A stretch of 64,000 nt of DNA, taken from contig NZ_CP077970.1 of assembly GCF_024758505.1 (NCBI RefSeq), positions 5,580,001-5,644,000 of the forward strand, written 5' to 3'. The notes beneath the pieces were generated by a model that saw only the letters and a list, made by a program, of their open reading frames with translations, had not been told where the DNA came from and made no database searches. This stretch comes from Bradyrhizobium arachidis. Its GTDB lineage: Bacteria > Pseudomonadota > Alphaproteobacteria > Rhizobiales > Xanthobacteraceae. Both the position numbers and the translations under genes were made by a program. Below are positions 1-64,000 of the stretch, piece after piece. Positions within the stretch are counted from its first letter, which is position 1, and each line of letters starts with the position of its first letter.

Positions 1-159
1 CCAGGCCTTGCCGAAATCGGAGAGCTCCTTATCCGCCGCAGCACCGCCGTTGGCCTTCACGGCCTCGACCAGCGGGCGGTCGGCTGCGAAGAGATCGACG
101 TCCTCGAACGGCTGCGACTGATTGAAGACCTCGTGGGTCGCAAAGACGGGCTGGGTCAT
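1..159 (-). CDS. aidB: AidB-type acyl-CoA dehydrogenase, N-terminal fragment
   Basis: Only the first ~53 codons are inside the window, read leftward from an ATG at 159. The translation begins MTQPVFATHEVFNQSQPFED and continues with a leucine- and alanine-rich stretch. The THEVFNQ...PxxxxxLF pattern matches the N-terminus of E. coli AidB, an FAD-containing acyl-CoA dehydrogenase homologue of the alkylation (Ada) response that binds DNA. AidB-like proteins are common in rhizobia and are often not under Ada control. The family call rests on this short N-terminal match only; catalytic residues lie outside the window. Confidence 0.7.
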   Translation of the reverse strand, partial: MTQPVFATHEVFNQSQPFEDVDLFAADRPLVEAVKANGGAAADKELSDFGKAW

Positions 160-181
160 GGCTTATACCTCGGGCCGGACC

Positions 182-931
182 TTAGTTCCGGCGCGGCTGG
201 ATCGGGAAATCATAGGCTGCCCCGCCCGCCCCCGGCAGGGAAAAATGCCACCACTCCTTTGAATAGTTCACAAAGCCTTGCCGGGCCATCGCAGCAACCA
301 GCCGGTTGCGCCAGGCGCGCTGCTCTGGCGTGATGCTGCGCGCGGCGGTGTGCCCCTTGAGATCCGTGCAGTCGTAGCCGGTGCCCATGTCGACGCTGCC
401 TTCGGGCGCCCGCGCTTCCACCGGGCCCGTGCAATCCGCATAGGCCCTGGCGGGATCGATCCTGGCCGAATTGTCCGCCTTGAGGTCGACCAGCGTCAGG
501 TCCAGCGCAGCGCCGGTGGAGTGTTGCGAACGACTGGCGATGTAGCCGAGCCGAAACAGCTCGGTCTTGGGTATCTTAGGGTTGTAGCGCCGCTCCGCCA
601 CCGTCTCCCGGCCGTTCTGCGCCCACGCCACCATGTCGAGCGAAGCGCGCACCGGCCGGTAGCAATCGAACATTTTGAGCGAGAGGTTTTGCGCGGCGAG
701 CTCCTGCTGGACCGCCTTCAGCCGCAGGCCGACATCCCGCTTCACCACGCACTCGCCGGCGGCATAGCCGTTGAGCGGCTTGCCGACAAAGTTGTTGGAT
801 GTAGCGTAGCGGATGTCCTGGATGATGGTGGGATCGATGTCGCGCAGATAGACGAAGCCGCCGGGGAGCGATTGGGCGGCAGCGGATGAGATTAAGGCTA
901 ACGAAACGAGCGCAGTTAGAATTGATTTCAC
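182..931 (-). CDS. Secreted D-alanyl-D-alanine dipeptidase (peptidase M15D, VanX/DdpX type)
   Basis: The protein has a short basic N-terminus, a hydrophobic segment ending in AAA-Q (signal peptide), then an M15D domain. Zinc ligands are visible in the SxHxxGxAxD motif (His137, Asp144) and in EWWH (catalytic Glu226, zinc His229). The family cleaves D-Ala-D-Ala in the periplasm, either for peptidoglycan recycling or use as nutrient. No vanA/vanH-like genes are nearby, so a vancomycin-resistance role is not suggested. I chose the GTG at 931 (249 aa). The in-frame ATG at 952 and the longer reading to 1030 fall inside a palindromic repeat, so they are probably not the native start. Confidence 0.82.
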
Positions 932-947
932 GATATCTATCCAAATC

Positions 948-1033
948 GTCATGGCCGGGCTTGTCCCGGCCATCCACGCCCTTTTTACCGACAGCGCAAG
1001 ATCGTGGATGCCCGGGACAAGCCCGGGCATGAC
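948..1033. repeat. Palindromic intergenic repeat (GGGCTTGTCCCGG type)
   Basis: The two arms, 948-978 and 1003-1033, are near-perfect inverted copies (GTCATGGCCGGGCTTGTCCC... against its complement), separated by a short spacer. It lies between the divergently read M15D gene and pyrB. It can form a long hairpin and resembles the REP-like elements scattered in Bradyrhizobium genomes. Confidence 0.8.
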
Positions 1034-1126
1034 GGAGGAAACAGATCCGACAGATCAGGGGATAACTCACTTCCCCCGGATTGGGCCTTGCCGACCCCCC
1101 CATCCCCGCCTATAGCTCTGCTTTTA

Positions 1127-2080
1127 ATGACCTCCGCATCGAAATCGACCTTCGTCCTCGGTCACCGGCATCTGCTGGGTATCGAGGGCCTTTCCACTGC
1201 CGACATTACCGGCCTCCTCGACCTGTCCGAGGAGTATGTCGAGCTCAATCGCCAAGTGGACAAGAAGCGCACCGTCCTGCGTGGACGGACGCAGGTGAAC
1301 CTGTTCTTCGAGGCTTCCACCCGCACCCAGTCCTCGTTCGAGCTCGCCGGCAAACGCCTAGGTGCCGACGTCATGAACATGTCGGTGTCCTCCTCGTCCA
1401 TGAAGAAGGGCGAGACGCTGATCGACACCGCGGTGACGCTGAACGCGATGCACCCGGACATTCTGGTGATGCGCCATCACGCGTCAGGCGCGGTGGAACT
1501 TCTGGCCCGCAAGGTTGACGGTTCCGTGATCAATGCCGGCGACGGCGCGCATGAGCACCCGACGCAGGCGCTGCTCGATGCGCTGACGATCCGCCGCAAC
1601 AAGGGCCGGATCGAGGGTCTCGTGGTCGCGATCTGCGGTGACGTGCTGCATTCGCGCGTCGCCCGCTCCAACATTATCCTGCTCAACACGATGGGTGCCC
1701 GCGTCCGCGTCGTTGGCCCCACCACACTGCTGCCGCCCGGCATCGAACGGATGGGCGTCGAAGTCGCGCGCGACATGCGCGAGGGTCTGGAAGGCGCCGA
1801 CATTGTCATGATGCTGCGCCTGCAGCGCGAGCGCATGAACGGCTCGTTCGTGCCGTCGTCGAGCGAATACTTCCACTACTTCGGGCTCGACCAGAAGAAG
1901 CTCGCCTACGCAAAGCCCGACGCACTGGTGATGCATCCGGGCCCGATGAACCGCGGCGTCGAGATCGACTCGGCGGTCGCCGACGGCGCCCAGTCGCTGA
2001 TCCGCGAACAGGTGGAAATGGGAGTGGCAGTGCGCATGGCGGTGCTTGAAGCGCTCGCCCGCAACCTGCCGAACGCGTGA
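1127..2080 (+). CDS. pyrB: Aspartate carbamoyltransferase catalytic subunit
   Basis: Makes N-carbamoyl-L-aspartate from carbamoyl phosphate and aspartate, the committed step of pyrimidine synthesis. The 317-aa length is usual for the catalytic chain. The carbamoyl-phosphate loop STRT (residues 64-67) lies in [13 protein letters not shown], and the C-terminal HPGPMNRG substrate motif is present. The ATG at 1127 gives the standard length; the longer reading from 1004 starts in the upstream repeat. No Shine-Dalgarno is visible before 1127. A TTGCCG-17-TATAGC promoter-like pair at 1088-1116 would place the transcript start almost at the ATG, so translation may be leaderless (inference). The stop overlaps the next gene's ATG (TGATG at 2078-2082). 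No pyrI regulatory gene is present. Confidence 0.95.
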
Positions 2081-3387
2081 TGCCGATGCTGACCGACCGC
2101 CGCCCGATCCTGCTCGCCAACGCGCGCGTCATCGACCCGTCGCGGGATTTCGACGCTGTCGGCGACGTGCTGATCGCTGACGGCACCATCCGCGAGACGC
2201 GCCGCGGCATCGGGGCGGCCGGCGTCCCCGAGGGCACCGACATCATCAATTGCTCCGGCAAGATCGTGGCCCCCGGCCTGATCGACATGCGCGCCTTCGT
2301 CGGCGAGCCCGGCTTCAGCCATCGCGAGACGTTTGCGACCGCGAGCCAGGCCGCGGCCTCGGGCGGCATCACCACCATCATCTGCCAGCCGGATACGTCG
2401 CCCGTGATCGACAATTCGGCAACGGTAGACTTTGTGATGCGGCGCGCCCGCGACACCGCGATCGTCAACATCCAGCCGATGGCGGCTCTCACCAAGGGCA
2501 TGCGCGGCGAGGAGATGACGGAGTTCGGCCTGCTGAAAGCCGCCGGCGCGGTAGCCTTCGGCGACGTGTGTCGCAGCGTCATGAATGCGCAGGTGATGCG
2601 CCGGGCGCTGACCTATGCCCGCGATTTCGACGCGCTGATCGTGCACGACACCGAGGATCCGCACCTCGTCGGCGAAGGCGTCATGAACGAGGGCGAGTTC
2701 GCCACCCGGCTCGGCCTGATGGGTATCCCGAATGCGGCTGAAGCCGTCGTGCTGGAACGCGACATGCGGCTCGTGGCGCTGACCGGCGGGCGCTATCACG
2801 CTGCCTCGCTGTCCTGCATCGACTCGCTCGACATCCTCAAGCGGGCGCGCGACGCAGGCCTTGCCGTGAGCGCATCGGTCTCGATCAACCATTTGGCGCT
2901 GAACGAGAATGACATCGGGCCCTACCGGACCTTCCTGAAACTGTCGCCGCCGCTGCGCACCGAGGACGACCGCCGCGCGCTGGTGTCGGCTGTCGCCTCC
3001 GGGCTCATCGACGTCATCATGTCCGACCACAATCCGCAGGACGTCGAGGTCAAGCGCCTGCCCTTCGCCGAAGCGGCAAGCGGCGCGGTGGGCCTGCAGA
3101 CCATGCTGCCGGCGGGCTTGAGGCTCGTGCACAATGGCGAGATGGAGCTGAAGACGCTGATCAAGGCGATGTCGACGCGGCCGGCGGAACTTTTGGGCCT
3201 GCCCGGCGGCACCTTGCGCTCCGGCGCGCCGGCCGATGTCATCGTCATCGACGCCGACACGCCCTGGGTGCTCGATCCCATCGATCTCAAGACGCCCTGC
3301 AAGAACACCCCGTTCGACGAAGCCCGCTTCTCCGGGCGCGTGGTTCGCACTATTGTCGGGGGACGGACGGTTTATGAGCATGTCTAA
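2080..3387 (+). CDS. pyrC: Dihydroorotase-like protein, probably non-catalytic PyrC' (PyrX)
   Basis: A 435-aa type-I dihydroorotase/amidohydrolase fold, start overlapping the pyrB stop by one base. Databases usually call it dihydroorotase, but the sequence lacks key residues. The HxH metal pair expected in DLHVHLREPG is Arg71-Ala-Phe73 in [11 protein letters not shown]. The His of the family's HxxHVS motif is replaced in YHAASLS (Ser243). The DHAPH motif reads DHNPQ (Asp316 kept, His lost). The substrate Asn of NPPLR is Ser289. A His in the VHDTED segment (189) is retained. This is the pattern of the inactive PyrC' subunits of Pseudomonas, which assemble with and stabilise PyrB. An active dihydroorotase should then be encoded elsewhere. 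Confidence 0.85.
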
Positions 3388-3422
3388 CCCTACGTGGAAC
3401 ATATCCCCGAGGAGCGCCGCCG

Positions 3423-4019
3423 ATGGGACCTGAGGCATTTTTGCCGGTGGCCCTCGTCATCGGCTATCTCCTCGGCTCGATCCCGTTCGGGCTGATTCTG
3501 ACCAAGCTTGCCGGCACGCAGGATCTGCGCTCGATCGGCTCCGGCAACATCGGCGCCACCAATGTGCTGCGCACCGGACGCAAGGGCCTGGCGGCGGCGA
3601 CACTGCTGCTCGACGCGCTCAAGGGCACGGCAGCGGTCGTGATATCAGGCTATTTCGGCGGTCCCAACGCGGCGATGCTGGCCGGCCTCGGCGCCTTCCT
3701 CGGCCACAACTTCCCGGTCTGGCTCAAATTCAAGGGCGGCAAGGGCGTTGCAGTCTATATCGGCATTTTGCTCGGCCTGTTCTGGCCGGGTGCGCTGTTC
3801 TTCTGCCTGCTGTGGCTCGCGACCGCCTTCACCACGCGCTACTCCTCGCTGTCGGCGCTGGTCGCGGCCTTTATCACGCCGATCTTCCTGTGGTGGTTCG
3901 GCCACCTCGCGCTCGCCTCGCTGTTCGCGGTGCTGACGCTGGTCCTGTTCTACACGCACCGCGAAAACATCAAGCGGTTGCAATCGGGCACCGAGAGCCG
4001 GATCGGACAAAAATCGTAG
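3423..4019 (+). CDS. plsY: Acyl-phosphate:glycerol-3-phosphate acyltransferase
   Basis: Inner-membrane enzyme that transfers an acyl group from acyl-phosphate to glycerol-3-phosphate, the first step of phospholipid synthesis. It is 198 aa with about five hydrophobic segments. The three PlsY motifs are visible: GSIPFG(L), [11 protein letters not shown] near residues 39-49, and the [17 protein letters not shown] block near 95-110. The start ATG at 3423 follows GAGGAGCGCC, a good ribosome-binding site. It lies 35 bp after the dihydroorotase-like gene on the same strand and is probably cotranscribed. The order pyrB-pyrC-plsY-(dprA)-topA is recurrent in Rhizobiales. Confidence 0.95.
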
Positions 4020-4100
4020 TCCGGAAAAAGTACGGATACCGACGCGGCGCTATCGCATTATATCCCAAATCCTGTTCGCAACTCGTGGCCATAGTGGTCA

Positions 4101-5381
4101 ATGGGTTCCAAGACTGTCATCCTGACAGAGGGGAATGGCGTTATCCGGCTTGCGTCCATGAACGAGAACACCAACGTCACGCACGATCTGGCTTCGCAGA
4201 GCGCTGCGAATGAGGCGGCGCCCGCCGGCACCGCCGCAAGCCGGCTGCTCTTCGCCACCAACATCTGGTCAGACGCGCCCGCGCCGGTCGTTGCTGAGGA
4301 AGCGCGCCCCGCTCCGCAACCGCCGGTCGTGAGCGAGACGCCTGCACCCATCGCGGTGCAGCCGGTCGCACAGCCGACGGCAATGCCGGCCCTGCCGGTC
4401 GAACGTCCTTCAACCTCCTGGCCGCCGAAACGACTCTCGCTGGCGCTGCAAGGCGGCGGCACGTTTGCGGCCTTCACCTGGGGCGTTCTGGAGCGGCTCC
4501 TGGAGGAGCCCTCGGTCGAATTCGACACCATCAGCGGTGCCAGCGCCGGTGCGATCAATGCGCTGCTGGTCGCCTCCGGTCTCGTCGACGGCGGCCGCGA
4601 GGGCGCGCGCAGCAGGCTGAACCGGTTCTGGGTGCGGCTGATGCACGAAGCGTCGTTCCGCTCGCTGATGTTGGTCGGTGGCTTTTCGCCGGCGGGAAGC
4701 TCGGTCGCATTCGGGCCGACGCTGCGCTCCGGCCAGTTCGATCCGTTCGACCTCGATCCGCTGCGGCAGGCGCTGTCGCGCGACATCAACTTTGCGGCGC
4801 TGCATGATGCGGCCTGCCCAAGACTCCTGATCGCGGCGACGCGGATCCGCGACGGCCGGCAGCAGGTGTTTGGCAATGCAGCCATCACCGCCGACGTCGC
4901 CCTCGCCTCGACCTGCCCGCCGCTGATGCATTGCGCGGTCGAGATCGATGGCGAGGCCTATTGGGACGGCGGCTATGGCGGCAACCCGCCGCTGGTGCGG
5001 CTGGTGCAGGAGACAACGTCGACCGACGTGTTGATCGTCCAGGTGACGCCGTCGCGCGACGGCTATGTCCCGATCACGCTCGCGGCGATCGACCGCCGGC
5101 TCGACCAGATCGCGGCGAATGCCGCGCTCAATGCCGAGATTTCTGCGGTAGAATGGGCGCAGTCGCACGCCTCACCTTCGCTGCGGCTGTTCAAGCTAGC
5201 AGCGGAAGACGAGATCGAGGGGCTGGCGCAGCGCTCGTCGACCGATCTTGGCCGCGGCTTCATTCGCCTCCTGCACCGCAGCGGCCGCGACGCGGCCGAT
5301 CGCTGGCTGCGGCAAAGTACGAGCGTCCGGGCGGCGCGCAAGGTCGAGGCGACCTCGCCAGCCGAGCCCGAGCTAATCTGA
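4101..5381 (+). CDS. Patatin-like phospholipase family protein
   Basis: A 426-aa serine hydrolase of the patatin family. Residues 1-110 form a low-complexity Ala/Pro-rich leader without a clear signal peptide. The catalytic domain starts with the oxyanion motif LQGGGTFAAF (about 116-124), has the nucleophile elbow GASAG (Ser148) and ends the dyad with DGG (Asp289). Such proteins hydrolyse phospholipid or neutral lipid acyl esters; the substrate is unknown. The start is uncertain: ATG 4101 and ATG 4158 are both possible and neither has a good Shine-Dalgarno. It overlaps the convergent amidase gene by 9 bp at its 3' end. Confidence 0.85.
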   Translation: MGSKTVILTEGNGVIRLASMNENTNVTHDLASQSAANEAAPAGTAASRLLFATNIWSDAPAPVVAEEARPAPQPPVVSETPAPIAVQPVAQPTAMPALPVERPSTSWPPKRLSLALQGGGTFAAFTWGVLERLLEEPSVEFDTISGASAGAINALLVASGLVDGGREGARSRLNRFWVRLMHEASFRSLMLVGGFSPAGSSVAFGPTLRSGQFDPFDLDPLRQALSRDINFAALHDAACPRLLIAATRIRDGRQQVFGNAAITADVALASTCPPLMHCAVEIDGEAYWDGGYGGNPPLVRLVQETTSTDVLIVQVTPSRDGYVPITLAAIDRRLDQIAANAALNAEISAVEWAQSHASPSLRLFKLAAEDEIEGLAQRSSTDLGRGFIRLLHRSGRDAADRWLRQSTSVRAARKVEATSPAEPELI

Positions 5382-6617
5382 TTTCGCCAATGCGTCTTCG
5401 AGGAAGCGCGCCACCGCGAGCGCGCCCGCGTCGTTGCCGAAGCGCGCGATCACCTGCACGCCGATCGGCAGGCCGTCGACCCTGAGCACGGGAACGTTGA
5501 CGCACGGGTTGCCCATCAGCGTCCACAGCCTGTTGTAGCGGGGGTCGCCGGTGGTCGCGAGTTCCTTGGGCGGCGCGGTGCCCGGCGCGGAGTAGGTCAG
5601 GAGCACGTCGACGCCCTCAAAGACCTCGCCGAGCTCGCGGCGGCCGCGGCGGCCGATCCGGCGCGCCTCGTCGTAGTCCTTCGGCGTCAGTCCGACGGTG
5701 GCGTCGAGACTGGCGCGCAGCATCGGCGCGATCTCGTCGTGGCGTTCCGAAAACTCCCAGGCGAGCGCCCGGTGCGCCTCAAAATCCTGGATCACCGGGT
5801 GGATGCGCCAGGCCTCCCGCACCATTTCCGGCATGTCGATGGTCTGCACGCCGGCGCCGGCGCGCTCGGCGGCCTTGATCGCGGCCTGCAACCCCTGCTC
5901 GGCCGCGGGCTCGACGGGACCGGCAAAGTCCTGGCTGACGATTCCGATGCGCGGCGACGTCGCCGCAGCGATGTCGGAGAACTCGTGGCGGCCGGTCATC
6001 GCGAAGAGTCCGCGCGCGAGATCCTCGGTGCGGGCACCGAACAGGCCGACCGTGTCGAGCGCCCATGAATAGCATTTGACGCCGACGGTCGGCAGCATGC
6101 GGAACGACGGCTTGATCGCGGCAACACCGCAATAGGCGGCAGGCCGGATCACCGAGCCGCCGGTCTGGGTGCCGAGCGCAAGCGGGATCATGCCGGCGCC
6201 GACGGCGGCGGCCGAGCCTGCCGACGAGCCGCCGGGACTGTGGCCGACATTGTGCGGATTGCGCGTCGGCGTCGGATCGCGCGAGGCGAACGCCGTGGTC
6301 GTGGTCTTGCCGATGATGGTGGCGCCGGCGCGCTTCAGCATCATCACAACCGGCGCGTCAGCGCGCGGCTGCCAACCCCGGTAGATGGACGAGCCCATCT
6401 CGGTCGGAAAGTCGGCCGTATCGATGATGTCCTTGATGCCGACCGCGATGCCGCGCAGCGAGCCCGCCCCTTGCGCCTTTGCCGACCGGTCGTGGCAAAC
6501 GAAAGCGCCGACATCCTTCTCCCGCGCCTCGATCGCTTCGATCGACTGTCCGATCGCGGTGTCGGGCGAGAGCTCACCCTTGTCGATACGGCGCTGGAGG
6601 TCGGCGAGTGAGATCAT
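5373..6617 (-). CDS. Amidase (amidase-signature family)
   Basis: A 414-aa amidase-signature hydrolase. The Ser-cisSer-Lys triad is visible: Lys62 in GIKDIIDT, the cis-serine in the SPGGSSAGSA block (131/132) and the nucleophile Ser155 in QTGGSVIRPA. It is not GatA: it is shorter than usual and no gatB/gatC genes are beside it. It therefore probably hydrolyses a small amide, substrate unknown. The start at 6617 is preceded by AGGGAAA on the minus strand; the longer reading to 6824 runs through sequence that reads antisense into the dprA region. It is convergent with the patatin gene and divergent from dprA. Confidence 0.85.
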   Translation of the reverse strand: MISLADLQRRIDKGELSPDTAIGQSIEAIEAREKDVGAFVCHDRSAKAQGAGSLRGIAVGIKDIIDTADFPTEMGSSIYRGWQPRADAPVVMMLKRAGATIIGKTTTTAFASRDPTPTRNPHNVGHSPGGSSAGSAAAVGAGMIPLALGTQTGGSVIRPAAYCGVAAIKPSFRMLPTVGVKCYSWALDTVGLFGARTEDLARGLFAMTGRHEFSDIAAATSPRIGIVSQDFAGPVEPAAEQGLQAAIKAAERAGAGVQTIDMPEMVREAWRIHPVIQDFEAHRALAWEFSERHDEIAPMLRASLDATVGLTPKDYDEARRIGRRGRRELGEVFEGVDVLLTYSAPGTAPPKELATTGDPRYNRLWTLMGNPCVNVPVLRVDGLPIGVQVIARFGNDAGALAVARFLEDALAKSD

Positions 6618-6732
6618 GGCGACATTTCCCTGACTTGGCAGCGCTTTTAGCATCGCGAGGCGGTCGTGCAAGCGCGCGCCCCTGTTGCCCACGCGCTGCG
6701 GTTGTTCCATGCTGCCCTCACAAGGAGACGCC

Positions 6733-7851
6733 GTGGACGCCCTCAATCCAGGGATCGAGCTGACCGAGGCCGACAGGATCGACCGGATGCGGCTGATCCG
6801 TTCGGACAATGTCGGGCCGCGCACCTTCCGTTCGCTGGTCGATCACTTCGGCACCGCGCGCGCTGCGCTGGAGCGGCTGCCCGAGCTCGCCCGCCGCGGC
6901 GGGGCGGCCCGATCGGGGCGCATCACGTCAGTGGACGAGGCAAAGGCGGAGCTCGCCGCAGCCCGACGGCTCGGCGTGAACTGGCTCGCGCCCGGCGAGG
7001 ACGGCTATCCAGCGCGGCTGGCGACGCTCGACGACGCGCCGCCGCTGCTCGCGGTACGCGGCGACCATGCCACAGCAATGCGGCCGACGATCGCCATCGT
7101 CGGCTCGCGCAATGCCTCCGGCGCCGGGCTGAAGTTCGCGGGCCAGCTTGCGCGCGAGCTCGGCGAAGCCGGCTTCGTGATCATCTCAGGGCTGGCGCGC
7201 GGCGTGGACCAGGCGGCGCATCGTACCAGCATCGCCAGCGGCACGGTCGCGGTGCTCGCCGGCGGGCATGACTGCATCTATCCGCCCGAGCACGAAAACC
7301 TGCTTGCTGACATCCTGGAGCAGCGGGGCGCGGCAATCTCGGAAATGCCACTGGGACACGAGCCGCGCGCCCGCGACTTCCCGCGCCGCAACCGGCTGAT
7401 CTCGGGCGCCTCGCTCGGTGTCGTCGTGGTGGAGGCCGCGCATCGCTCGGGATCGCTGATCACCGCGCGCATGGCCGCCGAACAGGGCCGCGAGGTCTTT
7501 GCCGTGCCGGGCTCACCGCTCGATCCGCGCGCCGCCGGCACCAACGACCTCATCAAGCAGGGCGCAACGCTGGTGACGGAAGCCGCCGATATCATCAACG
7601 CGGTCCAGCCGATCATGGAACGCCCGATCATGTTTCCGGCCGGCGAGGACGACAGCGAGCCGCTCGAAGGCGATCCGCAATCGCACGACCGCGCCCAGAT
7701 CACCGGCTTGCTCGGCCCGACGCCTGTTACGATCGACGACCTCGTGCGGATGTCGGGTGCGCCACCCTCGATCGTACGCACCGTGCTGCTGGAGCTCGAG
7801 CTTGCCGGCCGGCTCGAACGCCACGGCGGCGGTCTGGTCGCGCTGCTTTAA
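6733..7851 (+). CDS. dprA: DNA-processing protein DprA
   Basis: Binds incoming single-stranded DNA and loads RecA during transformation; widely conserved even in bacteria not known to be competent. The 372-aa protein has an N-terminal helical region, a Rossmann-like DprA/Smf domain (IVGSRNAS...[12 protein letters not shown]..., ending near [18 protein letters not shown]) and a C-terminal winged-helix-like part (about 310-372). I chose the GTG at 6733 because AAGGAGACGCC sits just upstream; the ATG at 6685 has no such site. It is divergent from the amidase gene and about 110 bp before the convergent HxlR gene. Confidence 0.93.
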
Positions 7852-7962
7852 GCCGCGATCAAACAAAGCATCGAAACAACCCCATGCACAGTAGAACGGC
7901 CCCGCCGGCCGATTTGCGCGCGAACCCGGAAGAGGTGAACCGCGCCTGAGGCTTAGCTCGGG

Positions 7963-8376
7963 TCAGGCCGAATTGCGCGTGTCAAACCGCGTTCGCGCGG
8001 CCTCGATCTGTTGCAGATGGTCCGCCGCCCATTGGCCGAGGGCTTTGACCGGCTGCTGCAGCCCGCGGCCGAGATCGGTCAGCTCGTAATCCACGCGCGG
8101 CGGAATGGTCGGAAAGATCGTGCGCGTGACCAAGCCGTCGCGCTCGAGTCCGCGCAGCGTCAGGGTCAGCATCCGCTGCGAGATGCCGTTGATCATGCGC
8201 TTGAGCTCGTTGAAGCGTTTGGGCCCGTCGCCGAGCATCATGATCACGAACACGCTCCATTTGTCGCCGACCCGCGCGAGCACCGAGGCGACGCCGCGGC
8301 AGTCGACGTGCTGCGGATCGGGCAGTGGCGGCAAGGCAGGCGAACGGGTGTGCGTCGGTTTCAAAGATGTGCCCAT
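7963..8376 (-). CDS. HxlR-family transcriptional regulator
   Basis: A 137-aa winged-helix regulator. The HxlR signature Cys is present ([16 protein letters not shown], Cys27), followed by the [23 protein letters not shown] helix-turn-helix. It is transcribed divergently from the azoreductase gene with 83 bp between the starts. By analogy with HxlR members that sense quinones or diamide and repress azoreductases (YodB, QorR), it probably represses the azoreductase gene and itself, using the conserved Cys as sensor. That role is inferred from context and family. Confidence 0.88.
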
Positions 8377-8414
8377 GGCTCAAAAAAGTGCGTTCTTGCG
8401 GGGATTTCGTAGGT

Positions 8415-8427
8415 CACTCATGTAGTG
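8415..8427. promoter_or_regulatory. Candidate HxlR operator (CACT-N5-AGTG)
   Basis: An inverted repeat CACTCATGTAGTG lies midway between the divergent hxlR (start 8376) and azoR (start 8460) genes, in the 83-bp spacer. Its place fits a shared operator. The dyad is short, so it is only a candidate. Confidence 0.4.
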
Positions 8428-8459
8428 CCAGTTACAAATCTATACCATGGATGACCCAA

Positions 8460-9068
8460 ATGAAACTCCTCCACATCGACTCCAGCGTGCTCGGCCCCCA
8501 CTCCGTCAGCCGGCAGGTTTCGGCCGCAATCGTCGCGCGGCTGCGCCAGGCGACGCCGTCGCTCGACATCCAGTACCGCGACCTCACGCAGACGCCGCTG
8601 GCGCATCTGTCGGGCTCGCATCTCGCCGCCGCGCAGGGTGCGCCGGCACCCGCGGAACTCGCGCCCGACCTCGCCGCAAGCCAGGCCGTGCTGGAGGAAT
8701 TCCTGGCCGCCGACATCGTCGTGATCGGCGCGCCCATGTACAATTTTACGATCCCGAGCCAGTTGAAGGCCTGGATCGACCGCATCCTCGTGGCGGGCAA
8801 GACGTTCAAATACGATGCGAACGGACCGCAGGGCCTCTCCGGCGGCAAGCGTGTGATCGTGGCGATCTCACGCGGCGGCTACTACGGCGCTGATACCCCC
8901 GCCGCCTCGCTGGAGCACCTCGAGAGCTATTTGCGTGGCGTGTTCGGCTTCATCGGCATTACGAGTCCGGAATTCATTTCCGCTGACGGCATCCAGGTCG
9001 GGCCGGAGCACCGCGAGAAAGCGCTGGCAAGCGCGCTTCAGGCCGCAACCGGCCTGCGCGCCGCCTGA
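8460..9068 (+). CDS. azoR: FMN-dependent NADH-azoreductase / NAD(P)H:quinone reductase
   Basis: A 202-aa flavodoxin-fold protein. The N-terminus ([21 protein letters not shown]) is the FMN-phosphate loop, and the [19 protein letters not shown] segment (about 93-111) contacts flavin. AzoR dimers reduce quinones and azo dyes with NADH and protect against thiol-reactive electrophiles. Start: ATG 8460 is preferred for family length; ATG 8451 is also in frame. It pairs divergently with an HxlR regulator, the usual arrangement for electrophile-induced azoreductases. Confidence 0.92.
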
Positions 9069-9084
9069 AGCCCGTTCTTCGCAG

Positions 9085-9107
9085 CCGCCGCCAGACGTTG
9101 GCGGCGG
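9085..9107. terminator. Strong hairpin between convergent genes
   Basis: A perfect 9-bp stem (CCGCCGCCA/TGGCGGCGG) with a 5-base loop sits between the convergent azoR (ends 9068) and the small membrane protein (ends 9123). It could end transcription from both sides, but no U-run follows on either strand. Confidence 0.4.
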
Positions 9108-9122
9108 TATGCGACATCTGAG

Positions 9123-9305
9123 CTAGAACCACATCCCCCGCGTGCCCGTGATCACGGCAATCAGCGAGATGAAAAGGCCGATGCCGGAGAACAGCGCAAC
9201 GGCGATCAGTTGATTTCTGTCCGACTGCTTCTCGGTCGTCGCGGAACGCTCGGTGTAAATACGCGGTGCTGAAATCGATGAAAAAATGCGAGCTGCCTTT
9301 GGCAT
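9123..9305 (-). CDS. Small single-span membrane protein, unknown function
   Basis: A 60-aa protein with a soluble basic N-terminal half and one hydrophobic segment (about residues 34-55, LIAVALFSGIGLFISLIAVI) near the C-terminus. The ATG at 9305 has a good AAGGGAA Shine-Dalgarno; the longer reading to 9377 does not. I do not recognise the family. It is flanked by convergent azoR and lies downstream of a short-chain dehydrogenase gene on the same strand, separated by ~180 bp containing a hairpin. Confidence 0.65.
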   Translation of the reverse strand: MPKAARIFSSISAPRIYTERSATTEKQSDRNQLIAVALFSGIGLFISLIAVITGTRGMWF

Positions 9306-9423
9306 AGCGGGTTCCCTTAAATTGGGCCTCATTCCCCTACCCCTAAAAAGGTCTATGCAGCCGCCGCGAAGGTTCAACGCGTCACAAAGACGCGATCAAA
9401 TACGTCCCGCGCAGGAGGGAACC

Positions 9424-9449
9424 GGCCGGCACTTTTGATGGCGCCGGCC
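9424..9449. terminator. Hairpin downstream of the SDR gene
   Basis: A GGCCGGC/GCCGGCC stem with a loop of about 12 bases lies in the 178-bp gap between the SDR gene end (9484) and the small membrane protein gene. A T-rich tract follows on the plus strand only. It may terminate minus-strand transcription from the SDR gene. Nothing else was recognised in this gap. Confidence 0.35.
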
Positions 9450-9483
9450 TGATTCAATTTTTCACTTCATTTGATTAGCCTGA

Positions 9484-10257
9484 TTAGCCGCGAAACACCG
9501 GCGCGCCCGCGGGCGAACCGGTCGCGCCGCCGTCGACGAAGAGTTCGGCACTCGTCACATGCGCGGAATCGTCGGAGGCGAAGTAAAGCACCGTCTTCGC
9601 AATGTGATCTGTTTCACCAATGCGGCCGAGCGGCGTAATGCCGGCGATGCGCTTCTCCAGCACCGCAAAGGCCTGCTCGGTCGGCGCTGCGCCCTTCCAG
9701 ATCGGCGTTCGGATCGCGCCCGGCGCCACCACGTTGACGCGGATGCCGCGCGGCGACAGTTCGGAGGCCATCACCCGCGCCATCGCGCGCACGCCGGCCT
9801 TGCTCGCGGCATAGGCGGCATAGCCGGGATTGCCGAGCACTGAGATCACCGAGCCGTTGAGGATGATCGAGGCGCCGTCGTTGAGGTGTGGGGACGCCGC
9901 CTGCACGGTGAAGAAGACCGCGGTGACGTTGGTGCGCAGCACCTGCTCGAAGGCGGCGAGCGCGGTGCCGCCGACCGGCGTGTTGCCGGCGATGCCGGCA
10001 TTGGCGAACACGATGTCGAGCTTGCCGAACTTTTCGACCGCACGCGCGATCGCCTGCTCCGTCGCAGCGACGTCGGTGATGTCGGCCTCGACCGCGAGCG
10101 CATTGGGGCCAAGCTCCTTCGCCGCTGCCTCCAGCGTCTCCTTGTTGCGCCCGGTGATGGTCACCTTGGCGCCCTCGGCAACGAAGAGCTTCGCGGTCGC
10201 AAGGCCGATGCCGCTGTTACCGCCCGTGATCAACGCCGTCTTGTTCTTCAGCCTCAT
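9484..10257 (-). CDS. Short-chain dehydrogenase/reductase (SDR)
   Basis: A 257-aa classical SDR. It has the cofactor motif TGGNSGIG (about 10-17), the NAG motif (FANAGIAG), a serine in the catalytic strand (NGSVIS), YAAYAASKAG (catalytic Tyr and Lys) and the VAPGAIRTP loop. An Arg/Asn after the second strand (TITGRNKE) suggests NADP(H). Substrate unknown. The ATG at 10257 has GGAG upstream; the longer reading extends over the regulator's promoter. It is divergent from an HxlR gene and separated by an inverted-repeat operator, so it is very likely that regulator's target. Confidence 0.88.
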   Translation of the reverse strand: MRLKNKTALITGGNSGIGLATAKLFVAEGAKVTITGRNKETLEAAAKELGPNALAVEADITDVAATEQAIARAVEKFGKLDIVFANAGIAGNTPVGGTALAAFEQVLRTNVTAVFFTVQAASPHLNDGASIILNGSVISVLGNPGYAAYAASKAGVRAMARVMASELSPRGIRVNVVAPGAIRTPIWKGAAPTEQAFAVLEKRIAGITPLGRIGETDHIAKTVLYFASDDSAHVTSAELFVDGGATGSPAGAPVFRG

Positions 10258-10270
10258 GACCGTCTCCAGT

Positions 10271-10325
10271 GGTTGCATATTGAAACTGGATTGCCGTCTA
10301 GGCCATCTGGTTTTATAATGCAACC
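10271..10325. promoter_or_regulatory. Inverted operator pair between SDR and HxlR genes
   Basis: GGTTGCAT at 10271-10278 is repeated in inverse orientation as ATGCAACC at 10318-10325. The similarity continues inward: left arm GGTTGCATATTGAAACTGG, right arm the complement of a GGTTGCATTATAAAACCAG-like sequence. This fills most of the 103-bp spacer between the divergent starts (10257 and 10361). It fits a two-site operator for the neighbouring HxlR protein. Confidence 0.6.
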
Positions 10326-10360
10326 ACACAAGCGCGTGATCGCATACAATCGGACAAGCC

Positions 10361-10876
10361 ATGGTGAAACGGACGAGCTTCGAAGGAGATTCCTGCCCGA
10401 TCGCGCGGGCGCTGGAGGCGATCGGCGACTGGTGGTCGATCCTGATCATCCGCGAGGCGCTGTTCGGTAAGCGGCGTTTCGGCGAGTTTCAGACCAGGCT
10501 CGGCATGGCCAAGAACATTCTCACGGTGCGATTACGCGCCCTCGTCGACCACGGCATTTTGAGGATCGCGCCGGCCTCCGACGGCAGCGCCTATCAGGAA
10601 TATGTGCTGACGCCAAAAGGCCGCGGCGTCTTCCCGATCCTGGTGGCGCTGCGGCAATGGAGCGAGGAGTTCGACGACCAGCCCGAGGAGATCGCGACCA
10701 TTCTGGTCGATCGCGAGAAGGGCCGGCCGGTGCGGAAGCTGGAGATGCGGGCCGAGGATGGGCGGCTGCTCAGCCCCGCGGACACGATGCTGAAGCCGCG
10801 GCCGGCGAAGGCAAGGCGGCGGGCTCCAACTAGCGGCTCACCCTCTCACCGTCGTCCTGAGGTGCCGGAGCGTTAG
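10361..10876 (+). CDS. HxlR-family transcriptional regulator
   Basis: A 171-aa winged-helix regulator with the HxlR Cys (DSCPIARALEAIGDWWS, Cys12) and the RRFGEFQTRLGMAKNILTVRL helix-turn-helix. It probably regulates the divergent SDR gene and itself through the inverted repeat at 10271-10325. Oddity: the last ~9 codons and the stop lie inside a copy of the ~130-bp palindromic repeat (begins 10849), so the C-terminal tail is repeat-derived and the native end may have been slightly upstream. Confidence 0.87.
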   Translation: MVKRTSFEGDSCPIARALEAIGDWWSILIIREALFGKRRFGEFQTRLGMAKNILTVRLRALVDHGILRIAPASDGSAYQEYVLTPKGRGVFPILVALRQWSEEFDDQPEEIATILVDREKGRPVRKLEMRAEDGRLLSPADTMLKPRPAKARRRAPTSGSPSHRRPEVPER

Positions 10877-11331
10877 CGGAGGCCCCGAAGGGCGACGGCC
10901 CGGTTGCATCGGGGGCCGTTCATCCTTCGAGGCTCCCCATGCGTCGCTTCGCGCCGCATGGCTCGCGCCTCAGGATGACGGGTCAGTTCAGGACAACCTT
11001 CGCCAACTGTCCATGTTGCTGAACCATCACCGTCACCCTGAGGTGGCCGCTTCTTCAGCGGCCCTCGAAGGGCGACGGCCCGGCTGCATCGGAGCCGTTC
11101 ATCCTTCGAGGCTCCCCATGCGTCGCTTCGCGCCGCATGCCTCGCACCTCAGGATGACGGGTCAGTTCAGGACAACCTTCGCCAACTGTCCATGTTGCTG
11201 AACCATCACCGTCACCCTGAGGTGGCCGCTTCTGCAGCGGCCCTCGAAGGGCGACGGCCCGGCTGCATCAGGGGCCGATTCATCCTCCGAGGTTCCCCAT
11301 GCGCCGCTACGCGCTCGCGCGGGGATGACGG
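10849..11331. repeat. Array of three ~130-bp palindromic repeats, partly tandem
   Basis: Three copies in the same orientation: 10849-10982, 11030-11161 and 11209-11331. Each begins CCGTC(A/G)(C/T)CCTGAGGTG and ends (CC)TCAGGATGACGG or a decayed form, so the ends are inverted to each other. The interior carries GAAGGGCGACGGCCCGG and CATCCTTCGAGGCTCCCC. Copies 1-3 are joined by an identical linker (10983-11029 and 11162-11208), giving a 179-bp period, which shows local duplication. Copy 3 is decayed at its right end. The stretch has no convincing independent gene. Confidence 0.85.
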
Positions 11332-11668
11332 TGATGCTTATTTCTTTTCTGTAGCGGAATTTTTCGGTCGCTTTGGCGATCCCCCCACGACGCCGCGCCA
11401 GACGGCTGACGGCATCCCAGTCCGACTTGATCAGCGCCTCCTTCTTAGCACGGCTCCAGCCCTTGATCTGGCGTTCCGCCGCAATTCCGTCCGTGATCCG
11501 GTCAAAGTGCTCCGACCAAACGAGAACGACCGGCCGCCGTGTCGATGTGTATCCCTGAAAATGGCCAGCGTTGTGTTGTTCGACCCGCGGGGAGAGATCA
11601 TCGCCCGTCGCGCTGCCGACATAGTAAGAGTTGTCGGCGCAGCGAAGCATGTAGACGAAGATGCCCAT
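11162..11668 (-). CDS. GIY-YIG nuclease-domain protein with repeat-derived tail
   Basis: Residues 1 to ~95 form a GIY-YIG domain of the short YhbQ/UPF0213 type: FVYMLRCADNSYYVGSATGD (the GIY...YIG strands appear as VYM...YYVG), then ...EQHNAGH...TSTRRPVVLVW and ERQIKGWSRAKKEALI. Such proteins are putative DNA-structure-specific endonucleases; function unproven. From about residue 113 to the stop the coding sequence runs through palindromic repeat copy 3 and its linker, adding ~55 residues with no family match. The ancestral stop was probably lost when the repeat arrived, or the real product ends in this region. Confidence 0.75.
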   Translation of the reverse strand: MGIFVYMLRCADNSYYVGSATGDDLSPRVEQHNAGHFQGYTSTRRPVVLVWSEHFDRITDGIAAERQIKGWSRAKKEALIKSDWDAVSRLARRRGGIAKATEKFRYRKEISITVIPARARSGAWGTSEDESAPDAAGPSPFEGRCRSGHLRVTVMVQQHGQLAKVVLN

Positions 11669-11782
11669 CGTGGTGGCCGGTGAGTTTGCACTCGGCTCAG
11701 GATGAGATGTGCAAATTTTACCGTCAAGAAGACACCTTCGGTCGGCTGGTGTCCGCTGACTGAGCAGATCGCTAAATCATCT

Positions 11783-11913
11783 CCGTCACCCTGAGGTGGC
11801 CGCTTCTTCAGCGGCCCACGAAGGGCGACGGCCCGGCTGCATCCGGGCCGTTCATCCTTCGAGGCTCCCCAAGCGGCGCATCGCGCCACTTGGCTCGCAC
11901 CTCAGGATGACGG
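11783..11913. repeat. Fourth copy of the ~130-bp palindromic repeat
   Basis: Same orientation and ends as the copies at 10849-11331 (CCGTCACCCTGAGGTG ... CACCTCAGGATGACGG), with an intact right arm. It fills most of the 263-bp gap between the GIY-YIG gene and the next small gene. The remaining 11669-11782 shows no gene that I can support. Confidence 0.85.
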
Positions 11914-11931
11914 GTCTGGCGGGGACCCACC

Positions 11932-12171
11932 TCACGACAGCTTCCGCTTGCTCCGCAGCCTCACATGCTCCTCGGCTTCGAGCTGGGTCATGCCGAGGAG
12001 ATAATGCAGCACATCGAGCTTGTGACGCCCCGCGAGCTCACGCAGGCTCTTGGCCTGCTCGGCGATGAAGGCGGCCGCCTCATCGGCGCCGCCTTCGCCC
12101 GGCTCGTCGCCGCGCTGGCCGCCCTGCCCGGCCGTGGCCGCGCGCTTTCGTTTCCGCCCCGGTGTCGTCAC
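11932..12171 (-). CDS. Small conserved-looking hypothetical protein
   Basis: A 79-aa soluble protein. The N-terminal ~30 residues are basic and Gly/Glu-rich (disordered); the C-terminal part (about 33-79) is predicted helical and amphipathic (AAFIAEQAKSLRELAGRHKLDVLHYLLGMTQLEAEEHVR). I do not recognise a family. Codon pattern and low-complexity start look like a real rhizobial small gene. It is divergent from topA, with ~230 bp between. Confidence 0.6.
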   Translation of the reverse strand: MTTPGRKRKRAATAGQGGQRGDEPGEGGADEAAAFIAEQAKSLRELAGRHKLDVLHYLLGMTQLEAEEHVRLRSKRKLS

Positions 12172-12301
12172 CTGACCCCACCCGAATCCTCAGTCCCCGG
12201 GAGGACCTTACGCCTGTCCAAACCGCAACTCCAAGGTGGTGTTTTACAACTTTTCGGATATGGAAATGAGCCTGTCCGGCCCCCCTTCAACACCCTTCGA
12301 T

Positions 12302-12330
12302 TTGACAGGGACGGCCTCACCACCCATGTT
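12302..12330 (+). promoter_or_regulatory. Candidate sigma-70 promoter for topA
   Basis: TTGACA at 12302-12307 and CATGTT at 12325-12330 are 17 bp apart, about 70 bp before the topA ATG. The -35 is consensus; the -10 is weak. The rest of 12172-12400 shows no other recognisable element. Confidence 0.4.
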
Positions 12331-12400
12331 CGGGTCGAAACGGCCGACCCGAGTCCCTTCGAATTTGGCCTAAATTTTTCCCGTAAGCTACTGGAACTAC

Positions 12401-15145
12401 ATGAATATCGTCATTGTGGAGTCGCCGGCGAAAGCCAAGACGATCAACAAGTATTTGGGCTCGTCCTACGAGGTTCTGGCCTCGTTCGGCCATGTCCGCG
12501 ACTTGCCCGCGAAGAACGGATCGGTCGATCCGGACGAAAATTTCAAGATGATCTGGGAGGTCGACCCCAAGGCGGCCGGCCGGCTCAATGACATCGCCAA
12601 GTCGCTCAAGGGCGCCGAACGCCTGATTCTGGCCACCGACCCTGATCGCGAGGGCGAAGCCATCTCCTGGCACGTCCTGGAGGTGTTGAAGGAGAAGCGT
12701 GCGCTCAAGGACCAGAAGATCGAGCGCGTGGTGTTCAACGCCATCACCAAGCAGGCGGTCTCGGACGCCATGAAGAACCCGCGCCAGATCGACGGCGCGC
12801 TGGTCGACGCCTATATGGCGCGCCGCGCGCTGGACTATCTGGTCGGCTTCACCCTCTCCCCCGTGCTCTGGCGCAAACTGCCGGGCGCCCGTTCGGCCGG
12901 CCGTGTGCAGTCGGTGGCGCTGCGTCTGGTCTGCGACCGTGAGCTCGAGATCGAAAAGTTCGTAGCCCGGGAATACTGGTCGCTGGTCGCGACCCTGCTG
13001 ACGCCGCGCGGCGACGCGTTCGAGGCGCGCCTCGTCGGCGCCGACGGCAAGAAGATCCAGCGGCTGGACATCGGCACCGGCGCGGAAGCCGAAGACTTCA
13101 AGAAGGCGCTGGAGCTGGCGACCTACGCGGTCACCGCGGTCGACGCAAAGCCCGCCAGGCGTAATCCGCAGGCACCGTTCACCACGTCCACCCTTCAGCA
13201 GGAAGCGAGCCGCAAATACGGCTTTGCGCCGGCGCACACGATGCGTATCGCGCAGCGGCTTTATGAAGGCATCGACATCGGCGGCGAGACCACCGGACTC
13301 ATTACCTATATGCGTACCGACGGCGTGCAGATCGATCCGTCCGCCATCACCCAGGCACGCAAGGTGATCGGCGAGGATTATGGCAACGCCTATGTGCCGG
13401 ACGCTCCGCGCCAGTATCAGGCAAAAGCCAAGAACGCCCAGGAAGCACACGAAGCGATCCGCCCGACCGACCTGTCGCGCCGTCCCGCCTCCATGGCCCG
13501 CAAGCTCGATGCCGACCAGGCCAGGCTCTATGAGCTGATCTGGAAGCGCACGATTGCGAGCCAGATGGAAGGCGCCGAGCTCGAACGCACGACCGTCGAT
13601 ATATCGGCGAAGGCAGGCGGTCGTACGCTGGAGCTGCGCGCGACCGGTCAGGTCGTCAAGTTCGACGGTTTCCTCGCGCTCTATCAGGAAGGCCGCGACG
13701 ACGAGGAGGACGAGGATTCACGCCGCCTGCCCGGCATGAGCCAGGGCGAGGCGCTGAAGCGTCAGGATCTGTCCGTCACGCAGCATTTCACCGAGCCGCC
13801 GCCGCGCTTCTCCGAGGCCTCGCTGGTCAAGCGCATGGAAGAGCTCGGCATCGGCCGTCCCTCGACCTACGCCTCGATCCTGCAGGTGCTGAAGGACCGC
13901 GGCTACGTCAAGCTGGAGAAGAAGCGCCTGCACGGCGAGGACAAGGGCCGCGTCGTGGTCGCGTTCCTCGAAAGCTTCTTCAGCCGCTACGTCGAATACG
14001 ATTTCACCGCCGGCCTGGAGGAGCAGCTCGACCGCATCTCCAACAACGAGATCTCCTGGCAGCAGGTGCTGAAGGATTTCTGGAGCGGCTTCATCGGCGC
14101 CGTCGACGACATCAAGGATTTGCGCGTCGCGCAGGTCCTCGACGTGCTCGACGAGATGCTGGGACCGCACATCTACCCCGCCCGCGCCGATGGCGGCGAC
14201 GTCAGGCAGTGCCCGACCTGCGGCACCGGCCGGCTCAATCTGAAGGCCGGCAAGTTCGGCGCCTTCGTCGGCTGCTCGAACTATCCGGAATGCCGCTACA
14301 CCCGCCAGCTCGCTGCCGACAGCGAAGCCACCGCCGACCGTTCGCTCGGCCAGGATCCCGACACCGGGTTCGACGTCTGGGTCAAGGCCGGCCGCTTCGG
14401 GCCCTATATCCAGCTCGGTGAGCAGAAGGATTATGAGGAAGGCGAGAAGCCGAAGCGCGCAGGTATCCCGAAGGGCACCTCGCCCGGCGATATCGAGCTC
14501 GAGCTTGCGCTCAAACTGCTCTCGCTGCCGCGCGAGATCGGCAAGCATCCCGAAACCGGTCAGCCGATCACGGCGGGCCTTGGCCGCTTCGGGCCGTTCG
14601 TGAAGCACGAGAAGACCTATGCCAGCCTGGAGGCCGGCGACGAGGTCTTCGACATCGGCCTCAATCGCGCGGTCACGCTGATTGCCGAGAAGGTCGCAAA
14701 GGGCCCGAGCCGCCGTTTTGGCGCGGATCCCGGCAAGGCGATCGGCGATCATCCGACGCTCGGCACCGTCACCGTGAAGAGCGGCCGCTACGGCCCCTAT
14801 GTCGCGGCAGGCGGCGTCAACGCCACGATCCCGGCCGAGTTCGAGAAGGACGCGATCACGCTGGCGCAAGCCATCGCGCTGATCGACGAACGCGCCGCCA
14901 AGGGCGGTGGCAAGACCAAGGCGAAGAAGGCGACCAAGGCAAAGACGACCAAAGCAGCGAAAGCTGCCGACGGCGACGATGCCGCGCCAAAGCCCAAGAA
15001 ACCGGCTGCGAAGAAAGCCGCGGCCAAAACCAAATCAGAAGCAACCAGCAAGGCGCGCGCAGGCGTGGCGTCGACGGCAAAGACGTCGGCGACCAAGTCA
15101 TCCGCCGCCAAGGCCCCGGCCAAGAAGAGTGCCGGCAAGAATTAG
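12401..15145 (+). CDS. topA: DNA topoisomerase I (type IA)
   Basis: Relaxes negative supercoils by a transient single-strand break. It is 914 aa. The N-terminal Toprim domain begins MNIVIVESPAKAKTI and contains the DPDREGEAISWH motif. The catalytic Tyr lies in GLITYMRTDG (about residue 306). A C4 zinc ribbon (CPTCGTGRL...CSNYPEC, about 605-630) and several C-terminal topo-C/zinc-ribbon-like repeats with the RFGPF/RYGPY pattern follow. The last ~85 residues are a Lys/Ala-rich basic tail, typical of alphaproteobacterial TopA. It is 7 bp before rnr and probably forms an operon with it. Confidence 0.97.
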   Translation: MNIVIVESPAKAKTINKYLGSSYEVLASFGHVRDLPAKNGSVDPDENFKMIWEVDPKAAGRLNDIAKSLKGAERLILATDPDREGEAISWHVLEVLKEKRALKDQKIERVVFNAITKQAVSDAMKNPRQIDGALVDAYMARRALDYLVGFTLSPVLWRKLPGARSAGRVQSVALRLVCDRELEIEKFVAREYWSLVATLLTPRGDAFEARLVGADGKKIQRLDIGTGAEAEDFKKALELATYAVTAVDAKPARRNPQAPFTTSTLQQEASRKYGFAPAHTMRIAQRLYEGIDIGGETTGLITYMRTDGVQIDPSAITQARKVIGEDYGNAYVPDAPRQYQAKAKNAQEAHEAIRPTDLSRRPASMARKLDADQARLYELIWKRTIASQMEGAELERTTVDISAKAGGRTLELRATGQVVKFDGFLALYQEGRDDEEDEDSRRLPGMSQGEALKRQDLSVTQHFTEPPPRFSEASLVKRMEELGIGRPSTYASILQVLKDRGYVKLEKKRLHGEDKGRVVVAFLESFFSRYVEYDFTAGLEEQLDRISNNEISWQQVLKDFWSGFIGAVDDIKDLRVAQVLDVLDEMLGPHIYPARADGGDVRQCPTCGTGRLNLKAGKFGAFVGCSNYPECRYTRQLAADSEATADRSLGQDPDTGFDVWVKAGRFGPYIQLGEQKDYEEGEKPKRAGIPKGTSPGDIELELALKLLSLPREIGKHPETGQPITAGLGRFGPFVKHEKTYASLEAGDEVFDIGLNRAVTLIAEKVAKGPSRRFGADPGKAIGDHPTLGTVTVKSGRYGPYVAAGGVNATIPAEFEKDAITLAQAIALIDERAAKGGGKTKAKKATKAKTTKAAKAADGDDAAPKPKKPAAKKAAAKTKSEATSKARAGVASTAKTSATKSSAAKAPAKKSAGKN

Positions 15146-15152
15146 AGGTTAA

Positions 15153-17492
15153 GTGAAACGAAAGAATGACCGTGGCTTTCCCGACAGGACAGCCATCGTC
15201 GCCTTCATCAAGGCACAATCCGGAAAGGTCGGAACTCGCGAAATTGCGCGCGAGTTCGGCCTGAAGAACGCCGATCGCATTGAGCTCAAGCGCATGCTGC
15301 GCGAGCTCGCCGACGACGGTGTCATCAAGAAAAACCGCCGCAGAGTCTCAGAGCCCGAGGGCCTGCCGCCGACACTGCTCGCCGACATCACCGGTCGCGA
15401 CGCGGACGGCGAGTTGATCGCGACGCCCGCCGAGTGGGACGAGGTCGAAAACGGCGAACCGCCAAAGATCCGCATCCATGTTCCGCGCCGGGCTGCGCCC
15501 GGCACGGCGGCCGGCGTCGGCGACCGCGCTTTGATGCATGTCGAGCGCACCGACGACACGGAAGGTCCGGCCTATCGCGGCCGTATCATCAAGGTCATCG
15601 ACAAGGCCAAGAGCCGCATCCTCGGGGTCTTCCGCGCGCTGCCTGAAGGCGGTGGGCGACTCGTGCCCGTCGACAAGAAGTTTGCCGACCGCGAGCTGAA
15701 CATCGCCAAGACCGACACGCTGGAGGCGAAGGACGGCGACCTCGTCAGCGTCGACATCGTCCGTTCGCGCGGCTTTGGGCTGGCTTCCGGGCGGGTCAAG
15801 GAGAAGCTTGGCTCGGTCAAATCCGAGAAGGCGATCAGCCTGATCGCGATCTACGCCCACGACATTCCCATGCAATTTTCGCCCGGCGCGATGCGCGAGG
15901 CAGAAGCCGCCGAGCCCGCAAACCTCAGGGGACGCGAGGACTGGCGCGACGTTCCGCTCGTCACCATCGATCCGCCTGACGCCAAGGATCATGACGACGC
16001 GGTGCATGCGCAGGCCGACCCCGATCCGAACAACAAGGGCGGCTTCATCGTCGACGTCGCCATTGCTGACGTGAGCTTCTATGTCCGGCCGGGCACCGCG
16101 CTCGACCGCGACGCGCTCGACCGCGGCAATTCCGTCTACTTCCCCGACCGCGTCGTGCCGATGCTGCCGGAGCGGATATCCAACAATCTGTGCTCGCTGG
16201 TGCCGGGCGAGCCGCGCGGCGCGCTCGCGGTGCGGATGATCATCGGTCCCGACGGGCGCAAGCGATCGCACTCGTTCCATCGCATCCTGATGCGCTCGGC
16301 AGCAAAGCTGCATTACGCGCAGGCGCAGGCCGCGATCGACGGCCGGCCGGACGACACCAGCGGCCCCCTGCTCGACCCGATCCTCAGACCGCTCTATGCG
16401 GCCTACACTTGCGTCAAGCGCGCCCGTGACGAGCGCGATCCGCTCAATCTCGACCTGCCCGAGCGAAAGATCCTTTTGAAGAGCGACGGCACGGTCGATC
16501 GCGTCGTCGTGCCGGAAAGGCTCGATGCGCACAAGTTGATCGAGGAGTTCATGATCCTCGCCAACGTCGCGGCAGCGGAAATGCTGGAGAAGAAGTCGCT
16601 ACCGCTGATCTACCGCGTGCACGACGAGCCGACGCAGGAGAAAGTCTACGCCCTCGCGGAATTTTTGCAGACGTTAGACGTGCCCTTCGCCAAGAGCGGC
16701 GCGCTGCGCCCGACCACGTTCAATCGCGTGCTGGCCCAGCTCGAGGGTCACGACTACTTCCCGCTGGTGAGCGAAGTCGTGCTGCGCGCGCAGGCGCAGG
16801 CGGAATACTCGTCCGAGAACTACGGGCACTTCGGACTGAACTTGCGCCGCTACGCGCATTTCACCTCACCGATCCGCCGCTATGCCGACCTCGTCGTGCA
16901 TCGCGCGCTGGTGCGGGCGCTGAGCCTCGGCGAGGGCGCGCTGCCCGACAGCGAAACGCCGGAATCCCTGAGCGAAGTCGCCGCGCATATTTCGGTGACC
17001 GAGCGGCGCGCGATGAAGGCCGAGCGCGAGACCGTGGACCGGCTGATCGCGCATCACCTCGTGGACAGGATCGGCGCGACTTTTCAGGGCCGCGTCTCCG
17101 GCGTCACGCGCGCAGGCCTCTTCGTCAAGCTGGACGAGACCGGCGCCGACGGCCTGATCCCGATCCGATCCCTCGGCACGGAATATTTCAACTATGACGA
17201 GAGCCGCCATGCGCTGGTCGGCACGCGCAGCGGTGCCATGCACCAGTTGGGTGACGTCGTCGACGTGCGTCTGATAGAAGCTGCTCCCATTGCCGGCGCG
17301 CTCCGCTTCGAGCTGTTGTCCGAGGGTGCAGCGGCGCCGCGTGGTCGCAGGGATTTTCGCGGGCCCCGCAAGCCGCAGAAGGCGCATCCCGGACGAAGCC
17401 CGGAGAGAAAACGCAAGCCCGAGAAGCAGAAGTCCGGCAGGAAAGGCAAAAGCGCGAAAGGCAAGGGCAAGAGCAAGGCATGGAAGCGATGA
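15153..17492 (+). CDS. rnr: Ribonuclease R
   Basis: A 779-aa 3'-5' exoribonuclease of the RNase II/RNB family that degrades structured RNA. It has an N-terminal winged-helix (AIVAFIKAQSGKVGTREIAREFGL), cold-shock domains, the RNB catalytic centre with clustered aspartates (TIDPPDAKDHDDAVHA, about 269-284), an S1 domain near residue 635-715 and a very basic Lys/Arg/Gly C-terminal tail. The start is a GTG at 15153 after AGAGGTTA. It follows topA by 7 bp and overlaps the next gene by ATGA. Confidence 0.95.
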   Translation: MKRKNDRGFPDRTAIVAFIKAQSGKVGTREIAREFGLKNADRIELKRMLRELADDGVIKKNRRRVSEPEGLPPTLLADITGRDADGELIATPAEWDEVENGEPPKIRIHVPRRAAPGTAAGVGDRALMHVERTDDTEGPAYRGRIIKVIDKAKSRILGVFRALPEGGGRLVPVDKKFADRELNIAKTDTLEAKDGDLVSVDIVRSRGFGLASGRVKEKLGSVKSEKAISLIAIYAHDIPMQFSPGAMREAEAAEPANLRGREDWRDVPLVTIDPPDAKDHDDAVHAQADPDPNNKGGFIVDVAIADVSFYVRPGTALDRDALDRGNSVYFPDRVVPMLPERISNNLCSLVPGEPRGALAVRMIIGPDGRKRSHSFHRILMRSAAKLHYAQAQAAIDGRPDDTSGPLLDPILRPLYAAYTCVKRARDERDPLNLDLPERKILLKSDGTVDRVVVPERLDAHKLIEEFMILANVAAAEMLEKKSLPLIYRVHDEPTQEKVYALAEFLQTLDVPFAKSGALRPTTFNRVLAQLEGHDYFPLVSEVVLRAQAQAEYSSENYGHFGLNLRRYAHFTSPIRRYADLVVHRALVRALSLGEGALPDSETPESLSEVAAHISVTERRAMKAERETVDRLIAHHLVDRIGATFQGRVSGVTRAGLFVKLDETGADGLIPIRSLGTEYFNYDESRHALVGTRSGAMHQLGDVVDVRLIEAAPIAGALRFELLSEGAAAPRGRRDFRGPRKPQKAHPGRSPERKRKPEKQKSGRKGKSAKGKGKSKAWKR

Positions 17493-17920
17493 GCACGGCG
17501 CCAAAGATCTGGACGCGCGAGACCGGCCTCGTCGAGCAGCGCGACGTCTGGAGCGCCATGAAGCGCGGCTTTCGCGGCCGCTGCCCGCGCTGCGGCCAGG
17601 GAAAACTGTTCCGCGCCTTCCTCAAGACCGCTGACAATTGCGCCTCCTGCGGCCTCGACTTCACGCCGCATCGCGCCGACGATTTGCCCGCCTATCTCGT
17701 GATCGTCATCGTCGGCCACATCGTGGTGCCGGGCGTACTCTGGATCGAGACCAACTACACCACGCCGGTCTGGATCAGCTTCGCGGCCTACCTGCCCTTC
17801 ACGTTCTTCGCCTCGCTCGCTCTGCTGCAGCCGGTGAAGGGCGCCGTGGTCGGCTTGCAATGGGCCCTGCGCATGCACGGCTTTGACGACAATCCGCCGG
17901 ATGGTATCCCGCCGGTGTAA
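17489..17920 (+). CDS. DUF983 family membrane protein
   Basis: A 143-aa protein with an N-terminal zinc-ribbon-like pair (CPRCGQGKLF...CASCGLDF) and two transmembrane segments (about 68-88 and 93-113). DUF983 proteins are common in alphaproteobacteria; their function is unknown. The ATG at 17489 overlaps the rnr stop (ATGA), so translation is probably coupled to rnr; ATG 17480 is also in frame. Confidence 0.85.
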   Translation: MSTAPKIWTRETGLVEQRDVWSAMKRGFRGRCPRCGQGKLFRAFLKTADNCASCGLDFTPHRADDLPAYLVIVIVGHIVVPGVLWIETNYTTPVWISFAAYLPFTFFASLALLQPVKGAVVGLQWALRMHGFDDNPPDGIPPV

Positions 17921-17954
17921 TTACAAATAAGAACGAGAGAGACTGGGGTTGGAG

Positions 17955-18716
17955 ATGACGGAAGCGGCCGCGACGGACAGAGAGACGGACAAGGAAAAGG
18001 TCCACGACCAGAAGGAAGCGGATCACCATCCTTACTTTCGGCCGCGCGATGCCGCGACGCTGATCCTGGTCGACCGCAGCGGCTCCGTTCCAAAAGTTCT
18101 GGTCGGCAAGCGCCACGACAAGGTGGTGTTCATGCCCGGCAAATTCGTCTTCCCCGGCGGCCGCGTCGACAAGGCCGATTATCGCGTGCCGGTGGCCGCT
18201 CCCATCACGGCGGAGCTGGAAGCAAATCTGTTCAAGGGCAGCCCGAAGACCGAGGCTTCGCGTGCAAAATCGCTCGCGATTGCCGCGATCCGCGAGGCCT
18301 GCGAGGAGACCGGCCTGTGCCTGGGGCGCAAGGCTGAGGGCAAGGTACCAAAACTCGAGGGGCCGTGGGCGCCGTTTGCGGATGCCGGCCTGCTGCCCGA
18401 TCCGTCCGGCCTGTTCCTGATCGCGCGCGCGATCACGCCACCTGGCCGGGTCAAACGCTTTGACACGCGCTTCTTCACCGCGGATGCCTCGGCCATTACC
18501 CATCGGGTCGAGGGCGTCATTCACACCGATGCGGAGCTTGTCGAGCTGGTCTGGGTCGAGCTCGGCTCAAAGCCGCTGGCCGATTTGCATCCGATGACGC
18601 GGAACGTGCTCAACGAGCTCGACAAGCGGCTTGCCACGGGACCGCTGCGCCATGATGCGCCGGTGCCGTTCTTCCATTTCCACGGCGGCAAGATGCAGAA
18701 GGATATTTTGAGCTGA
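17955..18716 (+). CDS. NUDIX hydrolase
   Basis: A 253-aa NUDIX-fold protein. The NUDIX box is split: GGRVDKAD near residue 60, then a ~35-residue insertion, then AIREACEETGL near 115, which holds the REXXEE-type metal ligands. This layout resembles NUDT7/NUDT19-like hydrolases that act on CoA or nucleoside diphosphate derivatives; substrate unknown. The N-terminal ~25 residues are charged and probably disordered. The ATG at 17955 has GGGGTTGGAG upstream. The stop is adjacent to the stop of the convergent gene (18714-18719). Confidence 0.85.
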   Translation: MTEAAATDRETDKEKVHDQKEADHHPYFRPRDAATLILVDRSGSVPKVLVGKRHDKVVFMPGKFVFPGGRVDKADYRVPVAAPITAELEANLFKGSPKTEASRAKSLAIAAIREACEETGLCLGRKAEGKVPKLEGPWAPFADAGLLPDPSGLFLIARAITPPGRVKRFDTRFFTADASAITHRVEGVIHTDAELVELVWVELGSKPLADLHPMTRNVLNELDKRLATGPLRHDAPVPFFHFHGGKMQKDILS

Positions 18717-19277
18717 TCAGCTCTCCTCGTCGGCATCGGGCTCGGTGCCGACATAGTCCCGCGCCGGCAGTTTTAGCGCGCGGCCGAGTTCGTGCGCGAA
18801 CGCATTGGCCTCGTCGCGGCTGGAGAAGCTGCACAGCGCGACCGCCTCGGTGCCCCTGTTGCCGCAGAGACTGACGTGGAACAGCGTCGGCTGTTCGCCT
18901 TCCTCGGTGCCGCGGTCGGTGATGCTGAGGAAATGGAAGTCGGCGAGCTGGCGCTGGCTCCTGAACCGCAACGGACCAAACGCGCGCGTCACGACGACCT
19001 CGGCGAGCGATTTGTTGAGCTCGACGAAAGAACTGTAGGTCGCAAGATACAGGCCGGGAAGCAGGATCACGATGCCGATCCCGGAGAATACCAGGATCGG
19101 GACAAGGTCGTCGCTCAGGCGGCCGAAGCCGGCAAAATCATTGCGTATGCCGAGCGCGACGTTCCAGAGCAGAAAACCGCCCGCGGCGAGGAACGGCAGC
19201 GACAGCACCCGCGCAATCCATTGCGTGGGCCAGTCGACGCGGATGCGGTTGCCATCCACGTTCATTGCGCTCGCCAT
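18717..19277 (-). CDS. Hypothetical membrane protein
   Basis: A 186-aa protein with two transmembrane segments (about residues 22-42 and 60-82), then a ~100-residue soluble domain with a beta-rich pattern (FVELNKSLAEVVVTRAFGPLRF...). The membrane-hairpin-plus-domain shape resembles PH-like membrane proteins of unknown function. No catalytic motif was recognised. The start at 19277 has GGGAG upstream; Met5 is an alternative. It is convergent with the NUDIX gene. Confidence 0.65.
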   Translation of the reverse strand: MASAMNVDGNRIRVDWPTQWIARVLSLPFLAAGGFLLWNVALGIRNDFAGFGRLSDDLVPILVFSGIGIVILLPGLYLATYSSFVELNKSLAEVVVTRAFGPLRFRSQRQLADFHFLSITDRGTEEGEQPTLFHVSLCGNRGTEAVALCSFSSRDEANAFAHELGRALKLPARDYVGTEPDADEES

Positions 19278-19503
19278 TGCGTTGCTCCCTGGAGGGTCAG
19301 AAAGTTAAGTCTTGGCTTTGTCGGCGAAGCGGCCGGATTGGTTCGAGACCCGTGTCATTCTGAGGCCGCGGCGCGGCGCCCCGGAATGACGAATGTGCTG
19401 AGAGCGCCCCCAAAAACAAAAAATTGTTCTGCCCTGCTCCAATGGCGGAGTTCCCGCGCGTGCCTATGTCTCTGACAGCGACACCCAACATGGAAACGGG
19501 GCG

Positions 19504-20829
19504 ATGGCACAACGGCAACTCAAGCTTGGCGCGTTCATGCGCCCGATCAGCATTCATACCGGCGCCTGGCGCTATCCCGGGGCCTGGCCCGACGCCAATT
19601 TCAATTTTGGCCACATCAAGCAGCTGATCCAGAAGCTGGAAGCCGGCAAGTTCGACGCCTTCTTCATGGCCGATCACCTCGCCGTGCTGAACATGCCGGT
19701 CAATGCGTTGAAGCGCAGCCACACGGTGACGTCGTTCGAGCCGTTCACCCTGCTGTCGGCGCTGTCGGCCGTCACCGAAAGAATCGGCCTGATCGCGACG
19801 GGCTCGACCACCTTTGACGAGCCCTATCATGTCGCGCGCCGCTTTGCCTCGCTCGACCATCTCAGCGGCGGGCGCGCCGGCTGGAATATCGTCACGACCT
19901 CCAATCCGGACGCGGCGCTGAATTTTGGTCTCGACGACCACATGGAGCACGCCGAGCGCTACAAGCGCGCGCGGGAATTCTACGACGTCGTCACCGGCCT
20001 CTGGGATTCCTTTGCCGACGACGCTTTTGTGCGCGACGTCGAAAGCGGCCTGTTCTTCGATCCCTCGAAAATGCATGTGCTCGATCACCAGGGCAAATAT
20101 CTCAGGGTGCGCGGCCCGCTCAACATCGCCCGCCCCGTGCAGGGCTGGCCGGTGATCGTGCAGGCCGGCGCGTCCGAGGACGGCAAGCAGCTCGCCGCCG
20201 AGACGGCGGAGGCTGTATTCACCGGCGGCGGCAGCCTCGCCGACGGGCAAAAGCTCTATGCCGACATCAAGGGCCGGATGGAAAAGATCGGCCGCGATCC
20301 CGATCACCTCAAGATTCTTCCCGGCGCCTTCGTCGTGGTCGGCGACAGCGTGGATGAAGCGAAGGAGAAGCGCGCGCTGCTCGACAGCCGCGTGCACTAT
20401 GACAGCGCGATCGCCTCGCTCTCGGTCATCCTCGGCACCGATGCTTCCGGCTTCGATCCGGACGGACAGCTGCCGGAGATTCCCGAGACCAATGCGAGCA
20501 AGAGCGGCCGGCAGCGCATGGTCGACCTCGCCAAGCGCGACAGGCTCACGGTGCGCCAGCTCGCGCAGCGCGTCGGCGGCTATGGCGGGCTGTCCTTCGT
20601 CGGCACGGCAAAAACCATCGCCGACCAGATGGAGGAATGGCTGGTGGGTCGCGGCGCCGACGGTTTTAACATCATGTTCCCGTTCCTGCCCGCCGGGCTC
20701 GACGACTTCGTCGACAAGGTGGTTCCGGAGCTGCAAAAGCGCGGGATTTTCCGGAAAGAGTATGAAGGGGCCACTTTGAGGGAGAATCTGGGCCTGCCGC
20801 GGCCGAAAAACCGGTTCTTTGAGGGGTAA
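19504..20829 (+). CDS. LLM-class flavin-dependent monooxygenase (NtaA/SnaA/DszA type)
   Basis: A 441-aa bacterial-luciferase-like TIM barrel. The N-terminus (LKLGAFMRPISIHTGAWR...KLEAGKFDAFFMADH) and the IATGSTTFDEPYHVARRFASLDHLSGGRAGWNIVTTSNPD block are typical of FMNH2-dependent NtaA/SnaA/SoxA/DszA oxygenases, which act on nitrilotriacetate, sulfur heterocycles and similar compounds. A partner flavin reductase is not adjacent. Substrate unknown. A GGAAACGGGG Shine-Dalgarno precedes the ATG at 19504. The 226-bp region upstream contains a decayed CATTC...GAATGAC palindrome and nothing else recognised. Confidence 0.88.
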   Translation: MAQRQLKLGAFMRPISIHTGAWRYPGAWPDANFNFGHIKQLIQKLEAGKFDAFFMADHLAVLNMPVNALKRSHTVTSFEPFTLLSALSAVTERIGLIATGSTTFDEPYHVARRFASLDHLSGGRAGWNIVTTSNPDAALNFGLDDHMEHAERYKRAREFYDVVTGLWDSFADDAFVRDVESGLFFDPSKMHVLDHQGKYLRVRGPLNIARPVQGWPVIVQAGASEDGKQLAAETAEAVFTGGGSLADGQKLYADIKGRMEKIGRDPDHLKILPGAFVVVGDSVDEAKEKRALLDSRVHYDSAIASLSVILGTDASGFDPDGQLPEIPETNASKSGRQRMVDLAKRDRLTVRQLAQRVGGYGGLSFVGTAKTIADQMEEWLVGRGADGFNIMFPFLPAGLDDFVDKVVPELQKRGIFRKEYEGATLRENLGLPRPKNRFFEG

Positions 20830-20865
20830 TTGGCCCGAAACAAGCGAGATTCTGGCCCTAAAACC

Positions 20866-20893
20866 TTGACTTCAGGCCGTTTCTGGCTAGGTT
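20866..20893 (+). promoter_or_regulatory. Candidate rpmG promoter
   Basis: TTGACT at 20866-20871 and TAGGTT at 20888-20893 are 16 bp apart, about 60 bp before the rpmG start. It fits the alphaproteobacterial housekeeping pattern (strong TTGAC, weaker -10). Confidence 0.5.
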
Positions 20894-20953
20894 GCCGGCC
20901 AACGCGGGCCGTTTGGCCGGCTCCAGATTCCCTTTATTTCTGAGGTTCAGAAC

Positions 20954-21121
20954 ATGGCCAAAGCGGTCACCATCAAGGTCAAGCTCGTGTCCTCGGCTGA
21001 CACCGGCTTCTACTACGTCGCCAAGAAGAATTCGCGGACCATGACCGACAAGCTGGTCAAGAAGAAGTACGACCCGGTCGCGCGCAAGCACGTCGAATTC
21101 AAGGAAGCCAAGATCAAGTAA
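20954..21121 (+). CDS. rpmG: 50S ribosomal protein L33
   Basis: A 55-aa basic protein, [20 protein letters not shown] at the start and ...[18 protein letters not shown] at the end, the usual L33 length and sequence in alphaproteobacteria. It lacks the CxxC zinc pairs, so it is the zinc-independent form. It has its own promoter-like sequence upstream and an intrinsic terminator 25 bp downstream, so it is probably a single-gene transcript. Confidence 0.96.
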
Positions 21122-21144
21122 GATCGCGGCATAGCTACGGACTG

Positions 21145-21173
21145 ACGGGGCCCTCGCGGCCCCGTTTTTATTT
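21145..21173 (+). terminator. Rho-independent terminator of rpmG
   Basis: ACGGGGCC/GGCCCCGT stem, 5-base loop (CTCGC), followed directly by TTTTATTT. It lies 24 bp past the rpmG stop. Confidence 0.9.
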
Positions 21174-21177
21174 GATC

Positions 21178-21307
21178 CGTCATCCTGAGGTGCGAACCAT
21201 GCGGCGCAGCGCGCCGCGTGGAGAGCCTCGAAGGATGAACGGCCGAGATGCAGCCGGGCCGTCGCCCTTCGAGGGCCGCTGAAGAAGCGGCCACCTCAGG
21301 GTGACGG
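21178..21307. repeat. Fifth copy of the ~130-bp palindromic repeat, inverted
   Basis: The reverse complement of the element at 11030-11161: it starts CCGTCATCCTGAGGTG and ends CACCTCAGGGTGACGG, with GGGCCGTCGCCCTTCGAGGG inside. It sits between the rpmG terminator and the MFS gene. The copies in opposite orientation show that this is a dispersed family, not only a local duplication. Confidence 0.88.
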
Positions 21308-21330
21308 TCTGAGCCTTGCACCCGCGGCAG

Positions 21331-22563
21331 TCACGCCGTGCGCAGCACCGGCGGCTGCGAGGGGCGGATCAGGGCGAAGGCGACCTGGATGATGCCGCCG
21401 GCAAGCCCGAGCGCGACGCCGATGCGCCAGGCCATGGTGTAGGAGCCGAGCGCGTCGTAGAGCACGCCTCCGCCATACGCGCCGAGGAAGCTGCCGATCT
21501 GGTGGCTCATGAAGGCGAGCCCCTGGATCATGGCCTGCCAGCGCAGCCCGAACATTTCTGCGACGGCGCCTGCGACCAGCGGACCGACGCCCATCCACAA
21601 GAAGCCCATGATGGCGCCGAACAACAGCGTCGAGAACGACGTCGCCGGCAGCATGAAATACCAGGCAAGCGCGAGCGAGCGCAGGATGTAGATCGCGCCC
21701 AAGAGCGCCAGCTTGTTCCAGCGCTGGCCGGCCCAGCCGAAGAACAGCGAGCCCAGCACGTTGAAACCGCCGATCATGCCGAGCGTCTGCGCGCTCAGCA
21801 TCGGATCGAGGCCGCAGATCGCGAGATACGACGGCAGATGCGTGGTGAGGAACACAAGCTGCATGCCGCAGACGAGATAGGCGCAGGTCATCACCACGAA
21901 GGAGGCATTGCCGAACGCGGTCTTCGCCGCCACCGCAGCGGTGGCGTCGCCGATGTCATCGGCCGCAGGCTTTGGCAGCGGAATCTTGTCGATGCGGCCG
22001 GCGTACCAGGCCGCCGGAATCATCAGCGCCGACATCACGACGAAGCCGGCGAGGCCGATGCGCCAGCCAAAACCTTCGTTGAGGATCTGGCCGAGCGGCG
22101 CCGAGAGCAGCGCACCGAGCGAGCCCGCGCCGGAGACTATGCCGAGCACCGTCGAGCGCACCGTCTCCGGGACCGCGCGCGCGGCGACCGACATCGCGAT
22201 CGCGGCCGCGGTACAGGCGAGCGAGGTGCCAATCAGCACGCCGCCGCCGATCATGACGCTGATCAGCCCGTTGGCGGTCGCCATCAGCGCCAGCCCTGCG
22301 ATGTACATCAGCGCACCGACGATCATGATCGGACGGAAGCCGTAGCGCACGGTGAGCGCGCCGACGGGCGGCTGGAGAAAGCCCCAGGCGAGGTTTTGCA
22401 CGGCCAGCGCCAGCGTGAAATCCGACACCGAGATGCGGATATCGTGCGTCAAGGGCTGGAGGAAGATGCCGAGGCTCTGGCGCAGGCCCATGCTCAGCGT
22501 GAGCATGACAGAGGCGCCGATCAGGATGGGGAGCGTGGGCCGCAGGACCTGCAACAGGGGCAT
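21331..22563 (-). CDS. MFS transporter
   Basis: A 410-aa permease with about twelve hydrophobic segments. MFS features include the loop 2-3 motif (GALTVRYGFRPIM, variant of GxLaDrxGrr) and a long central loop between segments 6 and 7 (GRIDKIPLPKPAADDIGD). It resembles oxalate/formate-antiporter-like and CynX/monocarboxylate branches; substrate unknown. The ATG at 22563 has TTAGGGAG upstream. It is divergent from a TetR regulator with a perfect palindrome in between, so its expression is probably TetR-controlled. Confidence 0.87.
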   Translation of the reverse strand: MPLLQVLRPTLPILIGASVMLTLSMGLRQSLGIFLQPLTHDIRISVSDFTLALAVQNLAWGFLQPPVGALTVRYGFRPIMIVGALMYIAGLALMATANGLISVMIGGGVLIGTSLACTAAAIAMSVAARAVPETVRSTVLGIVSGAGSLGALLSAPLGQILNEGFGWRIGLAGFVVMSALMIPAAWYAGRIDKIPLPKPAADDIGDATAAVAAKTAFGNASFVVMTCAYLVCGMQLVFLTTHLPSYLAICGLDPMLSAQTLGMIGGFNVLGSLFFGWAGQRWNKLALLGAIYILRSLALAWYFMLPATSFSTLLFGAIMGFLWMGVGPLVAGAVAEMFGLRWQAMIQGLAFMSHQIGSFLGAYGGGVLYDALGSYTMAWRIGVALGLAGGIIQVAFALIRPSQPPVLRTA

Positions 22564-22627
22564 TGTTCTTGTTCTCCCTAAGGGTCGTGGCACGAATGCC
22601 TTGGCCTGCGATTCCAGCCGATTCAGG

Positions 22628-22645
22628 GTACACAGACCTGTGTAC
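22628..22645. promoter_or_regulatory. TetR-type operator, 8-2-8 palindrome
   Basis: GTACACAG-AC-CTGTGTAC is a perfect 8-bp inverted repeat in the spacer between the divergent MFS (start 22563) and TetR (start 22697) genes. Size, symmetry and position fit a dimeric TetR operator that represses both genes. Confidence 0.8.
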
Positions 22646-22696
22646 TTAGGCTATAGAAGGGAGGCACTGTCAAGCGAACAGGATATCGGCCCTCGC

Positions 22697-23293
22697 ATGG
22701 CACCCTCGCCCGCCAAACAGACGATGAAAGAGCGGATTCTCGAGACCGCCGATAAGCTGTTCTATCTGCAAGGCATTCGCGCCGTTGGCGTCGACACGAT
22801 CGCGGCCGAGATCGGCATCTCCAAGCGCACGCTGTACAATCACTTCCCTTCCAAGGACGCGCTGATCGCGGCCTATCTCGAACGACGGTTCGTAGCGCCC
22901 CGCCCCTCCGCAAGGCCGCCGGCCGAGCAGATCCTCGCCACCTTCGATTCGCTGGAGAGACGGTTCGCATCGAAGGATTTTCGCGGCTGCCCGTTCGTGA
23001 ACGCAGTCGCCGAGCTCGGCACGCAGGACCGCGCGGTGAAGAAGATCGCCGTCGCCTTCAAGGAGAGCCGCCGCGTCTGGTTTCGCGACCGTCTGAACGA
23101 GCTCGGTGTCAAGGAAGCCGATGCGCTCGCTACCCAGCTCGTGCTGCTGGTCGACGGCTCCATCGCGCAGGATCTTGTGCGCGACGATCCCGCCATGGCG
23201 CGCGCGGCGCGGGAAGCGGCAAAGGTGCTGCTGCGGAACGCGGGTGTAGATATCGCGGACGCGGAGGCAACGGGGAAACGCTCGCCGCACTAA
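22697..23293 (+). CDS. TetR/AcrR-family transcriptional regulator
   Basis: A 198-aa regulator. The helix-turn-helix lies near residues 27-50 (VGVDTIAAEIGISKRTLYNHFPSKDALI). The C-terminal half is an all-helical ligand domain with CPFVNAVAEL, typical of the TetR_C_33/YsiA-like group. It probably binds the palindrome at 22628-22645 and controls the divergent MFS gene; ligand unknown. The ATG at 22697 gives family length; longer in-frame readings run through the promoter and into the MFS gene. Confidence 0.9.
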   Translation: MAPSPAKQTMKERILETADKLFYLQGIRAVGVDTIAAEIGISKRTLYNHFPSKDALIAAYLERRFVAPRPSARPPAEQILATFDSLERRFASKDFRGCPFVNAVAELGTQDRAVKKIAVAFKESRRVWFRDRLNELGVKEADALATQLVLLVDGSIAQDLVRDDPAMARAAREAAKVLLRNAGVDIADAEATGKRSPH

Positions 23294-23296
23294 AGC

Positions 23297-23398
23297 TGTC
23301 ATCACCCGCGAAGGCGGGTGATCCAGTATTCCAGAGACGGTGATAAAATACGGAGATGTCTCGGCGTACTGGATGCCCCGCCTTCGCGGGGCATGACA
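23297..23398. repeat. Palindromic repeat (CCCGC...GCGGG/CAGTA type)
   Basis: The outer arms TGTCATCACCCGCGAAGGCG and CGCCTTCGCGGGGCATGACA are inverted, with inner GATCCAGTA and TACTGGATG also inverted. It fills the gap between the TetR gene and the convergent MaoC-like gene. The same family occurs at 42211-42313. Confidence 0.8.
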
Positions 23399-23402
23399 CC
23401 AG

Positions 23403-24203
23403 CTAGGCCGCCGCCTGCTCGCGCGGCTGGTAGATCGCGATGTGCTGACAATGCGCAAGCGGCGTCGTGCCGCCAGCGACGACCAGCGCGTCGAGCTCGA
23501 CGAAACGATGGCCCTTCTTCTCGTAATTCGCCGTGACCCTGGCGCGCGCGGTGATCTCGTCGCCGGTTCGCGCGGCCGCGAGAAGCTGCATGCGGCTGCC
23601 GACGTGAATCCACGGGCCCAGAATCGTGTTGTCGACGAGCACGCGATTCATCATCCGCTGGATGAGCCCGGGATGACCGAGCCCTTCGCGCGCAAAGACC
23701 GGGTCGGTCTCCCTGATATCGGCGAGATAGTTTTGCGCGTCCTGCGCGGCCCAACGGCGCGGCGTCGTGCCGAGCCATTTGCCTTCCTCGAACGTCGCCG
23801 GACTGACGGGCTTGCGCTCCGCCACGGCTGGGACGACGACGTAGTCGTCCAGCACGACCGCGGGTGTAGCGGCCGGCAGCGACGCCGTCCCGGTCGCGCA
23901 GAGCTCGGTCCGGCTAAAGACCTCGATCGTCAGCAGGCCGTTGTGCTCGGTCGCGTCGACGTCGGCGGCCTCCCCGTCATAGACCGGCTTGATGAAGCGC
24001 GCCTCGATCAGCCCTTGGCTGAGAAAATCGCGACCCCAGCGCGCGATCGGCACATGCATCATGTAGGCGAAGACGTCGACACCCGGCACCAGCCCGCCGG
24101 AAAAGCCGAAGCGGCGCGCCACCGTGTCGTCGTGCATCTTGTTTTCGGATTGCTTTGCGGTGTTGTAGGCCTCGACGCGGTAGGTCTCTAACCGGTTCGG
24201 CAT
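23403..24203 (-). CDS. MaoC-like hotdog-fold protein
   Basis: A 266-aa protein with two hotdog-like halves: an N-terminal one around MHDDTVARRFGFSGGLVPGVDVFAYMMH (about 23-50) and a C-terminal one around LVDNTILGPWIHVGSRMQ...RARVTANYEKKGHRFVELDALVV. Such proteins bind or hydrate acyl-CoA thioesters. The canonical hydratase-2 Asp/His motif is not clearly present, so catalytic activity is uncertain. The start at 24203 has AAGGGCGGAAACC upstream; the longer reading to 24395 lacks support and runs over the divergent gene's promoter. Confidence 0.7.
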   Translation of the reverse strand: MPNRLETYRVEAYNTAKQSENKMHDDTVARRFGFSGGLVPGVDVFAYMMHVPIARWGRDFLSQGLIEARFIKPVYDGEAADVDATEHNGLLTIEVFSRTELCATGTASLPAATPAVVLDDYVVVPAVAERKPVSPATFEEGKWLGTTPRRWAAQDAQNYLADIRETDPVFAREGLGHPGLIQRMMNRVLVDNTILGPWIHVGSRMQLLAAARTGDEITARARVTANYEKKGHRFVELDALVVAGGTTPLAHCQHIAIYQPREQAAA

Positions 24204-24313
24204 GGTTTCCGCCCTTCCCAGATTCTTGTTGTTTCTGCCCCTGATCGTAGGGCCCCGGGAACCCCGGTCAATCCCCTCGCCTTTGGGCCTCGAATGGGGT
24301 ACCACGCCGCGGA

Positions 24314-24823
24314 ATGACCGATATTTCCAGCACAACCCGCATCTATGTCGACGCCGACGCCTGTCCCGTGAAGGACGAGATTTATCGCGTCGCATCCAGG
24401 CACTCCTTGCCGGTGAGCGTGGTCGCCGGCAATTTCATCCGCGTGCCGCAGGACCCGCTGATCGAGCGCGTGGCGGCCGGCAGCGGGATGGATGCCGCCG
24501 ACGACTGGATCGCGGAGCGTGCGGGTGCCGGCGACATCGTCGTGACCGCTGACATTCCGCTTGCCAGCCGCTGCGTGAAGGCAGGCGCCGACGTCATCGC
24601 GCCGAATGGAAAGCCGTTCACCGAAGAGTCGATCGGGATGACGCTGGCCGTCCGCAATCTGATGACGGATCTGCGCTCCTCGGGCGAAATCACCGGCGGG
24701 CCGAAATCCTACTCGCCGCGCGACCGCTCGACCTTCCTCTCGACGCTCGACCAGACCATCCGCCGCATCCAGCGCCGGCGCGCCGCGCAGCCGGTGCCGA
24801 GCCACAGTTCGAGCCAGGGCTGA
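24314..24823 (+). CDS. DUF188/UPF0178 (YaiI/YqxD) family protein
   Basis: A 169-aa PIN-like protein. The signature [17 protein letters not shown] is at residues 11-27, and later [11 protein letters not shown] and [11 protein letters not shown] are conserved. Aspartates at these places resemble a PIN nuclease centre. The function has not been established for the family. It is 2 bp before the ABC-F gene and probably cotranscribed with it. Confidence 0.9.
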
Positions 24824-24825
24824 CC

Positions 24826-26637
24826 ATGGCGCCGCCCCTCATCCAGCTCAAAGACATCCGCCTGACCTTTGGCGGCACGCCGCTGCTCACCAGCGTCGAG
24901 CTCAGCGTATCCCCGGGGGAGCGCGTCTGCCTGATCGGCCGCAACGGTTCTGGCAAGTCTACGCTGCTGAAGATCGCAGCCGGCCTGGTCGAGCCGGACG
25001 GCGGCACGCGCTTCGTGCAGCCGGGTGCCACCATCCGTTATCTGCCGCAGGAGCCGGATTTTGGCGAGCACGCGACGACGCTCGCCTATGTCGAGGCCGG
25101 CATGGCGCCCGGCGACGACCATCATCAGGCGCAATATCTGCTGGAGCAACTCGGACTCACCGGCAACGAGAACCCCGCAAACCTCTCCGGCGGCGAGGCC
25201 CGCCGCGCGGCGCTGGCGCGTGTGCTGGCGCCATCGCCCGACATTCTGCTGCTGGACGAGCCGACCAACCATCTCGACCTCACCACCATCGAGTGGCTCG
25301 AGCAGGAGCTCGACAGCCGCCGCAGCGCGTTGGTGCTGATCAGCCACGACCGGCGTTTCCTCACCAATCTCTCGCGCTCGACCGCCTGGCTCGATCGCGG
25401 CAGGATCAAGCAGATCGACCGCGGCTTTGCCTCGTTCGAAAGCTGGCGCGACGAGGTGCTGGCAGAAGAAGAGCGCGAGCAGCACAAGCTCGGCCGCAAG
25501 ATCGTCGACGAGGAGCACTGGCTGCGCCACGGCGTCTCCGGCCGGCGCAAGCGCAACGTCAAGCGGCTCGCCAACCTGCATGAACTGCGGGCGCAGCGCC
25601 GCAACTATCGCGGCACGACCGGCGCCGCCAGCCTCGCCGCTGCCGAAGCCGAGCAGTCTGGCCGGCTGGTGATCGAAGCGAAGACCATCAGCAAAGCCTA
25701 TGGCGAGCGCAAGATCGTCGAGAATTTTTCGACCCGCATCCAGCGCGGCGACCGGCTCGGCATCATCGGACCGAACGGTGCCGGCAAGACAACGCTGGTC
25801 AATCTGTTGACCGGTGGCATCGAGCCTGACACCGGCACCGTGCGGCTTGGTGCCAATCTGGAGATGGCGACGCTCGACCAGCACCGCGAAAGCCTCGATC
25901 CCAAATCGACGCTTGCGGAAGCCTTGACCGGCGGCCGCGGCGACCACGTCATGGTCGGTGGCAAGCCAAAGCACGTCGTCGGCTACATGAAGGACTTCTT
26001 GTTCGCGCAGGAGCAGCGCGGCACGCCGCTGGAGGTGCTCTCAGGCGGCGAGCGCGGCCGGCTGATGCTGGCGCGCGCGCTGGCAAAGCCATCCAACCTG
26101 CTGGTGTTGGACGAGCCGACCAACGATCTCGACCTCGAAACGCTGGATGTGCTCGAGGAGATGCTCGGCGACTATGAGGGCACGGTGATCCTGATCAGCC
26201 ACGACCGCGATTTCCTCGACCGCGTGGTGACCTCTGCGATTGCGCCCGATGGCAACGGCAGGTGGATCGAATATGCCGGCGGCTACACCGACATGTTGGC
26301 TCAGCGCGGCGCCGATTTGACGCGCGAGACCGCGAAAGCAGAGCCAGCGCCCGAGAAGAAAGGGGCCAAGGCCCCTGCTCCCGCGACGACGGCCAAGCGG
26401 CGCCTGAGCTTCAACGAAAAGCACGCGCTCGAAACCTTGCCGAAGAAGATGGAGGCGCTGCACTCCGGCATCGCGAAACTGCAGCGTGTGCTCGACGATC
26501 CCACTCTTTACGCCAAAGACCGCAAAAAATTCGACGACACCTCAGCCGCGATCGCCAAGGCCCATGACGAGCTCGCCGCGGCCGAAGAGCGTTGGCTCGA
26601 ACTTGAAATGCTCCGCGAAGAAATCGAACAGGCCTGA
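24826..26637 (+). CDS. ABC-F family ATPase (Uup type)
   Basis: A 603-aa soluble protein with two ABC domains and no membrane part. Walker A motifs are GRNGSGKST and GPNGAGKTT, the signatures NLSGGEARR and VLSGGERGR, and Walker B LLLDEPTNHLD and LVLDEPTNDLD. A C-terminal coiled-coil extension (about 520-603) marks the Uup branch. ABC-F proteins act on ribosomes (translation factors, some antibiotic protection); Uup has also been linked to replication-fork/branched-DNA handling. It follows the DUF188 gene by 2 bp. Confidence 0.92.
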   Translation: MAPPLIQLKDIRLTFGGTPLLTSVELSVSPGERVCLIGRNGSGKSTLLKIAAGLVEPDGGTRFVQPGATIRYLPQEPDFGEHATTLAYVEAGMAPGDDHHQAQYLLEQLGLTGNENPANLSGGEARRAALARVLAPSPDILLLDEPTNHLDLTTIEWLEQELDSRRSALVLISHDRRFLTNLSRSTAWLDRGRIKQIDRGFASFESWRDEVLAEEEREQHKLGRKIVDEEHWLRHGVSGRRKRNVKRLANLHELRAQRRNYRGTTGAASLAAAEAEQSGRLVIEAKTISKAYGERKIVENFSTRIQRGDRLGIIGPNGAGKTTLVNLLTGGIEPDTGTVRLGANLEMATLDQHRESLDPKSTLAEALTGGRGDHVMVGGKPKHVVGYMKDFLFAQEQRGTPLEVLSGGERGRLMLARALAKPSNLLVLDEPTNDLDLETLDVLEEMLGDYEGTVILISHDRDFLDRVVTSAIAPDGNGRWIEYAGGYTDMLAQRGADLTRETAKAEPAPEKKGAKAPAPATTAKRRLSFNEKHALETLPKKMEALHSGIAKLQRVLDDPTLYAKDRKKFDDTSAAIAKAHDELAAAEERWLELEMLREEIEQA

Positions 26638-26647
26638 GCCACAAATT

Positions 26648-26729
26648 GTAGGATGGTTAGAACGCAGCGAAACCCATCAGAGATGACGACGGAGATATGA
26701 TGGGTTTCGCTCTGCTCTACCTATCCTAC
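26648..26729. repeat. Palindromic repeat (GTAGGATGG...CTATCCTAC type)
   Basis: GTAGGATGGTTAGAACGCAGCGAAACCCATC at the left and GATGGGTTTCGC...CTACCTATCCTAC at the right are imperfect inverted copies. It lies between the ABC-F gene and the following gene. Confidence 0.75.
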
Positions 26730-26752
26730 GTTGTCGGAAAAAGAGAGATGAT

Positions 26753-27832
26753 ATGACGACTCCCCTCGCCGCAAAGATCGCCCGCGAATATGGCACGCCC
26801 TGCGCCGTCATCGACATGGACAAGGTGGAGCGCAACATCGCGCGTATCCAGAAGGCCTGCGACGATGCCGGTGTCGCGCACCGCCCGCACATCAAGACGC
26901 ACAAGAACCCGATGCTGGCAAAGATGCAGGTCACGGCCGGCGCGAAGGGCATCACCTGCCAGAAGCTGGGCGAGGCCGAAATCATGGCCAATGCCGGCAT
27001 CGACAACATCCTGATCAGCTACAATCTGATCGGCGAAGAGAAGATGGCCCGCCTCGGCGCGCTCCAGAAGAAGGCCAACATGACGGTCGCCGCCGATAAT
27101 TCGACTGTTGTCGCCGGCCTGCCGAAGGCCGCCGCGGCCTCGGGCCTGCCGCTGTCTGTCGTGGTCGAATGCGACACCGGACGCAAGCGCGCCGGCGTCG
27201 AGACACCTGCCGAGGCCATTGCGCTTGCGCGCGAGATCGCCGGGCTGGAAGGACTGAAGTTCGCGGGCTTCATGCTGTACCCCACCGAAACCGGCTGGGA
27301 GGATGCGCAAAAATTCTATGACGAGGCGCTGGCCGGCGTGCGCGCGCACGGGCTCGATGCCACGATCGTCTCGACCGGCGGCACGCCGAACCTCAAGAAC
27401 ATCGGCAAGCTCAGGGGCGGCACCGAGCATCGCTTCGGCACCTATATCTACAACGACCGCATGCAGGTCGCAGCCGGCGTCGCCACCTGGGACGATTGCG
27501 CGCTCAACATCTATTCGACCGTCGTGAGCCGCGCCGCGCCGGAGCGCGGCATCCTCGATGCCGGCTCGAAGACCCTGACCACGGACACCGGCGGCCTCGA
27601 AGGCCACGGCCTGATCCTGGAGCATCCCGAAGCCAAGATCGCACGCTTTGCCGAGGAGCACGGTTTCCTCGATCTCTCCCGCAGCAACACCCGGCCGAAT
27701 GTCGGCGACGTCGTGCGGATCGTGCCGAACCACGTCTGCGTGGTCGTGAACATGATGGACGAGGTCGTGATGGTGCGCGGCGAGGAGATCATCGGCACGC
27801 TGCCGGTGGCGGCGCGGGGGAAGCTGCGGTAG
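26753..27832 (+). CDS. DSD1-family PLP enzyme, D-threonine aldolase-like
   Basis: A 359-aa fold-type III PLP enzyme. The N-terminal alanine-racemase-like barrel has the PLP-lysine region RPHIKTHKNP (about 43-52). The C-terminal domain has the metal-binding FGTYIYND and the NHVCVVVNM segment, which fits the His-x-Cys zinc site of D-serine dehydratase/low-specificity D-threonine aldolases. It would cleave D-3-hydroxy-amino acids to glycine plus an aldehyde, or dehydrate D-serine; the choice cannot be made from sequence. AAAGAGAGATGAT lies before the ATG at 26753. Confidence 0.85.
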   Translation: MTTPLAAKIAREYGTPCAVIDMDKVERNIARIQKACDDAGVAHRPHIKTHKNPMLAKMQVTAGAKGITCQKLGEAEIMANAGIDNILISYNLIGEEKMARLGALQKKANMTVAADNSTVVAGLPKAAAASGLPLSVVVECDTGRKRAGVETPAEAIALAREIAGLEGLKFAGFMLYPTETGWEDAQKFYDEALAGVRAHGLDATIVSTGGTPNLKNIGKLRGGTEHRFGTYIYNDRMQVAAGVATWDDCALNIYSTVVSRAAPERGILDAGSKTLTTDTGGLEGHGLILEHPEAKIARFAEEHGFLDLSRSNTRPNVGDVVRIVPNHVCVVVNMMDEVVMVRGEEIIGTLPVAARGKLR

Positions 27833-27848
27833 CGCGGCGGCGCCGCTC

Positions 27849-27964
27849 TTCGTAGGGTGGGTTAGCCGAAGGCGTAACCCACCACTTCTGTGACCGCGGA
27901 ATCAAAAGCGGTGGGTTACGCCGAGCGGACTGCGCTTCGCGCGGCCGCACGGCTAACCCACCCT
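27849..27964. repeat. Palindromic repeat (GTAGGGTGGGTTAGC type) split by IS110
   Basis: Left arm TTCGTAGGGTGGGTTAGCCG (27849-27868). Right arm CGGCTAACCCACCCT stops at 27964, where the IS110 begins. The missing ACGA is found immediately beyond the element (29343-29346). Inner GGCGTAACCCACC and GGTGGGTTACGCC are also inverted. The family recurs intact at 39873-40016. Confidence 0.88.
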
Positions 27965-27982
27965 TGTATTAGCCCGATCGCT

Positions 27983-27988
27983 TATATT
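27983..27988 (+). promoter_or_regulatory. -10 element of a junction promoter in the IS110 leader
   Basis: TATATT lies 18 bp inside the left end. In the circular form, the right-end bases TTG plus the CT core and first T give TTGCTT exactly 17 bp upstream. In the inserted form the same position reads ACCCTT. So a promoter would be assembled only on circle formation, as described for IS110 relatives. Confidence 0.6.
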
Positions 27989-27994
27989 GAGCCG

Positions 27995-28160
27995 TTCCGT
28001 GAGGAATGGCCCAGCCCGGGTGGCCGCCCGAGCTGGGCCGCCGTTCGATCGGATCGGTACCCATCGAAGCCTTGAGGGCTGTCTGACGTAGCGAGATCGC
28101 GACCGGCACTTCATCGGGACCCGAATGGTTGAACGAACTTTAGGTTCGCATAACAAGGGA
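27995..28160 (+). ncRNA. Candidate IS110 bridge RNA
   Basis: Predicted from layout, not from a covariance search. 5' hairpins: TTCC-GTGA-GGAA (27995-28006) and a GGCCCAGC/GCTGGGCC stem-loop (28008-28039). Target loop: ACCCATC (28059-28065) is identical, but for one T/C change that allows a G:U pair, to the 7 bases left of the CT core at the insertion site. CGTAG (28087-28091) is complementary to CTACG across the core. A hairpin AGCC/GGCT separates them. Donor loop: AATGGTTG (28124-28131) equals the last 8 bases of the element's right end. ACAAG (28153-28157) is complementary to CTTGT at the left junction. A CGAAC/GTTCG hairpin (28134-28148) separates them. The end is approximate. Confidence 0.72.
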
Positions 28161-28173
28161 GGGATCGACGAAG

Positions 28174-29142
28174 ATGGTCAAGCATATCACGATCTGTGCC
28201 GGTATCGATACCGGCAAACGGAAGCTTGATGTGGCGATCGAAGGCCGCCGCGAGCCGCTGCAGGTGGAGAACACGTCGGAAGGTCACGAGGCTTTGTCGG
28301 CGTGGCTGCGACAGAATCGCGTCAAACGCATTGGCATCGAGGCGAGCGGCGGTTACGAACAGCCGGTCGTCGCCGAACTGCGGCGCAAGCGGTTTGTGGT
28401 TGTGGTGTTCCAGCCGGCCCAGGTCCGGGCTTATGCCAAATTCCACTTGCAGCGGGCCAAGAACGATAAGATCGATGCCGCTCTTATCGCAGCCTGCACC
28501 GCAGCGGTGCGGAAGATCCATGCCGCTCCCGATCCTCGGTTGCTGCCGTTCGCCGAGCAACTGACCATGATCGATCAGATCGGCGAGGATATCGCGCGCC
28601 TCAAGAACAGGATCGAGAGCTGCCGCAATGTGAGGATTAACCAGCTCTGGCACGAGGATATCGCTCGCCTGGAGCAACGTGAGAAGGCCGCACTCAAGGC
28701 TCTGGTCGCCTCGATCTGCAAGCATCCCGACCTTGCCAGGAGGCTCGCGCTGATCAACAGCGTCGCCGGCATCGGGCTGCCGACCGCCGTTGCCATCCTG
28801 GTGCGTCTGCCTGAGATCGGCCGGATCACGCGGGAGCAAGCTGTCGCTCTCGCCGGCCTTGCGCCCTATGACGACGACAGCGGCGACCAGGTCGGTGTTC
28901 GGCATATCGAGGGCGGACGAAAGCGGCTGCGTCGCGCTCTTTATACCGCTTCACTGGCTGCATCGTTTCGATGGAATCCGCAGCTCATCCAGCTCTACCG
29001 GAGGCTGACCGCAGCCGGAAAGGAACACAAGCGCGCGCTCGTTGCCTGCGCCAGGAAGATGCTCATCTTCGCCAACACGGTGGTAGCTCGCGGCACGCCA
29101 TGGTGCGGCGAACCGCCGGCGGGATCATTCTCTGTTTCTTAG
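28174..29142 (+). CDS. IS110-family transposase (DEDD recombinase)
   Basis: A 322-aa protein. The N-terminal RuvC-like DEDD domain has Asp12 (AGIDTGK), Glu56 (GIEASGGYE), Asp98 and Asp101 (KNDKIDA). The C-terminal transposase_20 domain has VAGIGLPTA (about 197-205) and a serine in APYDDDSGD (Ser236), the place of the nucleophilic Ser. Length is slightly short of many members but domains look complete, so it may be active. A GGGAGGG Shine-Dalgarno overlaps the 3' end of the candidate bridge RNA. Confidence 0.95.
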   Translation: MVKHITICAGIDTGKRKLDVAIEGRREPLQVENTSEGHEALSAWLRQNRVKRIGIEASGGYEQPVVAELRRKRFVVVVFQPAQVRAYAKFHLQRAKNDKIDAALIAACTAAVRKIHAAPDPRLLPFAEQLTMIDQIGEDIARLKNRIESCRNVRINQLWHEDIARLEQREKAALKALVASICKHPDLARRLALINSVAGIGLPTAVAILVRLPEIGRITREQAVALAGLAPYDDDSGDQVGVRHIEGGRKRLRRALYTASLAASFRWNPQLIQLYRRLTAAGKEHKRALVACARKMLIFANTVVARGTPWCGEPPAGSFSVS

Positions 29143-29199
29143 TTCGACCGGGACGCGTTTCTTCGTCCCGACCTACGGCCCCTCACGACGTCGCGCGCA

Positions 29200-29272
29200 G
29201 CGTCCGTCAAGGATGGCCGTCGTTTGCCCCAACTTCACGCGATCTGCCGCCAGGCCACGCCTTGACGGACGC
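29200..29272. repeat. 13-bp inverted repeat in the IS110 right flank
   Basis: GCGTCCGTCAAGG (29200-29212) and CCTTGACGGACGC (29260-29272) are perfect inverted copies in the 200-bp non-coding part after the transposase gene. It could fold an RNA hairpin or act as a terminator-like structure; its role is unknown. No coding sequence was recognised in 29143-29340. Confidence 0.6.
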
Positions 29273-29340
29273 GAGCACGGCGTCATCATGAAGACGCCGA
29301 CGACTAAACGGCGTAAAGCACAGCCGCCATTTAATGGTTG

Positions 29341-30573
29341 CTACGATTTCGAGAGCCACTTCAACACGCCCCTGCCCGCGGCGGCGCCCGTCGCAAACGA
29401 GGCCTGCAGCAAGTAACCGCCGGTCGGCGCCTCCCAGTCCAGCATCTCGCCGGCGGCAAACACACCAGGCAAGCGGCGGATCATGTAATCGGCGTCGAGT
29501 TCGTCAAAGGTCACCCCGCCCGCCGTCGAGATCGCGCGATCGATCGCGGCGACGCCGGTGAGCGGAACCGGAATTGCGTTGATGAGCTGCGCGAGGTCTT
29601 CCGGCGAGAAAGATGCCAGCGGACGGCCGGATGCGATCGCGGCCTCCTGCATCAGGCCGATGCCGACCGGTGACAATTGCGCCGCCTTGCGCAGGAAATT
29701 CGCGAGCGATTGCTTGCCACGCGTCCCCGACAGGCGCGTGGTCAACGCCGAAGCATCGAGGTCCGGCCGTAGTGCTATCGTCAATGTCGCCTGCCCGAGG
29801 CCCAGCACCGCCTCGCGCAACTCCGCCGACAATGCGTAGATTGCGCCGCCTTCAATGCCGCTGCGGGTGATCATCGCTTCGCCCCGCACGGTGTGCGCGC
29901 CGATCGTCAACGACACGCCCTTGAGCGGCTGGCCCTCGAAGCGATCACGAAAGACTTCGGACCATGCAACCGTGAAGCCCGAATTGGCCGGCCGCAGCCT
30001 CGGGATGGCAACGCCCTTTGCGGCGAGGGTCTCGACCCAGCCGCCATCCGAGCCGAGCCGCGGCCAGCTTGCGCCGCCGAGCGCCAGCACCGTGGCACGC
30101 GCCTCGACTACGCGCTCGCCATCCGGCGTCTGGAACAGCAGCCGCCCCTTGCTGTCCCATTCCGTCCAGCGATGGCGGAAAGCGAAGCGGACGCCACTCG
30201 CATCGAGCCGCCGCAGCCAGGCGCGCAGCAACGGCGAAGCCTTGAACGCCTTTGGAAACACGCGGCCACTGGTGCCAACGAAAGTCGGCTCGCCCAGCGC
30301 CTCGCTCCACGCGCGCAACGCATCTGGCGAGAAGGCATCAATGGCGGCCTTGAGCTTCGGCGCGGCTTCGCGATAGCGCGCGAGGAACTGCGGCAGCGGT
30401 TCGCTGTGAGTGAGATTGAGCCCGCCGCGGCCGGCCATCAGGAATTTTCGGCCGGCGGACGGCATGGCGTCATAGACGGTGACGCCGGCGCCGCCTTGCG
30501 CAAGGACGTCTGCCGCCATCAGCCCGGCGGGACCGGCGCCGATGACGGCGATGTGGGGTTTGGGTGCGGTCAT
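29341..30573 (-). CDS. FAD/NAD(P)-dependent oxidoreductase, HI0933/YhiN-type (PP_4765 group)
   Basis: A 410-aa flavoprotein with the N-terminal dinucleotide motif GAGPAGLMAADVLAQ (about 12-26) and AGRGGLNLTHSE, characteristic of the HI0933-like aminoacetone-oxidase/YhiN group, plus a C-terminal FAD motif (VFAAGEMLDWEAPTGGYLLQASFATG). The reaction is not known. The gene ends exactly at the IS110 right junction: its TAG is made from the duplicated CT core plus the next A, so the insertion did not change the protein. Confidence 0.85.
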   Translation of the reverse strand: MTAPKPHIAVIGAGPAGLMAADVLAQGGAGVTVYDAMPSAGRKFLMAGRGGLNLTHSEPLPQFLARYREAAPKLKAAIDAFSPDALRAWSEALGEPTFVGTSGRVFPKAFKASPLLRAWLRRLDASGVRFAFRHRWTEWDSKGRLLFQTPDGERVVEARATVLALGGASWPRLGSDGGWVETLAAKGVAIPRLRPANSGFTVAWSEVFRDRFEGQPLKGVSLTIGAHTVRGEAMITRSGIEGGAIYALSAELREAVLGLGQATLTIALRPDLDASALTTRLSGTRGKQSLANFLRKAAQLSPVGIGLMQEAAIASGRPLASFSPEDLAQLINAIPVPLTGVAAIDRAISTAGGVTFDELDADYMIRRLPGVFAAGEMLDWEAPTGGYLLQASFATGAAAGRGVLKWLSKS

Positions 30574-30613
30574 GGCGGGAGTTTAGGCGTAGCTGCGCGC
30601 CACAAGAAAGGCT

Positions 30614-30693
30614 GTCATTCCGGGGCGGTCCGCAGGACCGAACCCGGAATCTCGAGATTCCGGGTTCGATGCTTCGCATCGCCCCGGAATGAC
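30614..30693. repeat. Palindromic repeat (CATTCCGGGGC type)
   Basis: GTCATTCCGGGGCGG ... CGCCCCGGAATGAC outer arms with an inner AACCCGGAATCTCGAGATTCCGGGTT palindrome. The interior is the reverse complement of that in the copy at 61418-61499. It lies between the flavoprotein and SDR genes. Confidence 0.85.
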
Positions 30694-30699
30694 GGGAAG

Positions 30700-31617
30700 C
30701 TACAGCTTGATCCCAGCCCTTGCCGCAGCCTGCGCCACATACTTCTGCGTCTGCTCGAACGCGCCCTGCAACGCCTTCGCCTTCGACATGTCGCTGATCT
30801 CGGCAAAATGGGCCGCGATCGCGTCGGGCGTCCAGTCGGACTCGGCCAGGTTGATGCCCTCGGTCTCGACGATCTTGATCACCGCGAACGAGCCGGCGCC
30901 GGCGCCCATGATGGTGCGAGTCGGGGCGTCTTCGCTCAGCATGTATTCGACCGCGGGCGTGATCGATTCCGGCTTCATCAGTTGCAGCGCCTGCGGCGGC
31001 AGCAGCTCTTCGGTCATGCGGGTCGCGGCCGTCGGAGAGATGATGTTGACGCGGATGTTGGTCTTGCGGCCCTCTTCCGCGAGCACATTCATCAGGCCGA
31101 CCATGCCGGACTTCGCCGCGCCGTAATTGGCCTGGCCGAAATTGCCGAACAGCCCGGACGACGAGGTCGTCAGCACGATGCGGCCGTAGTTGCGATCGCG
31201 CATGCCGGCCCACACCGCCTTGCAGCAATAGAAGGTGCCGACGAGGTGCACGTCCAGCACCTTCTGGAAATCGGCGACCTCCATCTTGCCAAAAGACTTG
31301 TCGCGCAAAATGCCGGCATTGGCACACATGATGTCGACGCTGCCCCATTCTTTGGTGGCGCGCTCGACCATCGCGGTGACCTGCTCGAAATTGGAGACGT
31401 CGGCGCCGTCGGCCATCGCGGTGCCGCCGGCTTTGCGGATCTCCTCGACGACTGCCTCGGCCGGCGACAGTGAGGCACCGGTGCCATCGCGCGCGCCGCC
31501 AAAATCGTTGACCACAACCTTTGCACCGCGGCTGGCAAGTCCCAGCGCGTGCGCCCGTCCGAGACCATTGCCCGCGCCGGTGACGATGGCGACACGTCCG
31601 TCAAACCTGATTGCCAT
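30700..31617 (-). CDS. SDR family oxidoreductase, peroxisomal MFE-2-like dehydrogenase
   Basis: A 305-aa SDR with TGAGNGLGRAHALGLASRGAKVVVND (NAD-binding; Asp after strand 2 suggests NAD+), CANAGI, the catalytic Ser region TTSSSGLFGNFGQANYGAAKSG (Tyr and Lys present) and ISPTAATRMTE. The ~55-residue extension after the core and the NDFGGARDGTG segment match the (3R)-hydroxyacyl-CoA dehydrogenase part of multifunctional enzyme 2. It is near a MaoC hydratase and an acyl-CoA synthetase on the same strand, so a beta-oxidation-like step is likely. Confidence 0.87.
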   Translation of the reverse strand: MAIRFDGRVAIVTGAGNGLGRAHALGLASRGAKVVVNDFGGARDGTGASLSPAEAVVEEIRKAGGTAMADGADVSNFEQVTAMVERATKEWGSVDIMCANAGILRDKSFGKMEVADFQKVLDVHLVGTFYCCKAVWAGMRDRNYGRIVLTTSSSGLFGNFGQANYGAAKSGMVGLMNVLAEEGRKTNIRVNIISPTAATRMTEELLPPQALQLMKPESITPAVEYMLSEDAPTRTIMGAGAGSFAVIKIVETEGINLAESDWTPDAIAAHFAEISDMSKAKALQGAFEQTQKYVAQAAARAGIKL

Positions 31618-31638
31618 GAGTGTTGCTTCCTTTCTTCC

Positions 31639-31794
31639 TTCTCCCCTTGTGGGAGAAGGTGGCGCGCTCTGGAGTGCAATTGCACTCCTGAGCGCGTCGG
31701 ATGAGGGGTTGTCTCCACAGGCGAGCCCGTGGAGAGAGACCCCTCACCCGGCTTCGCGTTCCGCGAAGCCACCCTCTCCCACAAGGGGAGAGGG
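31639..31794. repeat. Palindromic repeat (CTCCCCTTGTGGGAG type)
   Basis: The outer arms TCTCCCCTTGTGGGAGAAGG (left) and CCCTCTCCCACAAGGGGAGA (right) are inverted, with inner GATGAGGGGT/ACCCCTCA. It fills most of the 255-bp gap between the SDR and MaoC genes; the rest of the gap shows no gene. Confidence 0.8.
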
Positions 31795-31872
31795 TTTCAG
31801 AGCTCCGCGAGATTTGGACAGCTTTTGAGCAGCGATGGATGGCCGGGTCAAGCCCGGCAATGACCGCGGAAA

Positions 31873-32352
31873 CTACGCGAAATAGATCAGGCCGAGCCAT
31901 TCGGCGACCAGCGCCGGCTTGTCCTCGCCCTCGATCTCGACGGTGACGTTGGTGCGGGACTGCAATTCGGTGGGCTTGCGCAGCTTGGCCTCCGCCAGCA
32001 CGAAACGGCCGCGGACGCGCTTGCCTGATCGCACCGGCGAGATGAAACGCAGCTTGTCGAACCCGTAGTTCACGCCCATCGTGGTGCCCGCGATGACCGG
32101 CATCACTTCGTAGGACATGATCGACATCAGCGACATCGTCAGAAAACCGTGTGCGATCGTGGTGCCGAAGGCGGTTTCCTTCGCGGCGCGCTCGGGATCG
32201 ACATGGATGAACTGGTGATCTTCGATCACGTCGGCATAGGTATTGATGCGCGGCTGATCAATCAGATGCCACGAGGACACGCCGACTTCCTTGCCAACCA
32301 GGGCCTGATAGGCCTCGAGCGTGATCGGCGGTTTCTTCCAGACTTCGTTCAC
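31873..32352 (-). CDS. MaoC-family (R)-enoyl-CoA hydratase
   Basis: A 159-aa single-hotdog hydratase. The catalytic hydratase-2 motif is present in YADVIEDHQFIHVDPERA (Asp and His, about 39-56), followed by TTIAHGFLTMSL. It hydrates trans-2-enoyl-CoA to (R)-3-hydroxyacyl-CoA. With the upstream acyl-CoA synthetase and the downstream MFE-2-like SDR, both on the same strand, it can supply an (R)-specific beta-oxidation sequence. Confidence 0.88.
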   Translation of the reverse strand: MNEVWKKPPITLEAYQALVGKEVGVSSWHLIDQPRINTYADVIEDHQFIHVDPERAAKETAFGTTIAHGFLTMSLMSIMSYEVMPVIAGTTMGVNYGFDKLRFISPVRSGKRVRGRFVLAEAKLRKPTELQSRTNVTVEIEGEDKPALVAEWLGLIYFA

Positions 32353-32370
32353 TTAGCAACTCCAATGGTC

Positions 32371-32478
32371 GTCATTCCGGGGCGCGCCCTCTTGGGGGCG
32401 CGAGCCCGGAATCCATCGCGCCGCAGAGTCCGTTGCGAAATGGATTCCGGGTTCGCGCTTCGCGCGCCCCGGAATGAC
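32371..32478. repeat. Palindromic repeat (CATTCCGGGGCGCG type)
   Basis: GTCATTCCGGGGCGCGC and GCGCGCCCCGGAATGAC arms, with inner CCCGGAATCCAT / ATGGATTCCGGG inverted copies. Related in its ends to the 30614 and 61418 copies but with a different, longer centre. Confidence 0.82.
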
Positions 32479-32486
32479 GAGCTCAC

Positions 32487-34202
32487 TTAGCCTTCACTCC
32501 GAGTCTTCGCCAGCTCCGGAAAATCCTCTTCCCGGAATTCACGGCCGCGCAGGGGATCGTCGCGATCATTGTCGCGTTCGAGCCGTCGTAGCTGCACGCG
32601 GCGGATTTTTCCAGAGATCGTCTTCGGCAGCTCGGTGACGATCTCGATGCGGCGGATGCGCTTGAAGGGTGCAAGGCGGGTATGCAAGTGCTTGAAGATG
32701 GAGAGCGCCGTGTCCGGCGAGCGCTCCGCATCCGACACCAGCAGGACGAAGGCCTTGGGGATCGCGAGCCGGATCGGGTCCGGGCTCGGCACGACAGCGG
32801 CCTCCGCGACAAGATCGTGCTCGAGCAGCACGCTCTCCAGCTCGAACGGGCTGATGCGGTAGTCGGATGATTTGAAGACGTCGTCGGAGCGGCCGACGAA
32901 GGTGAGATAGCCCTCCTCGTCCGCGAACACGACATCGCCGCTGCGATAGAGCTCGCCTTCGGCGCCTGAGAGCTTACCGTCGTCGCCCTGATAACCCTGC
33001 ATCAGGCCGGCCGGACGATTGTCGCCCAGCAGCAGCGTGACCTCGCCCTCGTTGGCCGGATTGCCATCGGCATCGCTGATCTGCACGCGATAGCCCGGCA
33101 GCGGCCGGCCCATCGAGCCGATCTTCACCTTCTGGCCCGGCGAGTTGCCGGCGAGCGCCGTGGTCTCGGTCTGGCCGTAGCCGTCGCGGATGGTGAGGCC
33201 CCAGGCAGCCTTCACCTGGTCGATCACTTCAGGATTGAGCGGCTCACCCGCGCCGCAGACTTCGCGCAAGGCGACCTTGAACGACGCGAGGTCCTCCTGA
33301 ATGAACAGCCGCCACACCGTCGGCGGCGCGCACAGCGTGGTGACGCCGCAGCGGCCGATGGTGGCGAGCAGGCTCTTTGCATCGAAGCGCGGCTGGTTGA
33401 CCACGAACACGGTCGCGCCCGCATTCCAGGGCGCGAAGAAGCAGCTCCAGGCATGCTTGGCCCAGCCGGGCGAGGAGATGTTGAGATGGATGTCACCGGG
33501 CTGCAGCCCGATCCAGAACATGGTCGAGAGATGGCCGACGGGATAAGAGCGCTGGCTGTGCCGCACGAGCTTTGGCTTTGCGGTCGTGCCCGAGGTGAAA
33601 TAGAGCAGCATCGGGTCGTCGGCCTTGGTCGGGCCATCGGGCGTGAAGCTCTCGGATTCCTTGCCGGCATCGTCATAGGACAGCCAGCCATCCGAGGCAG
33701 GACCGACCACAATGCGGATGAGTCCCTCCGCACCGAGGCTTGCGAATTTCGCGACCTGGTCTTGCGCCGCGACCACCGCCTTCGCCTTGCCGCGGTCGAG
33801 CCGGTCGCGCAATTCGTCAGCGGTGAGCAGCGTGGTGGCGGGGATCACGACCACGCCGAGCTTCATTGCAGCGAGCATGGTCTCCCAGAGCGGAACCACG
33901 TTGCCGAGCAGCAGCAGCAGATGATCGCCGCGCTTCAGGCCCTGCGCGCGCAGGAAGTTCGCGACCTGGTTGGAGCGGCGCGACAGCGTCTCGAAGGACA
34001 GTTTGGTCTGCCGGTCCTGCGCAGCGTCGACGATCCAGAGCGCGGGACGGTCCTTGCTCTCCGCAGCCTTCGCCAGCTCGTCGAACCAGTCCAGCGCCCA
34101 GTTGAAGGGAACCGGATCGGGCCAGCGGAATCCTTCGACCGCTGCTTCGTATTCCGTGCGGTTTTTTAGCAGAAACGCGCGCGCTTCCTGAAAGGTCGTC
34201 AT
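32487..34202 (-). CDS. Acyl-CoA synthetase (AMP-forming, medium-chain/ACSM type)
   Basis: A 571-aa ANL-superfamily ligase. The ATP motif is in LLYFTSGTTAKPKLVRHSQRSY (about 188-210), the second motif is RDGYGQTET (about 339), and the C-terminal domain has the ELYRSGDVVFADEEGYLTFVGRSDD and GKIRR motifs. It activates a fatty or branched-chain acid to its CoA ester through an acyl-AMP. The start ATG at 34202 shares a base with the stop of mmsB (TGATG), so it is coupled to the valine genes. Substrate could be isobutyrate or a similar short acid (inference). Confidence 0.88.
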   Translation of the reverse strand: MTTFQEARAFLLKNRTEYEAAVEGFRWPDPVPFNWALDWFDELAKAAESKDRPALWIVDAAQDRQTKLSFETLSRRSNQVANFLRAQGLKRGDHLLLLLGNVVPLWETMLAAMKLGVVVIPATTLLTADELRDRLDRGKAKAVVAAQDQVAKFASLGAEGLIRIVVGPASDGWLSYDDAGKESESFTPDGPTKADDPMLLYFTSGTTAKPKLVRHSQRSYPVGHLSTMFWIGLQPGDIHLNISSPGWAKHAWSCFFAPWNAGATVFVVNQPRFDAKSLLATIGRCGVTTLCAPPTVWRLFIQEDLASFKVALREVCGAGEPLNPEVIDQVKAAWGLTIRDGYGQTETTALAGNSPGQKVKIGSMGRPLPGYRVQISDADGNPANEGEVTLLLGDNRPAGLMQGYQGDDGKLSGAEGELYRSGDVVFADEEGYLTFVGRSDDVFKSSDYRISPFELESVLLEHDLVAEAAVVPSPDPIRLAIPKAFVLLVSDAERSPDTALSIFKHLHTRLAPFKRIRRIEIVTELPKTISGKIRRVQLRRLERDNDRDDPLRGREFREEDFPELAKTRSEG

Positions 34203-35092
34203 CAAGTTTTCCCGGCTAGCTCCCTAACGTGCTTGATAATTCCGGAAAAATCCACCCCGCCCTGACCGGCGGCGTCGAAGTCCCGGTAAATCTCCTGCGC
34301 ATGCTTGCCGAGCGGGGTCGCAGCGCCGGCGGCCTTGGCAGCGTCCTGCGCCAGGGTCAGGTCCTTGACCATCAACGCTGAGGCAAAGCCGGGCTTGTAG
34401 TCATTGTTGGCGGGCGACGTCGGCACCGGGCCCGGCACCGGGCAATAGGTCGTCAGCGACCAGCACTGGCCCGACGAGGTCGAGGCGACGTCGAACAGCG
34501 CCTGATGCGAGAGGCCGAGTTTTTCGGCGAGCGCAAAAGCCTCGCTCACCGCGATCATGGAGATTCCCAAAATCATGTTGTTGCAGATCTTTGCCGCCTG
34601 GCCTGCGCCAGCGCCGCCGCAATGGACGATCTTCTTGCCCATGTTTCCCAGCGCAGGTTTTGCCGCGGCAAATGCCTTGTCCTCGCCGCCGCACATGAAG
34701 GTGAGCGTCGCGCCCCTGGCACCGCCGGTGCCGCCGGAGACCGGCGCGTCGACCGACAGCACGCCGTGCTTGGCGGCGAGCGCATGGGCCTGACGCGCGC
34801 TTTCGACGTCGATGGTCGAGCTATCGATGATCAGCGCGCCCTTGGTCATGGCGGGCACGACCTCGTTCCAGACGCCGAGCACATGCTTGCCGGCCGGCAG
34901 CATGGTGACGACAACGTCGGCGCCTTTCACAGCACCGGCCGCGCTCTCAGCGATGGTGGCGCCATCGGCCCTGGCCTGTGCGCGCGAGGCCTCGACCAGA
35001 TCGAACGCCGTGACCTTGTGGCCGGCCTTGACCAGATTGGCCGCCATCGGGCCGCCCATGTTGCCGAGACCGATGAATGCGATCGTGGCCAT
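34202..35092 (-). CDS. mmsB: 3-hydroxyisobutyrate dehydrogenase
   Basis: A 296-aa member of the beta-hydroxyacid dehydrogenase family. The N-terminal NAD site is IAFIGLGNMGGPMAANLVKAGHKV. DAPVSGGTGGA is the substrate-binding motif, and the catalytic Lys lies in GAGQAAKICNNM (about 168-179). It oxidises 3-hydroxyisobutyrate to methylmalonate semialdehyde in valine catabolism. Its neighbours supply the substrate (hydrolase) and remove the product (mmsA). Confidence 0.93.
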   Translation of the reverse strand: MATIAFIGLGNMGGPMAANLVKAGHKVTAFDLVEASRAQARADGATIAESAAGAVKGADVVVTMLPAGKHVLGVWNEVVPAMTKGALIIDSSTIDVESARQAHALAAKHGVLSVDAPVSGGTGGARGATLTFMCGGEDKAFAAAKPALGNMGKKIVHCGGAGAGQAAKICNNMILGISMIAVSEAFALAEKLGLSHQALFDVASTSSGQCWSLTTYCPVPGPVPTSPANNDYKPGFASALMVKDLTLAQDAAKAAGAATPLGKHAQEIYRDFDAAGQGGVDFSGIIKHVRELAGKT

Positions 35093-35124
35093 CTCGATGT
35101 CCTCCAGCTAAATCGTTTCGTTGC

Positions 35125-36192
35125 TTAGTTGAACTTCAATTCGTCGGCGCCGATCTCGGCGAAGTACGGCGCGAGCATTGCCGGTGTCACGTCTTCAATG
35201 CGCGGCGGCGACCATTTTGGATTGCGGTCCTTGTCGATCACGGCGGCGCGCACGCCCTCGCGAAAATCGTCGCTGCGGAAGACTTCGTTCGCGGCGCGAT
35301 ATTCGCGGACCAGACAGTCTTCCAGCGTGCGCGCCTGGCGCGCCAGCCGCAGCAGCTTCAGCGTCACCACCATCCCGCGCGGCGATTTCTCGCCGAGCGT
35401 TTTCAGCGTGGCCTGCGCAAACTCGGATCCGTCGCGCGCTAGTGCGGCGAGGATATCCTCCATACGGTCGAAGGCGAACACCGCATCGATGGTTGCCTGC
35501 CTGGCGGCCACTGGGCCGGCCGTCTCGCCGGTCGCAAAACCCTCGATGAGCTTGCTGACCTCGGCGGCGTCCGTGCTGGCGCGCAGTTTGATCAGCGCAT
35601 CGCGTAGCTCAGGCAGTCTTGCTGCCGGAACGACCGCGTCAGCGAATTTGGCGTGGATGGCGTCCGGGCCGTTCATGGTCTGCCCGGTCAGGCCGAAATA
35701 AGTGCCGATCTCGCCCGGCGAATGTGACAACAGATAGGTGCCGCCGACATCGGGGAAGAAGCCGAGACCCACCTCGGGCATCGCAAGCTTCGTGCGATCG
35801 GTGACGACGCGATGGCTTGCATGGGCCGACAGGCCGACGCCTCCGCCCATCACGATGCCGTCCATGAAGGCGACATAGGGCTTTGGGAACTTCTTGATCC
35901 GGGCGTTGAGGATGTATTCCTCGCGCCACAGGATTTTTCCGAGATCGCCGTTGACTTTTGAGCTCTCCCAGAGCGCGCGGATGTCGCCGCCCGCGCACAG
36001 GCCGCGCTCGCCGGCGCCTTCCAGCAGAATCACACCGACGGCAGGATCGGCCTCGAAGCGGTCGAGCGCCTTGTCGATGTCGCGAAACATCTCCAGCGTC
36101 ACGGCATTGATGGCCTTGGGGCGATTCAGCCGGATGATTCCGGCCGCACCCTCGACGCGGGCGATCAGATCGCCTTCTTCCATCGCCGTCAT
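35125..36192 (-). CDS. 3-hydroxyisobutyryl-CoA hydrolase (crotonase family)
   Basis: A 355-aa crotonase-fold protein of the HIBCH branch, longer than ordinary enoyl-CoA hydratases (~260 aa). GAGERGLCAGGDIR (oxyanion loop), MDGIVMGGGVGLSAHASHRV and the catalytic-Glu/Asp block AMPEVGLGFFPDVGGTYLLS are present. It hydrolyses 3-hydroxyisobutyryl-CoA so that the free acid can be used by mmsB. The ATG at 36192 overlaps the upstream dehydrogenase stop (ATGA); the long reading to 36597 is antisense-like sequence from the dehydrogenase gene. Confidence 0.9.
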   Translation of the reverse strand: MTAMEEGDLIARVEGAAGIIRLNRPKAINAVTLEMFRDIDKALDRFEADPAVGVILLEGAGERGLCAGGDIRALWESSKVNGDLGKILWREEYILNARIKKFPKPYVAFMDGIVMGGGVGLSAHASHRVVTDRTKLAMPEVGLGFFPDVGGTYLLSHSPGEIGTYFGLTGQTMNGPDAIHAKFADAVVPAARLPELRDALIKLRASTDAAEVSKLIEGFATGETAGPVAARQATIDAVFAFDRMEDILAALARDGSEFAQATLKTLGEKSPRGMVVTLKLLRLARQARTLEDCLVREYRAANEVFRSDDFREGVRAAVIDKDRNPKWSPPRIEDVTPAMLAPYFAEIGADELKFN

Positions 36193-37334
36193 CGCGCGCC
36201 CTCGATCAGCTTGCGCGCCACGATTAGCCGCATGATTTCGTTGGTGCCCTCGAGAATCTGGTGCACGCGCAGATCTCGCACGATTTTCTCGATACCGTAT
36301 TCGCTGAGATAGCCGTAGCCGCCGTGAAGCTGCAGCGCGTGGTTGGCGACCTCGAAACCGACATCGGTGCCGAAGCGTTTTGCCATGGCGCAGAGCATAG
36401 TGGCGTCCGGATCCTTGCGATCCAGTGCCGCGGCTGCGCGCCACAAAAACGTGCGCGCGGCTTCGAGCTCGATCGCCATGTCGGCGAGGCGGAACTGCAG
36501 TGCCTGGAATTCGTCGAGGCGCTTTCCAAAGGCTTTGCGCTCCTTCATGTAGGCGCGGGCCTTGTCGAGCGCTGTCTGGGCGCCGCCGAGCGAGCACGCC
36601 GTGATGTTGAGGCGGCCGCCGTCCAGGCCCGCCATCGCGATCTTGAAGCCGATGCCCTCCTCGCCCAGGCGGTTCGCAACCGGCACGCGGGCATTCTCGA
36701 ACATGACGGCGCGGGTGGGCTGCGCGTTCCAGCCCATCTTGCGCTCATTGGCGCCGTATGACACGCCCGGCGTCTTGCCGTCGATGACCAGCGTCGAGAC
36801 ACCACCGGCGCCCTCGCCGCCGGTGCGGACCATCGCGACCAGGATGTCAGTGCCGCCGGCGCCCGAGATGAACTGCTTTTGGCCGTTGAGCACGTAATGG
36901 TCGCCATCGCGCACCGCGCGCGTGCGGAGCGCCGCTGCGTCCGAGCCCGCGCCGGGCTCGGTGAGGCAGTAGCTTGCGACCAGCTCCATGGTGCAGAGCT
37001 TTGGCAGCCATTGATGGCGCTGGGTGTCGTTGCCGAAGGCATCGATCATCCAGGACGCCATGTTGTGGATGGAGATGAAGGCCGAGGTCGTCGGACAGCC
37101 CGTCGCCAGCGCCTCGAAGATCAGCGCCGCGTCGAAGCGCGTCATGGCGGAGCCACCGACATCCTCACGGATGTAGATTCCGCCCATGCCGAGCTTGGCC
37201 GCTTCGCGCATCACGTCGACGGGGAAATGTTTTTCCTCGTCCCAGCGCAGCGCATGCGGCGCGATCTTCTCGGCCGCAAACGCCAGCGCCATGTCGCGAA
37301 CCGCGATCTGGTCCTCGTTCAGAGCGAACTGCAT
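36189..37334 (-). CDS. Isobutyryl-CoA dehydrogenase (acyl-CoA dehydrogenase family)
   Basis: A 381-aa acyl-CoA dehydrogenase of the ACAD8 type. It has the FAD/substrate motif CLTEPGAGSDAAAL (about 126-139), KQFISGAGGTDIL, and the catalytic Glu in QILEGTNEIMR near the C-terminus. It converts isobutyryl-CoA to methacrylyl-CoA. The substrate is assigned mainly from context: it is translationally coupled to the HIBCH-type hydrolase and next to mmsA and mmsB. Confidence 0.87.
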   Translation of the reverse strand: MQFALNEDQIAVRDMALAFAAEKIAPHALRWDEEKHFPVDVMREAAKLGMGGIYIREDVGGSAMTRFDAALIFEALATGCPTTSAFISIHNMASWMIDAFGNDTQRHQWLPKLCTMELVASYCLTEPGAGSDAAALRTRAVRDGDHYVLNGQKQFISGAGGTDILVAMVRTGGEGAGGVSTLVIDGKTPGVSYGANERKMGWNAQPTRAVMFENARVPVANRLGEEGIGFKIAMAGLDGGRLNITACSLGGAQTALDKARAYMKERKAFGKRLDEFQALQFRLADMAIELEAARTFLWRAAAALDRKDPDATMLCAMAKRFGTDVGFEVANHALQLHGGYGYLSEYGIEKIVRDLRVHQILEGTNEIMRLIVARKLIEGAR

Positions 37335-37355
37335 GCGTCGGCTCCGAAGAGGATG

Positions 37356-38852
37356 TTACTTCATCAGCGGGATCGAGAACTCCGCACCTTCCTTGACGCC
37401 GGACGGCCAGCGCGAGGTCACCGTCTTGGTCTTGGTGTAGAAGCGGACCGAGTCCGGACCGTGCTGGTTGAGGTCGCCAAAGCCCGACTTCTTCCAGCCG
37501 CCGAAGGTGTAGTAGGCGATCGGCACCGGGATCGGCACGTTGATGCCGACCATGCCGACGTTCACCTTGGCCGCGAAGTCGCGCGCGGCGTCGCCGTCGC
37601 GGGTGAAGATCGCAACGCCGTTGCCGTAGTCATGCTCGGACGGCAGCGCCAGGGCCTCCTGGTAGTCGTGCGCGCGCACGACCGAGAGCACGGGGCCAAA
37701 AATCTCTTCCTTGTAGATCCGCATGTCCTTGGTGACGTTGTCGAACAGCGAACCGCCGAGATAAAAGCCCTTCTCGTAGCCCTGCATCTTGAAGCCGCGG
37801 CCGTCGACCGCGAGCGTGGCGCCCTCCTTGATGCCGATGTCGATGTAGCTCTTGACCTTCTCGACCGCTTCGCGCGTTACCAGCGGGCCGTAGTCAGCCG
37901 CGGGATCGATCGAGGTGCCGATCTTCAGGGATTCCACGCGCGGGATCAGCTTTTCCATCAGGCGGTCAGCAGTGGTCTTGCCGACGGGCACGGCGACCGA
38001 GACCGCCATGCAGCGCTCGCCGGCGGAGCCATAGCCGGCACCGATCAAGGCATCGACCGTCTGGTCCATGTCGGCGTCGGGCATGACGATGGCGTGGTTC
38101 TTGGCGCCGCCAAAGCACTGGCAGCGCTTGCCGGTCTGGGCGGCGCGCTCGTAGATATATTGCGCAATCGGCGTCGAGCCGACGAAGCCGATCGCCTTGA
38201 TATCGGGATCGTCGAGGATGGCATCCACGGCTTCCTTGTCGCCGTTGACGACGTTGAGGATGCCGGCCGGCAGCCCCGCTTCCATCATCAGCTCGGCAAG
38301 TTTCATCGGCACGCCGGGATCGCGTTCCGACGGCTTGAGGATGAAGGCGTTGCCGCAGGCGATCGCGGGCGCGAACTTCCACATCGGGATCATCGCCGGG
38401 AAATTGAACGGCGTGATGCCGGCGACGACGCCGAGCGGCTGGCGCATCGAATAGATGTCGATGCCGGGGCCGGCGCCTTCGGTGTACTCGCCCTTCATCA
38501 GATGCGGGATGCCGCAGGCGAACTCCGCGACCTCGAGGCCGCGCTGGATGTCGCCCTTGGCGTCGGGAACGGTCTTGCCGTGCTCACGCGCCAAGAGCTC
38601 GGCGAGCTTGTCGTAGTCGCGCTGCACCAGCTCCAGAAACTTCATCATCACCCGCGAGCGGCGCTGCGGGTTGGTCGCGGCCCATTCCGGCTGCGCGGCG
38701 CGGGCGTTCTCGACGGCCGCGCGGACCTCGGCCTTGGACGCCAGCGCCACCTTGGCCTGGACGTCGCCAGTCATCGGCTCGAAGACGTCGGCTGAGCGGC
38801 CCGACGTGCCCTTCACTTCCTTGCCACCGATGAAATGTCCGATTGCGCGCAT
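37356..38852 (-). CDS. mmsA: CoA-acylating methylmalonate-semialdehyde dehydrogenase
   Basis: A 498-aa aldehyde dehydrogenase. The catalytic Cys is in GSAGERCMAVSVAV (about 290), the NAD motif is in IGFVGSTPIAQYIYERA, and the ITPFNFPAMIPMWKFAPAIACGN block is typical of MmsA. It converts methylmalonate semialdehyde plus CoA to propionyl-CoA, the last step of valine catabolism. It is first in the minus-strand run and divergent from a LysR gene. Confidence 0.95.
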   Translation of the reverse strand: MRAIGHFIGGKEVKGTSGRSADVFEPMTGDVQAKVALASKAEVRAAVENARAAQPEWAATNPQRRSRVMMKFLELVQRDYDKLAELLAREHGKTVPDAKGDIQRGLEVAEFACGIPHLMKGEYTEGAGPGIDIYSMRQPLGVVAGITPFNFPAMIPMWKFAPAIACGNAFILKPSERDPGVPMKLAELMMEAGLPAGILNVVNGDKEAVDAILDDPDIKAIGFVGSTPIAQYIYERAAQTGKRCQCFGGAKNHAIVMPDADMDQTVDALIGAGYGSAGERCMAVSVAVPVGKTTADRLMEKLIPRVESLKIGTSIDPAADYGPLVTREAVEKVKSYIDIGIKEGATLAVDGRGFKMQGYEKGFYLGGSLFDNVTKDMRIYKEEIFGPVLSVVRAHDYQEALALPSEHDYGNGVAIFTRDGDAARDFAAKVNVGMVGINVPIPVPIAYYTFGGWKKSGFGDLNQHGPDSVRFYTKTKTVTSRWPSGVKEGAEFSIPLMK

Positions 38853-38930
38853 GAATACCTCCCTGATGCGGGTTAGATCGCTTTACAAATCCGTTTGGAC
38901 CTGCATTTCTTGGGATTCAAGACCGATAAA

Positions 38931-38950
38931 TTGCACCATAGATGTGCGAA
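38931..38950. promoter_or_regulatory. Imperfect dyad upstream of lysR/mmsA
   Basis: TTGCAC-CATAGAT-GTGCGAA has inverted halves (TTGCAC, and GTGCGAA with one extra base) and lies just before the lysR ATG in the 99-bp spacer to mmsA. It resembles a LysR-type T-N11-A box and could give both autoregulation and mmsA control. Confidence 0.4.
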
Positions 38951-38951
38951 A

Positions 38952-39860
38952 ATGCTGGATCAAGGCGCCATCGACTGGGACGACTTTCGCTTCGTGTTGG
39001 CCATCGTGCGGGGCGGATCGGTCTCGGCCGCGGCAAAGCAGCTCGGGGTGGATCATGCCACGGTGATCCGCCGTGTCGACCGGCTGGAAAAGCACCTCTC
39101 GGCAAAGCTGTTTGACAGGCGAAAGACCGGTTATCTCCTCACCGAGGCCGGCCAGCGCGTCGCCGACAGCGCGGAGGCGATGGAATCGACCATCGTCGCC
39201 AACCAGGAACAGGTCGGCGGCTCGCTGGCGCGCCTCACCGGCACGGTGCGGATCGGCGCACCCGACGGGTTTGGCACCGCCTTCCTGGCGCCGCGGCTGG
39301 CGCCGTTCGCCGACCGGTATCCCGATCTCGACCTGCAACTGGTGGCGACGGCGCGGCTGTTCAGCCTGTCCAAGCGCGAGGCCGATATCGCGATCAGCCT
39401 GACCATGCCCAAGGAGGGCCGGATCGTCGGGCGCAAGCTCCTCGACTACCGGCTCGGGCTTTATGCCGCACCCGCCTATCTCGACCGCTTTCCAAAGATC
39501 ATCTCGCGGCACGACCTGCCGCATCATCGGTTCGTCGGCTACATCGAGGAGCTCTTGTTCACGCCCGAGCTCGACTATCTGCCGCAGGTGTCACCGAAGA
39601 TTTCTGCACGTTTCCGCAGCGCCAATTTGATCGCGCAGCTCAACGCCACGCTGGCTGGCTTCGGCATCGCCGTGCTACCGCACTTCATGGCGAGCGAGCA
39701 TTCGCGGCTCGTGCCGGTGCTGCCGGACGAGGTCTCGATCGTCAGGACGTTCTTCATGCTGATGCATGCCGACAGCAAGGATCTCGCGCGCATCCGCGCG
39801 GTCGCCGATTACATCGGGGAAATTGTGGAACGCGAACGGGCGTTGTTTGCGGGGCGGTGA
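38952..39860 (+). CDS. LysR-family transcriptional regulator
   Basis: A 302-aa LysR protein: helix-turn-helix near residues 16-40 (GGSVSAAAKQLGVDHATVIRRVDRLE) and a periplasmic-binding-like effector domain (about 90-295). It is divergent from mmsA, so it probably controls the valine catabolic genes; the effector may be a pathway intermediate (inference). The ATG at 38952 is the usual LysR start; the longer reading from 38895 would cover the promoter. Confidence 0.87.
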   Translation: MLDQGAIDWDDFRFVLAIVRGGSVSAAAKQLGVDHATVIRRVDRLEKHLSAKLFDRRKTGYLLTEAGQRVADSAEAMESTIVANQEQVGGSLARLTGTVRIGAPDGFGTAFLAPRLAPFADRYPDLDLQLVATARLFSLSKREADIAISLTMPKEGRIVGRKLLDYRLGLYAAPAYLDRFPKIISRHDLPHHRFVGYIEELLFTPELDYLPQVSPKISARFRSANLIAQLNATLAGFGIAVLPHFMASEHSRLVPVLPDEVSIVRTFFMLMHADSKDLARIRAVADYIGEIVERERALFAGR

Positions 39861-39872
39861 ATTGGTGGGATG

Positions 39873-40016
39873 CGTAGGGCGGGTTAGCGCAGCGGATTGC
39901 GCGAAGCGCAGACCGCTCGGCGTAACCCACCTTTTACTTTCCGCGCGGAGAGAGAAGCGGTGGGTTACGCCTAGCGGACTGCGCTTCGCGCAGCCGCGAG
40001 GCTAACCCACCCTACG
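39873..40016. repeat. Palindromic repeat (GTAGGG[C/T]GGGTTAGC type), intact
   Basis: The outer arms CGTAGGGCGGGTTAGC and GCTAACCCACCCTACG and inner GGCGTAACCCACC and GGTGGGTTACGCC are inverted. It is an uninterrupted copy of the element that the IS110 split at 27964. It lies between the lysR and tetR genes. Confidence 0.87.
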
Positions 40017-40033
40017 GCACCGACGGCATCGCC

Positions 40034-40642
40034 CTAATTCTGCTTCGGCTTCTTCGGCGTTTCGCGGCGGGCGCCTTCAAGGGCCGTATCCTTGCCGGCC
40101 TTCAAAACCTCGTCGGACAGTTCGCCATTGCCGGCGATCCGCGCCAGCAACATCGTGCCGGCCATGGTCGCGAGCGTCGCGATCGCCTGCTTGCGCGCGG
40201 CCTTGCGCGGCACGCCGGTGATGTGATCGGCCATCATCTCGATCATCTCGTCGAGCTTGCCTGCAAAGGCCTTTCGCGTTTTCGGGCTTTCCCGGGAAAT
40301 CTCGGCACCGAGCGCCGGGATCGAGCAGCCATGGCCGGGATCGTCGCGATGCAGCGTCGACAGATAGTTCTCCACCATCTGCGCGAGCCGCTTGTCCGGC
40401 GCGACCTGATCGGACACCTTGCGCCAATTGTCCATCGAGCGGTCCATGGCGTAGGCAAAAGCCTCGATCACCAGCGCCTCGCGCGAATCGAAATGGGCGT
40501 AGAACCCGCCATGGGTCAGGCCCGCCTCCTTCATGAGGTCGGCGACGCCGATGCCGTGGGCGCCCTTCTCCCGCAGCCGCACGGAGGCCTTCCGAACGAT
40601 GCGGTCGTGGGTCTCCTGCTTGTGTTCCCGGGAATAGCGCAT
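40034..40642 (-). CDS. TetR-family transcriptional regulator
   Basis: A 202-aa regulator: helix-turn-helix about residues 28-50 (IGVADLMKEAGLTHGGFYAHFDSREALV) and a helical C-terminal domain. The start is uncertain: ATG 40642 has GAGA upstream, ATG 40654 is an alternative, and the reading to 40693 is too long. It probably controls the neighbouring thioesterase and acyl-CoA genes, whose promoters share a TATGAT/ATCATA motif; a half-site (ATCATA, 40667-40672) lies before its own start. Effector could be an acyl-CoA (inference). Confidence 0.85.
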   Translation of the reverse strand: MRYSREHKQETHDRIVRKASVRLREKGAHGIGVADLMKEAGLTHGGFYAHFDSREALVIEAFAYAMDRSMDNWRKVSDQVAPDKRLAQMVENYLSTLHRDDPGHGCSIPALGAEISRESPKTRKAFAGKLDEMIEMMADHITGVPRKAARKQAIATLATMAGTMLLARIAGNGELSDEVLKAGKDTALEGARRETPKKPKQN

Positions 40643-40716
40643 TGCTGGTCTCATTAAATGTTCGTAATCATATAATAACACGGAGCCCTGCAAAAAGCTC
40701 CAGCTATTTCACTGTT

Positions 40717-41244
40717 TTAGGCGCCAGCGAGCATGGAAAAGGTCGCAGTGGCGTGGACCGCGAGGTCGCCCTTGCCGTCGCGGACAAAGCCTTCGGTGTA
40801 GCTGGTCTGGCGCCCGAGCTTGATCAGCTTACCCTCGGCGGCGATCGTCCCTGATCGAACCGAGAGCGGACGCAGATAGGTCAGCTTCAGGTCGAGCGTA
40901 ACCGAAACCTGCCCCGCGGCGAGCCTCGTCGAGATCGCGCAGCCCATGGCGGTGTCGAGCAGCGCTGCGGCGGTCGCGCCGTGCAACAGGCCGATGGTGT
41001 TTTCGAGGTCCTCCCGCGGATCCAGTTCCATGACGATGCGGCCGGGCTCGACGACGCTCATGCGAAACCCGATCAGCATCGCCATCGGCGGCGGCGGCAG
41101 TCGTCCGTCGCGGATCGCCTGCATGGCCTCCATGCCCGACAGGCCCCGAGCGGCCTTGACCACCGGGCCAGGCGCCTGCCAGTCCACCACCCGCTCGCGG
41201 CGGAGCGCTGATGAAAACAGGTCGAGCGTGTCTGTCACGGTCAT
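40717..41244 (-). CDS. PaaI-family acyl-CoA thioesterase
   Basis: A 175-aa hotdog-fold thioesterase. The catalytic segment ENTIGLLHGATAAALLDTAMGCAI (about 81-104) matches the PaaI/YbgC-like pattern. It is the only gene with its promoter facing the enoyl-CoA hydratase gene, separated by 155 bp containing a TATGAT-N4-ATCATA dyad. It hydrolyses an acyl-CoA, substrate unknown. Confidence 0.87.
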   Translation of the reverse strand: MTVTDTLDLFSSALRRERVVDWQAPGPVVKAARGLSGMEAMQAIRDGRLPPPPMAMLIGFRMSVVEPGRIVMELDPREDLENTIGLLHGATAAALLDTAMGCAISTRLAAGQVSVTLDLKLTYLRPLSVRSGTIAAEGKLIKLGRQTSYTEGFVRDGKGDLAVHATATFSMLAGA

Positions 41245-41258
41245 GTCAGCCTCTTTTA

Positions 41259-41274
41259 TATGATGATAATCATA
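41259..41274. promoter_or_regulatory. Operator-like dyad TATGAT-N4-ATCATA
   Basis: A perfect 6-bp inverted repeat 15 bp upstream of the thioesterase start. The same half-sites recur at 42415-42427 before the thiolase gene, and a half-site is upstream of tetR. This suggests one TetR regulon. Confidence 0.6.
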
Positions 41275-41399
41275 CTATACGACGCACTTCATGCCGGCAA
41301 CCCGATAACCTCCGAGGCTTGACAAGGGTCCGGTTTCGGTCCGGAAGTGGCGCGACTTCCGCGCCCGCCGGGCGCACAAAAATGTCGGGACGAAGCGCG

Positions 41400-42170
41400 A
41401 TGGACATGCTCAATCATCACTGCGGCGTGACGCGCGATGTGCGCGGCGTCGTCCATGTCACGATCTGCAACGCGGGCTCGCTCAACATTCTGGGCTCGCC
41501 AGTCACCGACGCGATGCGCGAGGGACTGACGCGGCTCGCCGCCGACCGCAGCATCCGCGTGGTGGTGCTGCGCGGCCAGAGCGAGAAGAGCATGATCGGC
41601 GGCGCCGATATCAAGGAGATGGCAAAACTCGACCAAAAGTCGGCGGAGGCGTTCATCTCGCGCCTGCGCGATCTCTGCGAAGCCGTGCGCGCCTTCCCTG
41701 CCCCCGTGATCGCGCGCATGCCGGGCTGGTGCCTCGGCGGCGGGCTCGAAGTGGCAGCAGCCTGCGATTTCCGGATCGCGGCGCATGATGCAATGTTCGG
41801 CATGCCCGAGGTCCGCGTCGGCATTCCCTCGGTGATCCACGCTGCGCTGTTGCCGCGCCTGATCGGCTGGGGCCGCGCACGCTGGCTGGTGATGACGGCG
41901 GAAAATATCGATGCGCCGACTGCGCTGGCCTGGGGCCTGGTCGACAAAGTCGCGCCCGCGGGCGGGCTCGACGACGCGGTCGAGCACACGGTGAAGGCGC
42001 TGCTCGAATGCGGTCCCGAAGCGCTGCGGTCGCAGAAGGCGCTGTTGCGGCAATGGGAGGAACTGCCGCTGACCGAGTCGGTCAATCTCAGCGTCAAGGT
42101 GTTTGGTGAGTCGTTTTTGACGGACGAGCCGACGCGGCTGATGCAGGGGTTTGTGAACAGGAAGCGCTGA
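41400..42170 (+). CDS. Enoyl-CoA hydratase/isomerase family protein
   Basis: A 256-aa crotonase. It has GGADIKEMAKLD (oxyanion loop) and GWCLGGGLEVAAACDFRIA, then the second catalytic region FGMPEVRVGIPSVIHAALLPRLIG. In this branch the usual first catalytic Glu position in the central helix appears as the E of GGGLEVA and the later MPEV Glu is kept, so hydratase activity is plausible. The start is uncertain (ATG 41382, 41400 or 41406); 41400 has GGGACGAAG upstream. Confidence 0.8.
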   Translation: MDMLNHHCGVTRDVRGVVHVTICNAGSLNILGSPVTDAMREGLTRLAADRSIRVVVLRGQSEKSMIGGADIKEMAKLDQKSAEAFISRLRDLCEAVRAFPAPVIARMPGWCLGGGLEVAAACDFRIAAHDAMFGMPEVRVGIPSVIHAALLPRLIGWGRARWLVMTAENIDAPTALAWGLVDKVAPAGGLDDAVEHTVKALLECGPEALRSQKALLRQWEELPLTESVNLSVKVFGESFLTDEPTRLMQGFVNRKR

Positions 42171-42210
42171 GGACTGCTCTCGGGCAACGAGGCCCTCACC
42201 TCCCTGCAGG

Positions 42211-42313
42211 TGTCATGCCCCGGCTTGACCGGGGCATCCAGTACGCCGCGACTTAGCCGTATCCCTTCACGGCCTCTGGGATACTGGATCGCCCGCCTGC
42301 GCGGGCGATGACA
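42211..42313. repeat. Palindromic repeat (GGGGCATCCAGTA type)
   Basis: TGTCATGCCCCGGCTTGACCGG and CGCCCGCCTGCGCGGGCGATGACA arms with inner CATCCAGTACG and ATACTGGATCG inverted. Related to the copy at 23297-23398. It fills most of the 289-bp gap between the hydratase and thiolase genes, where the only other element seen is the operator-like dyad. Confidence 0.78.
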
Positions 42314-42414
42314 GTTGTGGATACGGCACGACTTCCCTATCGGCACTCGTAAATCTCATCCCACACACGACAATTTATCATGACGGGCGCGGTTGCATTT
42401 TTTGCGGCGCATCA

Positions 42415-42427
42415 TATGATGATCATA
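42415..42427. promoter_or_regulatory. Operator-like dyad TATGAT-G-ATCATA
   Basis: A 6-1-6 inverted repeat 32 bp upstream of the thiolase start, overlapping a second small palindrome ATCATATGAT (42411-42420). Half-sites match those at 41259-41274. Confidence 0.6.
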
Positions 42428-42459
42428 ATCTTACAATCTTCATTGCAGGGAACCCCGCC

Positions 42460-43650
42460 ATGGCCGCCGATCCCGTCGTCATCGTCTCCGCCGCCCGCAC
42501 CCCGCTCGGCCGTTTCATGGGCGAGCTGTCGCCGCTTCCTGCCCACAAGCTCGGCTCTCACGTGATTCGCGCGGCGCTGGAGCGGGCAAAGCTCGCACCG
42601 GAGAAGGTGGACGAGGTTTTCATGGGTTGCGTGCTGCCGGCAGGACAAGGCCAGGCGCCTGCCCGTCAGGCGGCGCGCGCGGCCGGCCTGCCCGACGCCA
42701 CCGGAGCGACGACGGTCAACAAGGTCTGCGGCTCCGGGATGAAGGCGACCATGCTGGCACATGACATCATCCGCGCCGGCTCCGCGGACATCGTCGTCTC
42801 CGGCGGCATGGAGAGCATGAGCAATGCGCCCTATCTGTTGGCGAAGGCGCGCGGCGGCTACCGCGCCGGGCACGACCGCATCCTCGACCACATGATGATG
42901 GACGGCCTCGAAGACGCCTACGAGACCGGTCGCTCCATGGGCGATTTCGGCGAAGCGACCGCGGAAGCCTATCAGTTCACCCGCAAGGATCAGGACGCCT
43001 ATGCGATGGAAACCCTGAGCCGCGCGCGCAAAGCGGTGGAGAGCGGCGCGTTCAAGGCAGAGATCGCGCCGATCACGCTCACCGAAAAGGCCGGACCGCG
43101 AATCATTGGCAACGACGAGCATCCGCTGAGGGTCGATCCGGCGAAGATCCCCGGACTGAAGCCGGCGTTCCGCGCCAACGGCACCATCACGCCCGCGGCC
43201 TCTTCGGCGAACGCCGACGGCGCGGCTGCGCTGGTCTTGACGCGGCGCGCGCTGGCCGACCGCAACGGCCTGCCCGTGCTGGCGGAGATCAAGGGCCATG
43301 CGACGCACAGTCAGGAACCGCAATGGTTCACGACCGCGCCGATCCCGGCGATCCGCAAGCTGCTCGACAAGGTCGGCTGGAGTGCCGGCGACGTGGACCT
43401 GTTCGAGATCAACGAAGCCTTTGCGGTGGTCGCGATGGCCGCGCAGCGCGATCTCGGCATCAACAGGGAGAAGCTGAACGTGAACGGCGGCGCCTGCGCG
43501 CTCGGCCATCCCATCGGCGCCACCGGCGCGCGGCTGATCGTGACGCTGTTGCATGCGCTGGAAGCGCAGAACCTCAAGCGCGGCGTCGCCGCGCTCTGCA
43601 TCGGCGGCGGCGAAGCTACCGCGATCGCCGTCGAACGCGTCGCGCATTAG
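42460..43650 (+). CDS. Acetyl-CoA C-acyltransferase (thiolase)
   Basis: A 396-aa degradative/biosynthetic thiolase. Nucleophile Cys90 is in VNKVCGSGMKA, NEAFA is present, the catalytic His is in GGACALGHPIGATGA, and the second Cys is in ALCIGGGEA near residue 385. It condenses two acetyl-CoA or cleaves 3-oxoacyl-CoA. It lies downstream of the enoyl-CoA hydratase and probably shares its TetR control. Confidence 0.95.
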   Translation: MAADPVVIVSAARTPLGRFMGELSPLPAHKLGSHVIRAALERAKLAPEKVDEVFMGCVLPAGQGQAPARQAARAAGLPDATGATTVNKVCGSGMKATMLAHDIIRAGSADIVVSGGMESMSNAPYLLAKARGGYRAGHDRILDHMMMDGLEDAYETGRSMGDFGEATAEAYQFTRKDQDAYAMETLSRARKAVESGAFKAEIAPITLTEKAGPRIIGNDEHPLRVDPAKIPGLKPAFRANGTITPAASSANADGAAALVLTRRALADRNGLPVLAEIKGHATHSQEPQWFTTAPIPAIRKLLDKVGWSAGDVDLFEINEAFAVVAMAAQRDLGINREKLNVNGGACALGHPIGATGARLIVTLLHALEAQNLKRGVAALCIGGGEATAIAVERVAH

Positions 43651-43660
43651 CTCTTTGTTT

Positions 43661-43758
43661 GAGCATGATCTCCGCGCAAATGCGTTCCGCGTTTGTCGCG
43701 AGGGGAAAACCGCTGCACACTTTGCGCTCACGCGGCCCTTCGGGTCCGGATCATGCTC
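43661..43758. repeat. Palindromic repeat (GAGCATGATC type)
   Basis: GAGCATGATC at 43661 and GATCATGCTC ending at 43758 are exact inverted copies; the interior contains GGGAAAACCGC. It is between the thiolase and the MFS gene. Confidence 0.8.
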
Positions 43759-43872
43759 TGGGCGAATGTCCGAAAATGAGGGAACTTTGCCATTTCGGCC
43801 GTGACGCCGGCATGGCATAGAGTGAAGCTCGATCAGGTCTATCAAGATCTCCCAATCAAGGTTGACGCACAG

Positions 43873-45156
43873 ATGATTTCGAACTGGCTTTCGGTCGCCC
43901 TCACCCGCCGCAACATACATTACGGCTGGGTGATGGTCGGCGTGACCTTCCTTGCTGCGCTGATCAGCGCAGGCACGGTCGGCGCGCCCGGCGTGTTCAT
44001 CGTTCCCCTGCAAAAGGAATTTGGCTGGACCACCGCGGAGATTTCGTCGGCACTGTCGATCCGCTTCATCCTGTTCGGACTGATGGCGCCGTTCGCGGCC
44101 GCCCTGCTCAACCGCTACGGCCTGCGCAACGTCACGCTGACGGCGCAACTGATCGTGGTGTCGGCGCTGGTGGCCTCGCTTGCGATGACGCAGGTCTGGC
44201 AGCTCATGCTGCTGTGGGGTGTGGTGATCGGCATCGGCACCGGCATGACCGCGCTGGTGCTAGGGGCCACCATCGCCACACGCTGGTTCGCCGCCCGGCG
44301 CGGCCTCGTCGTCGGCATCATGACCGCCAGCGTCGCAACGGGTCAGCTCGTGTTCCTGCCGCTGCTCGCGGCCGTCACCGAGCGTTTTGGTTGGCGCCTT
44401 GCGCTCACCTTCGTCTGCATCATGCTCGGCGTCTCCGCGATCGTCGTGGCGCTCGCGATGTGCGACCGCCCGAGCGACGTCGGCCTGCGGCCCTTCGGTG
44501 ACGAAGGCAGCGAGCCCCTGCCCGTCCCGCCGCAAAGCACCGCGCCGATCACGGCCGTGGCACTCGGCACGCTGCGCGATGCATCGAAGAGCGGCGCGTT
44601 CTGGATCCTGTTTGCGACCTTCTTCGTCTGCGGCGCTTCGACCAACGGCCTCGTCCAGGTGCATCTGATCCCGATGTGCCTCGATTTCGGCATCCCGCAA
44701 GTGCAGGCAGCGAGCCTGCTCGCCGCGATGGGCATTTTCGACTTCTTCGGCACCATCATGTCGGGCTGGCTGTCGGACCGCTACGACAATCGCTACCTCC
44801 TGTTCTGGTACTATGGCCTGCGGGGACTCTCGCTGATCTTCCTCCCCTTCAGCGACTTCTCGTTCTACGGCCTTTCGCTGTTTGCGATGTTCTATGGCCT
44901 CGACTGGATCGCGACCGTGCCGCCGACGGTGCGGTTGACAGCGCAAAAGTTCGGCCCGGAGCGCGCCAATTTGGTGTTCGGCTGGATCTTTGCCGGCCAC
45001 CAGCTCGGCGCCGGCACTGCGGCGTTCGGCGCTGGCCTGTCGCGCACGCTGCTGGCGAGCTACCTGCCCGCCTTCTTCGTCGCCGGCGCGCTTTGCGTCT
45101 TCGCGGCGCTGATCGTGCTTGCGATCTCGCGGCAGGCGAAGCCGGCGATGGCGTAG
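43873..45156 (+). CDS. MFS transporter
   Basis: A 427-aa permease with about 12 transmembrane segments. The first half has PLQKEFGWTTAEIS and LLNRYGLRNVTL (loop 2-3), typical of oxalate/formate antiporter-like (OFA) and monocarboxylate carriers. Substrate unknown; its position after acyl-CoA genes suggests an organic acid (inference). The ATG at 43873 is chosen for fit with family length and hydrophobic start; the longer reading from 43801 has no support. Confidence 0.85.
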   Translation: MISNWLSVALTRRNIHYGWVMVGVTFLAALISAGTVGAPGVFIVPLQKEFGWTTAEISSALSIRFILFGLMAPFAAALLNRYGLRNVTLTAQLIVVSALVASLAMTQVWQLMLLWGVVIGIGTGMTALVLGATIATRWFAARRGLVVGIMTASVATGQLVFLPLLAAVTERFGWRLALTFVCIMLGVSAIVVALAMCDRPSDVGLRPFGDEGSEPLPVPPQSTAPITAVALGTLRDASKSGAFWILFATFFVCGASTNGLVQVHLIPMCLDFGIPQVQAASLLAAMGIFDFFGTIMSGWLSDRYDNRYLLFWYYGLRGLSLIFLPFSDFSFYGLSLFAMFYGLDWIATVPPTVRLTAQKFGPERANLVFGWIFAGHQLGAGTAAFGAGLSRTLLASYLPAFFVAGALCVFAALIVLAISRQAKPAMA

Positions 45157-45198
45157 GTCCGCCGTCCCGGAGAAAGCGCGAGGCCTGGCGTGGCCCCG

Positions 45199-47235
45199 CT
45201 ATGGCGACGCTTGCCTTCGCGCGATCTCCACGCGGGCGCCATAGTCCGACTGGCCAACGGAAAAATGAAAAAGACTGAGAGCGTCTCCGCTCAGGACCGC
45301 GCCTCCAGATGTGAGATGGTTCAGGCCAACCCAGCCATCGCGCATCCAGACCACCCCGGGCTTGACGTCGCCGGTGACACAGGCCTTTGCCGCGAACTCA
45401 CCCCGCTCATTGTAGATCCTGATCGCATCCCCGTTGGCGACCTGGCGCGCCTCGGCATCAACGGGCGATATCAGGAGTTGCGGGGCGACATTGTGCTTTG
45501 CCAATGATGGAAGCGCCTGACCCTCGTCATAGAACGCATGAAAGTGCGTCAGCGTCCTTCCGAAGCTCAGCGATAGCGGATAGGGCGAAGCCTGGTTGTC
45601 GCTGTGCACCGGGAGCGGCGGAAGTCCGACCCTTGCCGCTTGCGGCGAGCTGAATTCGATCTTGCCGGACGGTGAATCGAATTTCCGGTCCGCATACGCG
45701 ATCGCTGATACGTTCAGAGGCAGGAAGCCACCCGCAGCGCGCAGAGACCCAACGGTCGCATGGCCGGTTGTCGCATCATTCAAGATGGCATCGATCACCT
45801 CTTCCATCGAAGCCCACGGAAAGAAGTCGGCAACCCCAACAGACTCTGCCAGGGATTTCAGAATTTCGTGGATCGGACGGGTCTCGCCCTCGCGCTCAAG
45901 TGCACGTTCCATCAGATAGAGGTGCGTGTTCGTCACCTTGAATCCCAGCTCCTCGAGCCAGGCGGTTCCAGGCAGCACGACATCCGCGAAACGCCGCGCA
46001 GTCTCATTCATGAACAGATCAACGCAAACGACCAGATCCGTCTTGTCGAGGCCATGCGAGATTTGACCGGCGTCCGCGAAAGACGACAGCATGTTGGTGC
46101 CCAGAAGGAGCAAGACTTTGAGCCGCCCGTCGGACAAGGCCTTCGCAATATCGGGCATTTGGTCGGGAACATAGTTGCCCGGCGGTCGCGCCATACCCGC
46201 GTTCAGATTGCGCAAGGTCGCGCTGTGGGCGCCATGACGTGGGCCGAGACCGCCCCCAGCGATCCCAAAATTGCCGGTCAAAGCCGGCAGACAACTGATC
46301 GCACGCGCCGCGTTCCAACCATTGGCACTCTTGTGCATCGAGCTGCCGCCGAGGAGGATCATGGCCGGTCGCGTGGACGCGTAGGCTCTCGCGAACGAAG
46401 CAATCTGGCCTTCCTCAAGGCCGGTCTGTGTTGCTGCCCAAGCGGGCGTAAAGGGCAGAACGTGCGACGACAATTCCTCGAACCCAACGGTATGTGCTTC
46501 GACAAACGCGGCGTCGTAGAGTTTTTCGGTAACGATGACGTGCATCACGGCCAGGGCGAGCGCCGCGTCCGACCCGGGTCGGATCAGGAGTGCTTCGTCC
46601 GATTGAGCTGCGGCTTCCGTTCTCCTCACATCGATCGCGACGACCTTGGCCCCGCGCCGACGCGCCGCGACGATGTAGCGGGCGGTATTGGGCTGGCTCG
46701 CAATGTTCGCGCCCCAGAGGACGATCATGCGCGAGTTCTCAGCCATATCCTCCTTGGTATTGACCTTGAGTGCGCCTGACAAACCCACGCCAAAACCGCC
46801 AAGCCCCCAACAGACCATCGCGGGGTGCCAATTCTGACATCCATACATATTCGCAAAACGCTGCATCAACTGGACTGTCATGGCACTGCCCGCCGTGAAG
46901 CCGCCATGTCCTGCCCATAGACCCACCGCCTCGGGTCCGGCCGACCGCATCCGCTTCGCCATGAAATCCAGCGCCTCGTCCCAGCTTACGCGGCGCCAAG
47001 TGTCGGTGCGGCGATCGTCGCGAATCTGGGGGTAGAGCAGCCGTTTCGAATTGCCAAATATCTCGGCGGTCGCGCGCCCGCGAACGCAGAGAAACCCGGC
47101 ACTGTCCGGATTGTCCTTGTCTCCGCTCAGCGACTTCAGCCGACCGCCTTCGACCTCAACCTGCATTCCGCAGAACGTCGGGTGGCAATTCATCGGACAC
47201 ATGGTGCGGACGATCTTCGCATCGACAGCCGACAT
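45199..47235 (-). CDS. Molybdopterin oxidoreductase, DMSO-reductase family
   Basis: A 678-aa catalytic subunit. The N-terminal [4Fe-4S] site has Cys13, Cys17, Cys22 and Cys50 (CPMNC-HPTFC...GFLCVRG), an unusual x3-x4 spacing. HPAMVCWGLGGFGVG near 138-152 contains a Cys that may be the Mo ligand. C-terminal MGD-binding sequences (SFGRTLTHFHAF, RQVANGDAIRIYNERGEF) are present. No Tat signal, so it is likely cytoplasmic. No iron-sulfur or cytochrome partner gene is adjacent, so its electron partner is unknown. It may act as a formate dehydrogenase-like or other oxidoreductase; the substrate cannot be read. It is convergent with the MFS gene. Confidence 0.85.
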   Translation of the reverse strand: MSAVDAKIVRTMCPMNCHPTFCGMQVEVEGGRLKSLSGDKDNPDSAGFLCVRGRATAEIFGNSKRLLYPQIRDDRRTDTWRRVSWDEALDFMAKRMRSAGPEAVGLWAGHGGFTAGSAMTVQLMQRFANMYGCQNWHPAMVCWGLGGFGVGLSGALKVNTKEDMAENSRMIVLWGANIASQPNTARYIVAARRRGAKVVAIDVRRTEAAAQSDEALLIRPGSDAALALAVMHVIVTEKLYDAAFVEAHTVGFEELSSHVLPFTPAWAATQTGLEEGQIASFARAYASTRPAMILLGGSSMHKSANGWNAARAISCLPALTGNFGIAGGGLGPRHGAHSATLRNLNAGMARPPGNYVPDQMPDIAKALSDGRLKVLLLLGTNMLSSFADAGQISHGLDKTDLVVCVDLFMNETARRFADVVLPGTAWLEELGFKVTNTHLYLMERALEREGETRPIHEILKSLAESVGVADFFPWASMEEVIDAILNDATTGHATVGSLRAAGGFLPLNVSAIAYADRKFDSPSGKIEFSSPQAARVGLPPLPVHSDNQASPYPLSLSFGRTLTHFHAFYDEGQALPSLAKHNVAPQLLISPVDAEARQVANGDAIRIYNERGEFAAKACVTGDVKPGVVWMRDGWVGLNHLTSGGAVLSGDALSLFHFSVGQSDYGARVEIARRQASP

Positions 47236-47334
47236 GAGCGAACCCTCCCGGTCTCATTCTCGCGACGATCCTATCAGAGACGGAATAGAGCGGCAGCCCC
47301 AATGAGGCCGCGTTCTCGTCTCTGGGACCTTGCG

Positions 47335-48417
47335 TCAGGGACCAAAGACGGCGGACACTCCGCCCAGAACCCGCCATGAGGGCGTTGCCTGGACGCCGTT
47401 GTAATTGTTGGTGACGGGCAAGCCGACCAGCACATAGCCTGACCAGTTTTCGACGGTGACCCGCAGTCCCGGCGAAACGTAGATCGTATTGCCGCCGGAG
47501 TTCGGATCAGCCACGCCTGCTATTCGCTGCTTGTCGTGCCATTCGCCGTTGATCTCGAGGATTGCGTCGAGTGCAACGTGCTTATGGGGGGCAGCCACCG
47601 GCTGAGCCTTGGTTGCCAGTCGATGATCGTGGCCAGCATGTGCATACGCATCCGGAGGGCCGTGCGAATGCGGCTCGGTCGCGGTTTCGCCGAACAACCG
47701 GTAGGAAAGTGCCGCATTGTAGAGAAGGCGATTGCCCAGGTTGGTATCCTGCGTGCCGGTCCCGGTCACGATTGCAAGCAGGTTGGCATGGAAACTCAAT
47801 GCTGGGGTCAATCGCTGGCTGAAGGCGGCTCCAAACAGGCCATCCCAGGAACCTGATCCCGGCTGAAATTCAGCCTCAAACGTTTCACCGAACGGGTCCA
47901 CCAGGTTGGTTCTTCCCGTCGGAGCTTTGAATCCGAACAGCACTGCCGCTTGCGTTCCTCTCACCGAGTCATTCAAGAAGCGGTATTGACCAAGCACGGT
48001 GACATCTCCGAACCCGGAGGTATCGCCACGGTCCCGCACCGTCGCGGGGTCGGCCGGGTCTTCCTGTACGCCTTCGAGAATGCCGGTGCGGCGTACCCAT
48101 GGCAGGCGCAGCGACACGGTCAGATCATTAGTGACGCCGTAGGACAGCGCCAGAACCCGGCTCTCTACGGTTTGCAAGCCGTGGACATCGTTGCCGATGT
48201 TGGCCAGCAAAGTCTGATCGCTGAGCTGCTTGAGCCGGAGATATTCGACGTACGCAGAAACAGCAAATTGTCCCTGATCCAATGTCCCTGCACCGATCGT
48301 GAAAATGCCGCCGGCCCCACCGACGCCGCCAACGCCTGGATGATGTGCCGATGCAGCAGTCGCAGTGATCGCGGTCGATGCGACCAAAGCCGCGGTGAAA
48401 AGGCGTCGATAGATCAT
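47335..48417 (-). CDS. Secreted outer-membrane-like beta protein with His-rich loop
   Basis: A 360-aa protein with a signal peptide (about 1-24, ending ATAASA-HH). The mature part has alternating beta strands (SYGVTNDLTVSLRLPWV, VTVLGQYRFLNDS, LFGFKAPTGR...) and ends in a GVSAVFGP strand; this fits the transporter/MetA-pathway phenol-degradation outer-membrane family. A His-rich loop (PHSHG...HAGHDH) and the mature N-terminal HH suggest metal binding. No metal transporter is adjacent. It is on the same strand as the molybdoenzyme, 100 bp upstream. Confidence 0.65.
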   Translation of the reverse strand: MIYRRLFTAALVASTAITATAASAHHPGVGGVGGAGGIFTIGAGTLDQGQFAVSAYVEYLRLKQLSDQTLLANIGNDVHGLQTVESRVLALSYGVTNDLTVSLRLPWVRRTGILEGVQEDPADPATVRDRGDTSGFGDVTVLGQYRFLNDSVRGTQAAVLFGFKAPTGRTNLVDPFGETFEAEFQPGSGSWDGLFGAAFSQRLTPALSFHANLLAIVTGTGTQDTNLGNRLLYNAALSYRLFGETATEPHSHGPPDAYAHAGHDHRLATKAQPVAAPHKHVALDAILEINGEWHDKQRIAGVADPNSGGNTIYVSPGLRVTVENWSGYVLVGLPVTNNYNGVQATPSWRVLGGVSAVFGP

Positions 48418-48546
48418 GTCTGCCCCCTACTGACCTTGCCGGCACACACCTGCCGCGAGTCCTGCGCGCTGTGTGGTTGCAATACGTCGGGTACGAAGTC
48501 GTCCGGACCGACCACCACGACAGGCAGCCTTAAGGACGTCGCCGGA

Positions 48547-48933
48547 TCAGACAGCAATTGCTGGTGGAGCGCGACTCTGGGGGCGGGTCAGAAAGCGATC
48601 AACGTGACGATCGTTCCGAAGTTCGAAAGCGAGAGTTCGAGCCAACATGAACGCAGAACCCAGGGCCACCCGTTCCACGACGGCAAAATGGCTGCCTGCC
48701 CAGTTCGAGCATATTGGACACAATCTGCAGGCAGGGTTCTGGTCGCCAGGCGTCTCGTCAGCGGGGGCTTCGGTCGCGCCGTGACTGGAGCAGATTATGC
48801 TCAGGACAACGTCGATCGCATCGTCATGTTGCGCGATCGGGATCGAAAGCGGCGGCCCGGCCAGAGCGGGTTGCAGCAGACCTGCTATCGCAAGTCCCAC
48901 AAGCAGGGCTCTGAGTATCCAGCGCGGAGTCAC
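48547..48933 (-). CDS. DUF2946-like small secreted protein (CRLCPIC)
   Basis: A 128-aa protein with a signal peptide (LRALLVGLAIAGLLQPALA) and a Cys-rich motif ICSSHG...CRLCPIC, similar to DUF2946, a family often found near metal-related outer-membrane proteins. I chose the GTG at 48933, which starts just before the signal peptide; the reading to 49041 would add residues before it. The gene lies beside the His-rich outer-membrane-like gene (129 bp between). The family call is moderate. Confidence 0.55.
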   Translation of the reverse strand: MTPRWILRALLVGLAIAGLLQPALAGPPLSIPIAQHDDAIDVVLSIICSSHGATEAPADETPGDQNPACRLCPICSNWAGSHFAVVERVALGSAFMLARTLAFELRNDRHVDRFLTRPQSRAPPAIAV

Positions 48934-49156
48934 CTTGGTTAACCCCCAATACGCATACGTCCACGATCCGATGCTCGATCCGGGACTAACCATCGTCAAT
49001 ACCAGCGTCGCAATTTTGGGGATATGTAGCCTGGAGGACACGCGCGTGTCAGGCAGGTCCGGGGCATATTGCCGTTAGACTCCACGGCACAAACGTGGAC
49101 AATACTGAAGCGTTTCACGCGCTCAGTACACGCCAAGATGTGCCCAGGGGAAACAA

Positions 49157-50632
49157 ATGCCGGCTTCCGTACCGTCGTCCATACCCACCATCCCGACCGT
49201 TCCTTTGACTGCCGAAATGCGCGATTCGCTGCGCGCGATCGTGGGCGAGAAGGGCCTCATCGAGGACGAACATGGCAAGCAGCCGTTCGTGACGGATTGG
49301 CGTGGATTGACGGTCGGACGTGCCGGGGCCGTTGTTCGTCCCGCCAGCACCGAGGAAGTCTCTGATGTGGTCCGGCTTTGCCATGAGCACGGCATCGCGA
49401 TCGTGCCGCAGGGTGGAAACACCGGGCTGATGGCCGGGGCCACGCCCTGGCCGTCACATACGGGCATCGTGTTGTCGCTTGGCCGCATGAACCGCGTCCT
49501 TGGCGTCGATGCCGTCGGCTACACGATGACGGTCGAGGCCGGCTGCGTCCTGCAGACTCTCCAGGAGATTGCGGCCGACCACGACAGGTTTTTGCCGCTC
49601 AGCCTTGGCGCCCAGGGCTCCTGCATGATCGGTGGCAATTTGTCGACCAACGCCGGCGGCGTGCAGGTGCTCCGCTATGGCAATGCGCGCAATCTCGTCC
49701 TGGGGCTCGAGGTCGTATTGGCCAACGGCGAGGTCTGGGACGGATTGCGCGCGCTCAAGAAGGACAACACGGGCTACGACCTCAAGCACCTCTTCATGGG
49801 CGCCGAAGGTACGCTAGGTATCATCACCAAGGCCGTCCTCAAGCTATGGCCGGCGCCCAAGGACGTGTGCACGGCGTGGCTGGCGATCCGCGATCCGCAG
49901 GCGGCCGTGGAGATACTGTCCGAGGCGCATGCGGCGTCCGAGGACAATGTCGGCTCCTGCGAGATATTGAGCCGCGCCGCCGTTGACCTGGTGCTCCGCC
50001 ATATTCCCGGCACCCAGGATCCAATCAAGGCGGACATGCCATGGTACCTGCTGCTTGAATGGGCGTCTTCGCGCCCACGCCAGGACGGGGCTGACGGCAT
50101 GTCCGAGAAGATGGAGCAGTTTCTCGAAGGTCAGCTCGAGGCCGGCCGCGTGCTCGATGCGGTGATCGCCCAGACGGTCAGCCAATCGCGCAACATGTGG
50201 CGCATCCGGGAATCCATGGCCGAGGCCCACCGAGCCGAGGGGCCGGGGCTGAGCTTTGACGTCTCGGTGGCGATCTCCAAAATTCCTGAGTTCATCGACA
50301 AGGGGTTGAAGGCTGTGCTCGACATTCTTCCGACGATCAGACCCTATCCGTTGGGACACATTGGCGACGGCAATCTGCATTTTTCGTTCATGGGGCCCAA
50401 GGGCATGGATCAGCAGACGCTGACCCAATACAAGGCCGCCATCACGCGTGCCGTGAACGATCTCGTCACCTCCATGGGCGGCTCGATCTCGGCGGAACAC
50501 GGAATCGGCATGGACAAGCTCGACGAGCTCAGTCACTACCGATCGAAGACCGAGCTCGACATCATGCGAACGATCAAGCGAGCGCTGGATCCGCAAAACA
50601 TCATGAATCCCGGCAAGGTGCTGCGGCTCTGA
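49157..50632 (+). CDS. FAD-binding D-2-hydroxyacid dehydrogenase (D-lactate/D-2-hydroxyglutarate type)
   Basis: A 491-aa FAD-linked oxidase of the GlcD/D-LDH family. The FAD PP-loop is PQGGNTGLMAGATPW (about 83-97), the isoalloxazine region SLGAQGSCMIGGNLSTNAGG (about 149-168), and the C-terminal metal/substrate motif is GHIGDGNLHFSF with SAEHGIGM (about 397-450). This matches D-2-hydroxyglutarate dehydrogenases. An ATG at 49157 follows a weak AGGGGAAAC. It is alone on the plus strand, convergent with the carboxylase gene. Confidence 0.9.
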   Translation: MPASVPSSIPTIPTVPLTAEMRDSLRAIVGEKGLIEDEHGKQPFVTDWRGLTVGRAGAVVRPASTEEVSDVVRLCHEHGIAIVPQGGNTGLMAGATPWPSHTGIVLSLGRMNRVLGVDAVGYTMTVEAGCVLQTLQEIAADHDRFLPLSLGAQGSCMIGGNLSTNAGGVQVLRYGNARNLVLGLEVVLANGEVWDGLRALKKDNTGYDLKHLFMGAEGTLGIITKAVLKLWPAPKDVCTAWLAIRDPQAAVEILSEAHAASEDNVGSCEILSRAAVDLVLRHIPGTQDPIKADMPWYLLLEWASSRPRQDGADGMSEKMEQFLEGQLEAGRVLDAVIAQTVSQSRNMWRIRESMAEAHRAEGPGLSFDVSVAISKIPEFIDKGLKAVLDILPTIRPYPLGHIGDGNLHFSFMGPKGMDQQTLTQYKAAITRAVNDLVTSMGGSISAEHGIGMDKLDELSHYRSKTELDIMRTIKRALDPQNIMNPGKVLRL

Positions 50633-50663
50633 TCGACGCCGGGGCAGAACACGCGCCTCACGC

Positions 50664-52223
50664 TTACGGCCGGATCGTCATGTTCTCCGGCGGCCCTACC
50701 TTGCGCAGCGGCTCGGCCAGGCGCGCGAACTCGCACAGCAGCGAGCGCGTCTTGCGGGGGTCGATGATCTCCTCGACCCAGAATTTTTCAGCGGAGCGGA
50801 ACGGCGAGCGCAGCTTGTTGAGGCGATCCTCGATCTCCTTCAGCTTCGCAGCCGGGTCCTCCGCCGCATCGATGTCGGCGCGGTAGGCGGCTTCGATGCC
50901 GCCTTCGAGCGGCAGCGAGCCCCAATAGGCCGACGGCCAGGCGTAGCGGATCGAGAAGCGGTCGGCTGGCTGATGCACCACGCCGGCGACGCCAAAGGCG
51001 TTGCGCAGGATCACCGTGCACCATGGCACCGTGGTCTGGTTGACGGCGGCCATGGCGCGGACGCCGTGGCGGATGGTTGCGGCCTTCTCGGCGTCGAGGC
51101 CGATCATGAAGCCCGGGCAGTCCATGAGATAGACGATCGGCAGATGAAAGGTTTCGGCAAAGTCGACCCAGCGCACCACCTTCTGGCAGGCGTCCGCCGT
51201 CCATGAGCCGCCATAGTGGAAGGGATCGCTGGCGAGCACCATCACCGCCCTGCCCTCGAGCCGCGCGAGGCCAACGATGATCGGCTTGCCAAAGTTGCTG
51301 GCGACCTCGAAGAACGAACCCTTGTCGACGACGGCATCGATGATCGGCCGCATCTTGTAGACCTGGCGGCGGCCGCGCGGCACCGCTTTCATCAGGGCTT
51401 CCTCGGTGCGCTCCGGATCATCCTGGCATGGCAGCGTCGGCGGCAATTCGTAGACCGACGACGGCAGGTAGGACAAAAAGCGCCGTGCGCAGACAAACGC
51501 CTCTTCCTCGGTCTCGACCGCATGGTCGATCGCGCCGGCCTTCGTCTGGATGTCAGCGCCGCCGAGATCCTGTTTTGACAAATCCTGCCCGAGCCGTTTC
51601 ACGACCGGGGGACCTGCGACAAACATCGCGGACGTCTTGGTCATGATGGAGTAATGGCTCGCCGCAAGGCGCGCCGCGCCAAGCCCGGCCACGGAGCCGA
51701 GGCCGAGTGCGACGACCGGCACGCGGGACAGATTCTCCGTCGTGAAGCGATACCAGCGGGTGCCGCCGATGCCGCCAGGCAGATTGGCCGCGCCCTTGGT
51801 CTCGATCGTCTTGACCGAACCACCGCCACCCGAGCCTTCGATGATGCGGATGATGGGCAGGCGGAAATCGTGCGCCATCTCCTCGGCCATCAACGGCTTT
51901 GCCGAGATCGAGGCGTCGGCCGAGCCGCCGCGCACGGTAAAATCGTCGCCGACTACGACGATTGTGCGGCCGTCGACGCGCGCGCGGCCGAACACGCAGT
52001 TCGCCGGCGTCACATGCTTGAGGTCGCCTTTCTGGTCGTATTCGCCGATGCCGGAGACCGCACCGATCTCGTGAAAGCTGCTCTTGTCGACCAGTTTTCC
52101 GATGCGCTCCCGAACCGTCAGCCGGCCCTGGTCATGCTGTCGCTTGACCTTGTCAACGCCTCCCATCTCGCGCGCGAACGCTTCGCGCCGAGCGAGCTCG
52201 TCGAGTTCCGGCTTCCAGGTCAT
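50664..52223 (-). CDS. Acyl-CoA carboxylase carboxyltransferase (beta) subunit
   Basis: A 519-aa carboxyltransferase with two crotonase-like halves, as in propionyl-CoA, methylcrotonyl-CoA and geranyl-CoA carboxylases. The N-terminal half begins MTWKPELDELARREAF...RQHDQGRLTVRERI, and GSGGGGSVKTIETKG and PGFMIGLDAEKAATIRHG are the oxyanion regions. It carboxylates an acyl-CoA using biotin from a partner. A biotinyl carrier protein gene is ~1 kb away on the opposite strand; no biotin carboxylase gene is in the window. The start overlaps the IclR 3' end by 71 bp. Confidence 0.87.
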   Translation of the reverse strand: MTWKPELDELARREAFAREMGGVDKVKRQHDQGRLTVRERIGKLVDKSSFHEIGAVSGIGEYDQKGDLKHVTPANCVFGRARVDGRTIVVVGDDFTVRGGSADASISAKPLMAEEMAHDFRLPIIRIIEGSGGGGSVKTIETKGAANLPGGIGGTRWYRFTTENLSRVPVVALGLGSVAGLGAARLAASHYSIMTKTSAMFVAGPPVVKRLGQDLSKQDLGGADIQTKAGAIDHAVETEEEAFVCARRFLSYLPSSVYELPPTLPCQDDPERTEEALMKAVPRGRRQVYKMRPIIDAVVDKGSFFEVASNFGKPIIVGLARLEGRAVMVLASDPFHYGGSWTADACQKVVRWVDFAETFHLPIVYLMDCPGFMIGLDAEKAATIRHGVRAMAAVNQTTVPWCTVILRNAFGVAGVVHQPADRFSIRYAWPSAYWGSLPLEGGIEAAYRADIDAAEDPAAKLKEIEDRLNKLRSPFRSAEKFWVEEIIDPRKTRSLLCEFARLAEPLRKVGPPENMTIRP

Positions 52224-53130
52224 TCACTCCCTCCGACGTGATGGGCTTGTTATTGTTATGAACCGCCACCGCAATCGGCTTCCGTTCGAGGCGAGAGTTG
52301 AGGAAATCGCCTTCGGCACCTTCGAGCAGGCCACCCACGGCACGGCCGAGCTCGATCATCAGCGGCGCGACTTCGCGATGCAGCCGCTCTTCGTCATACA
52401 TCGCCGCCAGCAGGCCGATCGTGACCACGACGACGGTCTGGTATTGCGGCGACCACAGCGGCACCGCGAGGCCGTTGATGTGCGGGCTCCACAGCCCGCA
52501 GGTCACGACATAGCCATGCTCGCGCAAAAACTGGCGATTGGCCTCGATGCGCGGCTTCAACAGCTTTGCGGAATCTGGGACCTCGCGCTCCATCTCTGCA
52601 ATCAAGGCATCACCGATCTCCGGCTGAAGCGCCGCCGTGTAGGCCGCGCCCGCCGCGGTGGAGGCCATCGAGATGCGGCTGCCCGTGACCTCGTGCAGGC
52701 CGAGCGCGCTCGCCGAGCGTGCGAACTCGAAATAGACCAGATGGAAACGATCGGGGATGACGAAGCCGACGGTGCCGGGCAATTGCTCGGCGACGTCAGC
52801 CAAGCGCTGGCGGATCAGGTTGCGAAGCTGAAGGCCCTTCATCATCGAGGAGCTCATCGCCACCGCGCTCGGGCCGATGCGGTATTTCTGATCGCGCGGC
52901 AGATAAACGAGCTGGCCCATCCGGGTCAGCGTGTGGGTCAGGCGCGATACGGTCGATCGCGGCAGGCCGCAGCGATTTGAGATTTCGAGATTGCCGAGCC
53001 GGGCTTCGTGGCCCTCGAAGCATCGCAACACATCGAATGCGCGCGATACGACCTGGATGACATCACCCTCGCCTGATCCATCACCGGCGAGCATTCCTTG
53101 CTTACTCAAGCGCTCCGAACGTCGTCCCAT
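52153..53130 (-). CDS. IclR-family transcriptional regulator
   Basis: A 325-aa IclR protein. The winged helix-turn-helix lies near residues 40-90 (GNLEISNRCGLPRSTVSRLTHTLTRMG), with the effector domain after it (about 105-280). The last ~45 residues are a charged tail that overlaps the carboxyltransferase gene in another frame by 71 bp; this tail is not normal for the family, so it could be non-essential or the annotated stop could be late. It is divergent from the biotinyl protein gene and just upstream of the carboxyltransferase, so it probably regulates both. Confidence 0.82.
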   Translation of the reverse strand: MGRRSERLSKQGMLAGDGSGEGDVIQVVSRAFDVLRCFEGHEARLGNLEISNRCGLPRSTVSRLTHTLTRMGQLVYLPRDQKYRIGPSAVAMSSSMMKGLQLRNLIRQRLADVAEQLPGTVGFVIPDRFHLVYFEFARSASALGLHEVTGSRISMASTAAGAAYTAALQPEIGDALIAEMEREVPDSAKLLKPRIEANRQFLREHGYVVTCGLWSPHINGLAVPLWSPQYQTVVVVTIGLLAAMYDEERLHREVAPLMIELGRAVGGLLEGAEGDFLNSRLERKPIAVAVHNNNKPITSEGVNDLEAGTRRARSARSVRARDGRR

Positions 53131-53226
53131 GTTCCCTACCAGTTGTTCCGCTGTGCGGAATTAAATTCCGCTTGAAGGACACGCTACATCAGGCATTTTG
53201 CGACCACAAACAAAAAGGCGAATGGC

Positions 53227-53448
53227 ATGCCAGATATCAAGATTGTCACGGAGGTCGCAGGACGCGTCTGCGCGCTTCCCGTTGAGGTTGGAGGAAGCGT
53301 CGCAGATGGCGACGAAATTGCATTCGTCGAAGCCATGAAGATGGAGATCCCGGTTCCCTCGCCTGCGGCGGGCACGCTCACATCGCTTCTCGTCCAGCTC
53401 GACGATGTCGTTGCCGAAGGTCAGGCGATCGCGATCCTGAGGCGCTGA
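53227..53448 (+). CDS. Biotinyl carrier protein (biotin attachment domain)
   Basis: A 73-aa protein that is a single biotinyl domain with FVEAMKMEIPV (biotin Lys38). It can carry carboxybiotin for the carboxyltransferase encoded across the IclR gene. It starts at 53227 in the spacer between the divergent IclR gene and the transporter genes. No biotin carboxylase is nearby, so the complex must recruit one from elsewhere. Confidence 0.9.
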   Translation: MPDIKIVTEVAGRVCALPVEVGGSVADGDEIAFVEAMKMEIPVPSPAAGTLTSLLVQLDDVVAEGQAIAILRR

Positions 53449-53618
53449 TCAAATATCGTCTTGCGAGCAGACGCCGCGACAAACTGTCTGCGGGATTGGG
53501 GTCGCGGTACGGCGTTGCCATCGCCTGATCGCGGTGACATGATCGATCCAAGCAAAAAATCCTCGTGAAAAAGCGAGGAACTTCGCTGCGAAATGCGAAG
53601 GACACTGGAGGGAGAAAC

Positions 53619-54782
53619 ATGCTTCGTGGGCTGTTCGTGCTTGCGCCTGCCTTGGTGGCAGGCATTTCTTTTGCGTCTACACGCTATGCCGTCGCTGACG
53701 ACGTCAAGCTTCCGCCGACACTGACATTCACGGCCTACGACACTGGCACCGCCGGCTTCAACATCGCCGTCGGCGTCGGCAAGATGATGAAGGACAAATA
53801 CGCGACCGACGTCCGCGTGCTGCCGGCCGGCAATGACGTCGCGCGGCTCGCGCCACTGCGCGCCAAGCGCGCGGCCTCCGCGGCGATGGGATCCGGCACT
53901 TACTTTGCGCAGGAAGGCGTGTTCGAGTTCGGCGCTAGGGAATGGGGACCGCAGGCGCTGCAGCTCATGCTGTCCTCGGTCGACTGCAATTGCGGCTCGC
54001 TCGCCGTTGCGGCCGATGCCGGCGTCAAGGAGCTGAAGGACCTGAAGGGCAAGCGCGTCGGCTTCGTCGTCGGCTCGCCTGCGCTGAACCAAAACTCGCT
54101 CGCCGTGCTCGCTTTTGCAGGACTGACGCAAAGCGACGTCAAGGTCGTCGAGTTCGCAAGCTATGGCGCGATGTGGAAGGGCCTGATCAACAACGACACC
54201 GACGCCGCCTTCGGCACCACCATTACCGGCCCCGCCAAGGAAGCCGAGACCTCGCCGCGCGGCCTGGTCTGGCCGCCGCTGCCCGCCAGCGACAAGGAAG
54301 GCTGGGCGCGCATGCTCAAGGTCGGCTCGTTCTTCTTCCCGCAGCTTGCGACCTGCGGCGCCGGCATCTCGAAGGAGAAGCCGGTCGAGCTCGGCAACTA
54401 CCCCTACCCGATCTTCGTCGCCTACGCGGCGCAACCCGCCGACCAGGTCTACGCCATGACCAAGGCGATGATCGTCAACTACGACACCTACAAGGACTCC
54501 GCACCCGGCGCCGGTGGTCTGGCCGCCGACCGCCAGACCAAGAACTGGGTGGTGCCGGTGCACCCGGGTGCCGTGAAGGCGCTGAAGGAAGCCGGGCAAT
54601 GGAGCGACGCGCAAGAAGCCCATAACAACGCGCTCTACAAGCGCCAGGACGTGCTGGCGACGGCATGGGCTGACTACGGCAAGTCCAATCCGCCCGCCGA
54701 CGAGAAGGCTTTTCTCGACGGCTGGATGAAGGCGCGCGCCTCTGCACTCGCCAAGGCCAACATGCCGAACGGCTTTGATTGA
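53619..54782 (+). CDS. TAXI-family TRAP transporter solute-binding protein
   Basis: A 387-aa periplasmic binding protein with a signal peptide (MLRGLFVLAPALVAGISFA...). The mature domain has the TAXI pattern: LPPTLTFTAYDTGTAGFNIAVGVGKMMKDKY and KGKRVGFVVGSPALNQNSLAVLAFAGL. GGAGGGAGA precedes the ATG at 53619. It is 49 bp before the TRAP permease. TAXI proteins bind small acids such as glutamate or 2-oxoglutarate; the coupled glutaminase suggests glutamine or glutamate (inference). Confidence 0.9.
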   Translation: MLRGLFVLAPALVAGISFASTRYAVADDVKLPPTLTFTAYDTGTAGFNIAVGVGKMMKDKYATDVRVLPAGNDVARLAPLRAKRAASAAMGSGTYFAQEGVFEFGAREWGPQALQLMLSSVDCNCGSLAVAADAGVKELKDLKGKRVGFVVGSPALNQNSLAVLAFAGLTQSDVKVVEFASYGAMWKGLINNDTDAAFGTTITGPAKEAETSPRGLVWPPLPASDKEGWARMLKVGSFFFPQLATCGAGISKEKPVELGNYPYPIFVAYAAQPADQVYAMTKAMIVNYDTYKDSAPGAGGLAADRQTKNWVVPVHPGAVKALKEAGQWSDAQEAHNNALYKRQDVLATAWADYGKSNPPADEKAFLDGWMKARASALAKANMPNGFD

Positions 54783-54831
54783 CAACGGCTAGCTTGCGGC
54801 GAAACTCGGTCAGGATGCGGGGGAAACGGTG

Positions 54832-57060
54832 ATGTCCGAAAACACGGCAGCGCCGGCGAAGAAGATCGAGTTCGAGGACCCGCATCTCTCCGCCGCCGCC
54901 GACTTGCAGGAAGCCGAGGTCACGCGCGTGCGCGCCTTGCGCGGCGCGTGGCGCTGGGCGCTGATCGTGCTGACGGCGGCGACCATCCTGCTCTGCGTCA
55001 ACCAGCAATTCTCGCTGCGCTTCTTCATCGACTACACCCAGCTCAACACCGAATATTTCTACCTGCTGATCGCGCTAATGCTGCCGTTCACGTTCCTGAT
55101 GTTCCCGGGATCGCAGACCGCGCCGCTCGACCGCATCCCCTGGTACGACCTGCTGCTGTTCGCGCTGACATTCGGCTCGGCGATCTGGCTGATGCTCAAC
55201 ATCCGCAAGGCGGCGCAATTCGGCTGGGAGTTCGACGGTGCTCCGACCAACGTCATCGTCGCCGGCCTCATCATGTGGTTTGTGCTGATGGAGGCGCTGC
55301 GCCGCACCGGCGGCTGGAGCCTTTTGCTCAGCGTTCTGCCGTTCACCCTCTATCCAATGTTTGCGGACGCCAAATGGCTCGGACCGTTCCGCGGCACGCA
55401 GTCGACGCTGCAGCAGACCACCGCCTATCACATGCTTTCGGGCGAGAGCCTGCTGGGAATCCCGATCCAGGCGTTTGCCGACACCGTCATCGGCTTCCTG
55501 GTGTTCGGCACCGCGCTGATGATGACGGGTGCCGGAAAATTCTTCATCAACATCGCCTTTGCGATGTGCGGCACGTTCCGTGGCGGCGCGGCAAAGGTCT
55601 GCGTGTTCGCCTCCGGCCTGCTCGGCACCGTGGGCGGCAGCATCGTCTCCAACGTGCTGACCGCCGGTACCATGACCATCCCGGCCATGAAGAAGACGGG
55701 GTTCACCCCGTCCTATTCCGGCGCGATCGAGGCTTGTGCATCGACCGGCGCGGTGCTGGCACCGCCGGTGCTTGGGGCCACCGCCTTCGTGATGGCGCAG
55801 TTCATGAACACGGGTTATGCGGATGTCGCACTCGCCGCGACCATTCCGTCGGTGCTGTATTATGTCGGCCTGTTCGCGCAGGTCGACGCCTACGCCGCCC
55901 GCCACAAGCTGAAGGGCATACCGCGCGCCGAGCTGCCGCGCTTCTGGGACGCGTTCAAGGATGGCTGGTACTACCTCTTCGTCATCGTCGTGCTCGTGGT
56001 CATGCTGCTCTATTTCAAGCGCGAGAGCCACGCACCGTTCTACGCATCGGTGCTGCTGGTGATTTTGCACCAGTGGTCGGGACCTGCGCCGTGGAAGCTC
56101 GGCAATACGGCCGTGTTGATCCTCTCGATCGTCGCGACCGCCGCCATGTTCTGGTTCGGCGTTCTCAATGCCGCGCTCTGGGGCATGTGCCTGCTCGCAG
56201 CGCTCAACGAGTTCTTTCCGGGCAAGAACTGGGGCGGCGCGCGCTGGCTGCACTTCCTTGAGCTGAACGGCAAGACCTTCGTCGAGCTGATCGCGATCCT
56301 GGCCGGCTGCGGCCTCCTGATCGGCGCCTTTTCGCTCACCGGCGTGATCTCGAGCCTCGCGAACGACCTCCTCAACATCGCCGGCGGCGACGCTTTCCTG
56401 CTGCTCATCATGTGTGCCGTCACCAGCCTGATCCTCGGCCTCGGGCTGACCACGACGTCCTGCTACATCTTCCTCGCCATTTTGGTGGCGCCGGCGCTGG
56501 AGAAGCTCGGGCTCAACAAGATGGCCGTGCACATGTTCATCTTCTACTGGGGCATGCTGTCCTCGATCACGCCGCCGGTCGCGATCGCTTCCTTCGCGGC
56601 GGCCGGCATCGCCGGTGCGCCTGCGATGAAGACGGGCTGGGAGAGCATGTGGGTCGGCAGCATCATCTACTTCATTCCGTTCTTCTTCGTGCTGAACCCG
56701 GCGCTGCTGCTCCAGGGCAGCAACCCTTACCCTGAGGCGCTCGGGCTCACGGCGCTGGCGTGTTTCGGTATCGTCTTCATCTGCGGGGGCATCCAGGGCT
56801 ACCAGGCCTATGTCGGCGATCTCCGCAACGCCGGGTTCATGGAATGGCCGATCCGCATTCTACTGGTCATCGGCGGCTTCGTGATCGCGACACCCGGCGG
56901 CGGGATCATGCCGCTGTCGCAGATGCAGGTGACGTTGCTCGGGCTCGCAATCCTGCTGCCGACGCTTCTGATCGCGCTGCTGCTGGTTCGGCGGCAGGCT
57001 GCCTGCCCTACCGGACGGGTTGCGCGTGCGCTGATTGCGTTGCACAACAGGAGGCGATGA
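54832..57060 (+). CDS. TRAP transporter fused permease (DctQ-DctM type)
   Basis: A 742-aa membrane protein with ~16 hydrophobic segments: an N-terminal DctQ-like region fused to a DctM-like part. It forms the membrane component for the TAXI binding protein. Characteristic motifs include GTVGGSIVSNVLTAGTMTIPAMKKTGF and SSITPPVAIASFAAAGIAGAP. The ATG at 54832 is preceded by GCGGGGGAAAC. The stop overlaps the next gene (ATGA at 57057-57060), so the glutaminase gene is translationally coupled. Confidence 0.9.
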   Translation: MSENTAAPAKKIEFEDPHLSAAADLQEAEVTRVRALRGAWRWALIVLTAATILLCVNQQFSLRFFIDYTQLNTEYFYLLIALMLPFTFLMFPGSQTAPLDRIPWYDLLLFALTFGSAIWLMLNIRKAAQFGWEFDGAPTNVIVAGLIMWFVLMEALRRTGGWSLLLSVLPFTLYPMFADAKWLGPFRGTQSTLQQTTAYHMLSGESLLGIPIQAFADTVIGFLVFGTALMMTGAGKFFINIAFAMCGTFRGGAAKVCVFASGLLGTVGGSIVSNVLTAGTMTIPAMKKTGFTPSYSGAIEACASTGAVLAPPVLGATAFVMAQFMNTGYADVALAATIPSVLYYVGLFAQVDAYAARHKLKGIPRAELPRFWDAFKDGWYYLFVIVVLVVMLLYFKRESHAPFYASVLLVILHQWSGPAPWKLGNTAVLILSIVATAAMFWFGVLNAALWGMCLLAALNEFFPGKNWGGARWLHFLELNGKTFVELIAILAGCGLLIGAFSLTGVISSLANDLLNIAGGDAFLLLIMCAVTSLILGLGLTTTSCYIFLAILVAPALEKLGLNKMAVHMFIFYWGMLSSITPPVAIASFAAAGIAGAPAMKTGWESMWVGSIIYFIPFFFVLNPALLLQGSNPYPEALGLTALACFGIVFICGGIQGYQAYVGDLRNAGFMEWPIRILLVIGGFVIATPGGGIMPLSQMQVTLLGLAILLPTLLIALLLVRRQAACPTGRVARALIALHNRRR

Positions 57061-58904
57061 AACCGCAATCGCCCGCCGCCGACGCCTGGACCCGCTCGAA
57101 CCCGCCCTTGCTGCGGTTTCTCAACACTTGCCTCAATGAATTCTCGGCGGAGACGTCCGGCACCGTGGCCGACTACATCCCCGAGCTCGGCAAGGCCGAC
57201 CCTGCCCATTTTGGCATCAGCCTCGCGACCCTGGACGGTCATGTCTACGAGGTCGGCGACAGCCGGGTCCCCTTCACCATCCAGTCGATGTCAAAACCGT
57301 TCGTGTTCGCCCTGGCGCTGGACATGCTGGGCGCCACCAAGGTGGAAAGCGCGATCGGCGTCGAGCCCTCGGGCGACCCCTTCAACTCGATCCGCCTCAA
57401 CGCCGACAATCATCCCTTCAATCCGATGGTGAACGCCGGCGCGATCGCCTGCACCGGGCTGATCCACGGCAGCAAGGGCGATGCCGCGTTCGAGGAGATC
57501 CGCAAGGCGCTCGGACGCTTCGCCGGGCGCGAGCTCGACGTCGACGAGGCCGTCTACACCTCGGAAAGCCAGACCGGCGACCGCAACCGCGCCATCGCTT
57601 ATCTCCTGAAGACCAATTCGGTCATCGCCGACAATGTGGCTGCCGTGCTCGACGTCTATTTCCGGCAATGCGCCGTTTTGGTCACGGCGCGCGACATTGC
57701 CGTGATGGCCGCAACCCTCGCCAATCGTGGCATCAATCCCGTCACCGGCGAACAGGTGATGACGCCCTACGCTATCTCGCGCACGCTGTCGGTAATGACC
57801 TCGTCGGGCATGTACGACTACGCCGGCGAGTGGATCTACCGCATCGGCATTCCCGCCAAGAGCGGCGTCGGCGGCGGCATTTTGGCCGCGCTCCCCGCCC
57901 GGCTCGGGCTCGGCAGCTATTCGCCAAAGCTCGACAAGCACGGCAACAGCGTGCGCGGCATCAAGGTCTGCGAGGCCCTGTCCTCGCACTACGACCTTCA
58001 CATGCTCAATCGCAGCGACGACGCGCGCAACGCCGTTATCGCCGACTACGACATCGGCAAGAGTCCGTCACGGCGCGTCCGCCGCCCGCAGGAGCGCGAA
58101 ATCATCGCCGCGCATGACCAGGATGTGCGGATCATCGAGCTGGTCGGCACGCTGTCGCTCTCCGCGGTAGATTATGTTTCGCGGCGACTCGCGGCCCGGC
58201 CGCGGCCGCAATTCGTGATCTTCGACCTTCACCGCGTCACCTCTACCACCCGCGCCGGCGCGCGGCTCATCGCCGAAGCCTTTGCGGAGCTCGCAGCGCT
58301 TAACATCACCGTCGTCATATCAGGTGTCAAACGCGCATCGAGGGAATGGGATAGCTTGCGGGAATGGACGGCAGAGCTGAGGAACGTCCGCGACTTCTAT
58401 TTGCTCGATACCGCCATCGAATGGGTCGAAGACCAGATCGTCTACCGCTACGGCGGCTCGATCGATTTTCACGAGACCACCGAGCTTGCCGAACAGCCGC
58501 TGCTCGCCGGCCTTACCGACGAAGAGCTGACCGACCTCGCCTCGCTCTGCACGATCAGGAACTATCAGGCCGGCGAGAAGATCGTCGCCACCGGCGATCC
58601 CGCCAATTCCCTGTTCTTCCTGCGCTCGGGTGCCGTGCATGTCACGCTGACGGACGGCGTGCGGCTGGCGACGCTGACCGCGGGCATGGCCTTTGGCGAA
58701 ATGGCGCTACTCGAATCCACCCGCTCCGCCGACGTGCTGGCTGATATATCGGCCACCGCTTACGAAGTCGCGCTCGGGGACTTTGAGCGCTTCCGCAAGC
58801 AGCATCCACGCGCCGGCGAGCGCATCATGCGCAACCTCGCGCAACTGCTCGCCGACCGCCTGATCGTAGCGAATGCGAGGGTGGATATCCTGACGTCGAT
58901 GTAG
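57057..58904 (+). CDS. glsA: Glutaminase fused to STAS and cyclic-nucleotide-binding domains
   Basis: A 615-aa protein with three domains. Residues ~1-325: glutaminase of the beta-lactamase fold; catalytic Ser77 and Lys80 in TIQSMSKPF, NPMVNAGAI, TSSGMYDYAGEW and KSGVGGG motifs. Residues ~355-460: STAS/anti-sigma-antagonist-like domain. Residues ~483-600: cyclic-nucleotide-binding domain with phosphate-binding cassette FGEMALLESTRSADV (Glu548, Arg556). AGGAGGCG precedes the ATG at 57057, which overlaps the TRAP stop by ATGA. It would deamidate glutamine to glutamate under control of a second messenger and a STAS partner. Confidence 0.9.
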   Translation: MKPQSPAADAWTRSNPPLLRFLNTCLNEFSAETSGTVADYIPELGKADPAHFGISLATLDGHVYEVGDSRVPFTIQSMSKPFVFALALDMLGATKVESAIGVEPSGDPFNSIRLNADNHPFNPMVNAGAIACTGLIHGSKGDAAFEEIRKALGRFAGRELDVDEAVYTSESQTGDRNRAIAYLLKTNSVIADNVAAVLDVYFRQCAVLVTARDIAVMAATLANRGINPVTGEQVMTPYAISRTLSVMTSSGMYDYAGEWIYRIGIPAKSGVGGGILAALPARLGLGSYSPKLDKHGNSVRGIKVCEALSSHYDLHMLNRSDDARNAVIADYDIGKSPSRRVRRPQEREIIAAHDQDVRIIELVGTLSLSAVDYVSRRLAARPRPQFVIFDLHRVTSTTRAGARLIAEAFAELAALNITVVISGVKRASREWDSLREWTAELRNVRDFYLLDTAIEWVEDQIVYRYGGSIDFHETTELAEQPLLAGLTDEELTDLASLCTIRNYQAGEKIVATGDPANSLFFLRSGAVHVTLTDGVRLATLTAGMAFGEMALLESTRSADVLADISATAYEVALGDFERFRKQHPRAGERIMRNLAQLLADRLIVANARVDILTSM

Positions 58905-58910
58905 CCTCGC

Positions 58911-59438
58911 CTAGCCGACGACCTCCGTCACCGGCTGGAGGTCGATCTCAAACGTCTCGAGGAATTTCGATGTCATGATGTAGAAGCCGACCGAGAGCTG
59001 CAATTCGACCAGTGCGCCGGGCGTCAGCTTTGCCGCGATCGCCTTGAACGTCGCGTCAGTCGTCTTGTTCAATTTGACGATCTCATCGGTGAAGGCGAGT
59101 GCTGCGCGCTGCGTTTCGGTAAAGCAGGTCGCGGACTGCCAGTTTACAAGCGCCTCGTTCTGCTCGTCGGTGACGCCGACATTCTTGCCGATGCGCTTGT
59201 GGGCGATGACCTCGTAGGGCGCCTCGCAGAGGATCCCGGTGCGGGTGATAGCAAGTTCCCGCACGATCGGGTCAAGCTCGCCCCTGCTGCGGATCGCGCC
59301 GCCGAGCCGGCAATACTGCACGAAGTAGTCGGGCGAATGCGACATCATGCGAAAGATGTTGGCATTGCGATTCTTGGCGAGAATCTCGCGTGTTCGGTCG
59401 GATGCTATCGCGGGATCGGCGTAGTCGATACGAGCCAT
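58911..59438 (-). CDS. Carboxymuconolactone decarboxylase / AhpD-like family protein
   Basis: A 175-aa helical protein with LAITRTGILCEAPYEVIAHKRIGKNVGVTDEQ, the CMD family core. The AhpD CxxC is incomplete (Cys71-E-A-Pro), with the following His kept, so peroxidase activity through a Cys pair is unlikely; it may be a gamma-carboxymuconolactone decarboxylase-like or other hydrophobic-ligand enzyme. It is convergent with the glutaminase gene, 6 bp apart. Confidence 0.82.
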   Translation of the reverse strand: MARIDYADPAIASDRTREILAKNRNANIFRMMSHSPDYFVQYCRLGGAIRSRGELDPIVRELAITRTGILCEAPYEVIAHKRIGKNVGVTDEQNEALVNWQSATCFTETQRAALAFTDEIVKLNKTTDATFKAIAAKLTPGALVELQLSVGFYIMTSKFLETFEIDLQPVTEVVG

Positions 59439-59695
59439 CAGTCACCTTGGGTCTTGGTTTTATTGTCGTTTTGTCCTCGAATTCCCGAGACTATTCGTGC
59501 GTAGACGCAAGAGCAACATCATCTCTCCAAATTGCCGCCGCATTACTGATCGACCTTGAGACAGTGCAGTGTTCGCTGAGTGGGGACTCATCGAAGCGAA
59601 TGCTCGCCGTGGGGTGTTCCGAGTAAAAAAACTTGACCGTCGGCTGCGCAGCGCGCGCAACGATGAGTCACGCCCAGGTTTAGGGAGAGAACGGC

Positions 59696-59797
59696 ATGAA
59701 GGAAGCCACCAGGAGGGCGGCCTCGGAAGCGCTCGCGCATATGCTGGCGGTGACGGCGATGCTCGTCATCGCCAGCATATTGTTCTACGGGCGTTAG
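59696..59797 (+). CDS. 33-aa single-span membrane peptide
   Basis: ATG 59696 to TAG 59795-59797 encodes MKEATRRAASEALAHMLAVT and ends VIASILFYGR. The first ~14 residues are charged, then one hydrophobic segment. A clear AGGGAGAG Shine-Dalgarno lies 5 bp upstream. No match was recognised. The flanking 59439-59695 (about 257 bp) shows no gene and no clear promoter. Confidence 0.5.
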   Translation: MKEATRRAASEALAHMLAVTAMLVIASILFYGR

Positions 59798-59817
59798 TAG
59801 GCGTTTGGGAGTATTCG

Positions 59818-59900
59818 TCATTCAGGGGTGGCGCCTCGCACAGCGCCAGACCCAGAATTCCCGTTCCAGGCTCGGTCCCTTGGACCGCCCCCGAATGACG
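59818..59900. repeat. Palindromic repeat, decayed CATTC...GAATGAC type
   Basis: CGTCATTCAGGGGTGGCG and CGCCCCCGAATGACG are imperfect inverted ends, with an inner AGAATTC/GAACGGG-like region. It is a degenerate relative of the copies at 30614 and 61418. Confidence 0.65.
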
Positions 59901-59908
59901 AAATCCCG

Positions 59909-60268
59909 CTAATTCTTCTTGGTGAAGAACGGCACGAGCCTTCCGGCGAACGGCACAAAGCTCGCGGTGACTTCGTCGCCGATGGCGAGATCCTTCTCGC
60001 CATGCGCCATCATCCGAAAGCCCTCGGCGCAATCGACCAACAGGATGTTGTAGGGCGCGTGCGCCTTCGTTTCCGGCGTCGCGGCCCGGCACACCAGCGA
60101 AGTCGCGTAGACCCTGCCCTTGCCGCTCGCACGCTGTTCGCTTGGATCGGCCGCACCGCAGGCCGCGCAGAAGGCGCGATGGAAGTATTGTACGCGGCCG
60201 CAGGCGCGGCAGGCCTGATAGACGATCACCTGCTCGCCTTTGGTCCAGTCAGCTGGCCGCTCGCTCAT
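59909..60268 (-). CDS. DUF35 Zn-ribbon/OB-fold protein (ChsH2-like)
   Basis: A 119-aa protein. The N-terminal zinc ribbon has Cys20-x2-Cys23 ... Cys34-x2-Cys37 (CRACG...CAACG), followed by an OB-fold (GRVYATSLVCRAA...DLAIGDEVTASFVPFAGRLVPFF). DUF35 proteins bind thiolase-like or aldolase partners (ChsH2 with Ltp2 in steroid side-chain degradation). The ATG at 60268 overlaps the stop of the preceding thiolase-like gene (ATGA). The two are thus coupled and probably form a complex. Confidence 0.87.
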   Translation of the reverse strand: MSERPADWTKGEQVIVYQACRACGRVQYFHRAFCAACGAADPSEQRASGKGRVYATSLVCRAATPETKAHAPYNILLVDCAEGFRMMAHGEKDLAIGDEVTASFVPFAGRLVPFFTKKN

Positions 60269-61401
60269 CGCACCCGCTCCAGAAACATGGTGACGTGAGA
60301 GGACAACACACCGCCGTCGCCATGCAGCAGCGCCATCGAGGCATCGCGCACCTGGCGACTTTGCGCGCGTTCCGTCATCTGCAAATGCGTTTCGACCAGA
60401 TGTGCCATCGCACCGCCGACGCCGCAATGGCCATAGCTCAACAGGCCACCATGGGTGTTGAGCGGCATGGCGCCGTCGCGGCTGAAATGTCCGGAGCGCA
60501 CACGCGCCGCCGCCTCGCCCCGCCCCGCGAGACCGAGATCCTCGAGCAGCATCGCGAGCGTGATGGTAAAGCTGTCGTAGACCGCGGCGTAACGCACATC
60601 CGATATCGCGACACCAGCGGCCTGCTTGGCGCGCGCAATCGAGATCTCGGCGCCGAGCTCGCTCAGCGCCGGCGCAGCCGTAACGTGCTGATGGGTGTGA
60701 GCCTGCGCGCAGCCACGCACCTTCACGCCAGCGCCGCCGGTTCGCTCACGACTGATCACGAACGCCGCACCGCCGTCGGAGACCGGGCAGCAGTCGAGCA
60801 GTTTGAGCGGCATCGCGACCGGTTTAGACGCCATGACATCTGCAACCGTGATCGGCTCGCGGAATTGCGCACCGGGATGGGTGCAGGCGTACGCCCGCAT
60901 CAATACCGCGAATTCGGCGAGGTCCTCTTCAGTCACGCCGTATTCGTGCATGTAGCGCGAGGCAACGAGGCCGTAATAGGCGGGGATGGTCGGGCCCAGT
61001 GGCACCTCATAGTCGGGATGGCCGACCTGCGCCAGCGCCTGGATGGAGGCGTCGCGGCTCTGACCGGTCAGGCGGTTCTCGCCGGCAACGACCAGCACAT
61101 GCCTGACGACGCCGGCTTCGACGAGTTGATGCGCCAGCATGGTCATCGCAAGCCCGGTGGCGCCGCCGACCTGTACCGCATGGGCATAGCTCGGGCGGAT
61201 GCCAAAATGCTCGGCGAAGACGGTCGCCAGCATGATGTGCGGCGAGACGGTCGAGTAGCCGCAGAGGATTGCGTCGATGTCAGCGCGCTTCAGCCCGGCA
61301 TCGTCGATCGCAAGCTGCGCGGCCTTGCTCATCAGGTCGAGCGACGACGAGCCTTCATGCTTGCCGTAAGGTGTCAGCCCGACGCCGGTGACGAAGCTCA
61401 T
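60265..61401 (-). CDS. Thiolase-like protein lacking the nucleophile Cys (Ltp2-type)
   Basis: A 378-aa SCP2/thiolase-fold protein. Where thiolases have the nucleophile Cys (VCGSG) this protein has VQVGGATGLAM, Gly80 at the Cys place. Conserved THGGLLSYGHCGVGG keeps a His. This combination with a coupled DUF35 partner is that of the steroid retro-aldolase Ltp2/ChsH2. The substrate could be a 3-hydroxyacyl-CoA with a branched side chain (inference). It is not a normal thiolase. Followed by a CaiB-type CoA transferase gene upstream. Confidence 0.85.
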   Translation of the reverse strand: MSFVTGVGLTPYGKHEGSSSLDLMSKAAQLAIDDAGLKRADIDAILCGYSTVSPHIMLATVFAEHFGIRPSYAHAVQVGGATGLAMTMLAHQLVEAGVVRHVLVVAGENRLTGQSRDASIQALAQVGHPDYEVPLGPTIPAYYGLVASRYMHEYGVTEEDLAEFAVLMRAYACTHPGAQFREPITVADVMASKPVAMPLKLLDCCPVSDGGAAFVISRERTGGAGVKVRGCAQAHTHQHVTAAPALSELGAEISIARAKQAAGVAISDVRYAAVYDSFTITLAMLLEDLGLAGRGEAAARVRSGHFSRDGAMPLNTHGGLLSYGHCGVGGAMAHLVETHLQMTERAQSRQVRDASMALLHGDGGVLSSHVTMFLERVR

Positions 61402-61417
61402 GATGTTCCCTCCACGT

Positions 61418-61499
61418 CGTCATTCCGGGGCGATGCGCCAGCATCGAACCCGGAATCTCGAGATTCCGGGTTCGGTCCTGCGGACCGCCCCGGAATGAC
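61418..61499. repeat. Palindromic repeat (CATTCCGGGGC type), inverted copy
   Basis: CGTCATTCCGGGGCGATGC ... GCCCCGGAATGACG with inner CCCGGAATCTCGAGATTCCGGG. Its interior is the reverse complement of the 30614-30693 copy, so the two elements lie in opposite orientations. Confidence 0.87.
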
Positions 61500-61526
61500 G
61501 GATGAGAGAGTCATCGTGCTTCCCCC

Positions 61527-62726
61527 CTATTCCGGCGGCGAGCGGGTGACGCCGTCGCGGATCAGCGCCGCGATCTCGTCAGCGGTATAGCCGATCTCGC
61601 GCAAGATCTCATCGCCGTGCTCGTTGAGCCGCGGCGCCAGCCGCACTGGCTCGGCCTCGGTCTCCGACCAGGCAGCGGTCACCTTCATGCTGCGGATCGG
61701 CCCTTCGGTCGGATGATTGACGACAGGAAAGAAGTCGGTGGCGACCAGATGCTCGTCGCCCAGAATGGTCTGGAGATCGTGCATGGGCATGACCGGCACG
61801 TCGGCCTTGGTGAGCAGATCGATCCACTCCGCCGTCGAACGGGTCTCGAAGATCCGCGCGAGCTCGGCGTAGACGAAGTCGATATTGGCGGCGCGGCCGG
61901 CGAAGCTGGCGAACCGCTTGTCCGCCCGCAGGTCATCGCGGCCGGTGGCCTCAAAGAAGTTCTCCCACTGCTTGTCGTTGTAGACGATGACGCTGAGATG
62001 GCCGTCTGATGTCTTGTAGGGCCTGCGGTCGCGCGACAGATGGCGGGCATAGCCGCCCTTGTCGAGCGGCGGCTCGAAGGTGAGCCCGCCCATGTGATCG
62101 CCCATGACGAAGCCAGCCATGGTCTCGAACATCGGGATATCCACGCGCTGGCCGCGTCCGGTGCGGTCGCGGTGCACGATGCTCGCGCAGATCGCGCCGA
62201 CCGCGGTCAGGCCGACGATGCGATCGACCAGCGCATTCGGCACGTAGCGCGGCACGCCGTCGCCGGTTTGCGCCATCAAGGCGGGAAGCGCGGTCGCGCC
62301 CTGGATCAGATCGTCATAGGCGGGCTTTGCGGCGTAGGGACCGTCCTGGCCGAAGCCGAACACGCCGGCATAGACCAGGCGCGGATTGATCGCGGAGACG
62401 ACGTCATAGCCGAGCTGGAGCCGCGCCATCGCCTGGGGGCGGACGTTGTAGACCAGCACGTCGGCATCCCTGATCAGGCGCAGCACGGCCTCGCGCCCCG
62501 CCGGCTTCTTCAGGTCGAGGCAGATGCAGCGCTTGCTGCGGTTGGTGTTGAGGAACACCGGGCCCATGCCGGTGTGCCGCATCGGGCCGATCAGGCGGGT
62601 TACGTCACCATCAAGCGACTCCACCTTGATGACGTCGGCGCCGTAGTCGCCGAGCATCTGGGTGGCATAGGGCCCCATCAGCACGGTCGTCATGTCGATG
62701 ACCTTGATGCCCTGTAGCGGCCCCAT
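61527..62726 (-). CDS. CaiB/BaiF family CoA transferase
   Basis: A 399-aa family III CoA transferase. GPYATQMLGDYGADVIKVE (about 18-36) and the N-terminal fold, then the catalytic Asp in PAYDDLIQG (about 160-168) and FMETMAG-like region are typical. It moves CoA between carboxylic acids. The ATG at 62726 has GGGAGAAC upstream. It lies upstream of the thiolase-like/DUF35 pair on the same strand, which suggests joint use in acyl-CoA catabolism. Confidence 0.87.
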   Translation of the reverse strand: MGPLQGIKVIDMTTVLMGPYATQMLGDYGADVIKVESLDGDVTRLIGPMRHTGMGPVFLNTNRSKRCICLDLKKPAGREAVLRLIRDADVLVYNVRPQAMARLQLGYDVVSAINPRLVYAGVFGFGQDGPYAAKPAYDDLIQGATALPALMAQTGDGVPRYVPNALVDRIVGLTAVGAICASIVHRDRTGRGQRVDIPMFETMAGFVMGDHMGGLTFEPPLDKGGYARHLSRDRRPYKTSDGHLSVIVYNDKQWENFFEATGRDDLRADKRFASFAGRAANIDFVYAELARIFETRSTAEWIDLLTKADVPVMPMHDLQTILGDEHLVATDFFPVVNHPTEGPIRSMKVTAAWSETEAEPVRLAPRLNEHGDEILREIGYTADEIAALIRDGVTRSPPE

Positions 62727-62857
62727 CGTTCTCTCCCGATTGCGCGGGCTCACAAGCGAGCCTTGCGATTTCGGTCAGCTAACGGCAGCGCTCTGTCGCA
62801 AGCAAGGGCGGCCGGCGTATGGCCGCATGCGCGGCGCGGACCGCCGCGATCGCCCGC

Positions 62858-63058
62858 TTATTTCTTCTGGCGGGCTTCGCGGATCTTGAGCAGCCGGTCG
62901 AGCTCGTCGTTCTGCTGGTTGATGCGGTCGGCGATGCGCGCCTCGTTCTGCTCGCCCGAAGCGGCCGCGGCCTGCTCGATGAGCTGCCTGATGTTGCTTT
63001 CGAGGATCGCGATGCGATCGTTGATTTCGTCCAGTGATAGCGAGCTGTCATTGCTCAT
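62858..63058 (-). CDS. Small coiled-coil protein
   Basis: A 66-aa protein with a continuous helical, charged sequence (SLDEINDRIAILESNIRQLIEQAAAASGEQ...RLLKIREARQKK), likely a coiled coil. I do not recognise a family. The start at 63058 has AGGGAATGC upstream; the ATG at 63079 is longer but has no good site. It is in a 457-bp space between two acyl-CoA genes, with a palindromic repeat on its upstream side. Confidence 0.6.
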   Translation of the reverse strand: MSNDSSLSLDEINDRIAILESNIRQLIEQAAAASGEQNEARIADRINQQNDELDRLLKIREARQKK

Positions 63059-63091
63059 GATGCATTCCCTGCAAATCAATCAAGAGCAGCA

Positions 63092-63177
63092 GGGTGGGCA
63101 AAGCGAAGTGTGCCCACCTTGATTTAACGCAAAGCGGAAGGTGGGCACGGCGCTATGCGCGCCTTTGCCCGTCCTAC
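63092..63177. repeat. Palindromic repeat (GGTGGGCAAAG type)
   Basis: GGTGGGCAAAGCGAAGTGTGCCC and the GGTGGGCACGGCG...CCTTTGCCC region are inverted relative to each other, and internally both contain GGGCAC-type palindromes. It lies between the coiled-coil and the thiolase gene. Confidence 0.65.
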
Positions 63178-63183
63178 GCAACC

Positions 63184-64000
63184 TTACTTCAGCGGCTCCA
63201 GGATGGAGACGTAGTTGGCAACGGCCGCACCGCCCATGTTGAAGATGCCGCCGAGCCTGGCGTTTTTGAGCTGCATGCCCTCGGGCGCCTGTCCCGCAAG
63301 CTGCATCGCGGTCATCACGTGCATCGAGACGCCGGTGGCACCGATCGGATGTCCCTTGGCCTTCAGCCCGCCGGACGGATTGACCGGCAGCTTGCCTTCC
63401 TTGAGCGTCCAGCCTTCCTTGATGGCGCGGGCGCCCTGCCCCTTCGGCGTCAGGCCCATCGCTTCATATTCGATCAGTTCGGCGACCGTGAAGCAGTCAT
63501 GGGTCTCGACGAAGGAGAGGTCGGACAGCGTGACGCCCGCCTTCGCCAGCGCGCGCTGCCAGGCAACCGTGCAGCCCTCGAACTGGAGGATGTCGCGCTT
63601 GGACATCGGCAAGAAGTCCTGGGCGTGCGCGGTGGCGCGGAAGCCGATCGACTTCGTCATGCCCTTCGCGGTCTCGGCATCAGCCAACACCAGCGCCGCG
63701 GCGCCGTCGGACACCAGCGAGCAATCCGTGCGCTTCAGGGGACCCGCAACATAGGGGTTCTTCTCGCTCTCGGAGCGGCAAAAATCGAAGCCAAAATCCT
63801 TGCGCATCTGGGCAAAGGGATTGGCAACGCCGTTCTTGTGGTTCTTGGCGGCGATCAGCGCCAGCGCATCGGACTGGTCGCCATATTTCTGGAAATAGCC
63901 ACTCGCGATCTTGCCGAACACACCGGCGAAGCCGCCGACCGTATCGCCATCTTCCGGCAGATAGGATGCCTTGAGCAGGTTCTTGCCGATCTCGGGACCC
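63184..64000 (-). CDS. Acetyl-CoA acetyltransferase / thiolase, C-terminal part
   Basis: About 272 C-terminal residues; the frame stays open to the window edge, so the N-terminus and nucleophile Cys region are outside. Visible features are CSLVSDGAAALVLADAE, FVETHDCFTVAELIEYEAMGL and GGLKAKGHPIGATG (catalytic His), typical of SCP2-type/long thiolases. The common second Cys near the C-terminus is not seen; IFNMGGAAVANYVSIL is found instead. It is in the same orientation as the CaiB and thiolase-like genes. Confidence 0.87.
   Translation of the reverse strand, partial: GPEIGKNLLKASYLPEDGDTVGGFAGVFGKIASGYFQKYGDQSDALALIAAKNHKNGVANPFAQMRKDFGFDFCRSESEKNPYVAGPLKRTDCSLVSDGAAALVLADAETAKGMTKSIGFRATAHAQDFLPMSKRDILQFEGCTVAWQRALAKAGVTLSDLSFVETHDCFTVAELIEYEAMGLTPKGQGARAIKEGWTLKEGKLPVNPSGGLKAKGHPIGATGVSMHVMTAMQLAGQAPEGMQLKNARLGGIFNMGGAAVANYVSILEPLK

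Follow-up and report, generated by a model that had tools for sequence, protein, structure and literature searches.

The window analysed here, a 64,000-nt stretch of a Bradyrhizobium genome, contains an IS110-group insertion sequence (IS) that is 1378 bp long including one CT core. The element sits in a palindromic repeat, and a noncoding leader precedes its recombinase gene. The features, in window coordinates, are as follows.

27852..27962, no strand: left part of a GTAG-tagged REP-like palindrome pair (the target), read from the sequence; left target ACCCACC at 27956-27962
27963..29340, + strand: IS110-group element
27963..27967, + strand: left core CT with the right-donor sequence, together CTTGT
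27983..27988, + strand: predicted -10 box TATATT, completed as a promoter only in the circular form (TTG-CT-T, 17 bp, TATATT)
27994..28007, + strand: 5′ stem-loop 1 of the predicted bridge RNA
28008..28039, + strand: 5′ stem-loop 2
28040..28107, + strand: target-binding loop (stem, left guide, hairpin, right guide)
28059..28065, + strand: left target guide ACCCATC
28087..28091, + strand: right target guide CGTAG, complementary to right target CTACG at 29341-29345
28109..28173, + strand: donor-binding loop
28125..28131, + strand: left donor guide ATGGTTG
28153..28157, + strand: right donor guide ACAAG, the reverse complement of CTTGT at 27963-27967
28174..29142, + strand: IS110 DEDD recombinase, 322 aa, a relative of the IS621 recombinase
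29333..29345, + strand: left donor AATGGTTG, right core CT (29341-29342), and right target ACG, from the sequence and the comparison of copies

The recombinase matched the Pfam families PF01548 (DEDD; 67.4 bits, cutoff 29) and PF02371 (Transposase_20; 57.2 bits, cutoff 21.3) and the NCBIfam model NF033542, "IS110 family RNA-guided transposase" (163.9 bits versus a cutoff of 140). It also aligned with two relatives of solved structure, the recombinases of IS621 (E = 4.7e-28, 101.6 bits) and ISCro4 (PDB 9t56; E = 2.1e-24). Residues D12, E56, D98, D101, and S236 fall at the places of the catalytic residues in this alignment, and we take them to be the catalytic D, E, D, and D and the conserved serine. 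The bridge RNA lies in a long left end upstream of the gene, which places the element in the IS110 group and not in IS1111. Since the likely ribosome-binding site, GGGAGGG (28157-28163), sits inside the donor-loop region of the leader, RNA folding may limit translation of the recombinase. The guide RNA and the mRNA leader may also compete for bases 28157 to 28163.

Ten full copies of the element, including the one in the window, and one fragment were found in this genome, and the full copies lie in differing flanks. They are 99.6 to 100% identical in DNA, all ten carry a gene without stops, and nine of the ten share an identical bridge RNA. The CT dinucleotide forms both joints of the window copy (27963-29340), and the orthologous intergenic site in the relative G005 is uninterrupted and reads CTAACCCACCCTACGA. 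The ends of the element were set from the ten full copies with their differing flanks, from the CT on both sides, and from this empty site; the last two also indicate a clean target without duplication. It had been predicted from the window that other copies would be flanked by ACCCA(C/T)C-CT-ACG, and on the left side this was borne out by the nine other full copies and the fragment: all 11 insertions have the left flank ACCCA(T/C)C-C (5 ACCCACC and 6 ACCCATC). On the right side it held with one exception, CTACG being present in nine of the ten full copies, the window's included, and CTGCT in the other (L008), where four of the five positions still pair (one wobble). The fragment (L011:1501-1675) consists of the left end only and is also inserted at ACCCATC-C. 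In another region (L002:2881-4002; genome positions 5997155-5998276), a pair of identical full copies, oriented the same way and separated by about 1.1 kb, brackets a 313-aa open frame encoded on the other strand, an arrangement that resembles a composite transposon.

The palindromic repeat around the element runs from a GTAG at 27852 to ACCCACC-CTACG, in agreement with the earlier view that the target lies in a REP-like palindrome. GTAG-tagged REPs have been reported in Bradyrhizobium (PMC3733652), and the target repeat is presumably one of these described families. The genome contains 120 free RCCCAYCCTACG sites; subtracting 5 ACCCATC and 28 GCCCACC sites leaves 87 free ACCCACCCTACG sites. 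The repeat type at a given site can differ between species: one orthologous intergenic REP (L163 and L165, near 1670-1820), with similar neighboring sequence, is of the ACCCACC type in G005 and of the GCCCACC type in G002.

All four guide strings of the original prediction are present in the leader (28059-28065, 28087-28091, 28124-28131, and 28153-28157). On the left side, each guide has the sequence of the top strand, and on the right side, each is its complement. The exact guide sequence ACCCATC is the target of 6 of the 11 insertions, and the target of the window copy, ACCCACC, requires one U-G wobble. With a 7-base donor guide (ATGGTTG) and one wobble permitted in the left target guide, none of 20,000 dinucleotide shuffles of the leader contained all four guides; single hits numbered 1635, 3775, 220, and 1111.

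For comparison with relatives, 91 distinct insertions were collected, from the genome itself, further Bradyrhizobium, and a small number of additional lineages (one duplicate of 92 was removed), and two of the guides had to be redrawn. The left donor guide had been read as AATGGTTG (28124-28131), an exact match to 29333-29340. The match of ATGGTTG (28125-28131) to 29334-29340 stands, but the first A (28124) is unsupported. Among the 89 of 91 leaders readable at this base, it was G in 41, C in 27, A in 18, and T in 3, whereas the donor base opposite the guide's first position was A in 76 of 85. Because the base varies freely while the donor base is mostly A, ATGGTTG was taken as the working guide. 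The right target guide, described as complementary to CTACG, is firmly paired through CTAC, but the fifth position was paired in only 74 of the 85 insertions (out of 91) that gave right-guide counts; the two positions next to the CT core were paired in 85/85 and 85/85 (2 wobbles). The CT core itself (positions 1 and 2 of the right guide) was imposed by the search pattern and was excluded from the evidence. CAAG of the right donor guide is invariant in 32 aligned leaders. More generally, the right ends and cores in relatives were located by searching for GTTG-CT and CTTGT patterns, and core and donor matches in relatives are therefore partly imposed. CTTGT in relatives is no separate evidence because it was the search anchor. 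Likewise, the donors in the 85 insertions were nearly constant (ATGGTTG 76, ATAGTTG 4, ACAGTTG 4, and CCAGTTG 1) under search patterns that allowed only such variants. The guides beside the variants were ATTGTTG for ATAGTTG and ACAGTTG for both ACAGTTG and CCAGTTG.

Folding of the leader and comparison of 31 distinct sequences both gave the expected two 5′ hairpins followed by two guide loops. Stem-loop 1 was 98.1% paired, stem-loop 2 showed changes on both sides in 8 of 13 pairs, and the outer stem of the target-binding loop was 100% paired with both-side changes in 3 of 6 pairs; the small hairpin of this loop was weaker (85.1% paired). The donor-binding helix was 96.6% paired. Over the whole RNA, 95.1% of cells were paired and both-side changes occurred in 14 of 49 pairs, a number reached in 0 of 500 shuffles and compared to at most 8 when the partners were slid. 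The covariation score was 0.186 versus 0.099 in shuffles and at most 0.070 with slid partners. Further pair types were no more numerous in the RNA than in shuffles (36 versus 35.1; 177/500).

The extent of the RNA, originally given as 27995-28160 or about 165 nt, has to be revised. When 27993-28173 is folded, the donor-loop stem, CUUC/GAAG, closes, which it does not in the fold of 27995-28160; the RNA should therefore end near 28173, abutting the ATG. This stem ends at the base directly before the ATG and contains the likely ribosome-binding site. With a start near 27995, the predicted bridge RNA should be about 179 nt. The shorter fold had produced a misleading closing helix and was replaced by the longer one. 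Folded to 28173, the leader had an energy z-score of -2.5 relative to shuffles, of which 5 of 200 were as stable.

A search of Rfam at E values up to 1 gave no relevant family and two weak chance hits, and a covariance model was therefore built here, using 25 sequences whose elements have a protein identity of about 80% or less, with the window copy and its close kin left out. This carried out the covariance-model check suggested with the original prediction: the leader scored 185.3 bits (E = 4e-49), and the match, 27990-28173, runs up to the gene start at 28174, consistent with the predicted position before the gene. Four weaker matches occurred in the window, the best of which (27.8 bits) was the second hairpin read on the other strand. 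The whole genome gave 20 matches; 11 were strong (118.6 to 185.3 bits), one for the leader of each of the 10 copies and of the fragment, and the other 9 (27.8 to 31.8 bits) overlap those leaders on the other strand. The model scored leaders of elements about 36 to 38% identical at 32 to 41 bits and found none in L031 to L034, which are 25 to 30% identical.

The predicted promoter appears only when the two ends of the element are joined: the junction reads TTGCTT, 17 bp, TATATT. In the integrated copy, the -35 position is ACCCTT, and a strict-pattern promoter scan of the integrated DNA found none. When TTG was placed before every left end and spacings of 16 to 18 bp were compared, the best -10 was at 17 bp in 37 of 38 distinct leaders. 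It matched at 4 of 6 bases or better in 35 of 38, compared to about 9% of shuffles, and the best TATAAT match over the first 45 bases fell at 17 in 30 of 38. Counting 7 bases from the -10 box places the probable transcript start near 27995.

Across relatives, guide and flank change together, which was a check suggested with the original prediction. Two positions of the left guide were tabulated for the 80 of 91 insertions with this guide type (11 lack it). At position -7, guide and target agreed in 79 of 80 cases (A/A 28, G/G 51, and A/G 1). At position -2, the counts were 21 U/T, 7 U/C, 51 C/C, and 1 C/T, which is as G-U wobble predicts. The same held for the 31 distinct RNA-target combinations (A/A 14, G/G 16, and A/G 1 at -7; U/T 10, U/C 4, C/C 16, and C/T 1 at -2). 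Seventeen loci without CTTGT at the expected distance, L144 to L147 and L159 among them, were left out of these tables; L145 and L159 were read by hand and entered in a set of twelve elements with different guides, which sit in correspondingly different targets. In this set, the left guide matched at 6.33 of 7 positions versus 4.97 when re-paired and the right guide, core left out, at 3.67 of 4 versus 1.97; none of 100,000 permutations was as high on either side. The twelve were chosen by hand, one per guide type, three being the main REP-guide types, and the right-guide registers (including that of L030) were set by hand. Other guides and targets are found in more distant elements: L022, with CCCTCAG and CTGAGGG, L138, with ACCAGAG and CTCTGGT, L136/L137, with ATCAGAG and CTCTGAT/CTCTGGT, and an element of Sinorhizobium meliloti, with GGAGAAG and CTTCTCC. 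There are exceptions: L013 has guide C with target T, the left match of L136 is only 5 of 7, L023/L024 have one mismatch at -6 (3 insertions), and one insertion, L073, is at a poor site that also deviates at -7. Near-identical copies are not independent. On the transposase tree, only three switches of the A/G guide class are needed, two of them on well-supported branches, and the target switched in 2 of 2; the sign test is underpowered (P = 0.5). At E = 1e-60, a protein search across 397 genomes of the order gave hits in 3, this genome included; besides G165, already known by DNA, only G494 was new. In L014:2818-3000, the left guide GCCACCC faces the target GCCCACC, a one-base register shift that may mark an inactivated or retargeted copy.

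The use of sites within this genome followed the order that pairing predicts, though the numbers are small. Of sites followed by CTACG, 5 ACCCATC, 87 ACCCACC, and 28 GCCCACC are free, and 4, 5, and 0, respectively, are occupied; L008 (right flank CTGCT) and L011 (no right end) were omitted. Occupancy was thus 4/9 for sites that pair perfectly with the guide, 5/92 for wobble sites, and 0/28 for mismatch sites, with P values of 0.003 for perfect versus wobble and 0.002 for perfect versus mismatch. Wobble sites by themselves did not differ significantly from GCCCACC sites (P = 0.59), nor did perfect and wobble sites together from mismatch sites (P = 0.20). Of the five free perfect sites, three lie in palindromes whose opposite arm already carries a copy.

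The element is almost certainly an IS110-group IS of the IS621 type, a reading that draws on its anatomy, the guide matches and their covariation with targets, the uninterrupted target sites, and the junction promoter motif, all of which can be read in the DNA. By analogy with IS621, it would be excised as a circle, and the joined ends would complete the promoter from which an RNA of about 179 nt (27995-28173) is transcribed. This bridge RNA should bind the recombinase. At a REP site, its first loop would pair with both strands, with ACCCAYC to one side and CTACG to the other; its second loop would pair with the junction of the element's ends, ATGGTTG-CT-TGT. The recombinase would then exchange strands at the shared CT.

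It is very improbable that the recombinase protein alone reads the REP and that the leader, though structured, serves purely as a regulatory untranslated region. REP targeting is also reported for the IS3, IS4, IS256, and IS5 families (PMC1525189), and the likely ribosome-binding site in the donor-loop stem makes a regulatory role possible as well. However, the targets follow the letters of the RNA loop, both in the A/G choice at -7 and in the wobble-shaped table at -2, and twelve elements with different guides have matching targets. Recognition by protein gives no reason for guide U to occur with both T and C and guide C almost exclusively with C. Slightly less credible still is a match by descent, in which the RNA loop captured neighboring target sequence and pairing is irrelevant. 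Most relatives sit in the same few REP types, and part of the guide-flank agreement is therefore shared history; yet copies with the same RNA occupy targets differing in a base that wobble allows (5 ACCCACC and 6 ACCCATC here, CTCTGAT and CTCTGGT for L136/L137), and occupancy ranks by pairing strength. Of the three alternatives, the one with most weight, though unlikely, is that this is a true bridge-RNA IS that is now inactive in this genome. No insertion has been seen to move, and one further copy is a left-end fragment, but ten full copies are nearly identical with intact genes, and the bridge RNA is unchanged in nine of them.

The preferred reading, a bridge-RNA element of the IS621 type, agrees with the original assignment, which is supported by the recombinase family, loop order, guide arrangement, and covarying guides. 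With IS621 of Escherichia coli, the element shares the recombinase family, the CT core, a left-end RNA before the gene with the target loop preceding the donor loop, the guide arrangement (left guides equal to the top strand, right guides complementary; PMC11208160), the junction promoter (predicted here and likewise gained in the circle by IS621; PMC11208160), a REP target that ends in CTAC, and tolerance of a wobble in the target used in nature (for IS621, rG:dT at position 4; PMC11208160). The predicted RNA of about 179 nt compares with 177 nt in IS621 (PMC11208160, PMC11208158). The element differs in having two 5′ hairpins instead of one and a different left guide, and the proteins are distant. 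A single 5′ stem-loop is the consensus of 103 IS621 orthologues and does not define the family, whose bridge RNA structures are called diverse (PMC11208160). ISCro4, whose structure has been solved, is also an IS110 recombinase, distant in sequence and likened here by protein alone. A further relative is an IS110-type element on pSymB of S. meliloti (L171 and L172), with a recombinase 51% identical (L172) and leaders that the RNA model detected at 117.6 and 115.8 bits. It differs in its guides, GCCGGCAC and GGAGAAG, for the target GCCGGCAC-CT-TCTCC (one copy), and it is possibly ISRm19, which is reported in REPs in 4/4 copies (PMC1525189). The seekRNA elements ISEc21 (IS110) and ISEc11 (IS1111) also have a noncoding RNA matching each target strand, upstream of the gene in the IS110 type, as here, and downstream in the IS1111 type; their targets differ from that of this element (PMC11187229).

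The mechanism has been published since 2024, and the element adds an IS621-type case to a system already known. For IS621, bridge RNAs, junction promoters, targeting of REPs, and tolerance of a wobble have been described (PMC11208160; PMC11208158), natural reprogramming was reported for seekRNAs (PMC11187229), and IS elements in REPs, including IS110 members, were described in 2006 (PMC1525189). One paper counts 2 to 25 IS110 copies in soybean bradyrhizobia and does not use the term "bridge RNA" (PMC10127595). In the open-licence literature, we found no paper on this Bradyrhizobium element, which supplementary tables of the IS110 surveys may list, and nothing on bridge RNA with wobble and REP together. 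The more interesting part is a possible broadening of the guide by wobble and the re-aiming among REP families. It is possible, and proposed here tentatively, that guides are tuned for breadth, with U (or G) at the bases that distinguish REP families, letting a single RNA reach two of them by wobble, and that single-letter changes re-aim the lineage among GTAG-tagged REPs while the donor stays fixed; the rule would extend to IS621, with its own wobble in the natural target.

Bridge-RNA recombinases can be reprogrammed. The element group offers a natural series with one RNA scaffold, different guides, and many scored insertion sites, from which one can read the guide positions that matter, the mismatches that nature tolerates, and the way a guide changes in the course of evolution. 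For a Bradyrhizobium enzyme, it provides an RNA, a target, and a donor, all of them predicted. A second Bradyrhizobium group (L136, L137, L138, L029, and L030), 35 to 38% identical, has bridge RNA-like leaders with other guides. L136 to L138 have CTCTGRT as their right target, which the right guide matches along 7 bases, in L137 with one wobble.
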